Positions 1 through 64,000 of a stretch of 64,000 bases of DNA are shown piece after piece; within the stretch, counting starts at the first letter, position 1; each line of letters opens with the position of its first letter. Both the position numbers and the translations under genes were made by a program. The notes under the pieces were generated by a model. It was not told the origin of the DNA. It did no database searches and saw only the letters and a list, made by a program, of their open reading frames with translations. Location of the stretch: assembly GCA_021325365.1 (NCBI GenBank), contig JAJPHF010000079.1, forward strand, positions 1 through 64,000, read 5' to 3'. The stretch comes from Pseudomonadota bacterium (GTDB taxonomy: Bacteria > Chloroflexota > UBA6077 > JAJPHF01).

Positions 1-103
1 CGCGGTGAGCCGCGTCTGTGCAGCGCCCTGGGGACGCCGGTTGCCGCGCGCTGGCCGCGATGAATGATATCGGAGCCGGCCCGGGGGTTCGCCTGCCGAG
101 ACG

Positions 104-145
104 CGCCCTCACCCCAACCCTCTCCCAGGGGGAGAGGGGGTAAGG
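104..145. repeat. Dispersed palindromic repeat, CTCTCCC-AG-GGGGAGAG type
   Basis: A CCCTCACCCC lead-in is followed by a hairpin of CTCTCCC and GGGGAGAG arms. The same unit recurs three times at about 36940-37065. It lies just past the stop of the Kelch gene and could also act as its terminator. Bases 1-188 hold nothing else recognisable. Confidence 0.6.
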
Positions 146-188
146 GAACTCCACCGGCGGATTCGATATGACCCGATACATGGTCCGG

Positions 189-1304
189 CTACTGGCCGGG
201 GTCGAAGGCGTCGAGGATCTGGGTGGTCGCGGCGCCGAGGGTGCCTTGCTGGGTCGAGCCGCCGGCCAGGTAGATGCGGTTGCCGACCGCAGCGGCGACG
301 AGCGAGTGGCGGGGCGTCGGCATCGGGCCAAACTCGGTCCAGGCATCGGTCGCGGGGTTGTAGCCTTCGACCTGGTCGTAGACGCCGAGCGGGCTGGCCG
401 GGTTGCCCTCGCCGCCAAAGACGTAGAGCTGGCCGTTGAGCACGGCGCCGTAGCCGCCGGAGCGGCCGGTGGGCATGCGCGCGCGCGTGGTCCAGGTGTC
501 GCTCGCGGGGTCGTACTCCTCCAGGAAGGGGAGATCGTACACTGGGCGGTCGCGGCCACTGGCGACGTACAGGCGCCCGCCGATACTGCCGATGGCGAGG
601 TGGTCGCGGCGGACGCGCATCGGCGTCAGCGTGTCCCAGCGATCTGCGGCGGGATCGTAGACGGTCAGGTCGGCCAGCGGCTCGTAGGCGAGCGGGGAGC
701 CGGTGGGGCGGGGCGCGTCTGGCGGACGGCGATGCTCGCCGCCGACCGCGTAGAGGCGGTCGCCGATCGCCGCCACGCCGAGGGCGCCGCGCGGCGTGGG
801 CAGCGGCGCCCGGGCGGTCCAGCGGTCGGTCGCCGGGTCGTAGGCCCAGACCGCGTCGACGGGCTCGCGCTGGCCGAAGGGGTTACGGAAGCCGCCGACG
901 AGGTAGATCTTGCCATCTATGGTGGCGGCGCCGGCGTGGTGGACGGGCTCGGGGAGCGGCGTGCCGTCGTGCCACTGGTCGGTCGCTGGGTCGTAGACCT
1001 GCACGAGGGTGAAGGGCTGCGGGTCGTCCGAGAAGCCGCCCATGACGTAGATGCGCCCGTCGAGCACGGCGACGGCCGCTTCCTGCTGCTGGTGCGGCAT
1101 CGGCGCCAGGGTCGTCCACGTCTCGGCTGGGGGCGCCGCGAGCGCGGCCGCGCGGCGCCCGGCGAGAGGCGCGGCGAGCAGCGCGCCACCGAGGCCGACG
1201 AGGAGCGCCAGCAGCGCGCCGCCGCGCGCCGCGCGGCCGGCGGCCCGCCGCCAGGCGCGGCGCGGTCCTGCCGCGGGATGCTGCCACCAGGCTCGTCTCA
1301 CCAT
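189..1304 (-). CDS. Exported Kelch-repeat beta-propeller protein
   Basis: 371 residues. The N-terminus is Arg-rich and followed by a hydrophobic stretch at about residues 29-60, a signal peptide or membrane anchor. After this come about six Kelch repeats, visible as recurring YDPATDxW and IYVMGG/LYAVGG blades. Kelch propellers usually bind proteins or sugars; some (galactose oxidase-like) are enzymes, but the metal-binding residues of galactose oxidase are not apparent. It is divergent from the glycosyltransferase cluster, so a cell-surface role is plausible. Function is otherwise unknown. The start at 1304 is the most upstream that includes the signal region. Confidence 0.8.
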
Positions 1305-1420
1305 AGCGCCCTCCCTTCGTGCGAGCGACGCGCTGGCGGCGGGCCGGCGCGCGGCCTGCTGCCAGCGGCAGAGCTTGGTGCGACCAGGATGCGCCGGGGC
1401 GCGGTCGTTGTCAAGGAGGA

Positions 1421-1654
1421 ATGAGCATCGAGAACCTGCTGCTGGCGTGCCGGGCGAAGGGACTCGGCGCGACGGCGACCACGCTGCACCTGGTGTACGA
1501 GGGGCCCGTGAACGCGCTGCTCGGCCTGCCCGACGACGCGCGGAGCTTCGCGATGGTGCCGATCGGCTGGCCGATGGGCAAGTTCGGCCCGGTGCGGCGG
1601 CGGCCGGTCGACGAGGTGCTGGCCTGGAACGGCTGGAACGGGGCGGCGCCGTAG
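1421..1654 (+). pseudogene. C-terminal remnant of a nitroreductase-family flavoprotein
   Basis: About 77 residues starting [17 protein letters not shown]. They match the last third of nitroreductase-like proteins: the helix NLLLAxRAxGLG, a central ALLGLPDD, then a [13 protein letters not shown] tail. The N-terminal two thirds that form the FMN site are absent. An AAGGAGGA lies directly against the ATG, too close for an efficient ribosome site. The stop codon touches the GTG of the first glycosyltransferase. I read it as a decayed remnant, not a working enzyme. Confidence 0.6.
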
Positions 1655-2731
1655 GTGGCGAGCAGCGTAGCGGTCGTCATCCCGAGCTGGAACGGCGCGG
1701 CGCTGCTGCCCGCCTGCCTGGAGGCGCTGCGCGCGCAGACGCACGCGGCGCGCGAGATCGTCGTGGTGGACAACGGCTCCTCGGACGCCTCGCTGGCCGT
1801 GCTGGCGCGGTTCCCGGAAGCGCGCGTCCTGCGCTTCGGCCGCAACCGCGGGTTCGGCGCCGCGACGAACGCCGGCATCCGCGCGACGGCCAGCCGCTAC
1901 GTCGCCACGCTGAACAACGACGCGGTGCCGGCGCCCGGCTGGCTGGCGGCGCTGGTGGCGGCCGCCGATGCCGATCCCACGATCGGCATGTGCGCCTCGC
2001 AGATGGTGCTCGCGGCGCGGCCGGACCGGCTCGACTCGTGCGGCATCGCGCTCGACCGCGTCGGCATCGCCTGGGACCTGCTCGGGGGGCAGCCGGTCGG
2101 CGCGGACGCCCGGCTGGCGGAGCCGTTCGGCCCGTGCGCGGGGGCGGCGCTCTACCGGCGGCGCATGCTGGACGAGATCGGGCTGTTCGACGAGCGGTTC
2201 TTCGCCTATCTCGAGGACGTGGACCTCGCGTGGCGCGCGCGCCGCGGCGGCTGGCGCTGCCGGTACGTGCGCGCGGCCCGCGTGCTGCACCAGCACTCGG
2301 CGACCGGCCGCGAGGGCTCGCCCTGGAAGCACTACCTGCTGGGACGCAACAAGGTGTGGCTGCTGGCGAAGAACTATCCGGCCGCGCCGTGGTACTGGCT
2401 GCCGCTGGTGGCGGCGTACGACCTGGCGGCGCTGGGCTACGCACTCGTCAGCCGTGGTGAGGGCGCGGCGCTGCGCGGGCGGCTGGCGGGACTGGCGGGG
2501 CTGCGCGGAGCGCTGCGGGCGCGGACGGCGGGGGGCCGGCGGGCGGCGGCCGCGGGGGGTGCCAGGGCGGCGGGCGCGGCCGAAAGGGCCGCCGGCGCTG
2601 AGGGGATGACGTCAGGCGCGGACCCGGCGGCCTACCTGCTCCCCCCGGCGTGGCCTTGGCAGGTGCCCGCGCGCTACGCGCACCTGGCGCCGCGTGCGCG
2701 GGCCACGCGACGAGCGAGGCCGCGGGGGTGA
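1655..2731 (+). CDS. Family-2 glycosyltransferase (first of four)
   Basis: 358 residues with a GT-A fold. The N-terminal nucleotide-sugar site starts [12 protein letters not shown], followed by VVDNGSSD, the metal-binding region LNNDAVPAP (about residues 87-95) and the acceptor/catalytic block [21 protein letters not shown]. It most resembles rhamnosyl/glycosyl transferases that extend exopolysaccharide or O-antigen chains on the cytoplasmic face. The start is GTG at 1655, abutting the stop of the nitroreductase remnant. The C-terminal ~100 residues are Ala/Arg-rich and low complexity. The acceptor sugar cannot be told from sequence. Confidence 0.85.
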
Positions 2732-2759
2732 TCGGGGCGAGGGTGGTAGCGCGGCGTGG

Positions 2760-2790
2760 TTGGCTGCTGGGCTGGGCGGCCTTCTATACT
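2760..2790 (+). promoter_or_regulatory. Possible promoter for the second glycosyltransferase
   Basis: A TATACT -10 hexamer at 2785-2790 and a weak TTGGCT -35 at 2760, with a 19-base spacer. It would start transcription about ten bases before the GTG at 2810. Spacing is longer than ideal, so this is tentative. Confidence 0.25.
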
Positions 2791-2809
2791 AGGCGCGGGG
2801 AGGGCGCCC

Positions 2810-3772
2810 GTGAGCAGCGCGCGGCCGCTGGTGTCGGTCATCATCCCGAACTGGAACGGGGCGCGGCTGCTCCCGCGCTGCCTCGACGCGCTGTTGCAGC
2901 AGACGTACGCCCCGCTGGAGATCGTCGTCGTGGACGGAGCGTCCACGGATGACTCGGTTGCCTTGCTGCGCGCGCGCTACCCGACGGTCCGCCTCGTCGC
3001 GCTCGACGCCAACCGCGGCTTCGCCGGCAACGTGAACGCCGGCCTGCGGGCCGCGCGCGGCGAGGTGCTGGCGCTGATCAACAACGACGCGGCGGCCGCG
3101 CCGGACTGGGTGGCCGAGCTGGTGGCCGGGTTCGGCGACGACCCGCGCGTGGGCCTCTGCGCCTCGAAGATCCTCTTCTCGGAGCCGGGCGACGTCATCA
3201 ACGCGGTGGGCGACCTGTTCTACGACGACGGCACGCCGAACAGCCGCGGCGTGTGGGAGCGCGACGAGGGCCAGTTCGACCGTCCGGAGTACGTCTTTGG
3301 CGCCTGCGGCGGCGCGGTGGCCTACCGGCGCGCCATGCTGGACGACGTGGGGCTGTTCGACGAGAGCCTGTTCATGTACTGCGAGGACGTGGACCTGAGC
3401 TTCCGGGCGCAGCTGCGCGGCTACCGCTGCCGCTACGTCCCCACCGCGCGCGTCTTCCACCACGGCAGCGCGACCGGCGGCGGGCCGCTGGCGAGCTACT
3501 ACTGTGGGCGCAACTTCATCCTGGTGCTCGTCCACAACATGCCAAGCAGCCTGCTGCGCCGCCACGGCTGGCGGATCGTGCGGGCGCAGCTTCGGCTGGC
3601 GCTGCTCGCCCTGCGCCACGTGCGCGAGCCCGCCGCCCGCGCCCGCCTGCGGGGCCAGCTCGCGGGGCTCTGGGCGCTGCCGGCCGCGCTGCGACGGCGG
3701 CGCGCGATCCAGGCCGCGCGCGTGGTGCCCGATAGCTACGTGGCGTCGCTGCTGACGCCGGCGAGGCGCTGA
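2810..3772 (+). CDS. Family-2 glycosyltransferase (second of four)
   Basis: About 320 residues. It has the same domain order as the first copy: VSVIIPNWNGARLL at the N-terminus, VVDGASTDDS, the metal site LINNDAAAAPDW and LFDESLFMYCEDVDLSFRAQ. I place the start at GTG 2810, preceded by a GGGGAGGG ribosome site; an in-frame codon at 2756 has no such site and overlaps the likely -10 box. The ORF ends in TGATG, overlapping the next start by one base, so the following gene is translationally coupled. Likely transfers a sugar in surface polysaccharide assembly. Confidence 0.85.
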   Translation: MSSARPLVSVIIPNWNGARLLPRCLDALLQQTYAPLEIVVVDGASTDDSVALLRARYPTVRLVALDANRGFAGNVNAGLRAARGEVLALINNDAAAAPDWVAELVAGFGDDPRVGLCASKILFSEPGDVINAVGDLFYDDGTPNSRGVWERDEGQFDRPEYVFGACGGAVAYRRAMLDDVGLFDESLFMYCEDVDLSFRAQLRGYRCRYVPTARVFHHGSATGGGPLASYYCGRNFILVLVHNMPSSLLRRHGWRIVRAQLRLALLALRHVREPAARARLRGQLAGLWALPAALRRRRAIQAARVVPDSYVASLLTPARR

Positions 3773-4716
3773 TGCAACGAGCAGGCCCCGCGGCCGCGCC
3801 GCGGGCAGGCGGCGCCGAGCTAGTCGTCGTCCTGGTGAACTACCACGCGCGCGACTACCTGCTGGCCTGCCTGGCGGCGCTGGAAGCGGCGCCGCCGGAC
3901 GTGCCGTACCGTGTCGTGCTGGTGGACAACAGCCCGGGCGACGGGGCGGCCGAGGCGATTCGCGCCCGCTTCCCCGCGGTGGAGATCATCGCCAATGCCG
4001 CGAACGTCGGCTTTGGCCGCGCGTGCAACCAGGCGCTGCGCGCGAGCGACGAGCCGTACTGCCTGCTGCTGAACCCGGACGCGGAGGTGCAGCCCGGCGC
4101 GCTCGCCACGCTGCTGGCCGTGCTGAGGGCCAATCCCCGGGTGGCCGCCGTCGGCCCGCGCCTGGTGTACCCCGACGGCCGCTACCAGCACTCGGCCTTT
4201 CGGCTGCCTGACCTGGCGCAGGCGCTGTTCGGCTTCTTCGAGCTGGTGCCGCTCGACTCGCGCTGGAACGGGCGCTACCCGCCGTGTGAGGGCGGGCGCC
4301 CTCGGCCGGTGGAGCACCTGCTGGGCGCGTGCCTGCTGATCCGCCGCGCGGCGCTGGACGACGTGGGCCTGCTGGACGAGGCGTTCTTCATGTACTTCGA
4401 GGAGACGGACTGGTGCGCCCGCGCGCGGCGGGCGGGCTGGGCGCTGTGGCAGGTGCCGAGCGCGGTCGTGGCGCACCACGGCGGCGGCACCACGCGCCTG
4501 GTGGCCGAGGAGATGTCGCTCCAGTTCCACCGCAGCCAGGTGCGGTACTACCGCAAGCACCACGGCCGCGCGGGCTACCTGGCGCTGAAGCTGATCGTCG
4601 TCTGCGGCGTGGCGTACCGCTTCCTGCGCTCGGCGCTCGCCGTCGCGCGCCGCCGCATCGCGCCGGAGCTGCTGGCGACCCGCACGCGCATCTACTGGGA
4701 GATCGTGCGCGCATGA
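3772..4716 (+). CDS. Family-2 glycosyltransferase (third of four)
   Basis: 314 residues of the rhamnosyltransferase-like GT2 type: VVVLVNYHARDYLLACL, VLVDNSPGD, the metal site LLLNPDAEVQPG, and LLDEAFFMYFEETDWCARARR. A hydrophobic stretch near residues 270-285 (LKLIVVCGVAYRFL) may lie against the membrane, as in many polysaccharide GT2 enzymes. It overlaps the stop of the preceding gene by one base and its own stop overlaps the next ATG by four, so the cluster is one operon. Confidence 0.87.
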   Translation: MQRAGPAAAPRAGGAELVVVLVNYHARDYLLACLAALEAAPPDVPYRVVLVDNSPGDGAAEAIRARFPAVEIIANAANVGFGRACNQALRASDEPYCLLLNPDAEVQPGALATLLAVLRANPRVAAVGPRLVYPDGRYQHSAFRLPDLAQALFGFFELVPLDSRWNGRYPPCEGGRPRPVEHLLGACLLIRRAALDDVGLLDEAFFMYFEETDWCARARRAGWALWQVPSAVVAHHGGGTTRLVAEEMSLQFHRSQVRYYRKHHGRAGYLALKLIVVCGVAYRFLRSALAVARRRIAPELLATRTRIYWEIVRA

Positions 4717-5702
4717 GCGGCGACGGTGCCGGCACGCCGCGCGTCGGCGTGGTGATCGTCACCTACAACAGCGCCCGCGTGCTGGGGCCGTGCCTGGAGT
4801 CGCTGCGCGCCCAGGAGCCGGCGGTCGCGCTGACGACCGTCGTGGTGGACAACGGCTCCGTGGACGGGACGCCAGAGCTGGCGCGGGCGCGCTTTCCCGA
4901 GGTCCGGCTGATCGAGGCGCCGCGCAACGGCGGGTTCTCGTACGGCACGAACATCGGGCTGCGGGCGCTGGGGCTGCTGGACGGCCCGTCCGCCGCCAGC
5001 GCGCCGCTCTGCGACTACGTGCTCTTCCTGAACGCCGACACCGAGCTGCCGGCGGGGGCGCTAGGGGAGCTGGTCGGGCTGCTCGCGCGCCGCCCCGAGA
5101 TCGGGGCGGTGAGTCCGCGCCTGGTGCGGCTGGACGGCGCACTCGATCAAGCGTGCCGCCGGGGCTTCCCCACGCCCTGGAACGCGCTGTGCCACCTGCT
5201 GGGGCTGGACCGGCGCTGGCCGCACAGCCGCCGCTTCGGCCGCTACAACCTGACCTACCTGCCCGAGGACCAGCCCGCGGCCGTGGACGCGGTCGCGGGC
5301 GCTTTCATGCTCCTGCCCGCCGCGGCCGTACGGCAGGTCGGCGCCTGGGACGAGGAGTACTTCGCCTACGGCGAGGACATCGACTACTGCCTGCGCCTGC
5401 ACCGGGCCGGCTGGACGGTCTGGTACGAGCCGAGCGTGACGGTGCTCCACTTGAAGGGCGCCATCAGCCAGCAGCGGAGCCTGCGCATGATCGCGGAGTT
5501 CTACCGCGCGATGCGCGTGTACTACCGCAAGCACCAGGCGGGGGGCCATCCGCTGGCCGTGCGGCTGCTGATCACCGCGGGCATCTACCTCTTCCAGGCG
5601 CTGGCCCTGCTGCGGCAGCGCCTGCGGGCGCCCGGCGCGCGCTGGGTGGGGGCGGCCCGCCCCGTGGCCGGCGTGGCAGCGCCGCCTCCCGAGCAGAGCT
5701 AA
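4713..5702 (+). CDS. Family-2 glycosyltransferase (fourth of four)
   Basis: 329 residues. VGVVIVTYNSARVLGPCL opens the GT-A fold, followed by VVDNGSVDGT, the metal site LFLNADTELPAG and WDEEYFAYGEDIDYCLRLHR. A hydrophobic segment around residues 285-303 resembles that of the third enzyme, its closest relative in the cluster. The ATG at 4713 overlaps the previous TGA (ATGA). It is the last gene of the polysaccharide operon; no polymerase, flippase or priming transferase is in the window. Confidence 0.87.
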   Translation: MSGDGAGTPRVGVVIVTYNSARVLGPCLESLRAQEPAVALTTVVVDNGSVDGTPELARARFPEVRLIEAPRNGGFSYGTNIGLRALGLLDGPSAASAPLCDYVLFLNADTELPAGALGELVGLLARRPEIGAVSPRLVRLDGALDQACRRGFPTPWNALCHLLGLDRRWPHSRRFGRYNLTYLPEDQPAAVDAVAGAFMLLPAAAVRQVGAWDEEYFAYGEDIDYCLRLHRAGWTVWYEPSVTVLHLKGAISQQRSLRMIAEFYRAMRVYYRKHQAGGHPLAVRLLITAGIYLFQALALLRQRLRAPGARWVGAARPVAGVAAPPPEQS

Positions 5703-5952
5703 CCACGCGGCGCCGAGTCAGTGGCGGGCACAGACGGAAGCCGAGCTTCGCGGGCGGATGCGGCGGGCACGGAAGATCGCTTATCCACGCTACGGGTTAC
5801 CGCCCGGATAAGCAGCTTGTTAACGATTCCTGGCCGAACGCGCTCAATGCTGCTAACACTATAGTGGCGTCGCCGCGGAAGTGACCGCAGCCAGTGAAAC
5901 GGCTGGCGCGAATAATTCGTCTGCAGTCGTGAGCGGTCGGGTATGCGATATA

Positions 5953-5981
5953 TTGACAGTGTTACGAGCGTGTTGTAAGGT
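5953..5981 (+). promoter_or_regulatory. Consensus sigma-70-type promoter
   Basis: TTGACA at 5953-5958, a 17-base spacer, and TAAGGT at 5976-5981. The -35 box is perfect and the spacing optimal, which is unusual in this GC-rich window. No protein gene follows before the terminator at 6341. Confidence 0.55.
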
Positions 5982-5987
5982 GATCTC

Positions 5988-6384
5988 AGCACGTAACTAC
6001 AAGTGAAGCACAAGTCGAGGTCGCAGCGTGCAATCGTTATGAAACCGTGCCGCTGCGGCGCCCAGAGTAACAATGCGGCACTACGGCGAGGTGACGGCTG
6101 ATCTGGGGCCGAGTGGCACGGAGCGGCCCGAATGAGTCGAATTGCTGCAGATAATGGACCTCGGCGGACTGGCAATTTCGTCGGCTGACTAGCGGCAAAG
6201 GCACGACCAATGCGTCCGGGCACCGGGCGAGCCTGCGCGAGCGGTGGCGGCCGGCTCCGCGCGGAGATTCCTCCTCGACGTTTCGCGCACGGCAGCCGAT
6301 CCCTGGCTCTGACCGTCCGCCCGCAGGCGACCACCCGTCAGCACGGGCAGCGCCGCACGTCGGCGCGCTGCCCGTGCCGTTTTA
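5988..6384 (+). ncRNA. Candidate orphan non-coding RNA, about 0.4 kb
   Basis: The interval between the promoter at 5953 and the terminator at 6341 has no plausible protein. It includes a local hairpin with 7-bp arms (GTGCCGC at about 6047 with GCGGCAC at about 6075). I looked for signatures of RNase P RNA, tmRNA, SRP RNA and 6S RNA and did not recognise them. It may be a new small RNA or simply a transcribed spacer. Confidence 0.3.
6341..6384 (+). terminator. Strong rho-independent terminator
   Basis: Perfect 13-bp stem GCACGGGCAGCGC (6341-6353) with its complement at 6365-6377, followed by CGTTTT. The T-run on the plus strand gives the direction. It has no upstream protein gene nearer than 5702. 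Confidence 0.75.
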
Positions 6385-6530
6385 CTCCCGCCTCCCAGTG
6401 GGCTGCCACTAGTGAATTGCCGTATGCCATGAACCCATGACACTCCGCGGGTTGCCGATGACGAAGGACTGGGATGGTTTCGCGCGATTGCCGTGTGATC
6501 GAATGATCAGCGGACAGGAGCCAGCCTGCC

Positions 6531-7217
6531 ATGAACGGGAGATCCGTCCTGGTCATCGAGGCGGAGGCAGCGAGTCGTCGCTTGCTGCACGCGCTGCTTA
6601 ACCGATCGGGCTACCGCGTGACGCTCGCCGTGACGGGGCACGAGGGGCTCGAGCAGGTGGCGATGATGTCGCCAGAGCTGATGGTCCTGTCGCTGACGCT
6701 TCCGGACATGCCCGGGCTGGAGCTTTGCCGGGAGCTACGCGAATGGACCGACGTCCCGATCATCATGGTTTCTGATGATGCGACCGAGCGGACGAAGGTG
6801 AACGCGCTGGATCTCGGCGCGGACGACTACGTCACCAAGCCATTCGGCCAAGAAGAGTTCCTGGCGCGGGTGCGAGCCGTCTTGCGGCGGGCGCGTCGCG
6901 ACCCCCCCGCATCGACGCTGGAGATCGGGCACGTGCGAGTGGATCAGACGACGCGGCGGGTGACAGTCGCCGGGCGGGAAGTACACCTCACGCCCACGGA
7001 GTACGAGATCCTGAAGTACCTCATGATCAACGCCGGCAAGGTCGTGACCTACTCCACGCTGCTCCGCACGGTGTGGGGAGAGGCCTACGCGGAGGCGAGC
7101 CCCACTTTGCGAGTCTTCATCGCCCAGCTACGCCGCAAGATCGAGCCAGACCCCGACCGGCCCGCGAACATCTTGACCGAGCCGCGGGTCGGCTACCGCT
7201 TTCGCCTCAACGAGTAG
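6531..7217 (+). CDS. OmpR/PhoB-family response regulator with a degenerate receiver
   Basis: 228 residues: receiver domain (about 5-120) plus winged-helix DNA-binding domain (about 130-226, with LTPTEYEILKYLM and GYRFRL hallmarks). The phosphoacceptor is missing: the usual LLDLxLPD reads VLSLTLPD, giving Ser54 instead of Asp. The acidic pair that binds Mg2+ is Glu10-Ala11 instead of Asp-Asp. Ser in MVSD and Lys in TKPF are kept. It is therefore probably a phosphorylation-independent DNA-binding regulator. No kinase is adjacent; the nearest is at 19224. Confidence 0.88.
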   Translation: MNGRSVLVIEAEAASRRLLHALLNRSGYRVTLAVTGHEGLEQVAMMSPELMVLSLTLPDMPGLELCRELREWTDVPIIMVSDDATERTKVNALDLGADDYVTKPFGQEEFLARVRAVLRRARRDPPASTLEIGHVRVDQTTRRVTVAGREVHLTPTEYEILKYLMINAGKVVTYSTLLRTVWGEAYAEASPTLRVFIAQLRRKIEPDPDRPANILTEPRVGYRFRLNE

Positions 7218-7381
7218 CTCTGCGGCCTGCCCGGCGCCGCGCCGGCGTGGCGCCGACGCCTTGGCTTCGTCAGGCGGCGACAGGGCGAGCGCGGTCCGCG
7301 CGCCTTTGACGGCCGTGGCGGGCGGCCGAGGCGGCATGTCTCTTGCGGGGTAGTGGGGGCACCGCGGAGGAGGTGGAGCTG

Positions 7382-7681
7382 ATGGGCGAGCAGCGCGAGC
7401 GGCCGCCGTACTACGAGCCGCCGGAGGCGGGCCTGGGGGGTGAGGGCGCGCCGTTCGATCTGAGCGTGCTAGCGCCGACGACGGATACCGAGATCGCGCG
7501 GGGCGTCCACGACGCGCTGGTGCTGGAGGGCGTGGACGCCGATGCTTACGTGGTGGACGTGGAGGACGGCGAGGTGCGCCTAGTGGGGAGGGTTCGCTCG
7601 GCCGCGGAGCGCCAGCGGGCCATTGCGGCCGCGAGCCGTGTCCACGGCGTGCGCCGCGTCGTCGACCAACTCGCCGAGTAG
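7382..7681 (+). CDS. BON-domain protein
   Basis: 99 residues starting at ATG 7382, preceded by GGAGG. The C-terminal ~65 residues form a BON domain (IARGVHDALVLEGVDADAYVVDVEDGEVRLVGRV and a conserved Gly/Val pattern). BON domains bind phospholipid or partner proteins and often occur in envelope-stress proteins. No signal peptide is seen, so it may be cytoplasmic or associated with the membrane surface. An in-frame codon at 7343 is a poorer start. Confidence 0.75.
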   Translation: MGEQRERPPYYEPPEAGLGGEGAPFDLSVLAPTTDTEIARGVHDALVLEGVDADAYVVDVEDGEVRLVGRVRSAAERQRAIAAASRVHGVRRVVDQLAE

Positions 7682-7722
7682 CGCATCCGGGGCGAGGGGC
7701 AGCGGATCGGCGGCCGGGCGGG

Positions 7723-8760
7723 TCAGGGCGCGAGGCCGGCCTGGCGCAGGAAGCGGTCGTCAAACACCGTGTCGGGGCTGTCCGTGAGGCCGCGGGCGGC
7801 CATGAGCGCCGCGAGGTTCTCCTTCTTGAGCTGGACGTGCAGGTCGGGCGCCACGTAGGCCATGACCTTCGCCTCGAGCGCTGGATCGCCCTCCAGCCCG
7901 TGCGCCTTGCCCAGCGCGACGGCGCGGTCAATGTCCTGGCGGATGACGTCCTGCGCCCGGCTGAGCGCGCGGAGCAGCCCGACCACGGCGCCCGGCTGCT
8001 GCGCGATCAGCTCCTGACGAGCCGTGAGCGTGCTGAAGGGGAACTCGGGGATCACGTCGCGCAATTCCAGCAGGACTGGGAAGCCGTCGTCCTCGGCGTG
8101 GAAGCGGTCGCCCGGGTCCAGGGGGACCGCCTGCACCTGGCCGGCGCTGAGCGCCGCGAGCCGCAGGCTGGTGTTGCCGACCGACCGGAGCGTGTAGTCG
8201 CGGTCGCGCTCCAGGCCGCGGCGGCGCAGGGCCTCCACAACGGCGAACTCCGAGTAGGTGCCCGCGCCCGTCGCGGCGACCGTCTGCCCCCGCAGGTCCT
8301 CGACGCTCCGCAGGCCGGGCGCGCCGACGAGGCTATAGTCGGACCGGTCCTCCATGCCGCCGACGATCACGGCGGGGGCGCCGGCGGCGATGGCGGTGAG
8401 CTGCGCCTCGATGCCCGAGGTCATCACGTCGATCTCGCCGCTGAGCAGCATCGCGACGAGCACCGGCCCCCCGCTGCGGACGATCTGCGGCTCGATCTCC
8501 AGCCCCTCGTCGCGCAGGAAGCCCAGCTCGTCGGCCACGGCGACAGGCAGCTGGCTGCTCCAGGACAGCGATACGAACCCCATTCGCAGCTGTACCGGGG
8601 GCGGAGGGGCCGCGGCTGGCTCAGCGCGCGCCGCGGCGGTTGGCGGCGGCGCGACGGCCGGGGCGGGACCGGCACCGGCGGGCGCGCAGCGCGCGGCGAG
8701 CAGCAAGAGCGTCAGGGCGACGCTCGCGGCGCTACCCACGCGGGGCAACGGCACCGGCAT
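7723..8760 (-). CDS. NMT1/ThiY-like ABC transporter substrate-binding protein
   Basis: 345 residues. A signal peptide with Cys near residue 25 (LLLLAARCAPAG) is followed by a Pro/Ala linker and a periplasmic-binding fold typical of NMT1/SsuA/ThiY proteins: FVSLSWSSQLPVAVADELGFL, RSVEDLRGQTVAATGAGTYSEF, and a C-terminal LRQAGL. The Arg before the Cys makes the lipobox unusual. The family delivers small organic solutes such as sulfonates, nitrate or pyrimidine precursors to a permease. No permease or ATPase gene is nearby, so the ligand is unknown. Confidence 0.82.
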   Translation of the reverse strand: MPVPLPRVGSAASVALTLLLLAARCAPAGAGPAPAVAPPPTAAARAEPAAAPPPPVQLRMGFVSLSWSSQLPVAVADELGFLRDEGLEIEPQIVRSGGPVLVAMLLSGEIDVMTSGIEAQLTAIAAGAPAVIVGGMEDRSDYSLVGAPGLRSVEDLRGQTVAATGAGTYSEFAVVEALRRRGLERDRDYTLRSVGNTSLRLAALSAGQVQAVPLDPGDRFHAEDDGFPVLLELRDVIPEFPFSTLTARQELIAQQPGAVVGLLRALSRAQDVIRQDIDRAVALGKAHGLEGDPALEAKVMAYVAPDLHVQLKKENLAALMAARGLTDSPDTVFDDRFLRQAGLAP

Positions 8761-8879
8761 GGGTCCTCCTGCGCGATGGCCTCGTGGGCGCGGGTCGGCA
8801 GCCCCCGGGCGGGTGCTCCATTGTTGGCCGTGCGCTCTGCCGTGTCAAGGAGTGGGGCACGCCCCAACGCCGGGGATTC

Positions 8880-8920
8880 GCGGTGGCCACCTTCCCTCAA
8901 AGGGGGAAGGTGGCCACCGC
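8880..8920. terminator. 17-bp perfect hairpin, likely terminator
   Basis: Arms at 8880-8896 and 8904-8920 match perfectly, with a 7-base loop. It lies just after the stop of the zinc-finger membrane gene (8934, minus strand) and upstream of the binding-protein gene. No strong T-run follows. Confidence 0.5.
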
Positions 8921-8933
8921 GGGCTCACGCCGT

Positions 8934-9266
8934 TCAGTGACTCACGCACCGTGCCATGAACAGGAAGGCGAGCACGAAGACCGTCAGGACGACGAGGCCG
9001 GTCCCTTTGGCCGCCACGTCCATCGCGGTGCCGGCGGCGACCGCGGCCAGGAAGAGCACCACCGCGCCCACGGTCGCTATAACGTCGGGCGGCATCTCGG
9101 CGCGGAGCTGTCCGGGCGTGAGGTGGCGCTGGCACAGCTCGCACTCGTGGAGGGCATCCGCGGCGGCGTACACCCAGGTCGAGCAATGGGTCTCGCAGTA
9201 TTGCCGCCCGCAGGTCACGCAGCGCGCGGAAGCCTCTCGAAAGCACCGCGGATACGCGCACCACAT
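8934..9266 (-). CDS. Small membrane protein with an N-terminal B-box-like zinc finger
   Basis: 110 residues. The first 45 contain a Cys/His cluster (CAYPRC, CVTCGRQYC, ETHC, CELCQRH) resembling a B-box or similar treble-clef zinc site. Two predicted transmembrane helices follow (about residues 62-80 and 88-106). The zinc module would lie on one side of the membrane near the N-terminus. No function is known. It may be co-transcribed with the small reading frame at 9215-9439. Confidence 0.6.
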   Translation of the reverse strand: MWCAYPRCFREASARCVTCGRQYCETHCSTWVYAAADALHECELCQRHLTPGQLRAEMPPDVIATVGAVVLFLAAVAAGTAMDVAAKGTGLVVLTVFVLAFLFMARCVSH

Positions 9267-9439
9267 GCCTCGCCTCGCCCGCGCGCCCGCGCTGCCGAGC
9301 AGCTAGCCGGAGGTGGGGGGGTGGCGGGGTCAAACGCCCACTCCACGGCGACTTCCCCTAGCGGCGGCGCCCCGCGCCGGCACTCGTGCCCCTGCCCGTG
9401 GTACCCCACGACCCAGCCGCCCTGCGCCAGCGTCCGCAT
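9215..9439 (-). CDS. Possible small protein upstream of the zinc-finger gene
   Basis: 74 codons with a GGGAGAGG ribosome-site-like stretch before the ATG at 9439. The first ~40 residues (MRTLAQGGWVVGYHGQ onward) look protein-like; the Arg/Ala-rich rest is probably an antisense-like tail. It overlaps the next start by 52 bases in another frame. I cannot assign a family. Confidence 0.25.
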   Translation of the reverse strand: MRTLAQGGWVVGYHGQGHECRRGAPPLGEVAVEWAFDPATPPPPASCSAARARGRGEACGARIRGAFERLPRAA

Positions 9440-9563
9440 GCTGCCTCTCCCTGCTTCGCGAGCCGGAGTCTGCCGAGTATAATGCCGCTCATAGCAGCGG
9501 TCAATTAGAGCGGAGCACTGCTCCGCAACCTCTTACCCCGATTGTATGGGACGCCAGGTGACG

Positions 9564-10724
9564 ATGCGCTTCGGCACGTACTACTTCTTGCAGCGGCCGC
9601 CCGGCGCGCGCGAGGCCGACGTCATCAAGAATGAGGTCGACCTCATGGTGTGGTCGGAGCGCCTGGGGTACGACTCGGTCTGGCTCACCGAGCACCACTT
9701 CGCGGACTACGGCATCTCGTCGGCGCCGAGCGTGCTGGCCTCGGCGGTGTTCAGCCGTACCGAGCGCCTGCACGTCGGCCTGGCGGTCTACGTGCTGCCG
9801 TTCCACGACCCGATCCGCTTCGCCGAGGAGACGGCTACGCTCGACATCCTCAGCGGCGGCCGCCTGACGGTCGGGCTGGGGCGCGGCAACCGGCCGGCCG
9901 AGTTCGTGGGCTACCGCGTGCCGCCGGAGGAGAGCCGCGCCCGCTTCGAGGAGGCCGTCGGGGTGGTGCTGCAGGCGTGGACCGCGGACCGGGTGGAGCA
10001 CGCCGGCCGCTACTGGCAGATTCCCGGCATCCCCGTACACCCGCGGCCGCTCACGCGGCCGCACCCGCCACTGGCCATCGCGGTGAACAGCCCCGAGACG
10101 ATCGCCTGGACGGCGCGGCAGGGCTACCGCATGCTCTCGTCGGGCCTCACGACGCCGCTGGCGCGCAGCCGGGAGAACCGAGCGCGCTACGAGGCTGAGC
10201 TGCACGCCGCGGGCCACGACGCCGCGACCATCGCGCGCCTGCTGGGCCAGTGGACGGTAACCAAGCACGTCTACGTGGCGCCCACCGACGAGGAGGCGTG
10301 GGCCGACGCGCGCGGCCCCGAGGAGTGGTTCCTGGACGCCTTCCGCCGCTCGCTGCGGGTGGACGGCCTGCCTGGCCTTGACCCGGAGTTCCGCGCCCGC
10401 ACCGAGCGCATGGTCGCCGACCTGGGGACGCTGCGCTGGGAGGACCTCCTGCGCGACGCGCTGCTCGTCGGCTCGCCGGCGACCGTGCGCGCCCGGGTGG
10501 CCGAGCTGGAGGCGGCCGGCGTGGGCGAGCTGGTCTGCTGGACGAGCTTTGGCGGGCTGCCGCTCGACAAGGTGCGCCGCTCGCTGCAGCTCTTCGCCGC
10601 CGAGGTCATGCCGGCTTTCCGCGCCGCTCCGCCGTCGCTCGCGGAGTCGCGAAGCACGGCACAGGCTGGGGATACTGAGGGCTGGCGCGGTGGAACAGCC
10701 GCTCCTGACCGCGGGGAAGGCTGA
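9564..10724 (+). CDS. Luciferase-like flavin-dependent monooxygenase
   Basis: About 386 residues in the bacterial-luciferase TIM-barrel fold: MRFGTYYFLQRPPG, EVDLMVWSERLGYDSVWLTEHHF, LAVYVLPFHDPIRFAEE, LDILSGGRLTVGLGRGNRP and a C-terminal LVGSPATVRARVAELEAAG. These enzymes use reduced FMN or F420 to oxidise alkanes, sulfonates or aromatic compounds; the substrate cannot be told. I prefer ATG 9564 (AGGTG five bases upstream) over ATG 9546, which has no ribosome site. The last ~40 residues are low complexity. Confidence 0.85.
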   Translation: MRFGTYYFLQRPPGAREADVIKNEVDLMVWSERLGYDSVWLTEHHFADYGISSAPSVLASAVFSRTERLHVGLAVYVLPFHDPIRFAEETATLDILSGGRLTVGLGRGNRPAEFVGYRVPPEESRARFEEAVGVVLQAWTADRVEHAGRYWQIPGIPVHPRPLTRPHPPLAIAVNSPETIAWTARQGYRMLSSGLTTPLARSRENRARYEAELHAAGHDAATIARLLGQWTVTKHVYVAPTDEEAWADARGPEEWFLDAFRRSLRVDGLPGLDPEFRARTERMVADLGTLRWEDLLRDALLVGSPATVRARVAELEAAGVGELVCWTSFGGLPLDKVRRSLQLFAAEVMPAFRAAPPSLAESRSTAQAGDTEGWRGGTAAPDRGEG

Positions 10725-10769
10725 GGCCGAACTTGGAAGCTCGGGGGGAACGGACAGAGAAACCGCCGG

Positions 10770-11294
10770 CTAACCCGAGGCGGCTCGCTCGCGCGGCTGA
10801 GCGGTGGTGTCGGGCGGGATGAGGTCTTGGAGCGTGCAGCCCATCGCGGCCAGCAGCGGCTCGATGGGAGGAAGGCCGCTATCGCGCTCGCCGCGCTCGA
10901 GGCGAGCGAGATGGTGCGTAGAGATGCCGGCCCGTGCGGCAAGCTCCTCGCCGGTGAGGCCGCGGGCCTGGCGTAGCTCGCGGATGCGCCGGCCGATCTG
11001 CCGGGCCTCCGCGTCGGCGGCCGCCGCGAGGTGGGCGGCGTAGCCCGTATCGGTGAGCACCCGAATCCGCGACCAGGGGACGATCACTACCTCGTATGGC
11101 CCGGGGACAGCAATCTCGTAGGGACTCCAAGTGAGTCGGTCCCACTCGACCGGCCCATCGTCGGGCAGCAGCAGGCGGTCCGCCTCCAGGCGGGCACGCG
11201 TGCCATCTTCAAAGTCGACGACCAGGTCGGGCGCCTGCCAGGCGACACGCGCGATGCGCTGGTAGCCACGCCGATCCCAGTGTGGCAGCGCCAT
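10770..11294 (-). CDS. DUF2442-like domain fused to an XRE-type helix-turn-helix
   Basis: 174 residues. Residues 1-80 resemble DUF2442 (RVAWQAPDLVVDFEDGTRARLEADRL, then a VIVPWSRIRVLT region). Residues 98-160 form a Cro/XRE HTH: IRELRQARGLTGEELAARAG then STHHLARLERGERD. DUF2442 often partners DUF4160 in putative toxin-antitoxin operons; a DUF4160-like fragment lies three bases upstream. I infer an antitoxin/autorepressor role, not proven. Confidence 0.7.
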   Translation of the reverse strand: MALPHWDRRGYQRIARVAWQAPDLVVDFEDGTRARLEADRLLLPDDGPVEWDRLTWSPYEIAVPGPYEVVIVPWSRIRVLTDTGYAAHLAAAADAEARQIGRRIRELRQARGLTGEELAARAGISTHHLARLERGERDSGLPPIEPLLAAMGCTLQDLIPPDTTAQPRERAASG

Positions 11295-11296
11295 CG

Positions 11297-11415
11297 TTAG
11301 ACGGGCCTTTCGGGGTTCAGCCGGTTCCAGGCCGCGACGATCGCTTGCTGATGCCGAGACAACAGCAGGCGCGCGTCATCACGACCCGCACCATGAGCAA
11401 ATTCTAAGGGGTGCG
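11297..11415 (-). pseudogene. Possible C-terminal fragment of a DUF4160-like protein
   Basis: The minus strand reads LSRHQQAIVAAWNRLNP before a TAA at 11297, similar to the final helix of DUF4160 proteins (a helix ending in AWN). It lacks the N-terminal domain and any in-frame start. The location directly upstream of the DUF2442-XRE gene fits the usual partner order. Too short for certainty. Confidence 0.35.
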
Positions 11416-11421
11416 GGGGGA

Positions 11422-12204
11422 TTAGGGCATGAAGCTGCCGCCGTTGACGTCGAGGACGGCGCCGATGGCGTAGCTGGCGTCTTCGGAGGCGAAGTAGGCG
11501 ACGGCGCTGGCGATCTCCGGTAGCTCCGCCCAGCGGCCGATCTTCGTCCAGCGCAGGCGGTCGCGCTGGCGCTCCTCGGGCAGCGCCGTGAACAGCTGCT
11601 CGATGCGCGGGCCGCTGCGCGTGAAGCCGGGCGCCACGACGTTCACCGTGATGCCGAACGGGGCTAGCTCGGCGGCCAGCACGCGCGAGAGACCGAGCAG
11701 GCCGGCCTTGGCGCTGGCGTAGGCGTAGCCGGCGACGGGCGGGACGATGGCGGTGCGCGCCGCTTCCGATGCCACGTTCACGATGCGGCCCCAGCCGCCG
11801 GCCTTCATATGCGGCACGGCGGCGCGGCAGCAGAGGAACACGCTGGTCAGGTTGCGGTCCAGCACCTCGTGCCAGGCCGCCTCCTCGAACGCCTCGAACG
11901 CCGCCGACGCCTGCACGCCCGCCACGCCGCCGGCGTTGTTCACCAGGATGTCCAGGCGGCCGGTCGTCTCCAGCGCCGTATCGACCATGCGCTGTACGTC
12001 GGCCGCGCGGGTCACGTCGCCCGGGGCGGCGAAGGCGCGCAGGTCCTCGGCCCGGAGCGCGTCCACCACGCGCTGCACGGCCGCGGCATCGCGGCTGTTG
12101 ATGCCGACGGTCTTGCCCTCGCGGGCCAGGCGCTCGGCGATCGCTCGCCCGATGCCCGACGACGAGCCCGTCACGAGCGCGGTACGCGCGATCGGTGCCG
12201 CCAT
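11422..12204 (-). CDS. Short-chain dehydrogenase/reductase
   Basis: 260 residues, a classical SDR: NAD(P) motif TGSSSGIGRAI near residue 12, NNAGG at about 95, and the catalytic Ser/Tyr-x-x-x-Lys set within NVASEAA and YAYASAKAG. The C-terminal AYAIGAVLDVNGGSFMP is typical of 3-oxoacyl-ACP reductase/FabG-like enzymes. The start at 12204 has AGGGAGG upstream. It probably reduces or oxidises a hydroxyl/keto group on a small substrate. It is divergent from the ClpS-like gene. Confidence 0.88.
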   Translation of the reverse strand: MAAPIARTALVTGSSSGIGRAIAERLAREGKTVGINSRDAAAVQRVVDALRAEDLRAFAAPGDVTRAADVQRMVDTALETTGRLDILVNNAGGVAGVQASAAFEAFEEAAWHEVLDRNLTSVFLCCRAAVPHMKAGGWGRIVNVASEAARTAIVPPVAGYAYASAKAGLLGLSRVLAAELAPFGITVNVVAPGFTRSGPRIEQLFTALPEERQRDRLRWTKIGRWAELPEIASAVAYFASEDASYAIGAVLDVNGGSFMP

Positions 12205-12435
12205 GTGCGCCTCCCTGGGGGGAATACCGGGGCCTGGCCGGCTGCGCTCGGAAACGCGGTATCGGTACGCGGCGCGGCCGGGGACAGTGTACCATGCTGG
12301 CCGAGGCCCCGCCGCGCGGGCTCGGGGCGCGTTGTCCGCGAGCGCGACGCGGTACAGTGTTCGTGGAGCGGGGGCGGGAACCGCCGCTCGCACCTGGCTC
12401 GGGGGATCCATTCGCGTGACGAGGGGGAAAGCAGC

Positions 12436-12765
12436 GTGACGGATGGCCAGCCAATCGTGGTCGGAGAGACGGCGGCGCCGACGATCGTGCGGCCCGATCT
12501 CGACGAGGACGTGCGCGCCCGGCTGCGGGCGCTGCCGCCGTACAAAGTCGTCGTGCTCGACTGTCAGTGCCACAGCTTCGACGACGTCGAAGTGGCGCTG
12601 TGCCGCATCATCCCCGGCATGACGCGGCCGAAGGCCCATCAGCACGCCTGGGAGATCCACACGACCGGGGCGTCGGTCGTCGCGCGGGCGCCGAAGGAGC
12701 GCGCCGAGCTGTACCAGGAGCAGCTTGCCGCGCGCGGCCTACGCGTCACCATCGAGCCGGACTAA
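12436..12765 (+). CDS. ClpS-like protease adaptor
   Basis: 109 residues from GTG 12436 (GAGGGGG upstream). The core PYKVVVLD, SFDDVEVALCRIIPGM, AHQHAWEIHTTGASVV and a final ELYQEQLAARGL match the ClpS fold that hands N-degron substrates to the ClpA/ClpC ATPase. The pocket segment that usually reads HNDDxT is LDCQCHS here, so the Asn/Asp residues contacting the substrate N-terminus are replaced. Binding specificity may differ. No clpA or clpC gene is nearby. Confidence 0.8.
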   Translation: MTDGQPIVVGETAAPTIVRPDLDEDVRARLRALPPYKVVVLDCQCHSFDDVEVALCRIIPGMTRPKAHQHAWEIHTTGASVVARAPKERAELYQEQLAARGLRVTIEPD

Positions 12766-12772
12766 GCTGCCG

Positions 12773-12825
12773 GCCCCGGTTGGTGTGGATGGTTGGCTCC
12801 GCCAACCATCCACACCAACCGGGGC
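12773..12825. terminator. 25-bp perfect hairpin, TTGGC-TCC-GCCAA cap
   Basis: Arms 12773-12797 and 12801-12825 pair perfectly around a TCC triloop. It lies immediately after the ClpS-like gene and, with the next hairpin, separates two convergent genes. Likely a bidirectional terminator. Confidence 0.6.
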
Positions 12826-12838
12826 GAGTGCTTGGGCG

Positions 12839-12887
12839 CCGGGTGGGCAGGGATGGTTGACGTGCTCAACCATCCCTGCCCACCCGG
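12839..12887. terminator. 22-bp perfect hairpin
   Basis: Arms 12839-12860 and 12866-12887, loop CGTGC. It shares a GGATGGTTG core with the preceding hairpin and precedes the stop of the convergent amidohydrolase gene, so it probably terminates that transcript. Confidence 0.55.
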
Positions 12888-12918
12888 ACCGGATACCTCG
12901 TCCATCGTGACGGGCGCG

Positions 12919-14445
12919 TCAACCGAAGAGGTCGAGCGGGAAGCTAGAGCGGCGGAGCACCGCGTCGCGCGCCTCCGCCACCAGTCGGCGGATGCGCGCC
13001 TCGTCCACGCCCACGAGCTGGCCGCGCCACTTCCGCACCTGGCCGGCGATGAACACCGTGTCGACGTTGCTCGGGTCCATGACGTTCACGATGGCGCCGG
13101 GCGCGTTGTTCAGCGGCCAGACGTTCAGCCGGTCCGCCCGTAGCATTACGATGTCGGCCTCCTTGCCCGGCGTCAGCGAGCCGACCTTGTCGCCGAGCCC
13201 CATCGCCCGGGCGCCCTCGATCGTGGCGAACTCCAGCACGTCGCGGCTCGTCAGCAGCGGCGGCAGGTTCTCCTCGCCGTTGCGGGCGCGCTGGAGCACC
13301 AGCAGCCGCTGGAGGGTGAAGGTCGAGCGCATCAGCGTGAACGGGTCCTGGGCCATCGTCGCGTCCACGTCGGAGCTGAGGCTGGGCCGGATGCCGTGGT
13401 CGAGCGCGGGCTGAATGCCGGGCATCCCGTGGCCCATCGCCATCTCGATCGGGACCGCCAGCGATGCCTTGCCGCCGCTGTCTCGGATCATCTGCCACGC
13501 CTCGTCGCTCAGGTGGTTGCAGTGGATGTACTCGTCGCCGGCGCCCAGCAGCCCCGCGCGCGTGAACTCGATGAGCCGCTGCTCGCTGGCGTCGGAGACG
13601 CCGTGGGAGAACAGGTTGGCGCCCACCTCGCGGGCGAAGCCGATGATCTCCGGCAGGTTGTCGGCGCTGAGCGTGGCGCCCATCCCGAGCGTGAGCAGCT
13701 GGTCGGGCGAGTTGAAGTATGCCTGGCGCAGCCGCACGATGCCTTGCGGGTACTGGGCGTCGGGCCCGTCGCCGCGCCAGTAGGCGTAGAGGGCCCGGAT
13801 ACCCGCCTCCTGCAGCGCGCGGATGCCCGCGTCGGTGTGCTCTGGCGTGTGCGACACCTGCGACGTGTCCACGGCCGCGGTCGTGCCCATGTCGATCATG
13901 CCGAGCGCGGAGATCAGCGCCCCCGCGTACACGTCGCTCGGCTCGTAGGCGGGCGTGAGCGTGCCCTGGATGTCGCGGTTGTAGTCGGGGTTGAGGAGGC
14001 CGTTGGGGAGAATGTTCCGCAGAAGGCCCTGGTAGAAGTGGTGGTGCGTGTCGATGAAGCCCGGCACGACGATCATGTTCGTGGCGTCGACGACGGCGGC
14101 ATCGGCCGGCACGGAGACGTTCGGCCGCACCTCGCGCAGCTTGCCGTCCTCGATCAGCACGTCGGCCTGGGCGAAGTCGCCGACCGCGGGATCGAGGCTG
14201 AGCACCACGCCGCCTTGCAGCAGGATGCGACGCGCCTCCTGCACGCGTTGCAAGTCGGCATCGGCCGGACCGGTTGCCTGGGCGAGCGCGCGGCTCGGTA
14301 GCAGCTGGGCCGCGGCGCCGCCGACCACCAACCCCGCGCTCGCCTTGAGGAACCCGCGCCGCGACGTCTCGCCGCCCGCGCCCGCCGCCTCGCTCGACCC
14401 TACCGGCACGCCACCCGTTGCGTCGCCGCGCGGCTCGTCGCCCAT
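12919..14445 (-). CDS. Tat-exported metal-dependent amidohydrolase
   Basis: 508 residues. A twin-arginine signal (SRRGFLK, about residues 28-34) and hydrophobic region precede an amidohydrolase TIM barrel: VVPGFIDTHHHFYQG with the HxH metal ligands, later His at YIHCNHLSD, and LSSDVDATMAQDPFTLMR with the catalytic Asp region. This is the TrzN/AtzA/cytosine-deaminase-like group, which removes amino, chloro or alkylthio groups from heterocycles; substrate unknown. Its export via Tat is unusual, since most relatives are cytoplasmic. Confidence 0.85.
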   Translation of the reverse strand: MGDEPRGDATGGVPVGSSEAAGAGGETSRRGFLKASAGLVVGGAAAQLLPSRALAQATGPADADLQRVQEARRILLQGGVVLSLDPAVGDFAQADVLIEDGKLREVRPNVSVPADAAVVDATNMIVVPGFIDTHHHFYQGLLRNILPNGLLNPDYNRDIQGTLTPAYEPSDVYAGALISALGMIDMGTTAAVDTSQVSHTPEHTDAGIRALQEAGIRALYAYWRGDGPDAQYPQGIVRLRQAYFNSPDQLLTLGMGATLSADNLPEIIGFAREVGANLFSHGVSDASEQRLIEFTRAGLLGAGDEYIHCNHLSDEAWQMIRDSGGKASLAVPIEMAMGHGMPGIQPALDHGIRPSLSSDVDATMAQDPFTLMRSTFTLQRLLVLQRARNGEENLPPLLTSRDVLEFATIEGARAMGLGDKVGSLTPGKEADIVMLRADRLNVWPLNNAPGAIVNVMDPSNVDTVFIAGQVRKWRGQLVGVDEARIRRLVAEARDAVLRRSSFPLDLFG

Positions 14446-14545
14446 CGTCCCCCCCTCCTCGCCGCCTACACCAGCGCGCGCTCATCCCGGGTGCGAGTGC
14501 GGGGAGTCCCTCGCCGGTCTCGCGCCCCGCGTGCTCCTACCAGAG

Positions 14546-15415
14546 TCAGGCCACGGACGCGCTGAGCACCGCGGCCGACTTCGGCGCCACCTGCACGGCC
14601 AGCAGCTCGCAGGGCTCGGCGGCGTCCAGCGGCGCGTAGGTGGCGCCGGGCGGGTAGTAGAGGATCGTCCCGCGCCCGACCTCGCGGTTGCCGTAGCGCG
14701 CCGTGCCGGATACGACGGCGGCGATCTGGTGGACCGCCGACTCGCCGCCGGGCAGCTGGCCGCCGGACTCGATGCGGATCATGCGGATGTTCGGGCCGGT
14801 CTCGTTGAAGCGGGCCAGCGGCTTGAAGCACACGCCGGGCGCCTCGGGGAGCGGCACCCAGGTGAAGGCGCTGGAGCGCAGCAGGACGGGCGTCGTGAAG
14901 CGGGCCGGGGGATAGACCATCTTCGTGCCCATGATCCGCTCCCAGGCGGCCTCGTAGCTGTCCTGCCAGCGGCCGCTGGGCCAGCGGATGCGGCCGTGCT
15001 CACGGTCTAGCTCGGCCTCCGTGGCGAGCTGGGCGGTGGTCTCCTCGAGCAGCGGTCGCTCGGGGAAGAAGCCCCAGCTCGGGCCCTGCGTCTGGATCGT
15101 CCAGGTCAGCGCCTCGTCGCTCACGATCTCGGTCGGCCCGTAGAAGACGCCCTCCGGGAAGTAGACGGCGTCGCCCGCCTGCGTCTGGATCGGGCCGTAC
15201 TTGACAGCGCCCTCCAGGGTGAAGCGGACCTGGTCGAAGTTGTGGCGGTGGCGCGGCGAGTAGTAGGCGCCCTTCTGGTGGCGGCTCATGCCCGTGCGCA
15301 GGCGCCGCTCGTCGGCCAGCTCGAAGAGGTCGGTGATGCGGAGGGTGGTCTTGCGGTGGGGCGAGACGCGGGGCGCCACGTTGAGCCCGTCGAACACTAC
15401 GACCTCGGCAGCCAT
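14546..15415 (-). CDS. Cupin-domain protein, possible dioxygenase
   Basis: 289 residues starting at ATG 15415, preceded by GAGGAGGAAGG. There are two cupin modules: RHRHNFDQVRFTLEGAVKYG with PGDAVYFPEGVFYGP-like second motif, and a C-terminal HQIAAVVSGTARYG with ILYYPPGATYAPL. The first keeps the His-x-His metal ligands; the second is less complete. It resembles the other cupin enzymes at 17885 and 24319 in spirit but not closely. Likely a non-haem iron oxygenase or binding protein for an aromatic acid; not proven. Confidence 0.6.
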   Translation of the reverse strand: MAAEVVVFDGLNVAPRVSPHRKTTLRITDLFELADERRLRTGMSRHQKGAYYSPRHRHNFDQVRFTLEGAVKYGPIQTQAGDAVYFPEGVFYGPTEIVSDEALTWTIQTQGPSWGFFPERPLLEETTAQLATEAELDREHGRIRWPSGRWQDSYEAAWERIMGTKMVYPPARFTTPVLLRSSAFTWVPLPEAPGVCFKPLARFNETGPNIRMIRIESGGQLPGGESAVHQIAAVVSGTARYGNREVGRGTILYYPPGATYAPLDAAEPCELLAVQVAPKSAAVLSASVA

Positions 15416-15756
15416 CCTTCCTCCTCGCCGCTGCGCCGCGAAGGCGCGCGGCCCTGCCACAGGGGCCTCCTACCGATCGGTCATCGGAGCCGGTGCCGCG
15501 GCGCGGCCGGAGCAGCCCGTGGGGCGCGTGCCCGCCGGCTGACGGTAGGATGCCAGCTTTGCGCCCGGCTGTCAACGCCGCGCTGGCGGGCCGGCGCCGG
15601 CTCGATGCCGCGCGGCGACTTGACGGACGGCCGCGCGCCGCCTATGCTGCCGGAGAGACGCGCAGACGGTTACTGATATCGCGCGAACCTGCCGGCGTCA
15701 TCGCGGGCCGGGGGCGCCGAGCCGCGTGGCGCCGGGCCATCACGCACGGAGAGAGT

Positions 15757-16416
15757 GTGGCAGAGCTGCTGGAAAGCGGGCGGAACTGGCTGGCGGGCAT
15801 TGTCATCGTCGGCGCGCTGGGCGCCGGCGTGGGGCTCGCCTACCCGCTGCTCCAGCGCCCGGCCGCGCCGCCGGTGCAGCTCGTCGCCACACCGCCCGCG
15901 GCCACGCCGCCCGCGGCTGAGATCCAGGTACACGTGATCGGCGCCGTGGAGCAGCCGGGGCTCTACGCGCTGCCGGCGGGCAGTCGCGTGGGCGAGGCGG
16001 TGGAGGCCGCGGGCCTGGCCGCCGACGCCGCGCCGGACGCGCTCAACCTGGCCGCGCGCCTGGTCGACGGCCAGCGCCTGGTCGTGCCGCGCCAGGGCGA
16101 GCCGGCGCCCGCTGAGCCCGCCCCGGCGCCGCCGCGGGCCGCCAGCGCCCGCGCCACGCCGAGCGCCCCTGCCTCCGGCGGCCGGGCCGGGAGCGCCGCC
16201 GCGACCGCGCCCGTGGTCGGCGCCAAGCTGAACCTGAACACGGCCACGGTGGCGCAGCTCGACGCGCTGCCGGGGATCGGGCCGACCTACGCCCAGCGGA
16301 TCGTGGACTACCGCGAGCGCAACGGGCCGTTCCGCAGCGTGCAGCAGCTTCACGACGCCCGCCTGATCCCGAACGCGACGTTCGAGCGCATCAAGGAGCG
16401 GCTTGCGGTCGAGTGA
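15757..16416 (+). CDS. ComEA-like DNA-binding protein (SLBB plus helix-hairpin-helix)
   Basis: 219 residues from GTG 15757. A transmembrane anchor (about 10-32), an SLBB domain (IQVHVIGAVEQPGLYALPAG), a Pro/Ala linker, and a C-terminal double helix-hairpin-helix (LNLNTATVAQLDALPGIGPTYAQRIVDYRERNGPF). This is the architecture of ComEA, the membrane-bound DNA receptor of natural transformation. No comEC follows here, so competence cannot be claimed. The rest of the N-terminal upstream frame is not part of the gene. Confidence 0.82.
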   Translation: MAELLESGRNWLAGIVIVGALGAGVGLAYPLLQRPAAPPVQLVATPPAATPPAAEIQVHVIGAVEQPGLYALPAGSRVGEAVEAAGLAADAAPDALNLAARLVDGQRLVVPRQGEPAPAEPAPAPPRAASARATPSAPASGGRAGSAAATAPVVGAKLNLNTATVAQLDALPGIGPTYAQRIVDYRERNGPFRSVQQLHDARLIPNATFERIKERLAVE

Positions 16417-16545
16417 TGAGGCCACTCCCCGGCCTGCGTGAGCGACGGCGGCCCGCCAAGGAACGGTGCGTGTGGCGCTTGTGCTACCATCGCAATGGGC
16501 GTAGTAAGTAGCCGCCGCCGAGCCGGCCTTCTCGGATAGGTGCCG

Positions 16546-16791
16546 ATGGAGAGTGACGGGATGCCATCGCAGGAATCTCCGCGCAAGCAGGACGCGGATC
16601 AGCTCTATGAGCAATACGGCAGGCCACTGGAAGAAAAGCATAGAGGGCAATATGTGGCTATCTCGCCAGAAGGTCAAACCGTTCTCGGCGACGATCTGTT
16701 AGAGGCTTTGGAGAAGGCCGAAGCGGTGTTCGGCCCTGGCAGGAATTTGGTCTTCAAGATCGGGGATAAGGTCGTTGGCAAATGGCGGTGA
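16546..16791 (+). CDS. Small protein of unknown function, paired with a retropepsin-like gene (copy 1)
   Basis: About 81 residues. QLYEQYGRPLEEKHRGQYVAI, EGQTVLGDDLLEALEKAE and FKIGDKVVGKWR match the 75-residue product at 44807 along its whole length (LYDRYGKPLEREHLGEHVAI, VLGTSPHEVLDKA, VVKLGEQAVWRWR). It resembles the DUF5678-type small proteins found next to clan-AA proteases. It overlaps the next gene by four bases (GTGA). Function unknown. Confidence 0.65.
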   Translation: MESDGMPSQESPRKQDADQLYEQYGRPLEEKHRGQYVAISPEGQTVLGDDLLEALEKAEAVFGPGRNLVFKIGDKVVGKWR

Positions 16792-17152
16792 GCCAATCCG
16801 TAACCTCTTCCAGATTCCCCTATTTACCCATCCGCCCATGTATCTATGTGCGCGGAGCTGCAGACCTGGATTTCGATATCGAGGCACTGCTAGACACCGG
16901 CTTTGATGGCGGCGTGGCGGTACCTGCAGACCTGCTGGCAGGCTATCCTCCGGCTGGATACCTGCCCTGGTCACTGGCTGACGAGTCGGAAGTGCTTACT
17001 CCCGCCTACCGTGGCGAGGTCACGACAGGCATACTGCCCCTGCATGCGTGGTGGTCATCGCATTAGGCGGCGAGCCGCTGGTGGGGTGCGCGCTCGCCCG
17101 CCATTTCAAGATTACTTTGGACCATGGCGAACAACTGACGATCGAACCCTAG
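16788..17152 (+). pseudogene. Retropepsin-like aspartic protease homologue, frameshifted (copy 1)
   Basis: SQSVTSSRFPYLPIRP, then ALLDTGFDGGVAVP with the catalytic DTG triad, then PAYRGEVTTG. The frame ends early at 17066, but the +1 frame continues with VVVIALGGEPLVGCALARHF and KITLDHG up to a TAG at 17150-17152, matching the copy at 45031. A small indel near 17040 explains the break. The start GTG 16788 is chosen by homology to copy 2. The family is a clan-AA peptidase acting as a dimer; this copy is probably inactive. Confidence 0.65.
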
Positions 17153-17157
17153 CACCT

Positions 17158-17217
17158 CGTCACAGACGAACTGCTAGGTGTTGTGAACTCACAACACCTA
17201 GCAGTTCGTCTGTGACG
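17158..17217. terminator. 27-28-bp perfect hairpin
   Basis: Arms 17158-17185 and 17190-17217 with loop AACT. It starts five bases after the restored stop of the retropepsin homologue and is probably the terminator of that two-gene unit. Confidence 0.55.
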
Positions 17218-17249
17218 GACCACTAGATCACGTTCGGGAAGGCGTCGTA

Positions 17250-17591
17250 ATGTCGGCGGATGTCCACCGACGAGCCGAAGTCCTGATGGGCGAAGCCGAG
17301 CGCAAGGCTACGCAAGGCTACGCCGAAGCGGCGCGCGCGCTCTACCTGGCGGCGGCCCAGGAGGAGGCCCGAGCGTACGAGTACGTCCCGGCGCCCCGCG
17401 CTCGGACGCGCGGAGTTATCGCCGTCAGCGCCGTCGCCTTATTCCGCCGGGCGGGCGCGCTGGACGAGGCCATCCGCTATGCTCATCGGTATCTTGAGGA
17501 TGCGCTTCCCGACTTCGCTCGTGCGCAGCTTGATGAGTTATTGGCCGACAGCCAGCGGGCGCAACGCGCGCCGGGGCGGTTTCTGGGGTGA
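17250..17591 (+). CDS. Small helical (TPR-like) protein, unknown function
   Basis: 113 residues rich in Ala/Glu helices (EVLMGEAERKATQGYAEAARALYLAAAQEEARAYEYV; ALFRRAGALDEAIRYAHRYL), suggesting two or three TPR-like hairpins. No catalytic motif. It may bind a partner protein. It stands alone between hairpin 17158 and a repeat-rich spacer. Confidence 0.55.
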   Translation: MSADVHRRAEVLMGEAERKATQGYAEAARALYLAAAQEEARAYEYVPAPRARTRGVIAVSAVALFRRAGALDEAIRYAHRYLEDALPDFARAQLDELLADSQRAQRAPGRFLG

Positions 17592-17884
17592 GTAATCCCG
17601 ACGACGCCGGCCGGGCGGCAGGGGACAAGTCCCTGCCCTACGACGCGTTCGCCACACCGGTTTGCAGCCAGACTGAGTGCCCGGCCGACGCCGGGGCTGC
17701 GGCCAGTGGCGCTTGCAGTATTCCGCGCCCCAAGCCCCCGCGGCGCCGGCCCTCCCGGTGGCTCCGGCGTCGGCACGGGGGCAGTGGCGCTGGCAGTATT
17801 CCGCGCCACAGGCCGCGGGCGGCCACGAGAGCCGCCCCTACGAGACCACGACATGCTGGCTGGTCGGCCTGTGCGCAAGCGACG
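17592..17884. repeat. Repeat-rich spacer with two 26-base palindromic repeats and a GGCAGGG hairpin
   Basis: Holds a hairpin GGCAGGG/CCCTGCC (17617-17637; same unit at 34810-34842) and two copies of a 26-base repeat of consensus GYGRCGCTYGNAGTATTCCG then CGYCRC, at 17706-17731 and 17784-17809. Further copies lie at 21431-21456 (reverse) and 39701-39726. No protein-coding signal. Confidence 0.6.
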
Positions 17885-19009
17885 CTAGCCGGCGGGGGCG
17901 GCGGCTAGCTCGCGCACCACTTGATGGCCGCCGTTCTCGGCGTACTCTTCCTCGCGGTAGACGGCGAGGGCGCGCATGGTGGGCAGGTCGTTGAAGGCGA
18001 AGAGGACCGCGTCGTCGGTGGCCGAGGCGTTGGCGTGCTCGTGCAGCGTCCAGGTGGGCACGACGAAGATGTCTTTCTCTTCCCAGTCGAAGCGCTGGCC
18101 GCCGATCACGGAGTAGCCGCGGCCCTTCGCCACCTGATACACGCTGTTGCCGGTGTGGCGGTGGGCGCGGGTGCATTCGCCGGGGCGCAGGAGCTGGATG
18201 CTGGCGCCCATCGTGGGCATGATCGGCCCGCCGGTGCGCGGGTTCACGTATTCCATGAGGATGCCGTCCCAGGGCGACCCGGCCTGCTCGCGCGCCGCTC
18301 GCTGCAGGGCCTCGTAGGTCGGCTCCCAGGGGTACTTCAGCAGCGGCGAGTACGGCTTGGTCCAACGGTCCCAGGTGGGGCTCAGGGCGTTGCCACCGTA
18401 CTCGGCATAGGAGGCGTCGACCGGCCGCGTCGGCGTCTGCTGCTCCTCGGGGTAGACCTCGTAGAAGTTAACCTCTAGCGCGTTCACCAGCGGGATGTCG
18501 AGCCCGTCCTGCCAGATGCAGGGGCCGCTGGCGCCCTCGTTGCCGTGGTCGTGCCAGGTCCAGTTCGGGGTGAGCACCAGGTCGCGGGCGCGGATGTGGA
18601 GCTTCTCGTGGTCCACGACGGTGTAGGCGCCCTCGCCCTCCATGACGAAGCGCAGCGCCGAGGCGGTGTGGCGGTGGGCAGAGGCGGACTCGACGGGCAG
18701 CATGATCTGAATGCCCGTGTAGAGCGAGCCGACGCAGGCGCTGACGTCGCGGCGGCCCGGATTGACGAGCATGACCACGCGCCGTGCGGCCTGCTCGGGG
18801 GTGACGAGCGCGCCCGCGCGCAGCACGAGCGGCCGCATCTCGCGGTAGCGCCACAGGACGGGCACCGACCGCGGCTGCGGGAACCACGGCTCGATCTCGT
18901 TGGCTACCGTCCAGAGGCCGCCGGCGTTCACCGCTTCTAGCTCGCGGTAATAGGCGGCAAGCTCCGGCGTGTCCGTTACGTGCGCGCGCCCCCGGCCCCC
19001 GTCGTCCAT
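17885..19009 (-). CDS. Gentisate 1,2-dioxygenase-like bicupin
   Basis: 374 residues, close to the usual ~350. Start ATG 19009 has GGAGGGAG upstream. The first cupin contains SASAHRHTASALRFVMEGEG and ARDLVLTPNWTWHDHGNEG, the second RAHRHTGNSVYQVAKGRGYS and DIFVVPTWTLHEHAN; together these are the signature of gentisate/salicylate 1,2-dioxygenases, which cleave the aromatic ring of gentisate with Fe(II). Related enzymes act on 1-hydroxy-2-naphthoate or salicylate, so the exact substrate is open. No maleylpyruvate isomerase gene is adjacent. Confidence 0.85.
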   Translation of the reverse strand: MDDGGRGRAHVTDTPELAAYYRELEAVNAGGLWTVANEIEPWFPQPRSVPVLWRYREMRPLVLRAGALVTPEQAARRVVMLVNPGRRDVSACVGSLYTGIQIMLPVESASAHRHTASALRFVMEGEGAYTVVDHEKLHIRARDLVLTPNWTWHDHGNEGASGPCIWQDGLDIPLVNALEVNFYEVYPEEQQTPTRPVDASYAEYGGNALSPTWDRWTKPYSPLLKYPWEPTYEALQRAAREQAGSPWDGILMEYVNPRTGGPIMPTMGASIQLLRPGECTRAHRHTGNSVYQVAKGRGYSVIGGQRFDWEEKDIFVVPTWTLHEHANASATDDAVLFAFNDLPTMRALAVYREEEYAENGGHQVVRELAAAPAG

Positions 19010-19223
19010 GGTGCTCCCTCCTGGCCCCGGCGTGTCCCTCCGCTCTGGCGGATGATAGGCCGGCCGGCCGCGCGCCGACAACTCGCATCCGGGGGCGCGG
19101 GACGCGCTCGGGCGGGGCTGGCACGCCACGTGCAGCCTCCTCGGCGCTGCCGACCGTGTTGCCGGAAGGTGTTCTGCGCCCGCCGGTCGGCGCACGGCAA
19201 CCTGGCGACCTGGACGCTCTACC

Positions 19224-21320
19224 ATGAGAAACCTGCTTCGCCCCCATACCGAGCGGGCCTATCGGCTGCGCTTCGTGCTGCTGGTCGTCCTGGCCAGCAG
19301 CCCCTTCCTGGCGCTCTCCGCGCTCGGGCTAGCGCGCGCCCACGCCGACGAGCAGGCGCGCGTCGTCGCGGACCGCGCGGCGCTCGCGCGCTCGATCGCG
19401 CACACCATCGACACGGCGATGGGCGGGCACTTCGCGCTGCTGCGCGGGCTGGCGCTGATGCCGACGATTGCCGATCCCGCGCGCCATGCAGACGCCCAGG
19501 CGGCGCTGCGTCGGCAGCAGGAGGCGTACCCGGCCTTCGAGGGGATCGGCCTGTACGACAGCGCGGGCGCGGACATCGCCCACACGAGCCAGGAGGCGTT
19601 CAGCTTCAACATCGCCGACCGCGACTACTTCCCCTACGTGCTGGACACCGACGAGCCGGTCGCCGGCCGCCTCGTCCTGGGGCGCGGGACCGGCGTGCTC
19701 ACCGTGCCGCTGGCCGTGCCTGTGAGCTTCGACGACGGCACGCGGGGCGCCCTCGTCGCGCCACTGGCGCTCGGCTATCTGGACGCGGAGCTGAGCGGGC
19801 TCACGGCCGGCTCGGGCGTGCAGGCCGTGCTCGTCGACCGGGAGGGGCGGGTGTTTATCGACCCGGACCCGGTCGTCGCGAAGCAGCTTCTCTCGCGGCG
19901 GGGGCGCGCCGACGTCGAGGCGGTGCTCGGCGGGGGCAGCGGCGCGGTTCAGCTGGACGCCGCCGGCACGCCGATCCTGAGCGCCTACGCGCCGGTGCCC
20001 ACGACAGGCTGGGGGCTGCTGCTCACGCAGCCCACCGCGGACGCCTTCCGCCAGGCCGACCTGCACCTGCTCCGCGGCGCCGCGCTGCTGCTCAGCGTGC
20101 TGCTGGCGACGCTGGCGCTGGGCTGGCTGCTCGGCGGGCGCCTGGCGCGCGCGTATGCCGAGGAGCAGCGGATGCGCGCTGCCAGCGACGCGCAGCGCCG
20201 CTTTCTGGAGCACCTGATCGCCACGGCGCCGCTCGCCGTTGCCGTGCTAGAAGGGCCGTCGCACCGCTACGCGATGGTGAATGCGCGCTACCAGGCGCTG
20301 TGCCCCGGCGCGACGCTGACCGGCCGCCCCTTTGCCGAGGTCTGGCCGGCCAGCGTCCGCGCGGCGGTGCTGCCGGTGCTCGACGCGGTGTATCGCTCGG
20401 GCCAGCCGCACACCGCGATCGACGCGCCGCTGGCGCTGCCGGCCGCCGACGGCGCGACCGAGGAGCGCTACTTCTCGGGCGTGCTGTCGCGCCACGAGGG
20501 CATGGCCGGCGGGCCGCCCGGCGTGCTGGTCGTGCTGCTGGAGACGACGGCCAGCGTGCAGGCCCGGACGCGCGCCGTGCGCGAGAAGGACGAGTTCCTG
20601 TCGCTGGCGAGCCACGAGCTGCGGACGCCGCTGACCACGATCAGCATGGCGGCGCAGGTGCAGCGGCGGGCGCTGCGCAAGGAGGCGCTGGACGCGGCGC
20701 TGCTGGAGCGCCAGGCTCGGACTATCGAGCAGCAGGTGCGGCGCTCCAGCCAGCTGGTGGGCGAGCTGCTCGACGTCGCGCACATCCAGTCCGGCTACTT
20801 CGAAGTGCGCCCGGCGCCCGTCGACCTGGGGGCGCTCGCCTACGAGGCCGTGCTGCGGCAGCGCGATGCGCTCGGAGACGCTGGCGCGGGCGAGATCATC
20901 CTGAACGTCGAGGACGCGCCGCTCGTCGTGCTGGGCGACGAGAGCCGCCTCGACCAGATGCTCACCAACCTGCTCTCGAACGCCGTCAAATACAGCTACG
21001 CCGGCGGGTCGGTGCTCGTGACGGTGGCTAGCGCGGGCGACAGCGTGCGGCTGGCGGTGATCGACCACGGCATCGGCGTGCCGCCCGGCGAGCGCGGCGC
21101 CCTGTTCGCGCCGTTCCGCCGCACCTCGATCGCCCGCGAGCACGGCGTCGAGGGCACGGGGCTGGGCCTGTACATCACCCAGCGGCTGGTGACCGCGCAG
21201 GGCGGCACGATTGCCGTGGAAGACACGCCCGGCGGGGGTACCACGTTCGTCGTGACCTTCCCGGCCGCCGCCCGCGACGCCGAGGCTCAGGCCCCGTCGG
21301 CGCCCGCCGCAACCGGCTGA
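19224..21320 (+). CDS. Membrane sensor histidine kinase with extracellular dCache-like and PAS domains
   Basis: 698 residues. TM1 about 15-37, an extracytoplasmic sensor about 40-285 of dCache/CHASE type (DRDYFPYVLDTDEP motif), TM2 about 290-310, a PAS-like domain about 330-440, HisKA with the phospho-acceptor His464 in FLSLASHELRTPL, and HATPase_c with NLLSNAVKYS, GIGVP and GTGLGLYI. It is an orphan: no response regulator is adjacent, and the closest one (6531) lacks its phospho-Asp. The sensor class often binds amino or carboxylic acids; ligand unknown. Confidence 0.9.
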   Translation: MRNLLRPHTERAYRLRFVLLVVLASSPFLALSALGLARAHADEQARVVADRAALARSIAHTIDTAMGGHFALLRGLALMPTIADPARHADAQAALRRQQEAYPAFEGIGLYDSAGADIAHTSQEAFSFNIADRDYFPYVLDTDEPVAGRLVLGRGTGVLTVPLAVPVSFDDGTRGALVAPLALGYLDAELSGLTAGSGVQAVLVDREGRVFIDPDPVVAKQLLSRRGRADVEAVLGGGSGAVQLDAAGTPILSAYAPVPTTGWGLLLTQPTADAFRQADLHLLRGAALLLSVLLATLALGWLLGGRLARAYAEEQRMRAASDAQRRFLEHLIATAPLAVAVLEGPSHRYAMVNARYQALCPGATLTGRPFAEVWPASVRAAVLPVLDAVYRSGQPHTAIDAPLALPAADGATEERYFSGVLSRHEGMAGGPPGVLVVLLETTASVQARTRAVREKDEFLSLASHELRTPLTTISMAAQVQRRALRKEALDAALLERQARTIEQQVRRSSQLVGELLDVAHIQSGYFEVRPAPVDLGALAYEAVLRQRDALGDAGAGEIILNVEDAPLVVLGDESRLDQMLTNLLSNAVKYSYAGGSVLVTVASAGDSVRLAVIDHGIGVPPGERGALFAPFRRTSIAREHGVEGTGLGLYITQRLVTAQGGTIAVEDTPGGGTTFVVTFPAAARDAEAQAPSAPAATG

Positions 21321-21339
21321 GCGAGCCGCCGCGGCGGGA

Positions 21340-21382
21340 CGGACCTACCCCCCGGCCCCCCCTCCCAATGTGGGAAGGGGGA
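21340..21382. repeat. Dispersed CCCCCTCCC-rich palindromic repeat
   Basis: GGACCTACCCCCC lead followed by CCCCCTCCC-AATG-TGGGAAGGGGG. A second copy is at 36882-36927. A 26-base GTATTCCGCG-type repeat follows at 21431-21456 on the other strand. Confidence 0.55.
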
Positions 21383-21477
21383 GAAAGACGAGGACGAGGC
21401 CTTGGTGGCTCCCTCCTTCCTTCCGAGGGTGCGACGCGGAACACTGCAAGCATCGCTGGGGCGGGGGGGGGGGTAGG

Positions 21478-22377
21478 TCAGAGCTGCCCATGGAGGGTGT
21501 CGCAGGCGGCCGGGTCGCCCGACTGGTAGCCGGTCTTGAACCATTGCTGGCGCTGCGCCGACGAGCCGTGGGTCCACTTCTCCGGCCGCACCTGCCCCTG
21601 GAACTCTTGCTGCAAGCGGTCGTCGCCGATCGACGCGGCGGCGTTCAGGGCGTCCGCGACGTCCTTGTCCGTCGGGGGGGTGAGGTAGCCGGTGTCGGCC
21701 GCGTGGCGGGCCCAGACGCCCGCGTAGCAGTCGGCTTGCAGCTCGATGCGCACGCTGCCGCTCTGCGGCCCCGAGCCGCTGTCCTGCACCGCGGCCAGCG
21801 TGCCGGTGAGGTCCTGGATGTGGTGGCCGTACTCGTGGGCCAGCACGTAGGCTTGCGCCAGCGGCCCGCCGTTCGCGCCGAACTTGGTGCGCAGGTCGTC
21901 GAAGAACCCCAGGTCGATGTAGACGTCCTTGTCTTCGTTGCAGTAGAACGGGCCGACCTCGGAGGTGGCCTCGCCGCAGCCGGTCTGGATGGCGTTGGTG
22001 AAGAAAACGGTCTTGGCCGGCTGGTATTGCTGGCCCTTCTGGGCGAAGTAGTCCTTCCAGTAGGCCTGGATGCTGTTGACGTAGCCGACGACGCGGCAGT
22101 CCTCGTTGGCGTTCGCGTCGGCGCCGGTGTGGCACTCCTGCGCCAGCGTCGTGTCGCCGCGGCCGCCTTCGACCGACTGGTCGTAGGGGGCGGCGCTGGG
22201 CGCGCTGCCGCCGATGAGGTCGCCGGGGTTGACGCCGAGCAGGAGCGCCACGATCAGCACGATGAGCCCGATGCCGCCGCCGCCGACCACCAGCCCGCCC
22301 CCGCCGCCGGGGAAGCCGCCGCCGCGCCGGTCCTCTACTTGTGAGGGATCAAGATTGGCATTGGGATTGAATTGCAT
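21478..22377 (-). CDS. YpfJ-family neutral zinc metallopeptidase
   Basis: 299 residues. The N-terminus MQFNPNANLDPSQVEDRRGG, a Gly-rich stretch and a transmembrane helix (about 30-50) precede a secreted domain with LAQAYVLAHEYGHHIQDL (HExxH-like zinc motif HEYGHH, about residue 183), a distal ELQADCYAG and Cys pairs. This is the putative neutral zinc metallopeptidase family (PF04228), membrane-anchored with the domain outside. Physiological substrate unknown. The start at 22377 matches the family N-terminus. Confidence 0.9.
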   Translation of the reverse strand: MQFNPNANLDPSQVEDRRGGGFPGGGGGLVVGGGGIGLIVLIVALLLGVNPGDLIGGSAPSAAPYDQSVEGGRGDTTLAQECHTGADANANEDCRVVGYVNSIQAYWKDYFAQKGQQYQPAKTVFFTNAIQTGCGEATSEVGPFYCNEDKDVYIDLGFFDDLRTKFGANGGPLAQAYVLAHEYGHHIQDLTGTLAAVQDSGSGPQSGSVRIELQADCYAGVWARHAADTGYLTPPTDKDVADALNAAASIGDDRLQQEFQGQVRPEKWTHGSSAQRQQWFKTGYQSGDPAACDTLHGQL

Positions 22378-22457
22378 GTTCAGCCCCCCGCGTGAGCTAC
22401 GTCTCCAAACCACGGGCCAACCACGAGGCTGCTGAAAGCAGCAAGCGTGCCAGGCGG

Positions 22458-24209
22458 CTAGCGGCGCGGCGCGGGGGGCGCGGCCTGGGCGGCGCGGAGG
22501 ATGCCGCGCAGCACGTCCGAGCGGCTGACGATGCCGACGAGCCGGTCGCCGGCGAGCACCGGGACGCGGCGCAGGCGCTGGTTCACGAACAGCCGTGACA
22601 CCTCGTCCACGTCGGTGTCCTCGGCCACGCTGGTGACGTCGCGCGTCATGATGTCGGCGGCCGTGGCGCCCGCGCGGCTGATCACGTCGAGCTCGCTGAT
22701 CATGCCCAGCACGCGCCCCGCGTCGTCCACCACCGGCACCCCGGCCAGGTGCCGCGCGTCCAGCAGGGTCGCCACCTCCTGCACCGGCATCGTCGGCGGC
22801 ACGGTGACCACGTCGCGGGTCATCACGTCGCGCACGCGCAGGGGCGCGGCGAGCTGCGTCCACGTGGGGAGGTCGCTGCCCGCCGCCGGGCCGTCGGCGC
22901 TGGCGGCCGCGACGGCGCGCGGGGGCGGCGCGGGCGCCGCCAGCGGGGGCTCCTCCTTCGTGATCAGGCGCACGCCGCGGTCGTAGGTGAGGTACGACCG
23001 CGCCCACTGGACCAGCACGAGCAGGCGCTTCTCGAAGCCGATCAAGTAGAGGATGTGGACGAACAGCCAGACGAGCCAGGCGGTATGCCCGGTCAGGTGC
23101 CGGCCCTCGATGTCGGCGACGGCGGCGCCGCGCCCGATCGTCGCCAGGTTGCCGCGGTCGACGTAGTGGAACGGCTTGCGCGGCTTGCCCGCGAGCGTGC
23201 GCCGAATGTTCGCGGCCGCCGCCTGGCCTTCCTGGATGGCGACCTGGGCAACGCCGGGCAGGGGCTTGTCGCCCTGGTGGGTGAAGGCGGCGAGGTCGCC
23301 AATCACATAGACCTCGGGATGGCCGGGCACCGTCAGGTCCGGCTCCACCAGCACGCGCCCGCTGCGGTCCAGCGGCACGTTCAGGCTGCGGCCGAGCGGC
23401 GAGGCGGCGACGCCCGCAGCCCAGAGCGCGGTCCGCGTGGGGATCTTCTCGTCGCCGACGTACACCGCGTCGGGGGTGATGTTGGTCACGATGGCGCCCG
23501 TTCGCACCTCCACGCCCAGGCTGCGCAGCGCGCGCTCGGCGCTGGCGGAGAGGTCCTCGGGGAAGGCGGCCAGGATGCGCGGCAAGCCCTCGAGCAGGAT
23601 GACGCGGGCGCGGGACGGGTCGATGCTGCGGAACTCGCCCACGACGGTGTGCCGCGCGATCTCGGCGATGGCGCCCGCCATCTCGACGCCGGTGGGGCCG
23701 CCGCCCACGATCACGAACGTGAGCAGCGCCTGGCGCACCTGGGGGTCGGTGGCGCGCTCGGCCTCCTCGAAGGCCGAGAGGATGCGCCGCCGGATCTCCA
23801 GCGCGTCGTCGAGCGACTTCAGGCCGGGCGCGAGGGGCGCCCACTCGTCGTGGCCGAAGTACGAGTGGCGCGCGCCGGCGGCGAGGATCAGGTAGTCGTA
23901 GTCGAGCGCGCCGTCCGCGAGCTGCACGCGCCGCCGCGCTAGATCGATGCCCGTGGCCCGCGCCTGGAGCACGCGGACGTTGCGGTGCCGCCGCAGGAGC
24001 ATACGGATGGGCTGGGCGATGTTGCCGGGCGACAGCGCGGCCGTGGCGACCTGGTAGAGCAGGGGCTGGAACAGATGGTAGTTCCGCTGGTCCACGAGGG
24101 TGATCTGGACCGGCGCGGAGGCGAGCGCGCGGGCGGCATACAACCCGCCGAACCCGCCGCCGACGATCACGACCCGGGGCGCGCCTGCCTGCCGGCCGTC
24201 GCTCGCCAT
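22458..24209 (-). CDS. Type II NADH dehydrogenase fused to a CBS-domain pair
   Basis: 583 residues from ATG 24209 (GAGGAG upstream). Residues ~12-420 are a type II NADH:quinone oxidoreductase: FAD motif VVIVGGGFGGLYAARAL, NADH motif FVIVGGGPTGVEMAGAIAE, and VYVIGDLAAF. A membrane-contact stretch WLVWLFVHILYLIGF is present. Residues ~465-580 add two CBS motifs (VRDVMTRDVVTVPPTMPVQE; AADIMTRDVTSVAEDTDVDE). CBS pairs bind adenosine nucleotides, so the fusion suggests energy-charge control of quinone reduction. NDH-2 itself is well established; the regulatory idea is inference. Confidence 0.88.
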   Translation of the reverse strand: MASDGRQAGAPRVVIVGGGFGGLYAARALASAPVQITLVDQRNYHLFQPLLYQVATAALSPGNIAQPIRMLLRRHRNVRVLQARATGIDLARRRVQLADGALDYDYLILAAGARHSYFGHDEWAPLAPGLKSLDDALEIRRRILSAFEEAERATDPQVRQALLTFVIVGGGPTGVEMAGAIAEIARHTVVGEFRSIDPSRARVILLEGLPRILAAFPEDLSASAERALRSLGVEVRTGAIVTNITPDAVYVGDEKIPTRTALWAAGVAASPLGRSLNVPLDRSGRVLVEPDLTVPGHPEVYVIGDLAAFTHQGDKPLPGVAQVAIQEGQAAAANIRRTLAGKPRKPFHYVDRGNLATIGRGAAVADIEGRHLTGHTAWLVWLFVHILYLIGFEKRLLVLVQWARSYLTYDRGVRLITKEEPPLAAPAPPPRAVAAASADGPAAGSDLPTWTQLAAPLRVRDVMTRDVVTVPPTMPVQEVATLLDARHLAGVPVVDDAGRVLGMISELDVISRAGATAADIMTRDVTSVAEDTDVDEVSRLFVNQRLRRVPVLAGDRLVGIVSRSDVLRGILRAAQAAPPAPRR

Positions 24210-24318
24210 CGCTCGCGGCTCCTCACACCGAAAGTCTCCCATAGTGTGACGATTCCGCGCCCGCGCTCACAAGGCCCACCGCCCCTTCCCCCAACGTCGG
24301 GGGCAAGGAGGCGGCGCC

Positions 24319-25347
24319 TCAGCCGCGCGCCTCGCCCCCCTGTTGGGCCAGCCAGAGCGAGGCCGCCTCCTGCTGCTCGACCTCGAGCTGGCCCAGGAAG
24401 TCGAAGATGCCGCCGATCGAGCCGGAGTGGATCGCCAGCAGCCGCGCCCCGCGCTCGCCATCGGCGTTGAAGTGCTGGTGCGTGCTGTTGATGTGGACGA
24501 TGTTCAGGTCGCCCGTCTCCCAGTCATAGCGTACGTTGTCGACGATCGAGTAGCCCCGCCCCTCCAGACAGTACAGCGCCGCCTCGTTGAAGTGGCGGTG
24601 CTTGCCCGAGCGCGCGCCGGCCGGCAGGTCCTGCACGAACATGCGGATCAGGCGCGTGGCCGTGCCCAGCGCGGGATCGCCGCTGTAGTATTTGATCCGC
24701 CCCTGGCGGCACATCTGCCAGGCCTGCATCCGCCCCGGCACGAGCACCTTGTCGGCGCGGCGGCGGGTGGCCTCGGCGGCGGCGGCCTGCTGCATCGCGT
24801 CGTACTGCGTGCTGCCCCGCGGGCCGGGCGCCGCCGGCACCGCCAGAGGGGCGGGCGCGGGATCGTCGTCCGGCAGCTCCTCCACGCCGCCCAGGCCCAT
24901 CAGCTCGGCCACCGGCTGCATGGAGCCCCAGATCACCTCGGCGGGCGCCTCGGGATCGGCGTTGACGTGCTGGTGGACCGCGCCGGGCACCAGGCACAGC
25001 ACGTCCTCGGCCTCCCAATCGTAGCGCACGCCGTCGATGACGCTGTAGCCGCGCCCCGCCAGGACGTAGCCCTGCGCCTCCCACAGGAAGCGCGTGCGCT
25101 TCGAGCGCCCGCCGGGCGGCAGCTGCGTGATGTAGTGGCTCATCGTGCGCATGGCGGTGTGCAGCCGCGGCCCGGTCAGCCACTTCACGCGGCCCCAGGG
25201 CGTCGCCTCCCAGCGGCGCTCGCGGCCGCGCACGATCTGCTCCCACGTCTTCTGCGCCTCGAGGATCGCCTGCTGGCGGGCCACGATGCGGTCGTAGATG
25301 TTCAGCGCGGCTTCCGGCTCGCGCTCGCGCAGCCGCTCGCGTTCCAT
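24319..25347 (-). CDS. Double-cupin protein, unknown function
   Basis: 342 residues. After a charged helical N-terminus (to ~60) there are two cupin barrels: GYVLAGRGYSVIDGVRYDWE, EDVLCLVPGAVHQHVN, and ALYCLEGRGYSIVDNVRYDWE with NIVHINSTHQHFN. The second keeps His residues in KHRHFNE. The repeated GYSVIDGVRYDWEAxD motif shows the two barrels duplicated from one. It is related in style to the gentisate dioxygenase-like gene at 17885 (GYSVIGGQRFDWEEKD). Possibly a ring-cleavage enzyme or binding protein. No further evidence. Confidence 0.65.
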   Translation of the reverse strand: MERERLREREPEAALNIYDRIVARQQAILEAQKTWEQIVRGRERRWEATPWGRVKWLTGPRLHTAMRTMSHYITQLPPGGRSKRTRFLWEAQGYVLAGRGYSVIDGVRYDWEAEDVLCLVPGAVHQHVNADPEAPAEVIWGSMQPVAELMGLGGVEELPDDDPAPAPLAVPAAPGPRGSTQYDAMQQAAAAEATRRRADKVLVPGRMQAWQMCRQGRIKYYSGDPALGTATRLIRMFVQDLPAGARSGKHRHFNEAALYCLEGRGYSIVDNVRYDWETGDLNIVHINSTHQHFNADGERGARLLAIHSGSIGGIFDFLGQLEVEQQEAASLWLAQQGGEARG

Positions 25348-25398
25348 GTCACTCGCCCCTCGTCCCAGAGTCTGGCGCCATGCCTCGCGGCCCAGCGC

Positions 25399-26526
25399 TT
25401 ATGGCGTCATGCCGATGGTCTGCAGGAAACCGGACGCCTCGACCTCGCGCAGGTAGCGGGACTCGATGAAGTCCGTGGGCTGGCGGCCGGCGAAGCGCGG
25501 GTCGTCGGCCGCCAGGTCGGCGAGCAGGCGGGCGACGCCCTCCTCGCTGACGTAGGGCACGGGCGGGCAGCAGCGGAGGTATTCGGCGTAGGCTTGTTCG
25601 AGGATGTCGGGATCGTCGATCTGCAGGTACTGGCGGTACACGTCGAGCGCCCACGGCTTGTCGGTGCGGAAGCGATGGATGCCCTGCACGAACGCCCGCG
25701 CGAAGCGGCGCACCGCCTCCTCGTTCGCGGCGACCCAGGGGCGGAGCGCCCCGACGACGACTGTCGGGTACTCGATGCCCGCCGCGCCCAGGTTCACCAT
25801 CTCCTGGTAGCCGGCCCGCTGGGCCATGACGGTATGCGGGAGCGACAGCATGCCGGCGTCGATCTGGTCGCTGGTGAGGGCCGCCAGGATGGCCGAGTTC
25901 TCGCCGAACTGCCGCAATGCCACGTCGCGGTCGGGCTGGAGGCCCACCTGGTCCAGCGCCAGCACGGCGGCCGTGTAGGTGGCGCCGGCCAGTCGGGTGA
26001 TGCCCATGATCTTGCCGCGCAGGACCTGCGGGTCCGTGATGCGCGGGTTGACGATCATCGAGTGGAGCGGGCGGTTGCTGCCGGCGAAGAGCAGCGCCAC
26101 GTCGGCGCCGTTGACCGTCGCCTGGATACTGGAGCTGGGGTCGAGGCCGGCGATCTGGACCTGCCCCGCGATCATCGCTTGCAGGCTGGGTGAGGTGCTG
26201 GTGATGTTCGTCAGCTCGACGTCGAGGCCCTGCTCGCGGAAGTAGCCGCCCTCGTAGGCGAGCCACATGCCGGAGTGGCCGGTGCCGCGGGCGGCGTAGT
26301 TGGCGACCAAGTGAATGGGCGGCCCGGCCGTGGGCGGGGCGCTGGCCGCGGGCGCGCTCGCCGTGGCGCCGGAGGGCGCGGCCGGCTGCCTCGCCGGCGC
26401 GCTGCCGCTCGGCGCGGGCGCGGCGGGGCCGCACCCGGCGAGGGCCACTGCCAGGCCGAGGCCGAGCAGCGCCGCGCGCCCGGCGCGGAGAGTATAAGTG
26501 AGACGCGAGGGGCCGTGAGACGCCAT
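25399..26526 (-). CDS. NMT1-like substrate-binding lipoprotein
   Basis: 375 residues. Lipobox LALAGC-type (VALAGCGPAAPAP near residue 30), Pro/Ala linker, then IHLVANYAARGTGHSGMWLAYEGGYFREQGLDVELTN and a typical LRGKIMGITRLAG hinge region. The family carries small organic ligands to ABC importers; no permease or ATPase is adjacent. The double-cupin gene follows 51 bases downstream on the same strand and may be co-transcribed, hinting at an aromatic or organic acid ligand. Confidence 0.82.
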   Translation of the reverse strand: MASHGPSRLTYTLRAGRAALLGLGLAVALAGCGPAAPAPSGSAPARQPAAPSGATASAPAASAPPTAGPPIHLVANYAARGTGHSGMWLAYEGGYFREQGLDVELTNITSTSPSLQAMIAGQVQIAGLDPSSSIQATVNGADVALLFAGSNRPLHSMIVNPRITDPQVLRGKIMGITRLAGATYTAAVLALDQVGLQPDRDVALRQFGENSAILAALTSDQIDAGMLSLPHTVMAQRAGYQEMVNLGAAGIEYPTVVVGALRPWVAANEEAVRRFARAFVQGIHRFRTDKPWALDVYRQYLQIDDPDILEQAYAEYLRCCPPVPYVSEEGVARLLADLAADDPRFAGRQPTDFIESRYLREVEASGFLQTIGMTP

Positions 26527-26667
26527 GCGCGATCACCCTTCCATCGCCAGTCGCTGCCCGGCCCCGCCGAACCGGCGGGCGGGCGACGATAGAAAGGGTA
26601 CTACATCACGGACAGTCGTAGCGGCGACCGCCCCGGTGGCGGGCACCCGGCGGAACGACGAGGCGAG

Positions 26668-27153
26668 TCATTCTTGAGCAAGCGCCAACAAGGTACGATA
26701 CGCCCCAGCGCCGAGCCAGAGGCCCGCTGTGCGCAGCTCATCCAGGACGGGACGAACCCGGACAATCAGCCCCGTAGTCTTTGCCTCGACGAGTACACCG
26801 GCACTACCGAGAACCCGGAGGCCACGGGCGCGCGCTATGTGGCGACCGGCCGAATCGTCCATGAGCACTGGAATGCCGCCGCCTAGCTCCAGGGCCAAGC
26901 CAATCGCCTCAGCCTCGCCGAGACCGAGGGTAGCTAGTAGAGGCGAGATCAACCGCGAGTTGACTAGCGGTCGCCGGCTGATCCAGGCTGTACCTGGCAC
27001 TTCCGGGGCTCCTGGCCGGCCGCCCCCTCCGGTCACCACCTCTGCATAGACCGCGGCAGGCACGACCACTTCGTCGAATATCGCGTGGAGGAGGTCGAGG
27101 CGTCGGATCGCGGAGTAGAGAATCAGCGGGCTGCTGTCGCTGACGACCGCCAC
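26668..27153 (-). CDS. DUF3368 PIN-like toxin
   Basis: 161 residues: VSDSSPLILYSAIRRLDLL with the first acidic residue Asp6, VVVPAAVYAEVV, LGLGEAEAIGLALELGGGIPVLMDDSAGRHIARARGL, and VRPVLDELRTAGLWL. This is the DUF3368 group of PIN-fold RNases, the toxin of UPF0175 pairs. The ATG lies 4 bases after the antitoxin stop. It should act as an RNase held in check by the preceding gene product. Confidence 0.82.
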   Translation of the reverse strand: MAVVSDSSPLILYSAIRRLDLLHAIFDEVVVPAAVYAEVVTGGGGRPGAPEVPGTAWISRRPLVNSRLISPLLATLGLGEAEAIGLALELGGGIPVLMDDSAGRHIARARGLRVLGSAGVLVEAKTTGLIVRVRPVLDELRTAGLWLGAGAYRTLLALAQE

Positions 27154-27157
27154 CGTG

Positions 27158-27433
27158 TTAGGCGCCGTGAACGTGACGGCGGAGGTCCTCGATCTCCTGA
27201 CGCATCTCGTCCGCGGTTGCCGGCCCTGAGGGAATCTGATGTCGGGCCATCAGATCGAGGATTTCCCAACGACTAACGTTCAGGAGCTGCGCCGCCTTCC
27301 CCTGGCCGATACTGCCTTCACGGAGCAACTCTAGGATGAGAGATTCTCTAGCCTTGGCCACGGCGTTCTCGGGAGACCCGAGCAGCAGGACCAGCTCTTC
27401 GGGCAGCTCTATGAGCATCGTCAATGTTGTCAC
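27158..27433 (-). CDS. UPF0175-family antitoxin
   Basis: 91 residues from GTG 27433 with GGGGAG upstream. LIELPEELVLLLGSPENAV, then ARESLILELLREGSIGQGKAAQLLNVSRWEILDLMARHQIP, the winged-helix pattern of UPF0175. It probably binds both the DUF3368 toxin and its own operator. A longer frame begins at 27493 but has no ribosome site. Confidence 0.8.
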   Translation of the reverse strand: MTTLTMLIELPEELVLLLGSPENAVAKARESLILELLREGSIGQGKAAQLLNVSRWEILDLMARHQIPSGPATADEMRQEIEDLRRHVHGA

Positions 27434-27565
27434 GCCATCTCCCCGCAATTCCATTCCCACTATTTCATTATTCCGGATGACGCACTGACTCACCAGGGCG
27501 AGTCGCGGATGCCGCGGTCATGACACCGAGCGGGACGACGAGGGGCGCGGTCCGGGCGAAGTGGG

Positions 27566-27676
27566 CGGAGCCGACGAGGATTGCTGAGACGGCAACCGGC
27601 GGCGAACCGCCGGCCCCCGGTTCTCAGGCCGGGGAAGCATCAGGTGAAGATGTAGTCTCAGCAGCATTCGGCTCCG
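27566..27676 (+). ncRNA. Y-RNA-like structured RNA, unit 1 (with two internal hairpins)
   Basis: Outer stem GGAGCCGA (27567-27574) with TCGGCTCC (27668-27675); internal loop CGAGGAT opposite GCAT; second stem TGCTGAGAC (27582-27590) with GTCTCAGCA (27655-27663). Inside are hairpins CCGGCGG-CGAA-CCGCCGG (27596-27613) and CCCCGG-TTCTCAGG-CCGGGG (27615-27634), the latter resembling a tRNA T arm. Y RNAs have a stem with CGAAGG opposite CUGCA(C/U)U that Ro60 grips; CGAGG/GCAUU here is close. The TROVE (Ro60) gene ends at 27925, next door. Strand follows from the order CGAGG then GCAT. Confidence 0.6.
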
Positions 27677-27696
27677 ACCTAGAGTCGCACGTCAAG

Positions 27697-27761
27697 CGGG
27701 CTGACGAGGGTGGCCGAGACGGAAACAGTTAACAGCTGTAGTCTCGGCCGCATTCAGCCCG
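27697..27761 (+). ncRNA. Y-RNA-like structured RNA, unit 2 (minimal form)
   Basis: Outer stem CGGGCTGA (27697-27704) with TCAGCCCG (27754-27761); internal loop CGAGGGT opposite GCAT; second stem GGCCGAGAC (27712-27720) with GTCTCGGCC (27741-27749); a 20-base terminal part with a short ACAG/CTGT hairpin and 7-base loop TTAACAG. The sequences of the stems differ from unit 1 but pair perfectly, while the loop bases are conserved. This covariation is strong evidence for a functional RNA fold. Confidence 0.6.
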
Positions 27762-27776
27762 AATGTACTTTAGCAG

Positions 27777-27887
27777 CGCGGCGACGAGGGGCGCAGAAAC
27801 ACTTCCGGGCGCGTAACGGGAACGGGCCTCGCGGCCCGCTCCCGCCGCCACACCGGTCCAAATGTAGTTCCTGCTGCATTCGCCGCG
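27777..27887 (+). ncRNA. Y-RNA-like structured RNA, unit 3
   Basis: Outer stem CGCGGCGA (27777-27784) with TCGCCGCG (27880-27887); internal loop CGAGGGG opposite GCAT; a weaker second stem GCAG/CTGC plus AAC/GTT with one mismatch. The insert carries a hairpin around GGGCC-TCGC-GGCCC (27818-27843). As in units 1 and 2, TGTAGT precedes the 3' strand of the second stem. Confidence 0.5.
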
Positions 27888-27924
27888 AGCAGATTATACC
27901 CTTGTCGCGGGGCTGGGGGTTAGG

Positions 27925-28679
27925 TCATAGCGCGACCCCTTCGATGACGCCCACCCAGTGGTCGGCCGCCAGGCCGCCCTGGGCGAACGCCGCCAGCACG
28001 TCGAACACCGCGTCCGAGAAGCCGCCGACGTTCAGCACGTCCGCGCGCTCGGGAGCCTGAACGGTGCCATAGGGCGTCAGATCGATGCAGGCCAGCTTCG
28101 CCTGCGGGCACCGCGCCCGCAGCGCCTCCCACTCGCGCATGGTCTCGGTCGGCCGCGCCCACGGAGTCCGGGGCCGCGACTGGCTGTCGATCCACGATTC
28201 GAAGTCCGACACGAAGACGACCAGGTCCGCGTGCCGACGCTCGGCGTTCAGCCACGCTAGCGGCAGGGAGCAGTTCGTCCCCCCGTTCGGCAGACCCGCC
28301 AGCCGTTCCGCGTTCGTGAACACGCTGTCCCGCGGGTCCAGGGCCACCGTGTGTAGCCGATCGTTGAACGGCAAGACCGTCGCGCGCGGGTTACGGCGCA
28401 ACAGGACCGACGCGATGAGCGCGCCGACGTCACGGCAGCGCACCTTACTGGTGGCGCCCGGGCGATACCCGGTTACGGGCGACTCCATGGAGCCCGACAC
28501 GTCCAAACAGACGTACACCTGGCCCTCGATCGCCGGGACGTTGGCGCTGGCGACCTCCATCGCCGCCTCCAGCGCCTCCCGCACGACCGCCGGTACGGTG
28601 TTGCCGGCCCGCGCGTGCGCCATCATGAGCTGGTACGGGAAGGCCCGCGCCCGCTGGATGGCCGCCGGGTCGCGCAGGT
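27925..28679 (-). pseudogene. rsr: TROVE/Ro60-family gene, 3' fragment (vWA domain)
   Basis: About 251 codons in the frame DLRDPAAIQRARAFPYQLMM, then PAVVREALEAAMEVASANVP, then a von Willebrand A domain with the MIDAS motif CLDVSGSMESP and GGTNCSLPLAWLN. This is the C-terminal half of a bacterial Ro60 orthologue (Rsr). The 5' half lies 5.15 kb away at 33830-34585 on the same strand, beyond an inserted element. The frame upstream of 28680 hits stops. ATG 28626 could allow a truncated vWA protein. Ro60 binds Y RNAs and misfolded RNA and can tether Y RNA to PNPase. Confidence 0.85.
28675..28679. other. Putative attachment-site core, left junction (attL)
   Basis: CAGGT at the exact point where TROVE homology stops. 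The same CAGGT is at 33830-33834, where homology of the other half stops. Joining the halves at this shared core restores one frame. Confidence 0.5.
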
Positions 28680-28779
28680 CAGTGGTCCGTGGTGCGCCGA
28701 TGTCGGCGCCGGTCTACAGTCAGCTTTTGGAGCAGTGGCTCGCGGCGCCGCCGGCACCGCTGAGCGAGCGGAGCCAACG

Positions 28780-29295
28780 GTGCGAGGCGCCCTACCGTGT
28801 CCGACCTGCGGCCAGATAGACCTCGTCCAGCGGGTTACCGCCGTGCTGGGTGAGGGCATCTCGGACAGCCGCCTCTCGGGACCCAGCGTGGGGTTGGGGA
28901 AGGTTCTCGGGAAGGGCGGACGCTTCGTCCTCTCGGGGCAATACACCTGGCTACGCGGCGAGGTCTGCACCCGTCTCGCCGGCCATCTTGCGGCGGCGAT
29001 GCCCAAGAGCCACTGGATGTGGGGCATCGGCCTGGCGATATTTGGCGTCCTGTGCCTCGTGAACCTGTTTCCGCCTACATCCTCGTCCGGCGCGTCTTGG
29101 ATGGAGTGGCTCATCTTGGGGCTCGGCCCCCTGGGGTTCGGGGTTTCCCTCATCGAGCAGAGCCGACGTGCGGATCGCGCGGCGCGAAACCTAGTCCACC
29201 TGTACTACTGCCATCGGTGCGACGGCGTGTTCGTGCCGGGTCGGTCGGGCCTCGTGCCCGTGGGCGCGGTCGGCGACCTCCTCAACCTTCTCTGA
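28780..29295 (+). CDS. Zinc-ribbon membrane protein carried by the element
   Basis: About 171 residues if GTG 28780 is used. LPCPTCGQIDLVQRVTAVLGEG (first CxxC), two transmembrane helices (MWGIGLAIFGVLCLVNLF and MEWLILGLGPLGFGVSLI), then YYCHRCDGVFVPG (second CxxC). The four Cys probably form one zinc ribbon on the cytoplasmic side. An ATG at 28700 opens a frame MSAPVYSQLLEQWLAAPPAP that looks like the natural N-terminus but is out of frame, so a frameshift near 28770-28790 is possible. Function unknown. Confidence 0.6.
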   Translation: MRGALPCPTCGQIDLVQRVTAVLGEGISDSRLSGPSVGLGKVLGKGGRFVLSGQYTWLRGEVCTRLAGHLAAAMPKSHWMWGIGLAIFGVLCLVNLFPPTSSSGASWMEWLILGLGPLGFGVSLIEQSRRADRAARNLVHLYYCHRCDGVFVPGRSGLVPVGAVGDLLNLL

Positions 29296-29406
29296 ACCCG
29301 CAAACGCTCGTGCGCGGCGAGATGCCGAGAAACCGCGCCGAGCGCTCGCCAGGCCTCCGCCCAAGTTGTTGCGGTACTGGCCTGGCGCGGATCACGAACC
29401 CCGTCC

Positions 29407-31098
29407 TCACGCGATCCTGCGCCGACTCGGATACAGCCAGCGGTGTCGCTTCGCGATCCTCCACGTGTACGCCAGCGAGTTGATAATGGCCGTGAGCATC
29501 TCACCTGTGCGGCTGCCGTAGAACTCGTCGTCGGCCGGGCACGTGTGCGCCGTGAGGTTACGAGCTAGGCACGCGACTAGGTAGTTGCGCGCGATAAAGG
29601 TGTTGGCGGACTGCGTGTACTTCGGATCGTTGAGCAGCACGGTGAGCTTGGAGTATGCATCACTTTCGGAGTTGAAGCCTACCATGTCGCCACCGTTCCG
29701 CTTCGCCTCGTCCTCGAAGAACTGCTGCCACGGCTCCGAGTCCATCACACCATTGATGACGCCTACCAGGCCGGTACGCGGCTTCGCCCAAGCCGGCTTC
29801 CGCTTGGCTCCCACGTGCCTCAGCAAATCCTCTAGCCCCGTGGCGATGTTCTTCACCAGCGTGTACTTGTCCTCTCTCGACCAGCCAGTGAACGCACCAT
29901 GGCCGCGATCTACGGCGCCCATCTTCGATAGCGTGGCAGGCACGATGTCGAGATGATTCACCCAGCAGTAGGCCAGAAGTTCGTCAGCATCGCGGCGGGC
30001 CAATGGTCGTCCTATCTGCAACCCTGTCTGTCCAGCGGTCTCATTGTGCCCCTTGAAGAACACATCGAGCACGTCTCGTGCCTCATCGGTTACCCGCGCC
30101 ACCTTGCTTGCATGTCGTATGTCGCGCTTGACCCACCATGGGCGCCCAGCACTCACATTCTCTGCGATCTGCTCCAGCGCTTCGCCAGTTATCCAGCGTA
30201 TGAACTGCAACTGGTGCTGTATATCGCGATCTACCTCGCGAGCAAGCCGCGCCCGGTCGGCTTCCTCGTAATGATGCCGTAGTCCGCGAAGGAATCGCAG
30301 GAAATCATACAGATCATCGCGCCGCAATTGATAACGTTGAGCGATGAGAAGTGCCAAGTGTGACATTCTGGCGGAGAATCGGCGGCCTTGCGACGCGTTC
30401 AGGCGGATTACCTGGTGAACTTCAACTGCTGCGGAGAAGGCACGCGTTGTAATTCGATCATGGCCCAGGATGAAGGCGGCCAATGCATCATAATCGGCCG
30501 CTCGTCCGCAAAAGGTTCGTAGGTTTTCGTCGCCAGGCCCACGCGGCAGACCATGAGTCCTCCGATAGTCCTCGGGAAGCGCCACGAGAAGGCTATGATT
30601 GTAGAAGTAGTCCGGGAACTGCTGGAGATGATGCAGTTGGTGGACCTGCCAGTAGGCATAGTAATGCTCGGCGGCGTTGACGTACAGATCAGAGCCGGGG
30701 CGCACCTGCACTCGGTACGACATCCACGGCCTGAAGGAGCCTGGGGCCGGCCGCTCAAAGTGAGGGCTGCTTTCTGGCGCGCGGTCAAACGGATGGACGA
30801 AAGCGTCGAGCGTTCTAGCTGGGTAAGCGTGCAACTGCTCGTAGGCATCGGCGTCAGGGGGGCGCCTGACGCGCGGCGAGTTGTCGTCAAAGTCCCGGAT
30901 CATGGCGTGCCTGTATCGGGCGTACTCGGGCGACTGGATCACCCGAGCGCGTGGCAGCATAACGCCTTCCCGCTCGTAGTGCTCCATTTCATGCTCGCCC
31001 ACGCGGACCTTCAGCGCATTGCAGTAGTTGATGAACGCATTGAGCGACAGATACGGGTTGCCGTACCTAGTCAAAGAGGTGTCAATCACGCCCCGCAT
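29407..31098 (-). CDS. 563-residue protein with a C-terminal HEPN-type Rx4H motif
   Basis: Starts at ATG 31098 (GGAG nine bases upstream). No family recognised for residues 1-450, which are mostly helical and rich in aromatic/His residues (AAEHYYAYWQVHQLHHLQQF). Near the end, FIARNYLVACLARNLTAHTC gives R513-N-L-T-A-H518, followed by a helix MLTAIINSLAYTWRIAKR. This is the active-site pattern of HEPN RNases, common in abortive-infection and toxin proteins. Base composition is lower in GC than surrounding genes. Likely a defence or addiction effector carried as cargo; this is inference from one motif and context. Confidence 0.7.
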   Translation of the reverse strand: MRGVIDTSLTRYGNPYLSLNAFINYCNALKVRVGEHEMEHYEREGVMLPRARVIQSPEYARYRHAMIRDFDDNSPRVRRPPDADAYEQLHAYPARTLDAFVHPFDRAPESSPHFERPAPGSFRPWMSYRVQVRPGSDLYVNAAEHYYAYWQVHQLHHLQQFPDYFYNHSLLVALPEDYRRTHGLPRGPGDENLRTFCGRAADYDALAAFILGHDRITTRAFSAAVEVHQVIRLNASQGRRFSARMSHLALLIAQRYQLRRDDLYDFLRFLRGLRHHYEEADRARLAREVDRDIQHQLQFIRWITGEALEQIAENVSAGRPWWVKRDIRHASKVARVTDEARDVLDVFFKGHNETAGQTGLQIGRPLARRDADELLAYCWVNHLDIVPATLSKMGAVDRGHGAFTGWSREDKYTLVKNIATGLEDLLRHVGAKRKPAWAKPRTGLVGVINGVMDSEPWQQFFEDEAKRNGGDMVGFNSESDAYSKLTVLLNDPKYTQSANTFIARNYLVACLARNLTAHTCPADDEFYGSRTGEMLTAIINSLAYTWRIAKRHRWLYPSRRRIA

Positions 31099-31339
31099 GG
31101 CAATAAGCTCCGTGGGTCTCCCAGGGCGCGGCGTCGGAGGTGAAGCCGGCCCGCAGTCCAATGCCGCTGCTGCTGGTATTGTACGCCCCACGGCGGGCGT
31201 GTGGACTGCTTTGCGGATGGTCGAAGCCCGAACTTGCGGAAGTCGCAACATCGGCCCTACTCGCAGCGTGCTGGCCGTTTTGGCGCCGAATTGCGGCGAG
31301 GGGCGCTGCCCGAACATGTACCACGGCGGCCCGCCGGCG

Positions 31340-31519
31340 CTACTGGTCTTGCGGTGTTGCGTCGGCGTAGAGCGCGGCCAGGAACTCGTCCAGGAGCGGA
31401 TCGAGCGCGGTATCGTCAAGCTCGCCGTCCGCCGTGAACGGCACGGGCAGCAGCGTGCCCCGCACCAACTTCTCGGCCCCCCTGCCCTCCGCCGCCCTGT
31501 CCCCAGACCCCTTAGCCAT
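31340..31519 (-). CDS. Small acidic protein B, paralogue of the upstream gene
   Basis: 59 residues. GTLLPVPFTADGELDDTALD and PLLDEFLAALYAD align with GTWFKAPLTPDGKLDEEALR and AMLDAAVPKLHAA of the preceding product. Its ATG overlaps the preceding stop by eight bases, implying translational coupling. No known domain. It lies 241 bases before the HEPN-like gene in the same direction; the gap shows no other gene. Confidence 0.6.
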   Translation of the reverse strand: MAKGSGDRAAEGRGAEKLVRGTLLPVPFTADGELDDTALDPLLDEFLAALYADATPQDQ

Positions 31520-31730
31520 GCTGCACCTCCAGGTCCCGCCCGGCATCGGCGCGGACGGCGTCGATGGCCGCGTGGAGCTTCGGCACCGCCGCGTCCAGCA
31601 TGGCGCGAAGCGCCTCCTCGTCCAGCTTGCCGTCTGGGGTGAGCGGCGCCTTGAACCACGTGCCCACGATCCCGGGCCGTCCATCCGGTGGTCCACCATG
31701 ACTTGCGGCCGAGCGTTCGCGCCTCACCAT
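31512..31730 (-). CDS. Small acidic protein A
   Basis: 72 residues preceded by a strong GAGGAGG ribosome site. After a basic N-terminus (MVRRERSAASHGGPP) the core GTWFKAPLTPDGKLDEEALR then AMLDAAVPKLHAAID repeats in protein B. First gene of the minus-strand operon, facing the HTH gene across a dyad operator. No recognised family; possibly an antitoxin, regulator or structural partner of the HEPN-like protein (inference). Confidence 0.6.
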   Translation of the reverse strand: MVRRERSAASHGGPPDGRPGIVGTWFKAPLTPDGKLDEEALRAMLDAAVPKLHAAIDAVRADAGRDLEVQHG

Positions 31731-31874
31731 CCCTGGCTCCTCCTCTTTGCCTGCAATTAGGCTCCCACCTCATCATCTGGCCAGTGGCCCCGCGCGTGCA
31801 ATGCGTCCCGCACACACCGTGATGCGCTGCCGGTCGCCGGCCTCTGGTGCGGGGCCGGACTCGAAACGCTGTGA

Positions 31875-31899
31875 TAATTGTTCTGATAGAGAACAATTA
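31875..31899. promoter_or_regulatory. Dyad operator between divergent operons of the element
   Basis: Perfect 10-bp inverted repeat TAATTGTTCT (31875-31884) and AGAACAATTA (31890-31899) with spacer GATAG. It sits between the divergent starts at 31730 and 31925, with TAGAAT (31903-31908) just after as a possible -10 for the plus-strand genes. Probably bound by the HTH protein or another element-encoded repressor. Confidence 0.6.
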
Positions 31900-31924
31900 G
31901 GGTAGAATATGGCGGAGGCGGCGC

Positions 31925-32161
31925 ATGGCCGAACTGGGCGATCTGAGCCGGTACGTAACCTTGGCCGAGGCGGCGAAGGCGCTCGGCTTGCCGCGCGACA
32001 CGGTTCGCCGGCGCGTCGAGCGTAGAATAATGGATGGAGTCCACCTGGCCCCACGGGTCTGGCTGGTCCGCCGCGATGAGGTCGAACGTTGGCGCGAGCG
32101 CGGCAAGCTGCCCGTCGGACGCAAGCCCCGCTCGTCTCGCCCCGAGCCGCCCACGAAATAG
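31925..32161 (+). CDS. Excisionase-like helix-turn-helix protein
   Basis: 78 residues: LSRYVTLAEAAKALGLPRDT then VRRRVERRIMDGVHLAPRVWLVRRDEVERWRERG, the winged HTH of the HTH_17/MerR-like excisionase group. The C-terminus is a basic tail (GRKPRSSRP). Located 62 bases before the recombinase on the same strand, the usual place for a recombination directionality factor or repressor. Confidence 0.75.
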   Translation: MAELGDLSRYVTLAEAAKALGLPRDTVRRRVERRIMDGVHLAPRVWLVRRDEVERWRERGKLPVGRKPRSSRPEPPTK

Positions 32162-32223
32162 ATGACCTCGGCGCCGCTGCAACAGCCCGAGGTCTGGCGA
32201 GCCCCACCGAGGAGGAACCCACA

Positions 32224-34017
32224 ATGCCAAGTGTATCACTCCCCGCGCTCGCACCCCCACCCCTGGCCGCAATCTACTGTCGCGTGTCCACTCCGGGTCA
32301 GGAAGCAGACGGCAGCAGCCTAGAAACGCAAGAGGCCGCCTGCCGGGCCTACGCCGAAGCCAACGGTTACCTGGTGGACGACGAGCACGTCTACCATGAG
32401 ACACATAGCGGGGCGGAGTTGTGGGAGCGCCCCAAGCTGACTCGGTTGCGCGAGGCTGTCCGAGATCGCGCGGTGGGTGTAGTGCTCGCGCACGCCATCG
32501 ACCGCCTGACTCGCGACCCAGTCCACCTCGGCGTCGTGCTCTCCGAAGCTGATCACGTCGGGGTGTCGGTCGAATTCGTCACAGAGCCGATGGACGATTC
32601 GCCCGAGGGCCAACTGATCCTGTTCATCCGGGGCTACGCTGCGAAGTTGGAGCGAGCCAAGTTTGCGGAGCGCAGTGCCCGTGGCAAGCAGTACCTGGTC
32701 GAGCACGGACGACCACTGGTCGGGCCACGGCCGCCCTACGGCTACCGTTGGCGGGACGAGGCTAAGACCGGCTGGGAGCCCGACCCCGTGAGCGCCGCTG
32801 TCGTGAACCGCCTGTTCGAGGGTATAGCCGCCGGTAGGACGCTGGAGGCGCTGGCAGCCGAGTTGCGGGCGGAAGGGCTCCCTACACCCAGCGGCCGAGG
32901 CCAGTGGCGTCGCAACACCCTTGCCCACATTCTCCACAATCCTGCTTACTGCGGACGGCCGGTCGCCTACCGCTGGCGGCGCATCAAGGAGCGGGGCCGC
33001 TGGGTGCGCAGCGAACGGCCCGCGAGCGAGCGCGTGCCTCTACCCTCCGATGTCGCGCCTGCACTCGTAGATGTTGGCACATGGGAAGCCGTACAGGCTG
33101 TACTAACCCGCAATCGCGAGAAGGCGGCCCGAAACAACCATCACCCCGACTGGCACTTGCTCCGTGGTGGGTACGCGGAATGCGGGCATTGCGGGCAGAA
33201 GCTTCGCGGCCACCAGTATACCGACCGCCGTGGGGATGCATACCGTGTCGCCGCTTACCGCTGTCCATCGGCACATGGCGGCAGTCTGCACCCCTGCGAT
33301 GGCAAGCCAATCGTCAGCGGGCGCGCGCTGGACGAGGCCGTGTGGGCGCGAGTTGCGGCCGTTCTGCTCAAGCCCGAGACGATCCAGAATAAGGTGGCCC
33401 AACTACGCCAGGATGACCCGACAGTTGCCGATCTAGCCGCTCTAGACCGAGCGCTGGCCGACGTGGAGCGCAAGCGGGCCAAGCTAGTCCGTGTCCTGGC
33501 GGAGATGGACGAGGACACTGCCGCGCCCGTGGTGACCGAGCTTGGTAATCTCGCCGCACAGCGGCGCCGGCTTCTTGGCGAGCGTGCGACGGTGGAGGGA
33601 CGCCAGGCCGCTTGGGCTGTCGCGAGCGCCCGCCTGGACGACTTGGTAGCATGGTGCGAGCGCGTTGCCACCAACGTCAAGAAGCTTGATTACGTCGGCA
33701 AGCGGCTGGCGCTAGAAGCCCTCGGCGCGCGGGTTCGGGTGACCCGCGTGCCCGAGGGCATTCGGTGGGAGCTAGAGGCATCAGCGCCCCTGGACCCGCC
33801 GACGAGCGGTATTGTGTCCAGCACCTGGCCAGGTGCTGGCGCGTCTGCTGCCAGGTCGCGTGCCGCGCAATCGTCGTCCACTCGGCCTGGCCCAGGTCGA
33901 GCGCCGTCAGCATCTGGAACGGTACTGCCGGCGGCGCCCCCTGGCGGTCGGCCTTGTAGCGCTCGAACTCGCGCACGAGCGCCGGCAGCGCCGCCGGGTC
34001 GTGCGGCTTGCCGATGA
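32224..34017 (+). CDS. Large serine recombinase (integrase)
   Basis: 597 residues from ATG 32224 after GAGGAGG. Resolvase domain (~14-160) with IYCRVSTPGQE, catalytic Ser22; recombinase domain (~180-285; PPYGYRWRDEAKTGWEPD); zinc ribbon with Cys320, Cys323, Cys347 and Cys358; then a coiled coil (ALDRALADVERKRAKLVRVL). It integrates circular DNA at an attB site. The last ~62 residues, after about 33830, are read from the antisense of the TROVE gene, because the recombinase frame runs through the right junction. Confidence 0.92.
   Translation: MPSVSLPALAPPPLAAIYCRVSTPGQEADGSSLETQEAACRAYAEANGYLVDDEHVYHETHSGAELWERPKLTRLREAVRDRAVGVVLAHAIDRLTRDPVHLGVVLSEADHVGVSVEFVTEPMDDSPEGQLILFIRGYAAKLERAKFAERSARGKQYLVEHGRPLVGPRPPYGYRWRDEAKTGWEPDPVSAAVVNRLFEGIAAGRTLEALAAELRAEGLPTPSGRGQWRRNTLAHILHNPAYCGRPVAYRWRRIKERGRWVRSERPASERVPLPSDVAPALVDVGTWEAVQAVLTRNREKAARNNHHPDWHLLRGGYAECGHCGQKLRGHQYTDRRGDAYRVAAYRCPSAHGGSLHPCDGKPIVSGRALDEAVWARVAAVLLKPETIQNKVAQLRQDDPTVADLAALDRALADVERKRAKLVRVLAEMDEDTAAPVVTELGNLAAQRRRLLGERATVEGRQAAWAVASARLDDLVAWCERVATNVKKLDYVGKRLALEALGARVRVTRVPEGIRWELEASAPLDPPTSGIVSSTWPGAGASAARSRAAQSSSTRPGPGRAPSASGTVLPAAPPGGRPCSARTRARAPAAPPGRAACR
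33818..33839. other. Right junction (attR): 22-bp perfect palindrome including CAGGT
   Basis: CCAGCACCTGG followed directly by its own complement. The CAGGT at 33830-33834 matches the left junction. In the excised circle, the left arm CCAGCACCTGG would face CCAGGTCAGTGG, a near-dyad as expected for a serine-integrase attP. Confidence 0.5.
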
Positions 34018-34585
34018 GGTACGCGTAGAGCGCCCGCCGCGCCGCGCTCGTCGGCCGCGGGTGGACCATCTTGATCACGTCGGCCAGCGACGGATCGTTG
34101 CCGACGGCCGCCCGGAACAGCGCCTCGTCCGACCGCTGCGCCAGCCAGCGCTGCACCAGCCGCTTGGGCCGCGTGCCGAGCGACTTGCGGCCGGTCTGGC
34201 CCGAGCGCACGATCTGCACGAAGTTCCGCAGCATGCGGCCATCGTCGATCACCCGCTCGAAGACCGTTTCCAGCAGCGCGCCGTCGCGCGTGGCGAGCAC
34301 GGCGCAGAGCAGCGCCGGCAGGTCCTTCATAAAGCCGCGCTCGCGGCAATACACCGCCGTGCGGGCGATGAAGGCCGGCTCGACCGCGGCGCACAGCGCG
34401 AGCACCGTGGCAAGCTGCTCGTCGGCCGACGCGTAGTACGTGCCGTTCAGGCAGCCCGTGGCGGCGTACTGTGCCAGCGCGGCCCGCGGCTCGAGCGCGT
34501 AGGCCAGCCCACCCGCCTCGTTCACGGCCGTGGTCGCCGGCGCCAGCCGACCGATTAGCGACCGAAATAAGTTCTTGTTCGCCAT
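33830..34585 (-). pseudogene. rsr: TROVE/Ro60-family gene, 5' fragment
   Basis: 252 codons from ATG 34585 (AGAGGTAAG upstream): MANKNLFRSLIGRL, AYALEPRAALAQYAATGCLNGTYYA, ALCAAVEPAFIARTAVYCRERGFMKDLPALL, PFQMLTALDLGQAEWTTIARHATWQQTR. This is the HEAT-like ring of the TROVE domain that binds RNA ends. Homology stops at ~33830; the frame continues through the element end to a stop at 33677. Joined with 27925-28674 at CAGGT it would give about 501 residues; relatives are somewhat longer. Confidence 0.87.
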
Positions 34586-35122
34586 CGTGCTTACCTCTGG
34601 GCGAAAGGCCCATCCGCTGCGCCTATCATGGCCGATGGCGATGCGAGATAGCTAGCGAAATACGGCCAATTTCGTGCGCGTGGCGACAACGTTGACGGTG
34701 TTCGCAAGAATGGCAACGCGGGACCGCATTGGAAACGCTTTGCGCACTTCGCCGTGCCGAGTATGGCAACGAGGAATTATCCTCGGCCCTCGGTTGATTC
34801 CGGGTGCAGCCGGGCGGCAGGGGACGAGCCCCTGCCCTACGTCACGGTCGCTGTGTATAGAGGATGATCGTAATCCGGCCGGGCGGCAGGGAAGGCGCCT
34901 CAGTGCTACGTTCTCATCGGCTGGGCGCGAGCGGCGGGGGGAATGCCATGTCCTACGGTTCTCACCTGTCCGGGCAGCCACGTTTCCGTATTGCAGCGGC
35001 GCACAATGTTGATCGAAGACGCAACGTTGCGGGGCTGATCGCGCTGCGCGCGTCATGGGCGAGCGGCTATAATGCGCGACGTGACGACGAATGAGCCAGA
35101 TGCTGGCGAGAGTGAGCCGACG
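34586..35122. other. Non-coding region upstream of both the TROVE and XRE genes
   Basis: No protein signal. It must contain divergent promoters. It also holds a GGCAGGG-type hairpin repeat (34810-34842, twin of 17609-17642) and a partial second copy near 34880. A perfect TATAAT is at 35068-35073 ahead of the XRE gene. Confidence 0.5.
35068..35073 (+). promoter_or_regulatory. TATAAT -10 box for the XRE gene
   Basis: Perfect -10 hexamer, no clear -35 at standard distance. Transcription would start around 35080, so an ATG overlapping the box at 35072 cannot be the start; ATG 35123 fits. Confidence 0.4.
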
Positions 35123-35587
35123 ATGTGCCTGGTACGCCGGGCCCGCAGCCGCGGGTTTCCGGGCAACTACCTGAAGCGGATGCGCGAGTGCGCCGGCCTG
35201 TCGCAGCGCGCGCTCGGGCTGGTGCTTGCCCTGGATGCCACGCGCATCACGCGCATCGAGCGCGACCAGGTGCCGCTGGCCGGCGCCTACGCGCTGATCG
35301 TCGGCTGGGCGCGCGCCTGCGGCTACGGCCCGTGGGACGTCGGCCTGCAGTGCTTCCTGCTCCAGAGCGGCAATCCGCCGTGGCTACCGGAGGGCGATGC
35401 CCAGGCGGTGCTCTCCGTGGCGCGGCGGGCGGCCACGCTGGCGATGCTGCCGCGCCCGTCGGATCGCGCCGTCGTGGCGCGGCGTGTGGCGCAGCACCGC
35501 GCGGCCTGGGCGGCCACGCGACCCGACGGCGACGTCGCCCGCGCAGGCGTCCGCGCCGAGCCCGTGGGAGCACGGCCGTGCCGCTGA
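35123..35587 (+). CDS. XRE-family transcriptional regulator
   Basis: 154 residues from ATG 35123 (GAGAGTGAG upstream). NYLKRMRECAGLSQRALGLVLALDATRITRIERDQVPL is a Cro/XRE HTH at about residues 15-60; the rest is helical, then Arg/Ala-rich. It is followed by a terminator and then by an ImmA-like gene, a pairing seen in phage and stress regulators where the peptidase cleaves the repressor. Confidence 0.72.
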   Translation: MCLVRRARSRGFPGNYLKRMRECAGLSQRALGLVLALDATRITRIERDQVPLAGAYALIVGWARACGYGPWDVGLQCFLLQSGNPPWLPEGDAQAVLSVARRAATLAMLPRPSDRAVVARRVAQHRAAWAATRPDGDVARAGVRAEPVGARPCR

Positions 35588-35688
35588 AACCAGCCCGCCC
35601 CGGCGCGTTCCCCGGTGGCAGTCCCGGCGGCATGCCGACGGCGTTGTATCTGTCGTCCGCCGGGTGTCGCGCTGTCAACAGCCAAATG

Positions 35689-35719
35689 AGGGGGGCTGAG
35701 CAATCTACTCAGCCCCCCT
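35689..35719 (+). terminator. 12-bp hairpin terminator
   Basis: AGGGGGGCTGAG (35689-35700) and CTCAGCCCCCCT (35708-35719) with a 7-base loop, then TT. It ends the XRE transcript. Confidence 0.6.
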
Positions 35720-35767
35720 TCGCTACCCCAGATCAACTAGCCGCAGACGGATGCGATCTACCACCGT

Positions 35768-35807
35768 GTAGGGGCGGGTCTCGTGCCCGCCCGCGGCCGC
35801 AGGCCGC
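35768..35807. repeat. Dispersed repeat with GGGCGGG and GCGGCC hairpins
   Basis: GTAGGGGCGGG-TCTCGTG-CCCGCCC then GCGGCC-GCA-GGCCGC. A near-identical copy is at 39589-39628, differing at the loop bases, which keeps both hairpins. Confidence 0.65.
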
Positions 35808-35838
35808 CAAGCCGGCGCCGGCAGGATGCCCGAGTAGC

Positions 35839-36384
35839 CTGGAGGCCGCCATAATCGCCCCCAGGCCTATTGCCCCCGCGATCTCGCCTCGCGACGCCAG
35901 CGCCGTCCACCTCGAACGCCTGCTGCGCCGCCACTTAGAGGAGCTGCGCTTCACCTTCGGCGACGAGCCGCTCGACGACTTGCAGGGCTTTCTCATCTGC
36001 GAAGACGGCAATCGCGCGCTGATCGCCGCCGCCGACCTCGGTCCCGACGCGCGGAGCTTCCTCTACCTGCACTGCCTGGGCCACCTGGCGCTCGGCCACG
36101 TCGACGGCACGCGGCTCAGCGTGACGTACGAGTTCCGCGACCGCTGGCGCCTCCCGCCCGCCGAGCAAGCCCGCGAGGCCGCCGCCGACGCCTGGGCGCA
36201 CCAATTGCTGGCCTACGCCCTCGCCCCCCAGCACGGCCCCGCCCCGGGCCCGCGCGCGATCCGCCACCAGCTAGGCGCCCTCCGCCTGCCCCCCGGCTAC
36301 CTCCGCGCCTGCCTCCAGCGCCTGCGTGCCGCCCTCACCGCCGATCCTGCCCCGGCGCCGCGGCGGGAGCAGGTCGCGCAGTAG
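35839..36384 (+). CDS. ImmA/IrrE-like protein with an altered metal motif
   Basis: About 180 residues; start uncertain (CTG 35839 after the repeat is the first plausible one; no ATG lies between). HLERLLRRHLEELRFTFGDE, then SFLYLHCLGHLALGHVDGT and QAREAAADAWAHQLLAYAL match the ImmA/IrrE zinc-peptidase layout (HExxH, then E-xx-A/N-x-A). The catalytic Glu is Cys (HCLGH), so peptidase activity is doubtful. Its 3' end overlaps the convergent HAD-like gene by 114 bases. Confidence 0.5.
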   Translation: MEAAIIAPRPIAPAISPRDASAVHLERLLRRHLEELRFTFGDEPLDDLQGFLICEDGNRALIAAADLGPDARSFLYLHCLGHLALGHVDGTRLSVTYEFRDRWRLPPAEQAREAAADAWAHQLLAYALAPQHGPAPGPRAIRHQLGALRLPPGYLRACLQRLRAALTADPAPAPRREQVAQ

Positions 36385-36855
36385 CTCCGCCCACGACTCG
36401 ACCCGCCGCACCTCCGGCAGCACGTGCGCGTAGCGGGCGACCTCGGCCGGGTCGGGGCGGAAGAGGTAGCGGGCGGGGACCGTGGTCAGGTAGCCGAGGA
36501 CCTCCAGGCGATCGTCCACGAAGTGGGTGATGCCGAGCGCCGCACAGATGCCCGCCTTGTCCTGGCGCTGACGGCAGAAGTGGACGTGCTCAGGGGCGAT
36601 GCCCGTCGTGCCGTAGAAGTCGTGGTGTGCCAGCCAGGCGAGCGTCTTCGCCTGCACACGCGCCCCGCACTTGGATACGAGGTACACGCGCCCGGCGAAT
36701 CGGCCGCGATTCAACCGCCGCAGGGCCGCGAGCGCTCCTGGCACCGACGTCGTCTGCAAGTAGTTGTCGCCGAAGAACGAGGTGTCGCTCGCGTCGTTGA
36801 CGCGGTCGATGATGACGCCGCCGACGTCTACCCCCAGTTTCTCGATTGTCTTCAT
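36271..36855 (-). CDS. HAD-like hydrolase next to rtcB
   Basis: 194 residues. Motif I GVDVGGVIID (Asp9 nucleophile; the usual second Asp is Gly), GRVYLVSKCGARVQAKT (motif II region), RQDKAGICAALGITHFVDDRLEVL (Lys and the DD motif IV). Fits a small HAD phosphatase acting on a nucleotide or RNA end. The last ~30 residues are antisense of the ImmA-like gene and are probably extension. Located between the TROVE gene and rtcB on the same strand as both, it may serve RNA end processing (inference). Confidence 0.7.
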   Translation of the reverse strand: MKTIEKLGVDVGGVIIDRVNDASDTSFFGDNYLQTTSVPGALAALRRLNRGRFAGRVYLVSKCGARVQAKTLAWLAHHDFYGTTGIAPEHVHFCRQRQDKAGICAALGITHFVDDRLEVLGYLTTVPARYLFRPDPAEVARYAHVLPEVRRVESWAELLRDLLPPRRRGRIGGEGGTQALEAGAEVAGGQAEGA

Positions 36856-36881
36856 TGTCGTTTCTTCCTGAGCGGGAGGGG

Positions 36882-37065
36882 CGGACCTCCCCCCCCTGCC
36901 CCCCCTCCCGATGCGGGAAGGGGGAGGACGCGGGGGACGCCCTCATCCCAGCCCTCTCCCAGGGGGAGAGGGAGTAAGAGGCGCCCTCGCCCCCGCCCTC
37001 TCCCAGGGGGTGAGGGGGCCGGATGCCCTCACCCCGACCCTCTCCCAGGGGGAGAGGGAGTAATG
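36882..37065. repeat. Cluster of dispersed palindromic repeats
   Basis: One CCCCCTCCC/GGGAAGGGGG hairpin (36882-36927; copy at 21340) followed by three CTCTCCCAGGGGG-type hairpins (about 36946-36968, 36990-37016 and 37030-37062; copy at 104-145). It fills the gap between rtcB and the HAD-like gene. Confidence 0.65.
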
Positions 37066-37129
37066 GGTACGCCGGCGCCGGATTCGGGACGGGCCGCACG
37101 GCCAGGGCTGAGGGCCGGGGCGCCGGTCT

Positions 37130-38353
37130 TCACCCCTTTACGCAGACGACCTGCCGCAGGGTGTGCACCACGTCGACCAGATCGGCCTGGGCCGCCATGA
37201 CCTGGTCGATGGGCTTATAGGCGGCTGGCGTTTCGTCCAGCACGTCCGCGTCCTTGCGGCACTCCACGCCGGCGGTGGCCGCGGCGTGGTCGGCGAGCGT
37301 GAAGCGGCGGCGCGCCTCCGCCCGCGACATCGCGCGGCCGGCGCCGTGCGAGCAGCTCGTGAACGACTCGGGCTGCCCCTTGCCGCGCACGATGTAGCTC
37401 CGCGCGCCCATGCTGCCCGGGATGATGCCCAGATCCCCCTCCCGCGCCCGCACCGCGCCCTTGCGGGTCACGAACACGTTCTCGCCGTAGTGATGCTCGC
37501 GCGCCACGTAGTTGTGGTGGCAGTGCACCACCAGCGCCCCCAGCTCGAACGGCGGCAGGTCGGGCCGCAGCGCCAGCGCCGCCAGAATGTGCCGCAGCAT
37601 CAGCTCGCGGTTCGTGCGTGCGTACTGCTGCGCCCACTGCACGGCGTGCCAGTAGTCGTCGAAGTGCTCGGTGCCCTCGGGGAAGTAGGCCAGGTCGCCG
37701 TCCGGCAGGTGGATGAACCACCGCTCCATGTCGCGCTTCGCCAGCTCGATGAAGAAGCTGCCGATCCGGTTGCCCACGCCCCGCGAGCCGCTGTGCAGCA
37801 TCAGCCAGACCTGGTCCGTCTCGTCCAGGCACACCTCCACGAAGTGGTTGCCCGTGCCGAGCGTGCCCAGGTGGCTGAGGTCGCTGCCGCGGTTCAGCTT
37901 CGGGTACTTCGCCACGATGCGCTCGTAGCCCGGGCGCAGGGCCGCCCAGGCTGCCCGCGCGTCGTCGGGCGGCTCGTCCCAAGCGCCCACGTCGCCGGGG
38001 CCGCCGTGGTTGGTCCGCCCGTGCGGCACCGCCACCTCGATCGCCGCGCGGATGCCCGCCAGGTCGTCCGGCAGGTCGGCCGCCCGCAGCGTCGTCTGCG
38101 CCGCGACCATGCCGCAGCCGATATCGACGCCGACGGCCGCCGGGACGATCGCCCGGCGCGTCGGGATGACGCTGCCGACCGTCGCGCCGATGCCAGCGTG
38201 TACGTCGGGCATGGCCGCCACCCACTTGTGGATGAACGGGAGCTGGGCGACGTTGGTGAGCTGGTCGAGCGCGCTCTGCTCGACGGACACGCCGCGCACC
38301 CACGCCTTGACCAGTCCCTGGTTCCGGGCGCGATAGACCGTGTAGCTCGTCAT
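37130..38353 (-). CDS. rtcB: RNA-splicing ligase RtcB
   Basis: 407 residues. All signature motifs are present: MPDVHAGIGATVGSVI, GVDIGCGM (metal Cys at about residue 80), GTLGTGNHFVEV, LHSGSRGVGN, HCHHNYV, and CSHGAGRAMSR with the His that is guanylylated. RtcB joins 2',3'-cyclic phosphate or 3'-phosphate ends to 5'-OH RNA using GTP and Mn2+. Neighbours TROVE and Y-like RNAs match the known rsr-yrlA-rtcBA association. No RtcA or sigma-54 RtcR is seen. Confidence 0.95.
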   Translation of the reverse strand: MTSYTVYRARNQGLVKAWVRGVSVEQSALDQLTNVAQLPFIHKWVAAMPDVHAGIGATVGSVIPTRRAIVPAAVGVDIGCGMVAAQTTLRAADLPDDLAGIRAAIEVAVPHGRTNHGGPGDVGAWDEPPDDARAAWAALRPGYERIVAKYPKLNRGSDLSHLGTLGTGNHFVEVCLDETDQVWLMLHSGSRGVGNRIGSFFIELAKRDMERWFIHLPDGDLAYFPEGTEHFDDYWHAVQWAQQYARTNRELMLRHILAALALRPDLPPFELGALVVHCHHNYVAREHHYGENVFVTRKGAVRAREGDLGIIPGSMGARSYIVRGKGQPESFTSCSHGAGRAMSRAEARRRFTLADHAAATAGVECRKDADVLDETPAAYKPIDQVMAAQADLVDVVHTLRQVVCVKG

Positions 38354-38369
38354 CGTCCACCTCCCGCGA

Positions 38370-38404
38370 GCAATTGCCGGGCTGCAGCGCGCCCGGATAA
38401 TTGC
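38370..38404. promoter_or_regulatory. Inverted repeat upstream of rtcB
   Basis: GCAATT at 38370-38375 with AATTGC at 38399-38404, and inner GCCGGGC with GCCCGG. It lies 17 bases before the rtcB start, in the space shared with the divergent IclR gene. Could be an operator; function unproven. The rest of the 255-base gap shows nothing recognisable. Confidence 0.35.
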
Positions 38405-38608
38405 CGGCGCGCCGCGGCCCAGTGGCGCTAATCATGCGCGATGGCGCATTCGCCTGTCGAGCCGAAAACGGCCGAAAACCTGCGCGGCCGGTCAACCCTG
38501 ACGGAAAGCGCAACCCGCAGCGACATGACCGCGCGGCCGATCCGGCCGGTTGCTGGCCCAGCGCGGCGCAATGTATCCTAGAGAGCACGCTGTACGCTCT
38601 ACCATACG

Positions 38609-39466
38609 ATGAGCCGAGACGGCAGAATGCCTAGCCCAGCAGCCGCGTCCGCGTCGACCGCCACCGCGCACCTCGTGCCGGCGGTCGATCGCGCCGTGCG
38701 CATCCTGCACTTGCTGCGCCGCGACGCGCGCCTCTGGGGCATCTCCGAGCTAGCCCGGACGCTGGGGCTGAACAAGGCGACCGTCCGCGACATCCTGCTC
38801 ACGCTGGAGCACCACGGGCTGGTCGAGCGCGACCCGAGCACGACGCGCTTCCGCCTCGGCTACGGGCTTTACGCCTTCGCCAGCGCGCTGGGCGACGGCA
38901 ACGACCTGGTCGCCGTCGCGCGCCCGTTCCTGCGCGCGCTCACCGCGCGCACCGGCGAGACGACGCTGCTCGCGCTGCTCGACGGCGCCCGCGTGCTCGT
39001 CGTCGACAAGGAGGAGCCGCCTACCGATCTCAAGATCTCGGCGCCCATCGGCCGGCGGCTGCCGCTCTACGCTGGCTCGATCGGCAAGGTGCTGCTCGCG
39101 GCGATGGAGCCGGCCGCGCGCGACCGCTGGCTGGCCCAGCACCCGCCGCGGCGCTTCACCGCCCGCTCGGTGACCGACTCGGCGGCGTACCGCGCCCTGC
39201 TCGACCAAGTGCAGCAGCAAGGCTATGCGCTGGACGACGAGGAGTACCTGGATGGCGTGCGGGCGGCGAGCGCGCCGATCCACGGCAGCGCGCCGGGCGC
39301 CCTCGCCGCGCTCACTGTCGTCGGCTTCAGCACGCGCATCGATGCGGCGCGGCTGGCCGAGCTGGCGGCAGCGGTCGCGGACGCGGCGCGGCAGATCTCG
39401 TGGCGCCTCGGCGGCGCGCGGCCCGAGCCGGCGCTGAGCGGCCGCGCCAACGGACACAGCGAATGA
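38609..39466 (+). CDS. IclR-family transcriptional regulator
   Basis: 285 residues: winged HTH (VDRAVRILHLLRRDARLWGISELARTLGLNKATVRDILLTLEHHGLVERD, about 25-85) and IclR effector domain (GRRLPLYAGSIGKVLLA, about 150-260). IclR proteins bind aromatic or small organic acids and regulate nearby catabolic operons. The molybdenum hydroxylase operon starts 380 bases downstream, so this is its likely regulator. ATG 38609 or the in-frame ATG 38627 could be the start. Confidence 0.87.
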   Translation: MSRDGRMPSPAAASASTATAHLVPAVDRAVRILHLLRRDARLWGISELARTLGLNKATVRDILLTLEHHGLVERDPSTTRFRLGYGLYAFASALGDGNDLVAVARPFLRALTARTGETTLLALLDGARVLVVDKEEPPTDLKISAPIGRRLPLYAGSIGKVLLAAMEPAARDRWLAQHPPRRFTARSVTDSAAYRALLDQVQQQGYALDDEEYLDGVRAASAPIHGSAPGALAALTVVGFSTRIDAARLAELAAAVADAARQISWRLGGARPEPALSGRANGHSE

Positions 39467-39846
39467 AAAGGCAGTTGTCACAGTGATCGCGGCATACGGG
39501 TACGCGCCGGTCCGTAGCGTGGGTCGCTTGTCGCCCGCGGCGGCCGTCGAGGCCGCCGACTCACCGTGCGCCGCCGTCCAAAGGACTCGTAGGGGCGGGT
39601 TTCATGCCCGCCCGCGGCCGTAGGCCGCAACTCAGCGCGCGTAGGCGTGAGATCGGGACGAAGACTGCAATAGGCGACGACAAGAGGTAGGGCAGAGGCA
39701 GCGACGCTCGTAGTATTCCGCGTCGCACCCCTGCGGCCCGGCGCGGGGTGGCGCCATCGGGTGGTGGGGGACCAGCGCCCGCCGTACCCCAATGGCCGGA
39801 CAGCGTGGCAATGACAGGCACACGCGCATAGGCGGGGAGAAGGCCC
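39467..39846. other. Non-coding spacer with two dispersed repeats
   Basis: Holds the GGGCGGG/GCGGCC repeat (39589-39628, twin of 35768) and a 26-base GTATTCCGCG repeat (39701-39726). The tail supplies the leader and GGGGAGAAGG ribosome site of the following operon. Confidence 0.5.
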
Positions 39847-40356
39847 ATGAGCGAGGCAGGCAAAGTGCCGCTGCACCTGCGAGTGAACGGCGAAGACTAC
39901 GACATTCTGGCGCCTGCGCACCATACCCTGCTCGAGGTGCTGCGCGAGGAGCTAGCGCTGACCGGCACCAAGCACGGCTGCGAGCTGGGGGAGTGCGGCG
40001 CCTGCACCGTGCTCGTGGACAGCGTGCCGCAGCTCGCCTGCCTGGCGCTGCCGATCGAGCTGCAGGGCCGCGAGATCGTCACGGTGGAAGGGCTCGCCCA
40101 CAACGACCAGCCCCACCCGCTGCAGGAGGCCTTCACGGCCCTCGGCGCGGCGCAGTGCGGCTACTGCACGCCCGGCATCCTCGTCACCGCCAAGGCGCTG
40201 CTCGACCACAACCCTCGCCCCACGCGCGACGAGGTGAAGGAAGCGCTCAGCGGCAACCTGTGCCGCTGCACCGGCTACGTGAAGATTCTGGACGCTGTCG
40301 AGCTGGCCGCGGCCCACCTGCGGGGCGAGGCGGCGGCCGAGACGGAGGTGCGCTGA
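39847..40356 (+). CDS. hcrC: Molybdenum hydroxylase small subunit, [2Fe-2S]; 4-hydroxybenzoyl-CoA reductase gamma-like
   Basis: 169 residues. Two [2Fe-2S] clusters: the plant-ferredoxin type CELGECGACTVLVDSVPQLAC and the helical type CGYCTPGILVTAKALL with NLCRCTGYVKI. These carry electrons between the FAD/iron-sulfur and molybdenum subunits. The stop overlaps the next start (TGATG). The assignment to the 4-HBCR group rests on the medium subunit; other xanthine-oxidase family enzymes share this subunit type. Confidence 0.82.
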   Translation: MSEAGKVPLHLRVNGEDYDILAPAHHTLLEVLREELALTGTKHGCELGECGACTVLVDSVPQLACLALPIELQGREIVTVEGLAHNDQPHPLQEAFTALGAAQCGYCTPGILVTAKALLDHNPRPTRDEVKEALSGNLCRCTGYVKILDAVELAAAHLRGEAAAETEVR

Positions 40357-42878
40357 TGGCTATCGAGACGCCGCCCCGCGTGGACGCGCCGCCCGCGCCG
40401 TCCGCGCCACCCCCCACCCCCGAAACTGGCGCCCCGCCCAGCCCGGCGCTGCACGTCGTCGGGCGCCCGCTGCCGAAGGTCGACGCGCTCGCCAAGACGT
40501 CGGGCGAGACGCAGTTCGCGGACGACATGAAGCTGCCGCGCATGGCCTACGGCCGCCTGCTGCGCAGCCCCCACCCGCACGCGCGCATCGTGGACATCGA
40601 CCTCAGCGAGGCGCTGGCCCTGCCGGGCGTGTACGCCGCCATTACGGGCCGCGACCTGCCGCACAAGTACGGCATCATGCCCGTCAGCCAGGACGAGACG
40701 GCGCTGGCCGTGGAGAAGGTGCGCTACGTGGGCGAGCCGGTGGCGGCCGTCGCGGCGGTGGACGAGGAGACGGCCGAGGCAGCCTGCCGCCGCATTAAAG
40801 TCGTCTACGAGCGCCTGCCCGCCTACATGACCGTCGACGAGGCGCTGACCAAAGAGGGCGAGGCCATCCAGGACTACGGCGACGGCCGCAACATCCACAA
40901 GTTCGTCAGCTACGAGTTCGGCGACGTGGAGGAGGGGTTCGCGGAGGCCGACCATATCCGCGAGGACACCTTCTTCTACCAGGGCAACACGCACCTGCCG
41001 ATCGAGCAGCACGCCACCCTGGCGCACTACGCCAAGGACGGCAAGCTGACCGTCTGGAGCAGCACCCAGACGCCCCACTACGTGCACCGCGAGCTGGCGG
41101 GCGCGCTGCAGATGCCGCCGTCGCGCATCCGCATCATCGCCGCGCCGGTCGGCGGCGGCTTCGGCGGCAAGAGCGAGCTGTTCAACCACGAGGTGGCCGC
41201 CGCCAAGCTGAGCATGGTCACGGGCCGCCCGGTGAAGATCACCCTCAACCGCGAGGAGGTCTTCTACGCGCACCGCGGCCGCCACCCCGTGCTGATGAAG
41301 GTGAAGACCGGCGTCAAGCGCGACGGCACGATCACCGCCATGCACTTCCAGTCGTGGGTGGACGGCGGCGCCTACGGCAGCTTCGGCGTCGCCTCCGTGT
41401 ACTACACGGTCACGCTGAACACCGTGGTGCAGCAGATCCCGCGCTACAAGTGCGAGGCCGTGCGCGTCTTCACGAACAAGCCGCCCTGCGGCCCGAAGCG
41501 CGGCCACGGCCTGCCGCAGGGCCGCTACGCGCTGGAGATCCACTTCGACAAGATCGCGCGCGACCTGGGCCTTGATCTCATCGACATGAAGCTGCGCCAG
41601 ACGGTGCGGCCGATGAGCCGCACTGTCAACTACCGGCGTATCACGAGCTGCGCGCTGCCTGAGTGCATCGACGCCGTGGTGCGGGCGTCGGGCTTCCGCG
41701 AGAAGCACGGCAAGCTGCCCTACGGCAAGGGCATCGGCCTGGCGACCAGTGCCTACATGTGCGGCGCCGGCACGGCGATCTACTGGAACCCGATGCCCCA
41801 CAGCTCGGCGCTCATCAAGCTCGACCGCGGCGGCGGCGTGGCGCTGCTGATGGGCGCGACCGACATCGGCCAGGGCTCCGACTCGACGATGGTGTACATC
41901 GCCGCCGAGGTGCTCGGCGTGCGCCCGGAGGACATCCAGCTCCACGCCGCCGACACCGACCTCACGCCCGTCGACCTGGGCAGCTACAGCAGCCGCGTCA
42001 CGTTCATGATGGGCAACGCGGTGCTGGAGGCCGCGCGCAAGCTGCGCGCCATCCTCTTCGAGGTCGTGGCCCAGCAGCTCGAAGTGCCCGTCGAGCGGCT
42101 GGACGCCGCCAACCGCCACATCTTCGTGCGCGACGACCTGACGCGCTCGGTGCCCTTCGACCAGGCGGTGCAGCTTGCCGAGGCGCGCTACGGCCAGCTC
42201 TCGGCCGCCGGCAGCTACACGCCGCCGAAAATCTACGCGCCCTACAAGGCGTCCACCGTCGGCCCCAGCCCCGCGCTCAGCTTCGCCGCCTGCGTGGCCG
42301 AGGTGACGACCGACCCCGACACCGGCGAGACGCGCGTGGACAAGGTGTGGATCGCGCACGACGTGGGCCGGGCCATCAACCCGCTGAACGTGCAGGGCCA
42401 GACCGAGGGCAGCGTCTACATGGCGATCGGCGAGGTGCTGATGGAAGAGCAGACCTTCCGTCGCGGGCTGCACAAGTTCCCGTCGCTGCTCGAGTACAAG
42501 AGCCCGACTACGCTGGAGACGCCCGAGATCGAGGTGATGCTGATCGAGCGGCCCGATCCCGAGGGCCCGTTCGGCGCCAAGGAGGCCGGGCAGGGGCCGC
42601 TGCTACCCGTGCCGCCGGCGGTGGCGAACGCCGTGTTCGACGCCGTGGGCGTGCGCGTGGACGAGACGCCGATCACGCCCGAGAAGGTGCTGAAGGCGCT
42701 CGACCGCGCGGCCGAGGGCAAGGAGCCGCGCGTCGGCCCCGAGCGCGTGCCGCCGGTCCAGTTCCCGCCGCCGATCCGGCCCGAGGTGCCGCCCGAGTGG
42801 CGCAACGGCATCCCCGCGCCCGACGCCTACCCGCCGGTCGCCAGCTACACCACCTACGTCGGAGGCAGCGGGCTATGA
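40356..42878 (+). CDS. hcrA: Molybdenum hydroxylase large subunit; 4-hydroxybenzoyl-CoA reductase alpha-like
   Basis: 840 residues. An Ala/Pro-rich leader (~1-35) precedes aldehyde-oxidase/xanthine-dehydrogenase domains: VGRPLPKVDALAKTSGETQF, EQHATLAHY, the cofactor-binding VGGGFGGKSELF, GATDIGQGSDST, and PFGAKEAGQGPLLP with the catalytic Glu. It binds molybdopterin cytosine dinucleotide. The 4-HBCR enzyme reductively removes the para-hydroxyl of 4-hydroxybenzoyl-CoA in anaerobic phenol degradation; that specific substrate is inferred. Confidence 0.82.
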   Translation: MAIETPPRVDAPPAPSAPPPTPETGAPPSPALHVVGRPLPKVDALAKTSGETQFADDMKLPRMAYGRLLRSPHPHARIVDIDLSEALALPGVYAAITGRDLPHKYGIMPVSQDETALAVEKVRYVGEPVAAVAAVDEETAEAACRRIKVVYERLPAYMTVDEALTKEGEAIQDYGDGRNIHKFVSYEFGDVEEGFAEADHIREDTFFYQGNTHLPIEQHATLAHYAKDGKLTVWSSTQTPHYVHRELAGALQMPPSRIRIIAAPVGGGFGGKSELFNHEVAAAKLSMVTGRPVKITLNREEVFYAHRGRHPVLMKVKTGVKRDGTITAMHFQSWVDGGAYGSFGVASVYYTVTLNTVVQQIPRYKCEAVRVFTNKPPCGPKRGHGLPQGRYALEIHFDKIARDLGLDLIDMKLRQTVRPMSRTVNYRRITSCALPECIDAVVRASGFREKHGKLPYGKGIGLATSAYMCGAGTAIYWNPMPHSSALIKLDRGGGVALLMGATDIGQGSDSTMVYIAAEVLGVRPEDIQLHAADTDLTPVDLGSYSSRVTFMMGNAVLEAARKLRAILFEVVAQQLEVPVERLDAANRHIFVRDDLTRSVPFDQAVQLAEARYGQLSAAGSYTPPKIYAPYKASTVGPSPALSFAACVAEVTTDPDTGETRVDKVWIAHDVGRAINPLNVQGQTEGSVYMAIGEVLMEEQTFRRGLHKFPSLLEYKSPTTLETPEIEVMLIERPDPEGPFGAKEAGQGPLLPVPPAVANAVFDAVGVRVDETPITPEKVLKALDRAAEGKEPRVGPERVPPVQFPPPIRPEVPPEWRNGIPAPDAYPPVASYTTYVGGSGL

Positions 42879-43894
42879 TGCGCCTACCCGCGTTCCAGTA
42901 CGTCGCGCCGCGCACGGTGGCCGAGGCGGCCAGCCTGCTCGCCAACCACGGGCCGCAGGCCGCGCTCGTGGCTGGCGGAACCGACCTCTTCCCGAACATG
43001 AAGCGCCGCCAGGTCGAGCCGCAGGTGGTCATCGGCCTGCGCGGCATCGACGAGCTACGCGGCGTAGCCGGCGACACGCGCCAGGGCCTCACCGTGCGCG
43101 CCAACCAGACGCTCACCGAGGTCGCCAACGACGCGCGGCTGGCGCTGGCGTATCCGGCGGTGGCGAGGGCCGCGAGCAAGGTGTCGACGGTCCACCTGCG
43201 GAACATGGGCACGCTCGGCGGCAACCTCTGCCTCGACACGCGCTGCAACTACTACGACCAGAACTACGAGTGGCGCGAGGCGCTGGGCTTCTGCAAGAAG
43301 AAGGACGGCGACATCTGCTGGGTCGCCACCTCCAGCCCGCGCTGCTGGGCCGTGTCGTCGTCGGACACCGCCCCCGTCATGGTGGCGCTCGACGCCAAGG
43401 TGCGGCTGGTGAGCGCCCGGGGCGAGCGCGTGATCCCCGCCGAGGCGCTGTACCGCAACGACGGCATCGACTACCTCACCAAGCAGCCCGACGAGATCCT
43501 GACCGAGGTCATCCTGCCCCCGGCGGAGGGGCTAGAGATGAGCTACTGGAAGCTGCGGCGCCGCGACTCGTTCGACTTCCCGATCCTCGGCGCGGCCGCG
43601 GTGGTGCGCCGCGACGGCGCGATCGTGCGCGAGGCGCGCATCGTGCTGGGCGCGGTCACGTCGGCGCCGGTGCTGGCGGCCGAGGCGAGCGCCGCGCTCG
43701 TCGGCCAGCCGCTCAGCGCCGAGGTGATCGACCAGGCCGCGAAGACGGCGCGGCTCGGCGCCCGCCCGCTCGACAACACCGACCTGACGAACTCCTGGCG
43801 CCGCCGCATGGTCGAGGTGTACGTGCGCCGCGCCCTGCGCGAGATCGCCGGCCTCCCCATCACCGACTACGAGATCCAGGTGGCCGCGCACTAA
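42875..43894 (+). CDS. hcrB: Molybdenum hydroxylase FAD subunit with extra [4Fe-4S] loop; 4-hydroxybenzoyl-CoA reductase beta-like
   Basis: 339 residues. FAD-binding AALVAGGTDLFPNMKRR and TLGGNLCLDTRCNYYDQ. The insertion CNYYDQNYEWREALGFCKKK then DGDICWVA and SPRCWAV is the cluster-binding loop found in 4-hydroxybenzoyl-CoA reductase beta and absent from CO dehydrogenase or xanthine dehydrogenase medium subunits. This supports 4-HBCR. The ATGATGA overlap couples it to the large subunit. Confidence 0.85.
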   Translation: MMRLPAFQYVAPRTVAEAASLLANHGPQAALVAGGTDLFPNMKRRQVEPQVVIGLRGIDELRGVAGDTRQGLTVRANQTLTEVANDARLALAYPAVARAASKVSTVHLRNMGTLGGNLCLDTRCNYYDQNYEWREALGFCKKKDGDICWVATSSPRCWAVSSSDTAPVMVALDAKVRLVSARGERVIPAEALYRNDGIDYLTKQPDEILTEVILPPAEGLEMSYWKLRRRDSFDFPILGAAAVVRRDGAIVREARIVLGAVTSAPVLAAEASAALVGQPLSAEVIDQAAKTARLGARPLDNTDLTNSWRRRMVEVYVRRALREIAGLPITDYEIQVAAH

Positions 43895-44003
43895 CCCCGC
43901 GCCTCTCGACCAGACCGCAGAGAACAGAGTCGCGAAGCGCTGCAGGCGGCTGATCCATGCCTGAGCGAATTATTTCCCCCAAGGCCGCTAAACCGAGTTG
44001 ATA

Positions 44004-44327
44004 TCAGAGGTACTCCAGCCGATTCAGCATCTCATCTGGCTGAAACACCTCGTGGATCAGCACTAGTCTCTCCACGATCTGACCGATCGTCCGCGAGCCA
44101 TGAGCGCAGTAAGCGATGCCGGCGTGCTCCACGCCCTGGCTGTGCAGTCGCAAGTAGTCGGCATCATGAGTCACCATCACGCGCCCGGCGGCATGGGCGT
44201 GAGCCAGAAGCTCATGATCGGGGCGGCCGAGCAGGCTGGCCTCGTGGACGGTTAGCACGTCGATCTCCCGCTGCCGCAACGCTTGCGCCACCGCGTTCGG
44301 CATGTGCTCGTCGAGCTGGAAGCGCAC
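44004..44327 (-). CDS. DUF5615 PIN-like toxin
   Basis: 107 residues: FQLDEHMPNAVAQALRQREIDVLTVHEASLLGRPDHELLAHAHAAGRVMVTHDADYLRL with the acidic residues of the Mut7-C/PIN-like fold, and a C-terminal GQIVERLVLIHEV. Toxin partner of the DUF433 gene one base upstream. Predicted RNase. Confidence 0.8.
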   Translation of the reverse strand: MRFQLDEHMPNAVAQALRQREIDVLTVHEASLLGRPDHELLAHAHAAGRVMVTHDADYLRLHSQGVEHAGIAYCAHGSRTIGQIVERLVLIHEVFQPDEMLNRLEYL

Positions 44328-44328
44328 G

Positions 44329-44643
44329 CTACTGGCTGGCGCGTTGGCGTAGCTTCTCTTGGAGCAGGCTGGAGTACTGCCGGCGACACTCTTCCTCGAA
44401 GGCCGCGTCGTCCGCCGCGCGGCGCTCGATCTCGTCGCGGTGATCCCAGTAGTAGGCGAGCGCTGCGTACACGTCGGCCAGCGTCAGTTGCGGGTACTCC
44501 TGCACGATCTGCGCGGCCGACATGCCCTGCTTTTCGTGCCAGATCGCGACGTCCACGACCCGGATGCGCGTCCCGGCAACGCGCGGCTTCGGCCCCCCGG
44601 CCCCTTCAACGATCTCGATGTGGTCCTGAATTACATCAACCAT
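44329..44643 (-). CDS. DUF433 antitoxin
   Basis: 104 residues from ATG 44643 (GGGAGAG upstream). GPKPRVAGTRIRVVDVAIWHEKQGMSAAQIVQEYPQLTLADVYAALAYYWDHRDEIE is the DUF433 helix-turn-helix. It forms a toxin-antitoxin operon with the following DUF5615 gene. Confidence 0.82.
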   Translation of the reverse strand: MVDVIQDHIEIVEGAGGPKPRVAGTRIRVVDVAIWHEKQGMSAAQIVQEYPQLTLADVYAALAYYWDHRDEIERRAADDAAFEEECRRQYSSLLQEKLRQRASQ

Positions 44644-44806
44644 GGGGCGGCTCTCCCTACACTCCCGGTCAGTATAGCGCCGTACCAGAATGCCGAGTTG
44701 ATGAGTCTGGGCAAAGCCGTCGGCAGGCTCCCCAGGATCGGGGGCTCTGGGAGGCCGATCGCTGCTACCCATGGTAGACTCTGACCTAAGAGAGTGAGGG
44801 CGCGAG

Positions 44807-45034
44807 ATGGCGACCGATCAGGCAGCCCTGACAGAGCAAGCAACCGGGTTGTATGACCGCTACGGCAAGCCGCTAGAGCGCGAACATTTAGGCGAGCACG
44901 TCGCGATCTTCCCGGACGGCCGAACGGTGCTCGGCACGAGCCCGCACGAGGTGCTCGACAAGGCAGCTGACACCATCGGTCCAGGCAGCTTCGTGGTCAA
45001 GCTGGGCGAGCAAGCTGTCTGGCGCTGGCGATGA
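44807..45034 (+). CDS. Small protein paired with a retropepsin-like gene (copy 2)
   Basis: 75 residues, LYDRYGKPLEREHLGEHVAIFPDGRTVLGTSPHEVLDKA and VVKLGEQAVWRWR; paralogue of 16546-16791. GAGGG precedes the ATG. Stop and next start overlap as ATGA. Both copies keep the same order and overlap with a retropepsin-like partner, so the pair is a module. Function unknown. Confidence 0.7.
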   Translation: MATDQAALTEQATGLYDRYGKPLEREHLGEHVAIFPDGRTVLGTSPHEVLDKAADTIGPGSFVVKLGEQAVWRWR

Positions 45035-45558
45035 GCCAATCAGTCACCAGCTCTCACTTCCCCTATCTACCGCTCCGTCTGGCCGTTGGCCCGGTTCCAC
45101 TGGAGGGGGAAGCGCCCCTCGACACGGGGTTTGACGGCGATGTAGCGATGCCAGCCAGTCTCGCTGTGGATCGCATCGCGCCTGCCGGCTATATGACCTG
45201 TCGTCTGGCTGACGGGTCGCCGGTTGCCGCGCCTGTCTACCGCGGCACTGTGGACGTGGGCCCGTTCGGACGATTCCGCATCTATGCCATCGCGCTGGGC
45301 GACGAGCCGCTGGTGGGCCGCGGGGCGAGCGACAGGCTGCGCATTACCCTTGATTACGGGACCTCGTTTGGGAGCACTGCCGATGCGCTGGTCACGAAGC
45401 CTAGGCTAGCGGCGATGCCGAGAACGAAGAGCGCCGAAACGATGACCCGCGCCGCGGCGCTGCCGCCACGGCATTTGAGGCCAAGCCAGGCGTACAGTGC
45501 CGCGAGGACCAGGTGGACGGCCAGGCCACCGTACACCGTCCCGTCGGCTGTCTGCTGA
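45031..45558 (+). CDS. Retropepsin-like clan-AA aspartic protease homologue (copy 2)
   Basis: Start ATGAGCCAATCAG, then SVTSSHFPYLPLRL, LDTGFDGDVAMP (catalytic DTG), PVYRGTVDVGPFGRFRIYAIALGDEPLVGRG and LRITLDYG. Natural homology ends near 45360. The remaining ~65 codons are antisense to the next gene and look like an accidental extension, so the true C-terminus may have been lost at a junction. Clan-AA proteases work as dimers with one Asp each. Confidence 0.65.
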   Translation: MSQSVTSSHFPYLPLRLAVGPVPLEGEAPLDTGFDGDVAMPASLAVDRIAPAGYMTCRLADGSPVAAPVYRGTVDVGPFGRFRIYAIALGDEPLVGRGASDRLRITLDYGTSFGSTADALVTKPRLAAMPRTKSAETMTRAAALPPRHLRPSQAYSAARTRWTARPPYTVPSAVC

Positions 45559-45731
45559 ACGGCGGCGGCCGACCACTCGGGATGGGCACGGCTAACTGTC
45601 TGGACCACCTCGTCGCGGTGGAGGACCAGTAGGGTGCCGACGAACAGTTGCAGTAGCACCAGCGAGGCGAAGCCAAGCATCGCCGCGTTGATGACCCCGG
45701 GCCGCTTCGGGGCGCTCGAGATTGCCACCAT
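45354..45731 (-). CDS. Small membrane protein, unknown function
   Basis: 125 residues with three predicted transmembrane helices (AAMLGFASLVLLQLFVGTLL; YGGLAVHLVLAALYAWLGLK; VIVSALFVLGIAASLGF). A soluble segment HPEWSAAAVQQTADGT lies between the first two. Its end converges on, and overlaps, the retropepsin gene. Family not recognised. Confidence 0.6.
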   Translation of the reverse strand: MVAISSAPKRPGVINAAMLGFASLVLLQLFVGTLLVLHRDEVVQTVSRAHPEWSAAAVQQTADGTVYGGLAVHLVLAALYAWLGLKCRGGSAAARVIVSALFVLGIAASLGFVTSASAVLPNEVP

Positions 45732-45822
45732 ACAACCATGATAGCCGGAGCGCTCGGCAGGAGCCCTGCGGGCGGGGCGCGACGAATCGCTTCAGGCCTT
45801 GGGGAACCGAAGGGGGCAACCC

Positions 45823-46128
45823 ATGTCTCGGGTACGCCATAGCTCCATCCGCGACGCCGACGACAACACCTACCGCGACACGCTCGACCAGCTCCAGGTG
45901 GGCGAGGAGCTGCGCATCGCGCTCGACCGCGACCAGCTTGACGCCGAGGCGGCGCGCTGGCGCGCGGCGGCCGCCGCGGTCAGCGCCGAGGTCGAGATCA
46001 GCACGGCGCCTGGCGACCGCCCGGACCGCGGCCTGCTGCGCCTCGTGAAGCGCGGCATTCGTACCGGCGCCGAGCCCCAGCCCCCCAGCCCGCCGCCCTA
46101 TCCCGAGCGCCCGCCCGAGAGCTTCTGA
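45823..46128 (+). CDS. Small hydrophilic protein, unknown function
   Basis: 101 residues starting MSRVRHSSIRDADDNTYRDT, with AAGGGGG upstream of ATG 45823. A helical, acidic/basic N-terminal half (LQVGEELRIALDRDQLDAEAARWRAAAA) and a Pro-rich tail (PSPPPYPERPPESF). No motif recognised. Confidence 0.45.
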   Translation: MSRVRHSSIRDADDNTYRDTLDQLQVGEELRIALDRDQLDAEAARWRAAAAAVSAEVEISTAPGDRPDRGLLRLVKRGIRTGAEPQPPSPPPYPERPPESF

Positions 46129-46390
46129 CCCGGCGAACGCCCGGTCCAGGGGGCCTGCCTCTTCTCCTGCTCCGTCGCCTCGCGGCCTAGCCACCCAGTC
46201 CCGGCCGGCCCAGCGAGCCGCCGCGCGTGACGACCCGCGGATCACCGTGAGCATAGTTCATCGGCGGAGGCTGGCGCCTCGCATCCTGATGCCTGCACGT
46301 GGCATGGGTATCAGCATGTACTGATTGATGTAACGTTTGGAGCCTAATCACGTTTATTAGAACAGACTGATAGACTGCAGGAGGGGTGCT

Positions 46391-47425
46391 ATGCGCAGAG
46401 TGCCTTGGCTCGGCGTGCTGCTGCTCGCGGCCTGGTGCGTTGGGCTCGTCTCTCGTCCCGTTCCCGTAGCGGCGCAGACCGGCACGTCGCCGCAGGGCAT
46501 TGTGACTAGCCTGTCCAGCGCGGTGGACGCGATCCAGGCACGCCTCGACGCGGGCGACACGGCGGGCGCGCTCGCCGCTTACGACGCCTTCGAGAACGTC
46601 TGGTTCGGCGTCGAAGACGTCGTACGCGCTGTGTCAGGCAGCACCTACCGCGACATCGAGCAGGCTATGGCCGACCTGCGCAACGCGCTCCCCGCCAGCG
46701 GGAGCAACCCCGACGCCGCCCGCGCCGCCATCGCCGCGCTACGCGGCCAGTTCGCCACGTTTGCGACCCAGGCAGGCGTCACGCCGCCGGCCGTCGCCGC
46801 GGCGAGCGCGGGCCCGCCGGCGGCGCCCGCCGCCAGCGCCAGTCCGCCCGCCGCGGCGTCGCCCGCGCCCGCGGCATCCACGGCCCCGAGCGTCGAGGAG
46901 TGCGCGCGCTACGCCGGGCAGGCCGCGCAGCCCTACTTCGACTACGCGCAGGCGCTCCTCGGCAACGCGCCCCTCCCGGGCATTCCCCCAGCCCAGGCTG
47001 TGACCCCCCAGTACGCCTACGGCCCAGGCCCCGTGCCCGGCACCGCGGCGATTGGGCCGTATCGGCCTATCTATCCCTACCCGGGACGCTATGGTCCGGG
47101 CGCGTTCTTCGGCGGCGTCGGGGCGACCAATCCCAACTCCCAGCTAGCGGCACCGGGGCTGGTGAACGCCTTCCAGGCGGGGGGCCAGTTGCCCATCTTG
47201 CCCAATGGCGCCCTGGCCCCGTTGGCTCCCTCCGACGTGATCGCGCTGGGCGCCAACCAGGCGGCCGAGGCCGGGAATACCATTGCCCTGGGAGGCTTGC
47301 AGCAGTCCGTGGTAGCCAACCAGCTTGGCTACAGCGACCTGCGCTACAACTGGGTCCAAACGTACCTCCAGATGAGCGAGCAGGCGCGCAACCTCGCGCT
47401 CCTGCACTGCGGGCGCATCCCCTAG
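46391..47425 (+). CDS. Secreted protein with an FTR1-N-terminal-like (iron-uptake) domain
   Basis: 344 residues. Signal peptide (~1-30, ending VAAQ). Residues ~35-100 (AIQARLDAGDTAGALAAYDAFENVWFGVEDVVRAVSGSTYRDIEQAM) resemble the soluble domain before the FTR1/EfeU iron permease or EfeO. Then an Ala/Pro linker and a Tyr/Gly/Pro-rich part (YRPIYPYPGRYGPGAFFGGV). The P19-like gene follows, so a periplasmic iron role is reasonable inference. No permease is present here. Confidence 0.6.
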   Translation: MRRVPWLGVLLLAAWCVGLVSRPVPVAAQTGTSPQGIVTSLSSAVDAIQARLDAGDTAGALAAYDAFENVWFGVEDVVRAVSGSTYRDIEQAMADLRNALPASGSNPDAARAAIAALRGQFATFATQAGVTPPAVAAASAGPPAAPAASASPPAAASPAPAASTAPSVEECARYAGQAAQPYFDYAQALLGNAPLPGIPPAQAVTPQYAYGPGPVPGTAAIGPYRPIYPYPGRYGPGAFFGGVGATNPNSQLAAPGLVNAFQAGGQLPILPNGALAPLAPSDVIALGANQAAEAGNTIALGGLQQSVVANQLGYSDLRYNWVQTYLQMSEQARNLALLHCGRIP

Positions 47426-47499
47426 CGGTCCCTGGCCGCGCCGGCGGAGCGGCGCTCCGCGAACCCCTCGCCGTGAGCGAGGCAGTAGGAGAATTGGCG

Positions 47500-48105
47500 A
47501 TGCACTGGTCCCAACGGTCCGTCCTGGTTCTCGCCGTGGCCACCGCGCTGGCCGGCGTCGGCTTCCTGACCGCGTTCGCCCACCCCGCGGCGCACGTGAG
47601 CGTCCCGAGCGAGGCCCGTACCGCCCATTCGGTCCTCGCCCAGGAGTTCGTCGTCGGCGCGCCCGTCGAGCGCAACGGCATGGCCATCGCCGCGAACTAC
47701 CTGCTCGGCATCCAGCTCGACCTCGACTCGCTCATGCCCATGCCGATGGACACGACGGACGCGATCCACCTGGAGGCCGACGTTCACGCCACGGCCGGCA
47801 ACCAGAATGGCTTCGCGGCCGGCGACTGGATCCCCTACCTGGGCATCAGCTACCACGTCGCGAAGCTGGGCTCCGACTGGACGACCACCGGCGCGCTCCT
47901 GCCGATGGTCGCCAAGGACGGGCCCCATTACGCGGATAACACGCGCCTCAACGGCCCGGGCCAGTACCGCGTGACCTACCACTTCGATCCGCCGATCACG
48001 CACGGGTTCTTCCGCCACGTCGACGCCGCCACCGGCGTGGCGCCCTGGTGGGAGCCGTTCGAGGTCAGCTGGACGTTCACCTATCCCAGCACGCCCGCGG
48101 ACTAA
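47500..48105 (+). CDS. P19/Tp34-like periplasmic iron/copper-binding protein
   Basis: 201 residues from ATG 47500 (AGGAGAAT upstream). Signal peptide (~1-30). FVVGAPVERNGMAIAANYLLGIQLDLDSLMPMPM, then DAIHLEADVHATAGNQNGF and HFDPPITHGFFRHVD match the FetP/P19/Tp34 family, which binds Fe and Cu through Met, His and Glu/Asp. Works with FTR1-type (FetM) permeases in iron uptake. Seventy-four bases after the FTR1-N-like gene, same strand, likely one operon. Confidence 0.82.
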   Translation: MHWSQRSVLVLAVATALAGVGFLTAFAHPAAHVSVPSEARTAHSVLAQEFVVGAPVERNGMAIAANYLLGIQLDLDSLMPMPMDTTDAIHLEADVHATAGNQNGFAAGDWIPYLGISYHVAKLGSDWTTTGALLPMVAKDGPHYADNTRLNGPGQYRVTYHFDPPITHGFFRHVDAATGVAPWWEPFEVSWTFTYPSTPAD

Positions 48106-48189
48106 CGGGCGCTGCACCTGCCCGCCGTCCGCCGCTTGTGCGCCAGCCCCGTCCGCGCTACAGTGCGGGTAATCGCGGGAGAGGGAGCC

Positions 48190-49350
48190 ATGGCCGGGCG
48201 GCGGAGCGGGGGGCGCGCTCGCGGCGCACGGCCGCGCGCCGGGCTGCTCGGCGCGTGGGTCGTCGCGGCGTTGCTGCTCGCCTGCGGCCCCAGCGCCGCG
48301 GCGCCCGCCAGCGCGCCGGCCGCCCCCGGCGGCGCCGCTCCGGCGGCCGGCGGCCAGCCCACCACGCCCGCCGCCCTCGCCGCCTACCAGGGCGGCGACC
48401 GCCAGCAGCTACTCGAAGCCGGCGCCCGCCAAGAGGGCCAGCTCACCTGGTACACCTCGCTCAGCGGGCCGATCCTCGACCGTCTGCTGGCCGGCTTCAA
48501 GCAGAAGTACCCGTTCGTCGAGCCCGAGGTGTTTCGCGCCGCCGACAACGAGCTGCTGACCAAGGCCACGCAGGAGGCCCAGGCCGGGCGCCAGGTCTTC
48601 GACGTCATCGAGACGCCGCCGTCGGCCATCCGGATCATGCAAGAGGCAGGCCTGCTCGCGCCCTACTACTCGCCGCCGCTCGCCAGCTTCCCCGACACCG
48701 CCAAGACGCCCGCGAGCGGCGACCTGGTGGACAGCGCGCTCGTTCGCATCTCCTACATCGGCTTCGGCTACAACACCACGCTCATCCCCGAGAGCGCCGT
48801 GCCGAAGACCGCGCAAGACCTGCTCAATCCAGCGCTCAGCGGCAAGCTCGCCCTCGCCGGCACCACCACCGGCGACCGCTGGGTCGCCTCGGTGCTGCAC
48901 GGCCTGGGCGCCCAGCGCGGCCGCGACCTGTTGACCCAGATCGCCAGCCAGCAGAAGCCCGTCGTCCACCAGGTGTCCGGCAAGGCGCTGCTCGACCTGA
49001 TCGCCAAGGGGGAGGTTGCCGCCTCGCCGACCATCTTTCGCGATCACGTGCTCCAGGCGCAGGCCGAGCAGAACGCGCCTGTCCAGTGGGTGCCGCTCGA
49101 CCCCGTTGTGGGAAACGCGGGCCAGGGCGCCTTCGCCGCCAAGGCGCCGCACCCCCACGCCGCGCTCCTCTTCCTGGATTATCTCTATAGCGACGGCCAA
49201 CAGATTCTGGAGGACAACTTCTACAGCACGGGCGCCACGCCAGTGTCCTTCACGCCCTGGATACCCGAGCAAGGCCAGACCGCCGCCCAGATCGAGAGCG
49301 ACGCGACCCAATGGACCGCCACCTTCAACACCATCTTCCGTGGCCGCTGA
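48190..49350 (+). CDS. Type-1 extracellular solute-binding lipoprotein, Fe(III)-type
   Basis: 386 residues from ATG 48190 (GGGAG upstream). Lipobox ALLLACGPS, Ala/Pro linker, then EGQLTWYTSLSGPILDRLLAGFKQKYPFVE, IGFGYNTTLIP, and PVGNAGQGAF-like closing region; the FbpA/AfuA-like branch of family 1 binding proteins. Likely captures ferric iron or an oligo-anion; context with the P19-like gene favours iron. Transport partners are absent from the window. Confidence 0.8.
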   Translation: MAGRRSGGRARGARPRAGLLGAWVVAALLLACGPSAAAPASAPAAPGGAAPAAGGQPTTPAALAAYQGGDRQQLLEAGARQEGQLTWYTSLSGPILDRLLAGFKQKYPFVEPEVFRAADNELLTKATQEAQAGRQVFDVIETPPSAIRIMQEAGLLAPYYSPPLASFPDTAKTPASGDLVDSALVRISYIGFGYNTTLIPESAVPKTAQDLLNPALSGKLALAGTTTGDRWVASVLHGLGAQRGRDLLTQIASQQKPVVHQVSGKALLDLIAKGEVAASPTIFRDHVLQAQAEQNAPVQWVPLDPVVGNAGQGAFAAKAPHPHAALLFLDYLYSDGQQILEDNFYSTGATPVSFTPWIPEQGQTAAQIESDATQWTATFNTIFRGR

Positions 49351-49364
49351 TCTCTCCCGGGGGC

Positions 49365-49382
49365 CCAGGGGTGCTCCCCTGG
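49365..49382 (+). terminator. 7-bp hairpin after the binding-protein gene
   Basis: CCAGGGG-TGCT-CCCCTGG, fifteen bases after the stop at 49350. No T-run; the gap to 49467 is otherwise G/C tracts. Confidence 0.4.
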
Positions 49383-49467
49383 CGGGGGCGTGGGGGGATC
49401 CCCAACAGCCTCCTTAACTTACCGGGGGTGTGGGGGTATCCCTCACCTCCCGTGACTGGAGGAAGAA

Positions 49468-50532
49468 ATGGCAGTGATTGACGCCGACACCCACGTGGAC
49501 GAGACCGAGGACACCTGGGAATACCTGCTGCCCTCCGAGCGCCAGTACCGCCCCGTCTGTGAGATCGACGACCGCGACGGCAAGCCGTACTGGCTGGTGG
49601 ACGGCAACCGCTTCCTCCGCATCCCCCGCGACTTCGCGAAGACTGGCACCACCGTGGAGACGCGCGAGCTAAAGGATATCGGCGCCCGTCTGGCCGACAT
49701 GGACCGGCTGGGCACCGAGGTGCAGGTGATCTACCCGACGCTGTTCCTGCTGGCTCCTGCGCAGCGCCCCGAGGTGGACCTGGCCGTGCGCCGCGCCTAC
49801 AACCGCTGGGTGGGCGAGGCCAGCGACAAGTCCAACGGTCGCCTGCGCTGGGTGTGCCTCCTGCCCGCGGGCGACCTGGACGCCGCGCTGGAGGAGGTGC
49901 GCTGGGCGAAGGAGCACGGCGCGGTCGGCGTTCTGAAGAAGGGCGACCCCGAGTTCGGCCACTGGCCCGTCGATCCCTACTTCTTCCCGCTCTACGAGGA
50001 GGCGCAGCGGCTGGACCTGGCCATCTGCTTCCACCAGGGTACCGGTATGTCCGACATCGCCACCGGCCCCATCTTCTCCTACGGCCGCTTCCAGCGCCTG
50101 CCGCTCTCCGTCGTCAACGCTTTCTACTCGCTCGTCGCCAACAGCGTGCCCCCGCGCTTCCCGCGCGTGCGCTGGGGCTTCGTCGAGGCCGGCGCGAGCT
50201 GGGTGCCCTACGTCGCCTACGACCTCGCCCGCCGCGCCGCGAAGCAGCCTGACGGCGGCAACATCGACGGCGTGAAGTTCGAGCTACGCGGCGACCTGCT
50301 GGCCGACAACCGCGCCTACGTCACCTGCCAGGTGGACGAGGACTTCCCCCACATCCTGGAGCACACCTCGGGCGCCACGTTCGTCGTCGGCTCGGACTAC
50401 GGCCACAGCGACCCCTCGGTGGAGCACCACTTCGTCCCGCTGCTCGACGAGCGCGCCCGGCGCGGCGACCTCCCGCCCGCCCTCGTCCGCCAGATCACCT
50501 ACGACAACGCCAAGGCCCTCTATGGCCTGTAA
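49468..50532 (+). CDS. Amidohydrolase-2 family (ACMSD-like) metal-dependent hydrolase
   Basis: 354 residues. MAVIDADTHVDETEDTWEYL (DxDxH-like metal site), LADMDRLGTEVQVIYPTLFL, LAICFHQGTGMSD (His), WGFVEAGASWVPY and VVGSDYGHSDPSVEH (Asp). This is the TIM-barrel family that decarboxylates or hydrolyses aromatic-derived acids (e.g. aminocarboxymuconate semialdehyde, gamma-resorcylate). GGAGG precedes the ATG. Same family as 56065, not closely alike. Confidence 0.83.
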   Translation: MAVIDADTHVDETEDTWEYLLPSERQYRPVCEIDDRDGKPYWLVDGNRFLRIPRDFAKTGTTVETRELKDIGARLADMDRLGTEVQVIYPTLFLLAPAQRPEVDLAVRRAYNRWVGEASDKSNGRLRWVCLLPAGDLDAALEEVRWAKEHGAVGVLKKGDPEFGHWPVDPYFFPLYEEAQRLDLAICFHQGTGMSDIATGPIFSYGRFQRLPLSVVNAFYSLVANSVPPRFPRVRWGFVEAGASWVPYVAYDLARRAAKQPDGGNIDGVKFELRGDLLADNRAYVTCQVDEDFPHILEHTSGATFVVGSDYGHSDPSVEHHFVPLLDERARRGDLPPALVRQITYDNAKALYGL

Positions 50533-50631
50533 CGCGACAAGGAGCACGGCGGAAGCTGGCTGTGTGAGACGCATGGCGTCGATCCAGACTGGCACCCAAG
50601 CGGTTTGCGTCCCTCAAGAGGCGGCACTGGG

Positions 50632-51086
50632 TCAACCCGGTGGGTTCTCAAGGAGGAGGGCTCGAAAGCCGGCCTGTCGAAAGTGCTCATCCGTCGTCAG
50701 GGCTGCCGACAGGTGCTGCTCGCCCATCACGACGAACAGTCGGTCAGTCCCCATTCCTTGACCGCGCGGCTCCGATAAAGATCCAGCGCGGCGGCAAACA
50801 GCCGCGGCGAGGCGGGGAAAATCTGGACGAGGCCACTGGCCTGCAATGCGGCGATGATCTGGACAGCTTGAGTTCGGAACCGCAAATTGGCTAGCCCGTC
50901 GGCGATCTCCGTGAGCACGAACTCGGTAGTTACAAGGCGCCGCCGTTCTGCAGCGAGATATGCTTCCCACCGGAGCGCTGCATCGCGCCACTGGTCGCGG
51001 GTGTTCACCGACGCATAGACGTAGGCGGTATCGAGAAACAGCGGTGCGCGGCTATGCGCCACCGCTCTCGTCCGCAAGACAGCCAT
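50632..51086 (-). pseudogene. PIN-domain toxin with a frameshift
   Basis: PLFLDTAYVYASVNTRDQWRDAALRWEAYL (first Asp), LVTTEFVLTEIADGLANL and KEWGLTDCSS, then a TGA. In another frame FVVMGEQHLSAALTTDEHFR and QAGFRALLLENPPG continue to 50632. The usual VapC end is LTDCSSFVVM, so a loss of about 7 bases within a TCGTCGT-type short repeat at ~50740 explains the break. Start at ATG 51086 or 51101. It overlaps the antitoxin gene and is probably inactive. Confidence 0.7.
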
Positions 51087-51303
51087 GTGCGTAGCGATCA
51101 TGGTGGACCGAGAGGTCTATCACGCCCATATCGGTGGCCAGACGGCCGATCACCGTCAGCGGATACACTTCGTCTGCCGCGCTCTCCGCGATCGGCGCCT
51201 CGCGCTCAATCGTGATCACGTAGGTCGTATTCGGCTGCAAGTCCACGGGACGCTCGGGACGAAGCACCTCGCCATCGAACGTCGCCCGCACCGTCTGCGC
51301 CAT
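51052..51303 (-). CDS. AF2212/DUF104-like antitoxin
   Basis: 83 residues from ATG 51303 (GGGGTGGGG upstream). MAQTVRATFDGEVLRPERPVDLQPNTTYVITIE is the short beta-rich AF2212 (DUF104) domain. It precedes and overlaps the PIN toxin, the standard order. With the toxin broken, it may be a solitary antitoxin. Confidence 0.7.
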   Translation of the reverse strand: MAQTVRATFDGEVLRPERPVDLQPNTTYVITIEREAPIAESAADEVYPLTVIGRLATDMGVIDLSVHHDRYAHGCLADESGGA

Positions 51304-51360
51304 CGCCCCACCCCCTGCGGCACCTACCGACGATTCGATGGAATTGTACCGCACGGGCGC

Positions 51361-52542
51361 TCAGTGGCCGGCGTACAGGCGGTCGAGGTAGCCGCCGGCC
51401 TCGATGCGCTCCAGGTAGCTGTTGTCGTAGAAGTCGCTGGGATTCGCGTCGCGCGCGTTCGGGTGCGGCGACTGTTGGAGCACGGCCACAATCGCCGCCT
51501 CGGGCACGAGCTGATCGCGCGTCATCGTCGGCAGGAAGAACTCGTAGCCCGCGCGCACGAACTCCGGGTCGTCCTGCTCCGAGTACTTGGCCAGTACCGC
51601 GAGCGAGGTCGCCGGGTCGGTCAGCATGGTGTGGACGCCCTGCAGGTGCGCGCGCAGGTAGCGCTCCACCAGGTCGGGCGTCGTCTGCGCCACGTCGGTG
51701 CGCGTGGTGACGGCGCCCATCAGGAACGGGATGTCCATCTGCGCCAGGTCGGCCAGGATGCGCAGCCCCTGCTTCTGCGCGACCAGGTCGGTGGGCGTCG
51801 AGCCCATCCCCGCCTGCGCGTGGTCCGCGAGCACCGCCGTCAGCACCGCCTCCGACGTGCCTGGATACACCGCGGCCACGTCGCTGCCGAGCTGCAGGCC
51901 GTTGAGATCCAGCAGCTTGCGCCAGGCGAAGTCCGACACCGACCCTTGGCGCGTCGCGGCGATCGTCTTGCCGCGCAGGTCCTCCACGGAGCGGATGGCC
52001 GGCTGGGCGAACGCTTTGAAGGCCAGCTTCGGCGTCACGCCGGCGACGATCGTCGCGAGCGAGCTGCCGGCTTGCAGGTTCAGCTCCACGCCCTCATTGC
52101 CGGCGAGCATGAACTGCACGCTGTTGGCGATGAGCCCCTGCGTCGAGAGCGTGGACGACAGGAAGACCAGCTCGGCGTCGATGCCCTGTTGCTGGAAGTA
52201 GCCGCGCTCGGCCGACAGCCACAGCGGCAGCTGGTTGGCGCCCTTCGACGCATAGGCCACGGTGATCTTCGCGGGCGCCGGCGGGGCGGTGGCCGTGGCC
52301 GCCGTGCCCGGAGGCGCCCCCGCTGCCGCGGCCGAGCCCGGCGTCCCCGACCCGGGAGCCGAGGTCGGCGCGGCGGGTGCGGGGGCCGGGGGCGACGCCG
52401 CGCCCGGGGCGCACGCGAGCGCCGCGGCAAGCGCCAGCAACACCGCCAGGCGGCCCGCCCAATGCCCCGCCAGCCCGCCTGTCCGCTCCACAGCCTGTCG
52501 GTGTGCCCGCTGCCCCGCCAGGTCGCGCGCCCGCTGCCCCAT
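51361..52542 (-). CDS. NMT1-like substrate-binding lipoprotein
   Basis: 393 residues if ATG 52542 is used; start uncertain because the ribosome site is close. Lipobox LAAALACAPGA, Pro/Ala linker, then VAYASKGANQLPLWLSAERGYFQQQGIDAELVFL, RSVEDLRGKTIAATRQGS and a helical C-lobe. Same family as 7723, 25399 and 54807. No permease or ATPase adjacent. A longer frame upstream is low-complexity and probably not translated. Confidence 0.8.
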   Translation of the reverse strand: MGQRARDLAGQRAHRQAVERTGGLAGHWAGRLAVLLALAAALACAPGAASPPAPAPAAPTSAPGSGTPGSAAAAGAPPGTAATATAPPAPAKITVAYASKGANQLPLWLSAERGYFQQQGIDAELVFLSSTLSTQGLIANSVQFMLAGNEGVELNLQAGSSLATIVAGVTPKLAFKAFAQPAIRSVEDLRGKTIAATRQGSVSDFAWRKLLDLNGLQLGSDVAAVYPGTSEAVLTAVLADHAQAGMGSTPTDLVAQKQGLRILADLAQMDIPFLMGAVTTRTDVAQTTPDLVERYLRAHLQGVHTMLTDPATSLAVLAKYSEQDDPEFVRAGYEFFLPTMTRDQLVPEAAIVAVLQQSPHPNARDANPSDFYDNSYLERIEAGGYLDRLYAGH

Positions 52543-52799
52543 CCGCCTCACGCCGTCTCCACCTTGGCGCCATGCGCCCGTGGCTCGTCCACGCTCATCA
52601 TGGGGTGCCGCGCCCCGGCCGTCAAGCTGCGGTCGCCGGTCCCGCCCGTCAAGCATCGACCATCCGTCCTTGCCCGCCGACTGCAGCGGGTGCCCCCAAT
52701 TGCGGGATTGCCGCGCAAGAGCCGGAGTGCGCCCACCCTTGGGCCGTCGTAGATTAATGGTGGACGTGCCGCACGGACCAGCAACCACGGAGGTACCCA

Positions 52800-53900
52800 A
52801 TGAACGCCGTACTGACCAACGACCGCGCCGCCGCGGACACGGCCGCGCCGCGGTTCGCTAGCCCCGCCGAGCAGTGGGAGGCCGTGCGCCGCCGCGACCC
52901 GGCCGCCGATGGCCACTTCCTCTACGCCGTGGACACCACCGGCGTGTACTGCCGCCCGTCCTGCGCGGCGCGGCCCGCCCGGCGGGAGCACGTGACGTTC
53001 CACGCCACGCCGGCCGCCGCCGAGCGCGCCGGCTTCCGGCCCTGCAAGCGCTGCCGCCCCGACCTGCCGCCGCGCGCCGAGCGGGACGCCGCGCTCGTCG
53101 CCGAGGCCTGCCGCACCATCGAGGCTGCCGAGGAGCCCCCCCGGCTGGCCGACCTGGCCGCGCAGGCCGGCGTGAGCCCGCATCACTTCCACCGGACGTT
53201 CAAGCGGATCGCCGGCGTGACCCCGCGCGCCTACGCCGCCGCTCACCGCCAGCGTCGCGTGCAGGATGGTCTGGCGGCCGGCGCGGGTGTCACGGACGCG
53301 CTGTACGCCGCGGGCTTCGGCTCGGCCGGCCGCTTCTACGCGACCGCGCCGGCGATGCTCGGCATGACCCCCTCGGCCTACCGCCGGGGCGGCCAGGGCG
53401 AGGCCGTCTGGTACGCGGTGGACCGCTGCTCGCTCGGCTACGTGCTGGTGGCGGCCACCGAGCGCGGCGTGTGCGCCATCATGCTCGGCGACGAGCCGGC
53501 GGCGCTGACCGCCGACCTGGCGGCGCGCTTCCCGCACGCGCGGCTGACGGAGCCCGATCCCGGCTTCGCCGACTGGGTCGCGGCGGTGGTGCGCTTCGTC
53601 GACGATCCGGCCCGCGCCGGCGGGCTCGGGCTGCCGCTCGACGTGCGCGGCACCGCCTTCCAGCGCCGCGTGTGGGAAGCGCTGCGCGAGATCCCGGCGG
53701 GCCAGACCGCCAGCTACGCCGACGTGGCCGCGCGCCTGGGCAGCCCCCGCGCGGTGCGAGCGGTGGCGGGCGCCTGTGCGGCGAACCCTCTCGCCGTGGC
53801 GATCCCCTGCCACCGTGTCGTCGCCCGCGACGGCGGTCTCGCCGGCTACCGCTGGGGGGTGGAGCGCAAGCAGCGCCTCCTCGAACGGGAGCGGGCATGA
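52800..53900 (+). CDS. ada: Bifunctional Ada: DNA methylphosphotriester acceptor, regulator and O6-methylguanine methyltransferase
   Basis: 366 residues. Ada_Zn domain (GVYCRPSCAARPARREHVTF, GFRPCKRCRPD; four Cys, one of which accepts methyl), AraC-type HTH (~95-190), and methyltransferase domain with AIPCHRVVARDGGLAGYRWG (acceptor Cys in PCHRV). The methylated form activates its own regulon. The stop overlaps the next gene by 4 bases. GGAGGT precedes the ATG. Confidence 0.92.
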   Translation: MNAVLTNDRAAADTAAPRFASPAEQWEAVRRRDPAADGHFLYAVDTTGVYCRPSCAARPARREHVTFHATPAAAERAGFRPCKRCRPDLPPRAERDAALVAEACRTIEAAEEPPRLADLAAQAGVSPHHFHRTFKRIAGVTPRAYAAAHRQRRVQDGLAAGAGVTDALYAAGFGSAGRFYATAPAMLGMTPSAYRRGGQGEAVWYAVDRCSLGYVLVAATERGVCAIMLGDEPAALTADLAARFPHARLTEPDPGFADWVAAVVRFVDDPARAGGLGLPLDVRGTAFQRRVWEALREIPAGQTASYADVAARLGSPRAVRAVAGACAANPLAVAIPCHRVVARDGGLAGYRWGVERKQRLLERERA

Positions 53901-54688
53901 GGCGCGACGACGCTGCCACGAGGCGGGCGGCGGCCGCGAGCAGCGCGGCCGCCGGGGTGGCCAGCACGGCCGCCCCGGCGCCGTCGCTCGCCGCGCGGGT
54001 GGCCGCGCTCGACTGGGCGCCCATCGGCGCGGCGCTCGACGAGCAGGGCTATGCCTCGCTGGGCACCCTACTGACGCCGGCCGAGTGCGCCGCGCTCGTC
54101 GCCGGCTACGACGCCGCGGACGCCTTCCGCAGCCGCGTGGTCATGGCGCCGCGCGGCTACGGGCGCGGCGAGTACAAGTACTTCGCCTACCCCCTGCCCG
54201 AGCTGGTCGCCACCTTGCGCGCCACGCTCTACCAGGGGCTCGCGCCCATCGCCAACCGCTGGGCGGCGGCGCTGGGCCGCCCGGCCGACTACCCGCTCGA
54301 CCACCAGGCCTACCTCGACCGCTGCCACGCGGCCGGCCAGCTCCGGCCGACGCCGCTGCTGCTGAAGTACGGCACGGGCGACTACAACTGTCTGCACCAG
54401 GACCTCTATGGCGACGAGTCCTTCCCGCTCCAGGCGGTGTTCCTGCTCAGCGTGCCGGGCGCGGACTTCGCCGGGGGCGAGCTGGTGCTGACGGAGCAGC
54501 GGCCGCGCCTGCAGTCGCGCGTCGAGGTCGTGCCGCTCGGCCACGGTGAGGGCGTCGTCTTCGCCGTGAACCAGCGGCCCGTGCAGGGCACGCGCGGCGT
54601 CCGCCGCGTGACGATGCGCCACGGCGTGAGCCGCCTGCGCCTGGGCCACCGCTTCACCCTCGGCGTGATCTTCCACGACGCCCGGTAG
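53897..54688 (+). CDS. 2-oxoglutarate/Fe(II) dioxygenase co-expressed with ada
   Basis: 263 residues. LDWAPIGAALDEQGYASLGTLLTPAECAAL opens the fold; NCLHQDLYGDESFPLQAVFLLS contains the HxD iron ligands, and RRVTMRHGVSRLRLGHRFTLGVIFHDA carries the distal His and the Arg that binds 2-oxoglutarate. It overlaps ada (ATGA), so the pair is one alkylation-response operon. It is not a clear AlkB; a related uncharacterised prolyl-hydroxylase-like group is the better match. A role in repairing alkylated bases is likely inference. Confidence 0.82.
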   Translation: MRRDDAATRRAAAASSAAAGVASTAAPAPSLAARVAALDWAPIGAALDEQGYASLGTLLTPAECAALVAGYDAADAFRSRVVMAPRGYGRGEYKYFAYPLPELVATLRATLYQGLAPIANRWAAALGRPADYPLDHQAYLDRCHAAGQLRPTPLLLKYGTGDYNCLHQDLYGDESFPLQAVFLLSVPGADFAGGELVLTEQRPRLQSRVEVVPLGHGEGVVFAVNQRPVQGTRGVRRVTMRHGVSRLRLGHRFTLGVIFHDAR

Positions 54689-54806
54689 CGCGCCGCCGGC
54701 TGGCCCCCGTGCGCGCGACTCCCTATACTGGGGCCACCGAGACGTCGGCCCCTGCCGCCAAGCCGAGCCAGGCGGCTGCGCCGGCCCGCGCGCTGGAGTC
54801 GTTGCC

Positions 54807-55886
54807 ATGCCGCATCCGTTCGTCGCCCCACGTCGTCTCGTGCGGCTCGCGCCCGCGCTCCGGGCGGCGGCGGCCGCGCTGGCCGCGCTGAGCCTGGCCG
54901 CGTGCGCGGCCCAGGCGCCGGCCGCCCCGGCCAGCGGCGGCCCGCCCGCCGGCGCCGCGCCCGCGGCCAGCGGCCAGGCGGCCACCGCCGCCCCGCCGGA
55001 GCCGCGCCTGATCCGCTTCGGGCTGCCGTCGCTGGCGCTCTCCTACATGCCGATGTACCTCGCCGACGAGCAGGGCATCTTCGCGCAGCACGGCCTGCGC
55101 GCCGAGTTCACGATCATGGAGACGAACATCGCCCCGGCCGCGATGGATCGCGGCGAGACGGACATCGCCGGCAGCGGCACCAGCGCCGTGGACTACGCGC
55201 TGCAGGGTGGCGACGTGCGCATCTTCATGCGCCTCTTCGACCAGAGCCCCTGGACGCTGATCTCGCGCCCGGACATCCAGTCAGCCGCCGACCTGCGCGG
55301 CCAGACGATCGCCACCAGCGCCAGCACGCCCAAGCTGTTCGCGATCGCCGGCGTGCGCCACTTGGGGCTCGTGCCCGACCAGGACGTCCACTTCCTCGAG
55401 ACCGGCGGCACGTCCGCCTCCTTCACCGCGCTGCTGAGCGGCCAGATCGGGGCGGCCGTGGTCACGCCGCCGTTCGACTCCAAGGCGAAGGCCCAGGGCT
55501 ACCGCGAGCTGCTGTTCCTCGGCGACCTGCTCGGCCTGCCCTACGTCGACCTGCCCACCTCGAAGGCCAACCTGGACAAGCGGCCCGACGTCATCAAGGA
55601 TACTATCCGCTCGCTATTCGAGAGCATGCGCTGGTGGCGCGACCGACCGGACGACACCGTGGCGGCCATCGCCACGAAGTTCGACGTGGCTCCATCCGAG
55701 GCGAAGGACGCCTACGACACCTACACGCGCATCATGACGACCACGGGCGACGTGGACGAGCGCAGCATCCGCACCTACATCGACACCGCGTCGCAGGTCA
55801 GCGGCGCCCGCCCCGACGTGCCCATCGACTCCCTGGTCGACACCCGCCTGCTGCACGAGGTGCAGGCGGAGATGGGGATCAAGTAG
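54807..55886 (+). CDS. NMT1-like substrate-binding lipoprotein
   Basis: 359 residues. Lipobox SLAACAAQAP near residue 32, Ala/Pro linker, then RFGLPSLALSYMPMYLADEQGIFAQHGL and SAADLRGQTIATSASTPKLFAIAG. Same family as three other genes here, again without transport partners. The last ~60 residues (DVPIDSLVDTRLLHEV) are conserved with NMT1-type proteins. Ligand unknown. Confidence 0.8.
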   Translation: MPHPFVAPRRLVRLAPALRAAAAALAALSLAACAAQAPAAPASGGPPAGAAPAASGQAATAAPPEPRLIRFGLPSLALSYMPMYLADEQGIFAQHGLRAEFTIMETNIAPAAMDRGETDIAGSGTSAVDYALQGGDVRIFMRLFDQSPWTLISRPDIQSAADLRGQTIATSASTPKLFAIAGVRHLGLVPDQDVHFLETGGTSASFTALLSGQIGAAVVTPPFDSKAKAQGYRELLFLGDLLGLPYVDLPTSKANLDKRPDVIKDTIRSLFESMRWWRDRPDDTVAAIATKFDVAPSEAKDAYDTYTRIMTTTGDVDERSIRTYIDTASQVSGARPDVPIDSLVDTRLLHEVQAEMGIK

Positions 55887-55909
55887 CTTCTCCCAGAGAA
55901 GACAGGATG

Positions 55910-55926
55910 GTGGGGGACACCCCCAC
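55910..55926. terminator. 7-bp hairpin between convergent genes
   Basis: GTGGGGG-ACA-CCCCCAC, preceded by a weaker CTTCTC/GAGAAG hairpin at 55887-55901. It lies between the binding-protein stop and the amidohydrolase stop at 56065; the rest of the gap is C/G tracts. Confidence 0.45.
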
Positions 55927-56064
55927 ACCCCCGGTTGAGAGGAAGGAAAGGGCAAGTGGGGTGACACCCCCCCAGGCCCCCGGCAGGGGAGTCCCCCTGC
56001 ACCCCCGGCGAGAAAGGCGGGCGGGGTAGGCCCACGGCAGGAGAGCGCTCCTGCACCCCCGGTG

Positions 56065-57240
56065 CTAGTGGGCGGCGACGGCGGGCTTGCGGCGGCCGAA
56101 GTAGACCGACTCGGTCGGGAGGTCGGCGGGCTGGAGATTGAACCAGCGGATGGCGTTCTGGCCGAGCACCAGCCGCAGGTCTTCCTCGCGGTCGCTCAGC
56201 ACGCGCTCCAGCATGTTCACCGACTCCGGGAACTCCGAGTCCCAGTGCGCGTAATCGGAGGCGTACATCACCTGCGTGTTGCCCATCATGTCGAGCACGG
56301 TCGGCAGGATGTCCTCCTCGGGCTCGCAGGTGACGGCGATCTGCTCGCTCTTGATGATCTCGGACGGCTTGCGCTCGCACGCCGACCACTGCGGCCGGAG
56401 CTTCTCGAAGTGCTCGTCGAGCCGGCCTGCCCAGAACGGCAGCCAGCCGGCGGCGCCCTCCATGTAGGCGACTTTCAGGCGCGGGTAGCGGTCGAACACC
56501 CCTTCGCCGATCATGTGCATCATGGCGATCATCGCCTCGAAGGGGAACGCCGTCATGTGGACGTAGCTGTACTTCTCCATGCGCTCGGAGCCCGCGCCCA
56601 TCACGCCGTTCACGCCGTACTGGCCGTCGTGGCCCGTCTGGGGGTGGACGGAGAGCGGCATGTTCAGCGCCTGCGCCGCCTCGTAGATCGGGTCGAAGCG
56701 GCGGTCGCCGAGGTTGATGCCGTAGACGTTCGTCGGCAGCATGGCGCTGACGATGCCGTGGGCGGCCAGGAACTCCAGCTCCTTCACGGCGGCGGGCGGG
56801 TCCTGGCAGGGGATCAGGCCGACGCCCTTCAGGCGCTTGGGGGCGGCGGCGCAGTACTCCAGCAGCCAGCGGTTCACGGCGTGGCAGGTGGCGCCGGCGA
56901 GCCCCTTGTCTTGCAGGCCGTTCACGGTGAGGGCGACGGCCGTGCCGAAGATGATGGCGACGTCGATGCCCTCCTGGTCCATGTCGGGCAGGCGCAGGAG
57001 CGGGTCGCGCATGCCGGGCCGCGACGTGCGGATGTGCGGCGCGAACGGCCCTGTCACGGACGGCCCCAGCCCCTCGCCCTTGGCCCAGACACGGCCCTCG
57101 AAGAACATGCGCGAGGCGCCCATGTGGTCCACGACGCGCTTCGGGGCGCGGGCCGCGTACTCCTCGGGCAGCCAGGGCCCCAGCTCCTCGTCGGGCTCGC
57201 TGCAGTGCCCATCGGCGTCGACGACGAGTGCAAGCGACAT
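56065..57240 (-). CDS. Amidohydrolase-2 family (ACMSD-like) hydrolase
   Basis: 391 residues from ATG 57240 (AAGGAGC upstream). LALVVDADGHCSEPDEEL (DxDxH-like metal site), LPDMDQEGIDVAIIFG, PLSVHPQTGHDGQYG, KVAYMEGAAGWLPFW, and VMYASDYAHWDSEFPE (Asp). TIM-barrel metal enzyme, probably acting on an aromatic-derived acid. It starts 15 bases after the molybdopterin oxidoreductase stop, same strand, so the two are one operon. Confidence 0.85.
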   Translation of the reverse strand: MSLALVVDADGHCSEPDEELGPWLPEEYAARAPKRVVDHMGASRMFFEGRVWAKGEGLGPSVTGPFAPHIRTSRPGMRDPLLRLPDMDQEGIDVAIIFGTAVALTVNGLQDKGLAGATCHAVNRWLLEYCAAAPKRLKGVGLIPCQDPPAAVKELEFLAAHGIVSAMLPTNVYGINLGDRRFDPIYEAAQALNMPLSVHPQTGHDGQYGVNGVMGAGSERMEKYSYVHMTAFPFEAMIAMMHMIGEGVFDRYPRLKVAYMEGAAGWLPFWAGRLDEHFEKLRPQWSACERKPSEIIKSEQIAVTCEPEEDILPTVLDMMGNTQVMYASDYAHWDSEFPESVNMLERVLSDREEDLRLVLGQNAIRWFNLQPADLPTESVYFGRRKPAVAAH

Positions 57241-57255
57241 GGTCAAGCTCCTTTG

Positions 57256-59697
57256 TTACTCGGCGGCGAGCGGGCGGAGGCGGCAGAGGGTGGAGCGGTG
57301 GGGCGTGCCGCCGCTGATCGGGTCGTGGCGCTCGTTGTGAACGAGCAGGTTCACGTTGGCGCCGTCGGATGCGAATGGATCGAGCGGCGGCAGGCCGAGC
57401 GGCTCGCAGCCCTGCCACCAGCCGTGGCTCGTACAGACCACCCCGGGCAGGATCGCCTCGGTCACGCGCGCCTGGACGCGCACGCCGCCGCTGGGCGTCT
57501 CCAGCGCCACCCAGTCGCCGTCGGCGATGCCGTAGGCAGCCGCCGTGTCAGGGTGCAGCTCGGCCGTCGGGTGGGGCAGCGTCTTGCGGAGCCGCGGCAG
57601 GCCGCGGTGCTGACTGTGCAGGTACTGCGGGCGCTTGGCGTTCGTGAGCACCAGCGGGAACTCGGCGGCGACGGCCGGCTGGCTCACGGGGCTGAGGGCC
57701 GGCTCGACGTAGGTGGGCAGCGGCGGCTGCCCCTCCCGCGCGAACGGGACGGCGTATAGCTCCACCTTGCGGGTGGGGGTGGCGAAGCCTTTGGGGTCGC
57801 CCGTGCTCGGGTCGGGCTCGGCGTAGCTCTCGTAGCGCAGGGGCTGCCGCGGGATCGTGACGCCGTAGGGCTGCTCGGCCAGCGCGTCCCAGGTGAGGCC
57901 GCTGGGCGCCAGGACGTAGTCGTAGCCCGCGGCCACGTCGCCGTCCCAGAACTCCGCGCCGAACCCCAGGCGGCAGGCGAGCGCGAAGATGATCTCGACG
58001 TCGGCGCGGCGCTCGTGGCGCGGCGCGACGACGGCCGGCCGCCGCTGGACGTGGGCCATCGCCTCGATCGGGTAGCGGAAGCCGAGGTGCAGCGCCTCGA
58101 ACTCCAGGAAGCTGGCCGCGGGCAGGACGACGTCCGCGTACTGGCTGGTGGGGGTGTGCGTTAGCTCGACCTGGGCGAAGAACTCCAGGCGCTCCAGCGC
58201 CGCGCGGCCGCGCAGCGTGTCGCCGTTTGCCAGCAGCATGTTGCCGCCGAAGCTGACCAGCGCGCGGATCGGGTAGGGCTCGCCCTCCAGCACGGCCCGA
58301 TACAGGTCGTAGGCGGCGACAGCGCCAGGGCGCGCGGGCGGGCCGAGGGGCCGCTCCGCCCGCCCCAGGCGCTCGCCGGCGAGCGCGGCGTCGAGGGCGC
58401 CCTTGACGGCGAGGGAGTTGACCAGCGGCCCGGGCGCGCGCACGTTGCCGCCCTCGCGGTCCCAGTCGCCCAGCAGCGCGTAGAGCACCGCGATCCCGCG
58501 GCACGCCTGGGTGGCGTTCGTGTGCTGGACGAGGCCGTTGTGGAAGTAGTGGCCGACCGGGCGATGCTCGGCCAGCAGGCGGGCAGCCGCCACGATCTGT
58601 GCGGCGGGGACGCCGGTGATGGCGGCGGCCACCTCGGGCGGGTACTGCGCGGCCTCGGCGGCCAGCCGCTCGAACACCGGCTGGCAGTCCACCGTCTGGC
58701 CGTCGGCGAGGCGCACCGGCCGCGTGCCGCGCAGGCCAAGCCCGGCCGCGCCGCCGTCGTAGACGCCGCGCCCGGCATCGTAGGCGACCAGCGCGCCGCT
58801 CCCCGCGCGCACGGCCACGTAGCCCGTGCCGGTCGGCCGCGCGGCACCCGCCGCGAATTCGGCGTCGGCCACGTCGGCGGCCAGGAGCAGCTGGCCCGTA
58901 TCGCCGCGCACGAGCAGCGGCGCGTTCGTCCACTCGCGCACGAACGGCTCGTCGTAGCGGCCTTCCGCGATCAGGAGGTGGATGAGGCTGAGCGCCAGCG
59001 CGCCGTCGGTGCCCGGCCGCACTTGCAGGAACACGTCGGCGCGGGTGGCGGGGCCGACGCGGCGCGGATCGACGACCACCAGCTTGGCGCCGCGCGCCTT
59101 CGCGGCGACCACGTCCTGAGCGAGACTCAAGAAGTTGCCGTTCGGGTTGGTGCCCCAGAGGAGGATGCAGCCGCTGTGGGCGAGATCGGGCATGGGCAGG
59201 CGGTCGGCGCCGAACGTGTAGGCGGCGGCGCCGGTGTCGCGCGGCCACTGGCAGAGGTGCGTGGTGCTGACCACGTTTGGCGTGCCGAACAGGGCCGTCA
59301 GGCGCCCCAGCCACGGCTCGACCTCGTTGAGCCCGGTGCCGCCGCTGGTGCCCTTGCTGAACGCCACGGCGCGCGGGCCGTCGGCGGCGCGCACGGCCAG
59401 CAGCTTCGCCGCGATGAGGTCGAGCGCCTCGTCCCAGGAGATGCGCTCCCAGCCGGGGTCGGGGTCGGTCTTGGGGCGCGTGCGGCGCATGGGGTAGTTC
59501 ACGCGCTCGGGCTGGTCGAGGAACTCAGGGGCGGCCCGTCCTTTGGCGCAGATGGCGCCGCCGTAAGGGTGGGTCGGATCAGGGTCGACGCGGAGGACGC
59601 GGTCGCCGGCCACCGTCGTGACGGTCGGGCAGTGGACCGCGCACAGCCCGCAGTAGCCTCGCACCGTCCGCGTCGCCGCGCCCTGGTCCACGGCCAT
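57256..59697 (-). CDS. DMSO-reductase-family molybdopterin oxidoreductase
   Basis: 813 residues from ATG 59697. [4Fe-4S] site CGLCAVHCPTVTTV and GGAICAKGRAAPEF; ILLWGTNPNGNFLSL in the Mo-bis-pterin pocket; VVVDPRRVGPATRADVFLQV; C-terminal beta domain with VLTNAKRPQYLHSQH and IADGDWVALETPSG. It belongs to the large molybdo-enzyme family acting on arsenite, thiosulfate, acetylene, formate or aromatics; the substrate is not obvious. No [4Fe-4S] ferredoxin subunit or membrane anchor gene is adjacent, so it is probably a soluble single-subunit enzyme. Confidence 0.87.
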   Translation of the reverse strand: MAVDQGAATRTVRGYCGLCAVHCPTVTTVAGDRVLRVDPDPTHPYGGAICAKGRAAPEFLDQPERVNYPMRRTRPKTDPDPGWERISWDEALDLIAAKLLAVRAADGPRAVAFSKGTSGGTGLNEVEPWLGRLTALFGTPNVVSTTHLCQWPRDTGAAAYTFGADRLPMPDLAHSGCILLWGTNPNGNFLSLAQDVVAAKARGAKLVVVDPRRVGPATRADVFLQVRPGTDGALALSLIHLLIAEGRYDEPFVREWTNAPLLVRGDTGQLLLAADVADAEFAAGAARPTGTGYVAVRAGSGALVAYDAGRGVYDGGAAGLGLRGTRPVRLADGQTVDCQPVFERLAAEAAQYPPEVAAAITGVPAAQIVAAARLLAEHRPVGHYFHNGLVQHTNATQACRGIAVLYALLGDWDREGGNVRAPGPLVNSLAVKGALDAALAGERLGRAERPLGPPARPGAVAAYDLYRAVLEGEPYPIRALVSFGGNMLLANGDTLRGRAALERLEFFAQVELTHTPTSQYADVVLPAASFLEFEALHLGFRYPIEAMAHVQRRPAVVAPRHERRADVEIIFALACRLGFGAEFWDGDVAAGYDYVLAPSGLTWDALAEQPYGVTIPRQPLRYESYAEPDPSTGDPKGFATPTRKVELYAVPFAREGQPPLPTYVEPALSPVSQPAVAAEFPLVLTNAKRPQYLHSQHRGLPRLRKTLPHPTAELHPDTAAAYGIADGDWVALETPSGGVRVQARVTEAILPGVVCTSHGWWQGCEPLGLPPLDPFASDGANVNLLVHNERHDPISGGTPHRSTLCRLRPLAAE

Positions 59698-59861
59698 CAT
59701 CCACCCCCGATCCGTCGTCAGCGCCCAGCCTGCAGCACGCCCCGGCCGCGGCGATCTCGCCCCGTTCGCCCGGAGCATAGCGCCGGGCGCCGGCGGCGGC
59801 AACCTGGCAGGGTGCAGCAAGCGGCGCCCCTAGAGGCCATTCGCAAGCACGCCGACGGCGG

Positions 59862-60431
59862 TCAGGCGGGCGGCACTTGCGCAAACAGCTCGCTGATTGG
59901 CAGCGCGAAGCCCGGCAGCAGCGGCGACTGCAGGCTATCGCCTTCGAGCAGCGTCGCGATCAACTGGAGCGCCGCGTCCACGCGCCGGTACACCTCGACC
60001 TGCCGCCGCTGCCAGTTGACGATCCAGTATTCGCGCACGCCCCGGCGGGAGTAGAGCTTGAGCTTGGCCTCGCGATCGCGCCGCTCGTTGGTCGAGCCGG
60101 GCGAGAGTATCTCTACGACGAGGTCGGGAGCAGCGTGCAGCTTGCCGTCGGGCGCCAGTGTCGTTGCCAGCCGTTCCCTGCTGACCCACACGAGGTCCGG
60201 CGCCACGTCGTCGTCATCAGCAAGGATGACGCCCGGCGCGACGCTTACCTGGCCCGCGCCGGTCTCGCGGCTCCAGCGCTGAAGCGGTGCGCCCAGGTCC
60301 ATGCAAAGAAGCTGGTGATAGTAGTGTGGCTGCCGCGACACGTACAGCTCCCCGTCGATGATCTCGTAGCGCTTGCCGTCGTCGGGCAGCAGCTCCAGGT
60401 CAGCCGACGTCCAGCGCAGCGACTGGGTCAT
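59862..60431 (-). CDS. Uma2-family (DUF820) restriction-like endonuclease
   Basis: 189 residues from ATG 60431 (GGGAGGAG upstream). LPDDGKRYEIIDGELYVSR, VAPDLVWV (Asp), APDLVVEILSPGST (PD-ExK nuclease motif), and KLKLYSRRGVREYWIVNWQRRQVEVYR. This family is abundant in cyanobacteria and Chloroflexota, usually without obvious partner. Role unknown; predicted nuclease. Confidence 0.87.
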   Translation of the reverse strand: MTQSLRWTSADLELLPDDGKRYEIIDGELYVSRQPHYYHQLLCMDLGAPLQRWSRETGAGQVSVAPGVILADDDDVAPDLVWVSRERLATTLAPDGKLHAAPDLVVEILSPGSTNERRDREAKLKLYSRRGVREYWIVNWQRRQVEVYRRVDAALQLIATLLEGDSLQSPLLPGFALPISELFAQVPPA

Positions 60432-60659
60432 GGCTCCTCCCACCGCGATGGCACCACCGCTCGTTTATCTGGCTACATGATATACGGCGTCGGCGGCTGC
60501 GCAGCCCCGAGAGAGCGTGTCTACCGTGCGGTAGAGTATGGACCAGCGGGGGGCGCGGGATCGTCACTGCCTGCGAAGCGCGATGATGGCCTTTGGCGAC
60601 GCCACCGTGTCAGCGCAACCGGCCTGACCTATGTCGAACCGACAGGGAGCCTGATCGCC

Positions 60660-62246
60660 ATGTCCGACCTGCTGACGGGCTTCGGCCTGATCGCGGTGGT
60701 GCTGACGATAGCCGCGCTCACCTCGGGCCTGGTGGCGCGGGCGCCGGTCTCGTCGCCGATGATCTTCCTGGCCCTCGGCTTCCTGCTCGGCGAGCACGGG
60801 CTCGGGGTCCTTCGCATCGGCCCGCACAGCGCCGTGTTGGAAGTGGTCGCGGTGTTGAGCCTGTCCTTCGTGCTATTTCTCGACGCCATCCGCCTGCGCT
60901 TCGACGAGATGGGCAAGGACTGGCTGGTGCCGGTGCTGGCCCTGGGCCCCGGCACGATCCTCACCGTGCTGCTCATCGCCGGCGCGGCAGCGCTGTTGCT
61001 GGCGCTGCCGCCGATCCAGGCGGTCCTCCTCGGCGCCGTCCTGTCGTCGGTCGACCCCGTCGTGCTGCGCGACGTGGTGCGCGACAAGCGCATCCCGCGC
61101 TCGGTCCGCCGCGCGCTGCAGACGGAGGCGGGCACCAACGACCTGGTGGTGCTGCCGATCATCCTCGTCGCGGCGGCGGTGGCCCTGGGGCAAACGGGCG
61201 GCGCGGCCGACTGGCTGGTGCTGCTGGGGCGGCTGTTCCTGCTCGGGCCGCTGGTCGGGCTGGCCGTCGGGGCAGCCTACGTCTGGCTGATGCGGCAGGC
61301 GCGCGCCCATACCCCGATCAGCAGCGAGTACCGGGCCATCGGCGGCGTCGGGACACTGCTCGCGGCGTACGTCGCGGGCGAGGCCGCCGGCAGCAGCGGC
61401 TTCCTGGCCGTGTTCGCGGCCGGCGTGGCGGTGGTGGCGCTCGACTACGACGTCTGCGACTGCTTCCTCGACTTCGGCGCGATCATGTCCGAGCTGGTGA
61501 TGCTGCTCGCGTTCATCCTGTTCGGAGCGATGCTCTCGACCGCGATCGGCACGGTCCCGCTGCTCCCCTCACTGCTGTTCGCAGGCGTCGTGCTGGTGAT
61601 CGCGCGGCCGGTGGCCATCGGCCTGGTGCTGTGGCGCGCCCCGATCAGCGGCCGGGGGCGGCGGTTCATCGGCTGGTTCGGGCCGCGCGGGCTCAGCTCG
61701 CTGCTGTTCGGGCTGCTGCTGGTGGCCGACGGCGTCCCCGGCGCTGAGCAGCTCCTCGCGCTGGCGGGCGTGGTGGTGATCGTCTCGGTCATCGCCCACG
61801 GCGTGTCGGCAGCGCCGCTAGCCGAGCGCTACGCCCGGGCCGTCGCCCGCGCCACGCTGGCCGAAGAGCGCGAGGCTACGGCGGCGGGTCTGTTCCACAG
61901 GGCCGCGGGCGCCGTGCCGCGCATCACCCCGGCCGAGCTGGCGGCGCGGCTGGCGAGCGACGCCCCGCCGCTGGTGCTCGACGTGCGGTCGCGCTCGTCT
62001 TACGACCATGACCGCGCGCGCATTCCGGGCAGCGTGCGCGTCCCTCCGGACGAGGTGACCGAGTGGGCGGCCGGGCAGCCGCGCGGGCGGCCCGTCGTCG
62101 CCTACTGCACCTGACCGGACGAGGCCACCAGCGCCCGTGCGGCGCAGCAGTTACGCTCCCTGGGCTTCGACGCGGCCGCGCTCCAGGGCGGCTTCACGGC
62201 CTGGCGCGCCGCCTACCCCGTCGAGCCGGTCGATGCGGCGGCTTGA
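60660..62246 (+). CDS. CPA1-type Na+/H+ antiporter with a C-terminal rhodanese domain interrupted by UGA
   Basis: Start ATG 60660. Residues ~1-400 make about 12 transmembrane helices: PMIFLALGFLLGEHGLGVL, LFLDAIRLRFDEM, LLGAVLSSVDPVVLRDVV (ion-binding Asp), and GWFGPRGLSSLLFGL. A rhodanese domain follows (PPLVLDVRSRSSYDHDRARIPGSV) and reads VVAYCT before an in-frame TGA at 62112-62114. The frame continues with PDEATSARAAQQLRSLGFDAA and GGFTAWRAAYP to TGA 62244. Rhodanese relatives read YCxCPxEATSA, so the UGA sits where the second Cys belongs. Either selenocysteine or a nonsense mutation; without readthrough the protein is 484 residues. Confidence 0.75.
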
Positions 62247-62442
62247 GGGGATGGCCGGCCGCGCGCAAGTTGGCCGGTGACCAAGAGCTGCTATAGCGTT
62301 CCTGCAGGTCATTCGGGCAGCCTGCCCGACGTGCAGCAGTTCACAGCTGCAGTGTGCGCTACTTCACGGTAGCCGTCCGCAGGGCCGCCTAAGATGATCG
62401 TGCCAGATGACTTTCACGACGGTAAGCGAAAGGAGTCGGGTA

Positions 62443-62514
62443 ATGATCTACGTCGGTTGGTGGCTCCCGTTGTTCCAGCATTTCCAGGTCTCGCTGCTCT
62501 CGTGGTTTCACTAG
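62443..62514 (+). CDS. Possible 23-residue leader-type peptide
   Basis: ATG at 62443 seven bases after AAAGGAG, encoding a hydrophobic, Trp/Phe-rich peptide starting MIYVGWWLPLFQHF and ending in Phe-His. It lies 59 bases before the lipoprotein gene. It may be a short regulatory or membrane-active peptide; unsupported by homology. The flanking 62247-62442 shows nothing recognisable. Confidence 0.25.
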   Translation: MIYVGWWLPLFQHFQVSLLSWFH

Positions 62515-62573
62515 TGTGACCCCCAATGGCCCAGCCCGGCCCTTGGGCTCGCGTAGGATGCAGGAGTTCAACC

Positions 62574-63209
62574 ATGTGGACACGCCGACTGGCAACCCTG
62601 ACGATGGTGCTCCTTCTCGGCACGGCCGGTTGCGCGACGCCCTCCCTCCTGGGATTCGCCCCTCCATCCGGCCCGGAGCGCGGGGGACCGAGCGGCCCCT
62701 TGCCAGGGGATGCGCCGGCGCCGCCGGCAGCCAGTCGCGCGCGGCCGGCTCCCGCCGCGCCGGCGAGCAACGCGAGCGTGAGCCGTGACGATGCTCCGGC
62801 CAGCACGGCCGCGGACACGTCGGAGCGGGAGTATCTGGACGCGGTCCGGCCGCTATTGCAGCGGCTCCGCGACAACGGGCGCGACAGCATGCGCTTGCTG
62901 GACACGCTCGGCAGTCGATCGCGAGCTGCCGACGTCGAGTCGCGAGCCACGACCCTCAAGGAGCAGGTCGATGAGCTGCAGGGCGAGGTCGACGCGCTCA
63001 CCCCGCCCGCCCGCTACCAGCGTGCCCACGACGATCTGCAACGTGCGCTTGCCAGCCAGCGGGACTTCCTCGACAGCGAGCTACAGGCCTACGCGCACCG
63101 CGACGAGCGGACCGCGCTCCGTGACGCGCTCGACCGCGCGGGCGACCAGGCGAGCGACGCCATGCACTACTACGCCGCGGCGAGCGACGCGTTGGGAATC
63201 CTGCCCTAA
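62574..63209 (+). CDS. Lipoprotein with a helical coiled-coil domain
   Basis: 211 residues from ATG 62574 (AGGAG upstream). Signal/lipobox VLLLGTAGCATP, a Pro/Ala linker, then long helices (REYLDAVRPLLQRLRDNGRD, ESRATTLKEQVDELQGEVDAL, DDLQRALASQRDFLDSELQAY) suggesting a helical bundle. No catalytic motif. Possibly a periplasmic structural protein. Confidence 0.6.
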   Translation: MWTRRLATLTMVLLLGTAGCATPSLLGFAPPSGPERGGPSGPLPGDAPAPPAASRARPAPAAPASNASVSRDDAPASTAADTSEREYLDAVRPLLQRLRDNGRDSMRLLDTLGSRSRAADVESRATTLKEQVDELQGEVDALTPPARYQRAHDDLQRALASQRDFLDSELQAYAHRDERTALRDALDRAGDQASDAMHYYAAASDALGILP

Positions 63210-63221
63210 GCGGCCGGCCCA

Positions 63222-63264
63222 GGATGGTGTGTATGTTTGGCTTCGCCAAAGAGACACACCATCC
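63222..63264. terminator. Hairpin with TTGGC-TTC-GCCAA cap
   Basis: 20-base arms 63222-63241 and 63245-63264 pair at 18 positions. It follows the lipoprotein stop by 12 bases and resembles the hairpin at 12773-12825, so the two belong to one family. Confidence 0.55.
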
Positions 63265-63429
63265 CGGCCGAGTGCTTAGCGCGCGTTGTCGGTGCTAAGA
63301 TTGCCGCCGAGCGTAGAGGTTGGCGCGCCGCCCGGGCGCGGTGCAGCCGCCGACGAGCGAGCGACGGGGCGCGCGGACGGGGTGTTGCTGGGGGCCAGGG
63401 ACGGCGCTCTGATAGGAAAGGTCGGTCCA

Positions 63430-64000
63430 ATGAACGTGCGGCGGCGATCGCGGTTGCCCCTCGGTGTGGCGTTGGCTGTGCTGTTGCTCCCCGGCGGGTT
63501 CACCACTGCCGCCGCGCGGCCCGTGGCCCAGGTCGACGAGAACGTTGTGGTGCAGATCACGAGCCCCCAGCCGGGGCAGCTCCTCCAGGGAAGCGTCGAC
63601 ATCACGGGCTTTGCCGCCGACCGGCGCAGTTCTGCCGGACCGGGACTGAACGAGCGCGACGTGGCGCTGTACCTGAACGACAGCGCCGACCAGCGAAATC
63701 TGTTCGACTACGCCGACACCGGCGAGGACAGCCCAGAGGCCGCTGCCGCCCTGGGGCCGCAGTTCGCGCAAGCCGGCTTCGCGGATAGCTGGGAGACTTG
63801 CTCCTTCCCCCCCGGCCACTACCAGCTGATCGTCTGGGTGTCGAGTCTGGTCGTCCCGGGCGCGCGGAACTTCGCCAGCGTCGACGTGGAGATCGCGCCC
63901 TGCCCCGCGGCCACGGTCATTCCCAATGACGCGTTCGAAGCCCATCCCGACGAGGCGAGCGTCCGCTTGGCGGGGCCCGAGGGAAGCGGCTACATGTACG
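63430..64000 (+). CDS. Secreted protein, N-terminal part (runs off the window)
   Basis: 190 codons visible, still open at 64000. AGGAAAGG precedes ATG 63430. Signal peptide RLPLGVALAVLLLPGGFTTAAA; then QITSPQPGQLLQGSVDITGFAAD (bacterial Ig-like/Big domain pattern) and an immunoglobulin-like segment with two Cys (ETCSFPPG; EIAPCPA). Likely an envelope or extracellular beta-sandwich protein. C-terminus not available. Confidence 0.7.
   Translation, partial: MNVRRRSRLPLGVALAVLLLPGGFTTAAARPVAQVDENVVVQITSPQPGQLLQGSVDITGFAADRRSSAGPGLNERDVALYLNDSADQRNLFDYADTGEDSPEAAAALGPQFAQAGFADSWETCSFPPGHYQLIVWVSSLVVPGARNFASVDVEIAPCPAATVIPNDAFEAHPDEASVRLAGPEGSGYMY

Follow-up and report, generated by a model that had tools for sequence, protein, structure and literature searches.

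In a 64-kb stretch of DNA (64,000 nt, 71% GC; hereafter the window), three tandem RNA genes lie directly behind rsr, the gene for a TROVE (Ro60) protein. We count the array among the bacterial Y RNAs in the broad sense, although its scores stay below the curated thresholds of YrlA and YrlB alike. By far the most probable reading, in our view, is that of an ordinary Yrl-type Y RNA array on the minus strand behind rsr, whose Ro60 gene was recently disrupted so that the RNAs are orphaned. What is unusual here is that a tRNA mimic is missing and that the Ro60 gene is disrupted; a trio behind rsr is itself common. The three units are:

27775..27886, minus strand: Y RNA unit A, 112 nt, the first after rsr, with a long GC-rich hairpin as its upper part.
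27695..27760, minus strand: Y RNA unit B, 66 nt, of the short type with a small loop.
27565..27674, minus strand: Y RNA unit C, 110 nt, with two consecutive hairpins as its upper part.

The original prediction described three units of one fold at this place, in short and long versions (here 66 nt versus 112 and 110 nt), with stem bases that differ and still pair, and this description holds. The outer stems of 7 bp each are GCGGCGA/TCGCCGC, GGGCTGA/TCAGCCC and GAGCCGA/TCGGCTC, and the inner stems, likewise of 7 bp, are CAGGAAC/GTTTCTG, CCGAGAC/GTCTCGG and CTGAGAC/GTCTCAG. In a stem search that optimises offsets, all three units pair at 7/7 outer and 7/7 inner positions, which amounts to 42 core pairs without a mismatch. 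As a control, the same search was applied to reverse complements, where a 7/7 outer stem was found in 4/249 cases compared to 185/249 units of the survey described below; inner stems of at least six pairs were found in 86/249 versus 227/249, so that the inner-stem figure is weak when taken alone. Every unit carries ATGC opposite CTCG as well as TACA after the inner 5′ arm. Thus, all three show the outline by which we define a broad bacterial Y RNA, i.e., an outer stem, an asymmetric loop with ATGC opposite CT(T/C)G, and an inner stem followed by TACA.

A permissive Rfam search of positions 27400-28000 returned YrlA three times over the full model and YrlB once, on the minus strand only. Unit A matches YrlA (RF02553) with 33.3 bits over model positions 1-114, unit B with 31.2 bits (27760-27695) and unit C with 32.6 bits, all below the gathering score of 69. 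The units resemble YrlA in the Y core, in both stems and loops, in the match to positions 1-114 and in their place behind rsr on the same strand, and differ from it in these low scores of 31-33 bits and in having no tRNA-like module of T and D arms. Unit B is similar to YrlB (RF02565) in its short length and in matching the whole 78-position model (27765-27693), but reaches 28.9 bits compared to a gathering score of 97. No Rfam match in the whole 64-kb window exceeds its gathering threshold. The match to a Y RNA covariance model that the original prediction looked for therefore exists, but below Rfam's threshold.

A second model, R1, was built from 19 above-threshold YrlA hits of other bacteria, with the window excluded; in its alignment both sides are changed in 19 of 30 pairs. 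R1 gives 44.6 bits for unit A, 44.3-44.4 bits for unit C and, with filters switched off, 39.4 bits for unit B, which is missed under the default filters (2/3 window units recovered). Together with the YrlA and YrlB matches, this homology bears out the view of the units as Y-RNA-like genes adjoining a TROVE gene.

The strand is a different matter. The array had been placed on the plus strand, convergent with TROVE, where it would represent a new Y-like RNA class. The motifs on which this was built, CGAGG opposite GCAT and TGTAGT, are present; they are, however, the reverse complements of the Y core CCTCG, ATGC and ACTACA. Folding prefers the plus strand for two of the units and the minus strand for the third: all six folds beat the shuffle mean, with z values of −5.3, −5.3 and −4.3 on the minus and −6.5, −6.5 and −1.7 on the plus strand, so that in the first two stretches the plus fold is better than the minus fold, and folding does not settle the strand. 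Homology does. With filters off, R1 reaches 10.4 bits at best on the plus strand of positions 27000-29000 compared to 44.6, 44.3 and 39.4 bits on the minus strand, and YrlA and YrlB match the minus strand only. Moreover, the units of the best 80 of 572 rsr loci lie on the strand of rsr, and only one of 283 matches outside the window is on the opposite strand, in a tRNA region. We therefore reject plus-strand transcription, to which we assign next to no likelihood, and place the array on the minus strand, co-directional with TROVE and following it.

The array is thus downstream of rsr and on the same strand, although that rsr is split (see below). The first unit begins 38 nt behind the rsr stop codon, and the gaps between the units are 14 and 20 nt. 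A consensus scan of positions 27300-29000 on both strands showed neither a sigma-70-type promoter nor an intrinsic terminator. Directly behind the array, two small ORFs with UPF0175 and DUF3368 domains (26668-27493, minus strand) match the PADLOC candidate system PDC-S70 and are toxin-antitoxin-like.

YrlA RNAs are set apart by a tRNA-like module consisting of a T loop and a D arm, and none of the three units has one. The motifs GGTTCRA and AGCTCA..TAGAGC are absent from all of them, unit A has neither a T arm nor a D arm, and ARAGORN detected no tRNA genes in the window. The original prediction had pointed to a T-arm-like hairpin in what is now unit C. This first hairpin of the unit is real, and R1 places it in the T-arm slot. 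The loop of the hairpin, CCTGAGAA on the coding strand, is however not a T loop by the T-loop consensus. A T arm in unit C was ruled out because the coding-strand loop lacks the T-loop letters.

The TROVE gene in front of the array is split by an insert, a feature overlooked in the original prediction. The parts of this region are:

33827..34585, minus strand: rsr N-terminal half, corresponding to residues 1-253 of the relative P0002 (tblastn, 89% identity, no stop).
28678..33826, no strand assigned: insert of 5.1 kb between the rsr halves, with limits set by the end of rsr homology in the P0002 alignment.
27925..28677, minus strand: rsr C-terminal half with the vWA domain and the stop codon, P0002 residues 274-523.
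32089..34017, plus strand: large serine recombinase ORF, with the recombinase part in the insert and a tail that runs antisense into rsr.
33818..33839, no strand assigned: perfect palindrome of 22 nt, the longest in the window, centred where the N half of rsr meets the insert.

P0002, a protein of 523 residues named Chloroflexota, is the closest intact relative. The C half aligns to it by tblastn at 28677-27928 with 88% identity and no stop, and Pfam vWA_Ro60 matches ORF 28626-27925 (1.4e-20). Both halves lack residues 254-273 of P0002, a stretch of 20 positions of which 7 do not vary across a 15-member alignment. An Rsr gene is expected to be one open gene of ~520 residues that scores above the cut-off of 900 of NCBIfam NF041674, and the locus holds instead two halves with 79 and 18 bits (18 for the N half). 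These split halves represent 6 and 5 contigs, which speaks against a single misassembly, although one sample may be the source of them all. A second rsr N half, P0003, is 83% identical and ends two residues further on, and may reflect a second insertion at the same place. In a search with the C half for further split rsr genes, the 120 listed of 1222 matches were largely on short contigs and indistinguishable from contig-end fragments. An RtcB RNA ligase (37130-38353, minus strand, Pfam 2.3e-126) is encoded ~2.5 kb upstream of the rsr start on the same strand; RtcB beside rsr recalls RNA repair operons that contain rsr.

The insert looks like a mobile element, and the palindrome is a possible attachment site. 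Its recombinase carries the Pfam domains Resolvase (1.8e-28), Recombinase (6.1e-17) and Zn_ribbon_recom (5e-8). The 120 listed of its 255 relatives are 41–55% identical, and the five named among these 120 are all Chloroflexi/Chloroflexota; no relatives were found in viral contigs. Comparison of 14 recombinase tails showed that several (P0121, P0127, P0133 and P0134) stop about where the window ORF nears the junction, while others run on past that point; matches of recombinase tails to the antisense rsr tail are weak (best 8e-4, with composition correction off). The insert also contains a long ORF of no confident family (29407-31101, minus strand), with a weak Pfam Ribonuc_2-5A match below cut-off (E 0.012). 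Near its C end is the stretch RNLTAH, which resembles a HEPN nuclease motif, and this ORF could possibly be defence-type cargo.

The fdxN element is a case in which an insertion interrupts a gene. A programmed excision of this kind, driven by an XisF-like recombinase, would switch on rsr together with the Y RNAs under some condition. Among NCBIfam models the recombinase matches XisF best, the domain set is that of XisF and CcrB, the insert junction sits on the palindrome, and P0003 breaks two residues beyond the point seen here. However, the scores are far below the curated cut-offs (XisF 99 bits versus 375, CcrB 69 bits versus 900), and the CcrB, CcrC, IS607 and YneB models match too, so that XisF is simply the nearest model; the target differs as well, being rsr in the window. 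An fdxN-type element should also have direct repeats at its ends and restore the gene. The two junction stretches compared share no direct repeat over 8 nt, and a 12-nt GC-rich direct repeat in wider stretches is located inside the two rsr halves. As the 20 residues present in neither half include seven that are invariant among 15 relatives, simple excision would give no normal rsr. Short on score, repeats and residues alike, programmed excision is very improbable, and an orphaning disruption remains our preferred reading.

Rsr loci of other bacteria (L001-L080, the best 80 of 572 confirmed) were scanned with R1. They come from Verrucomicrobia, Myxococcota, Acidobacteria, Planctomycetes and Proteobacteria; no Chloroflexota appear in the titles of the 80 loci, so that the closest kin such as P0002 are known as proteins only. 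We found 249 R1 units up to 1.6 kb downstream on the rsr strand in 76 of these best 80 of 572 loci. The arrays comprise 1 to 7 units, three being the commonest size (30/80 loci), and at least three downstream units are present in 56/80 loci, again among the best 80 of 572. Examples are Brevifollis gellanilyticus (L007), which has three units and an intact rsr, and Variovorax paradoxus (L049), which has four. Three units in a row are therefore not the new arrangement that had been claimed, while covarying copies near TROVE genes, likewise anticipated, are indeed found. The strict core motif is kept by 242/249 units, which leaves at least three units in 54/80 of the best 80 of 572 loci. Among the 4/80 loci without a downstream unit, L019, L048 and L052 have upstream units, and the contig of L074 stops at rsr.

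The R1 scan of the 80 loci and the window gave 285 rows, two of which are from the window; 265 were carried into the counts and 18 left out. Of these 18, 16 lie upstream of rsr, in many cases within tRNA arrays; the other two are a minus-strand match in a tRNA region of L006 and a 34-nt match of 18.4 bits downstream of rsr in L019. Matches up to ~35 bits can be tRNA cross-hits, e.g., L004 1639-1768, and YrlA matches occur in 7/14 control genomes, none of them over cut-off. Units below 60 bits were therefore tested apart against tRNA cross-hits (n = 119, 104 of them anchored by motif). Their outer stems are 92% paired, whereas 1000 rounds of shuffling the 3′ arms gave 69% on average and 73% at most, and these covarying outer stems indicate that most of the low-scoring units look like Y RNAs, too. 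In 40 loci YrlA gave 21 matches over threshold, one of them upstream of rsr, while R1 gave 138 downstream units in the same loci.

The window array is like those of L001-L080 in strand, place and number of units. It is unlike them in lacking a tRNA-like unit, since most of these loci carry at least one: among those that have units and extend for at least 1 kb downstream (from the best 80 of 572), a unit of at least 60 bits is present downstream in 66/73 and absent in 7/73, two of which (L034 and L039) have a unit of at least 60 bits upstream instead.

Y RNA arrays of at least three units were reported in none of the titles, abstract openings and excerpts consulted. The nearest case is a Listeria phage, for which excerpts of PMC12282133 describe three regions of high transcription close to a putative Rsr; its authors suggest that at least one of these regions may be a Y RNA. 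The viral-contig rsr loci L084, L131, L132 and L151, which were kept out of the array counts, have two or more Y-like units each; L132 and L151, for instance, have three behind rsr. In the Acidobacteria loci L004, L011, L014, L029 and L078, long tRNA gene arrays are directly upstream of rsr, so that these neighbourhoods hold tRNAs, rsr and tRNA-mimic Y RNAs together.

Assignment of unit types by simple T-loop and D-arm patterns (249 units, best 80 of 572 loci) showed a relation to length. T loop and D arm are both missing from 29/31 units of at most 90 nt. Among 54 units of 91–112 nt, 38 have a T loop without a D arm, 3 have both and 13 neither, and among 164 longer units, 94 have both, 47 only a T loop, 1 only a D arm and 22 neither. 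The units of 91–112 nt with a T loop and no D arm are a recurrent middle-sized type that is mostly below Rfam's threshold, and perhaps a class of its own. There also seems to be an order within the arrays: short units tend to lead, and the best tRNA mimic tends to close the row. The shortest unit is first in 34 of the 56 arrays with at least three units (expected 15.6; 0/10,000 shuffles of unit order gave as many), and 28 of 56 end with their best-scoring unit (expected 15.6; 1/10,000 gave as many), figures that overstate the evidence because the shuffles ignore kinship among loci. The window, with 112, 66 and 110 nt in this order, departs from the short-first tendency, a point against the explanation that we favour. 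The Rfam scores below threshold, the loss of unit B under default filters, the better plus-strand folds of two units and the lack of a promoter or terminator in the scan of 27300-29000 count against it as well.

The array could instead consist of decaying remnants that lost their T and D arms after the rsr break and no longer function. In favour of this, T loop and D arm are missing from all three units, rsr is split, and deletion of a Ro60 orthologue lowers soluble Y RNA levels, as excerpts of PMC4726728 report. Decay is difficult to reconcile, however, with 42 core pairs without a mismatch and with rsr halves that show no other lesion. Moreover, units without a D arm are normal array members beside intact rsr, and the 7/73 loci (from the best 80 of 572) likewise have no tRNA-like unit downstream. 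We thus consider decay unlikely and retain the reading of an intact array that was recently orphaned, the recency being suggested by rsr halves and Y stems that are otherwise undamaged.

By analogy with studied Y RNAs, the trio likely works as Y RNA adaptors of Rsr. In the bacteria covered by excerpts of PMC4726728 and PMC8394870, Rsr binds the lower stem of the Y RNA, and in Deinococcus the DrY RNA serves as a tether between Rsr and PNPase and as a gate for its substrates. Accordingly worded for the window, the lower stem with its internal loop would bind Rsr, and the three different upper parts could act as gates or tethers that choose what Rsr meets, making the three RNAs alternative adaptors for one Rsr. 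Located 38 nt from the stop codon, the array would be co-transcribed with rsr. With its gene interrupted, the locus would yield no working Rsr, and the Y RNAs are then probably orphaned unless the genome holds a second rsr. A precedent for tandem Y RNAs is the Salmonella operon rsr-yrlBA-rtcBA with two of them, as given in excerpts of PMC7790460. To the extent covered there, the window is similar in having more than one Y RNA with rsr and an RtcB gene nearby, and differs in its three units, none of them tRNA-like, in its split rsr, and in the position of rtcB ~2.5 kb upstream of rsr rather than behind the Y RNAs.

A broader picture can be proposed more tentatively, and we hold it to be somewhat less probable than its opposite: that an ordered kit found across phyla, with short cores first, then T-arm-only units and tRNA mimics last, supplies structurally distinct Y RNAs, each class being a separate adaptor for the one Ro60 ring, and that the window represents a mimic-less kit left after an integrative element knocked out rsr at a possibly recurrent site (P0003).

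Work on bacterial Y RNAs has mostly dealt with one or two such RNAs per species. Our survey suggests that arrays of at least three units with multiple shapes are usual beside this rsr clade (best 80 of 572 loci), and that Rfam's YrlA threshold catches few such units. The roles of different Y RNAs for one Ro60 ring thereby become testable by unit-by-unit removal, and the window may be a naturally occurring example of Y RNAs that have lost their Ro60 gene to a knockout.
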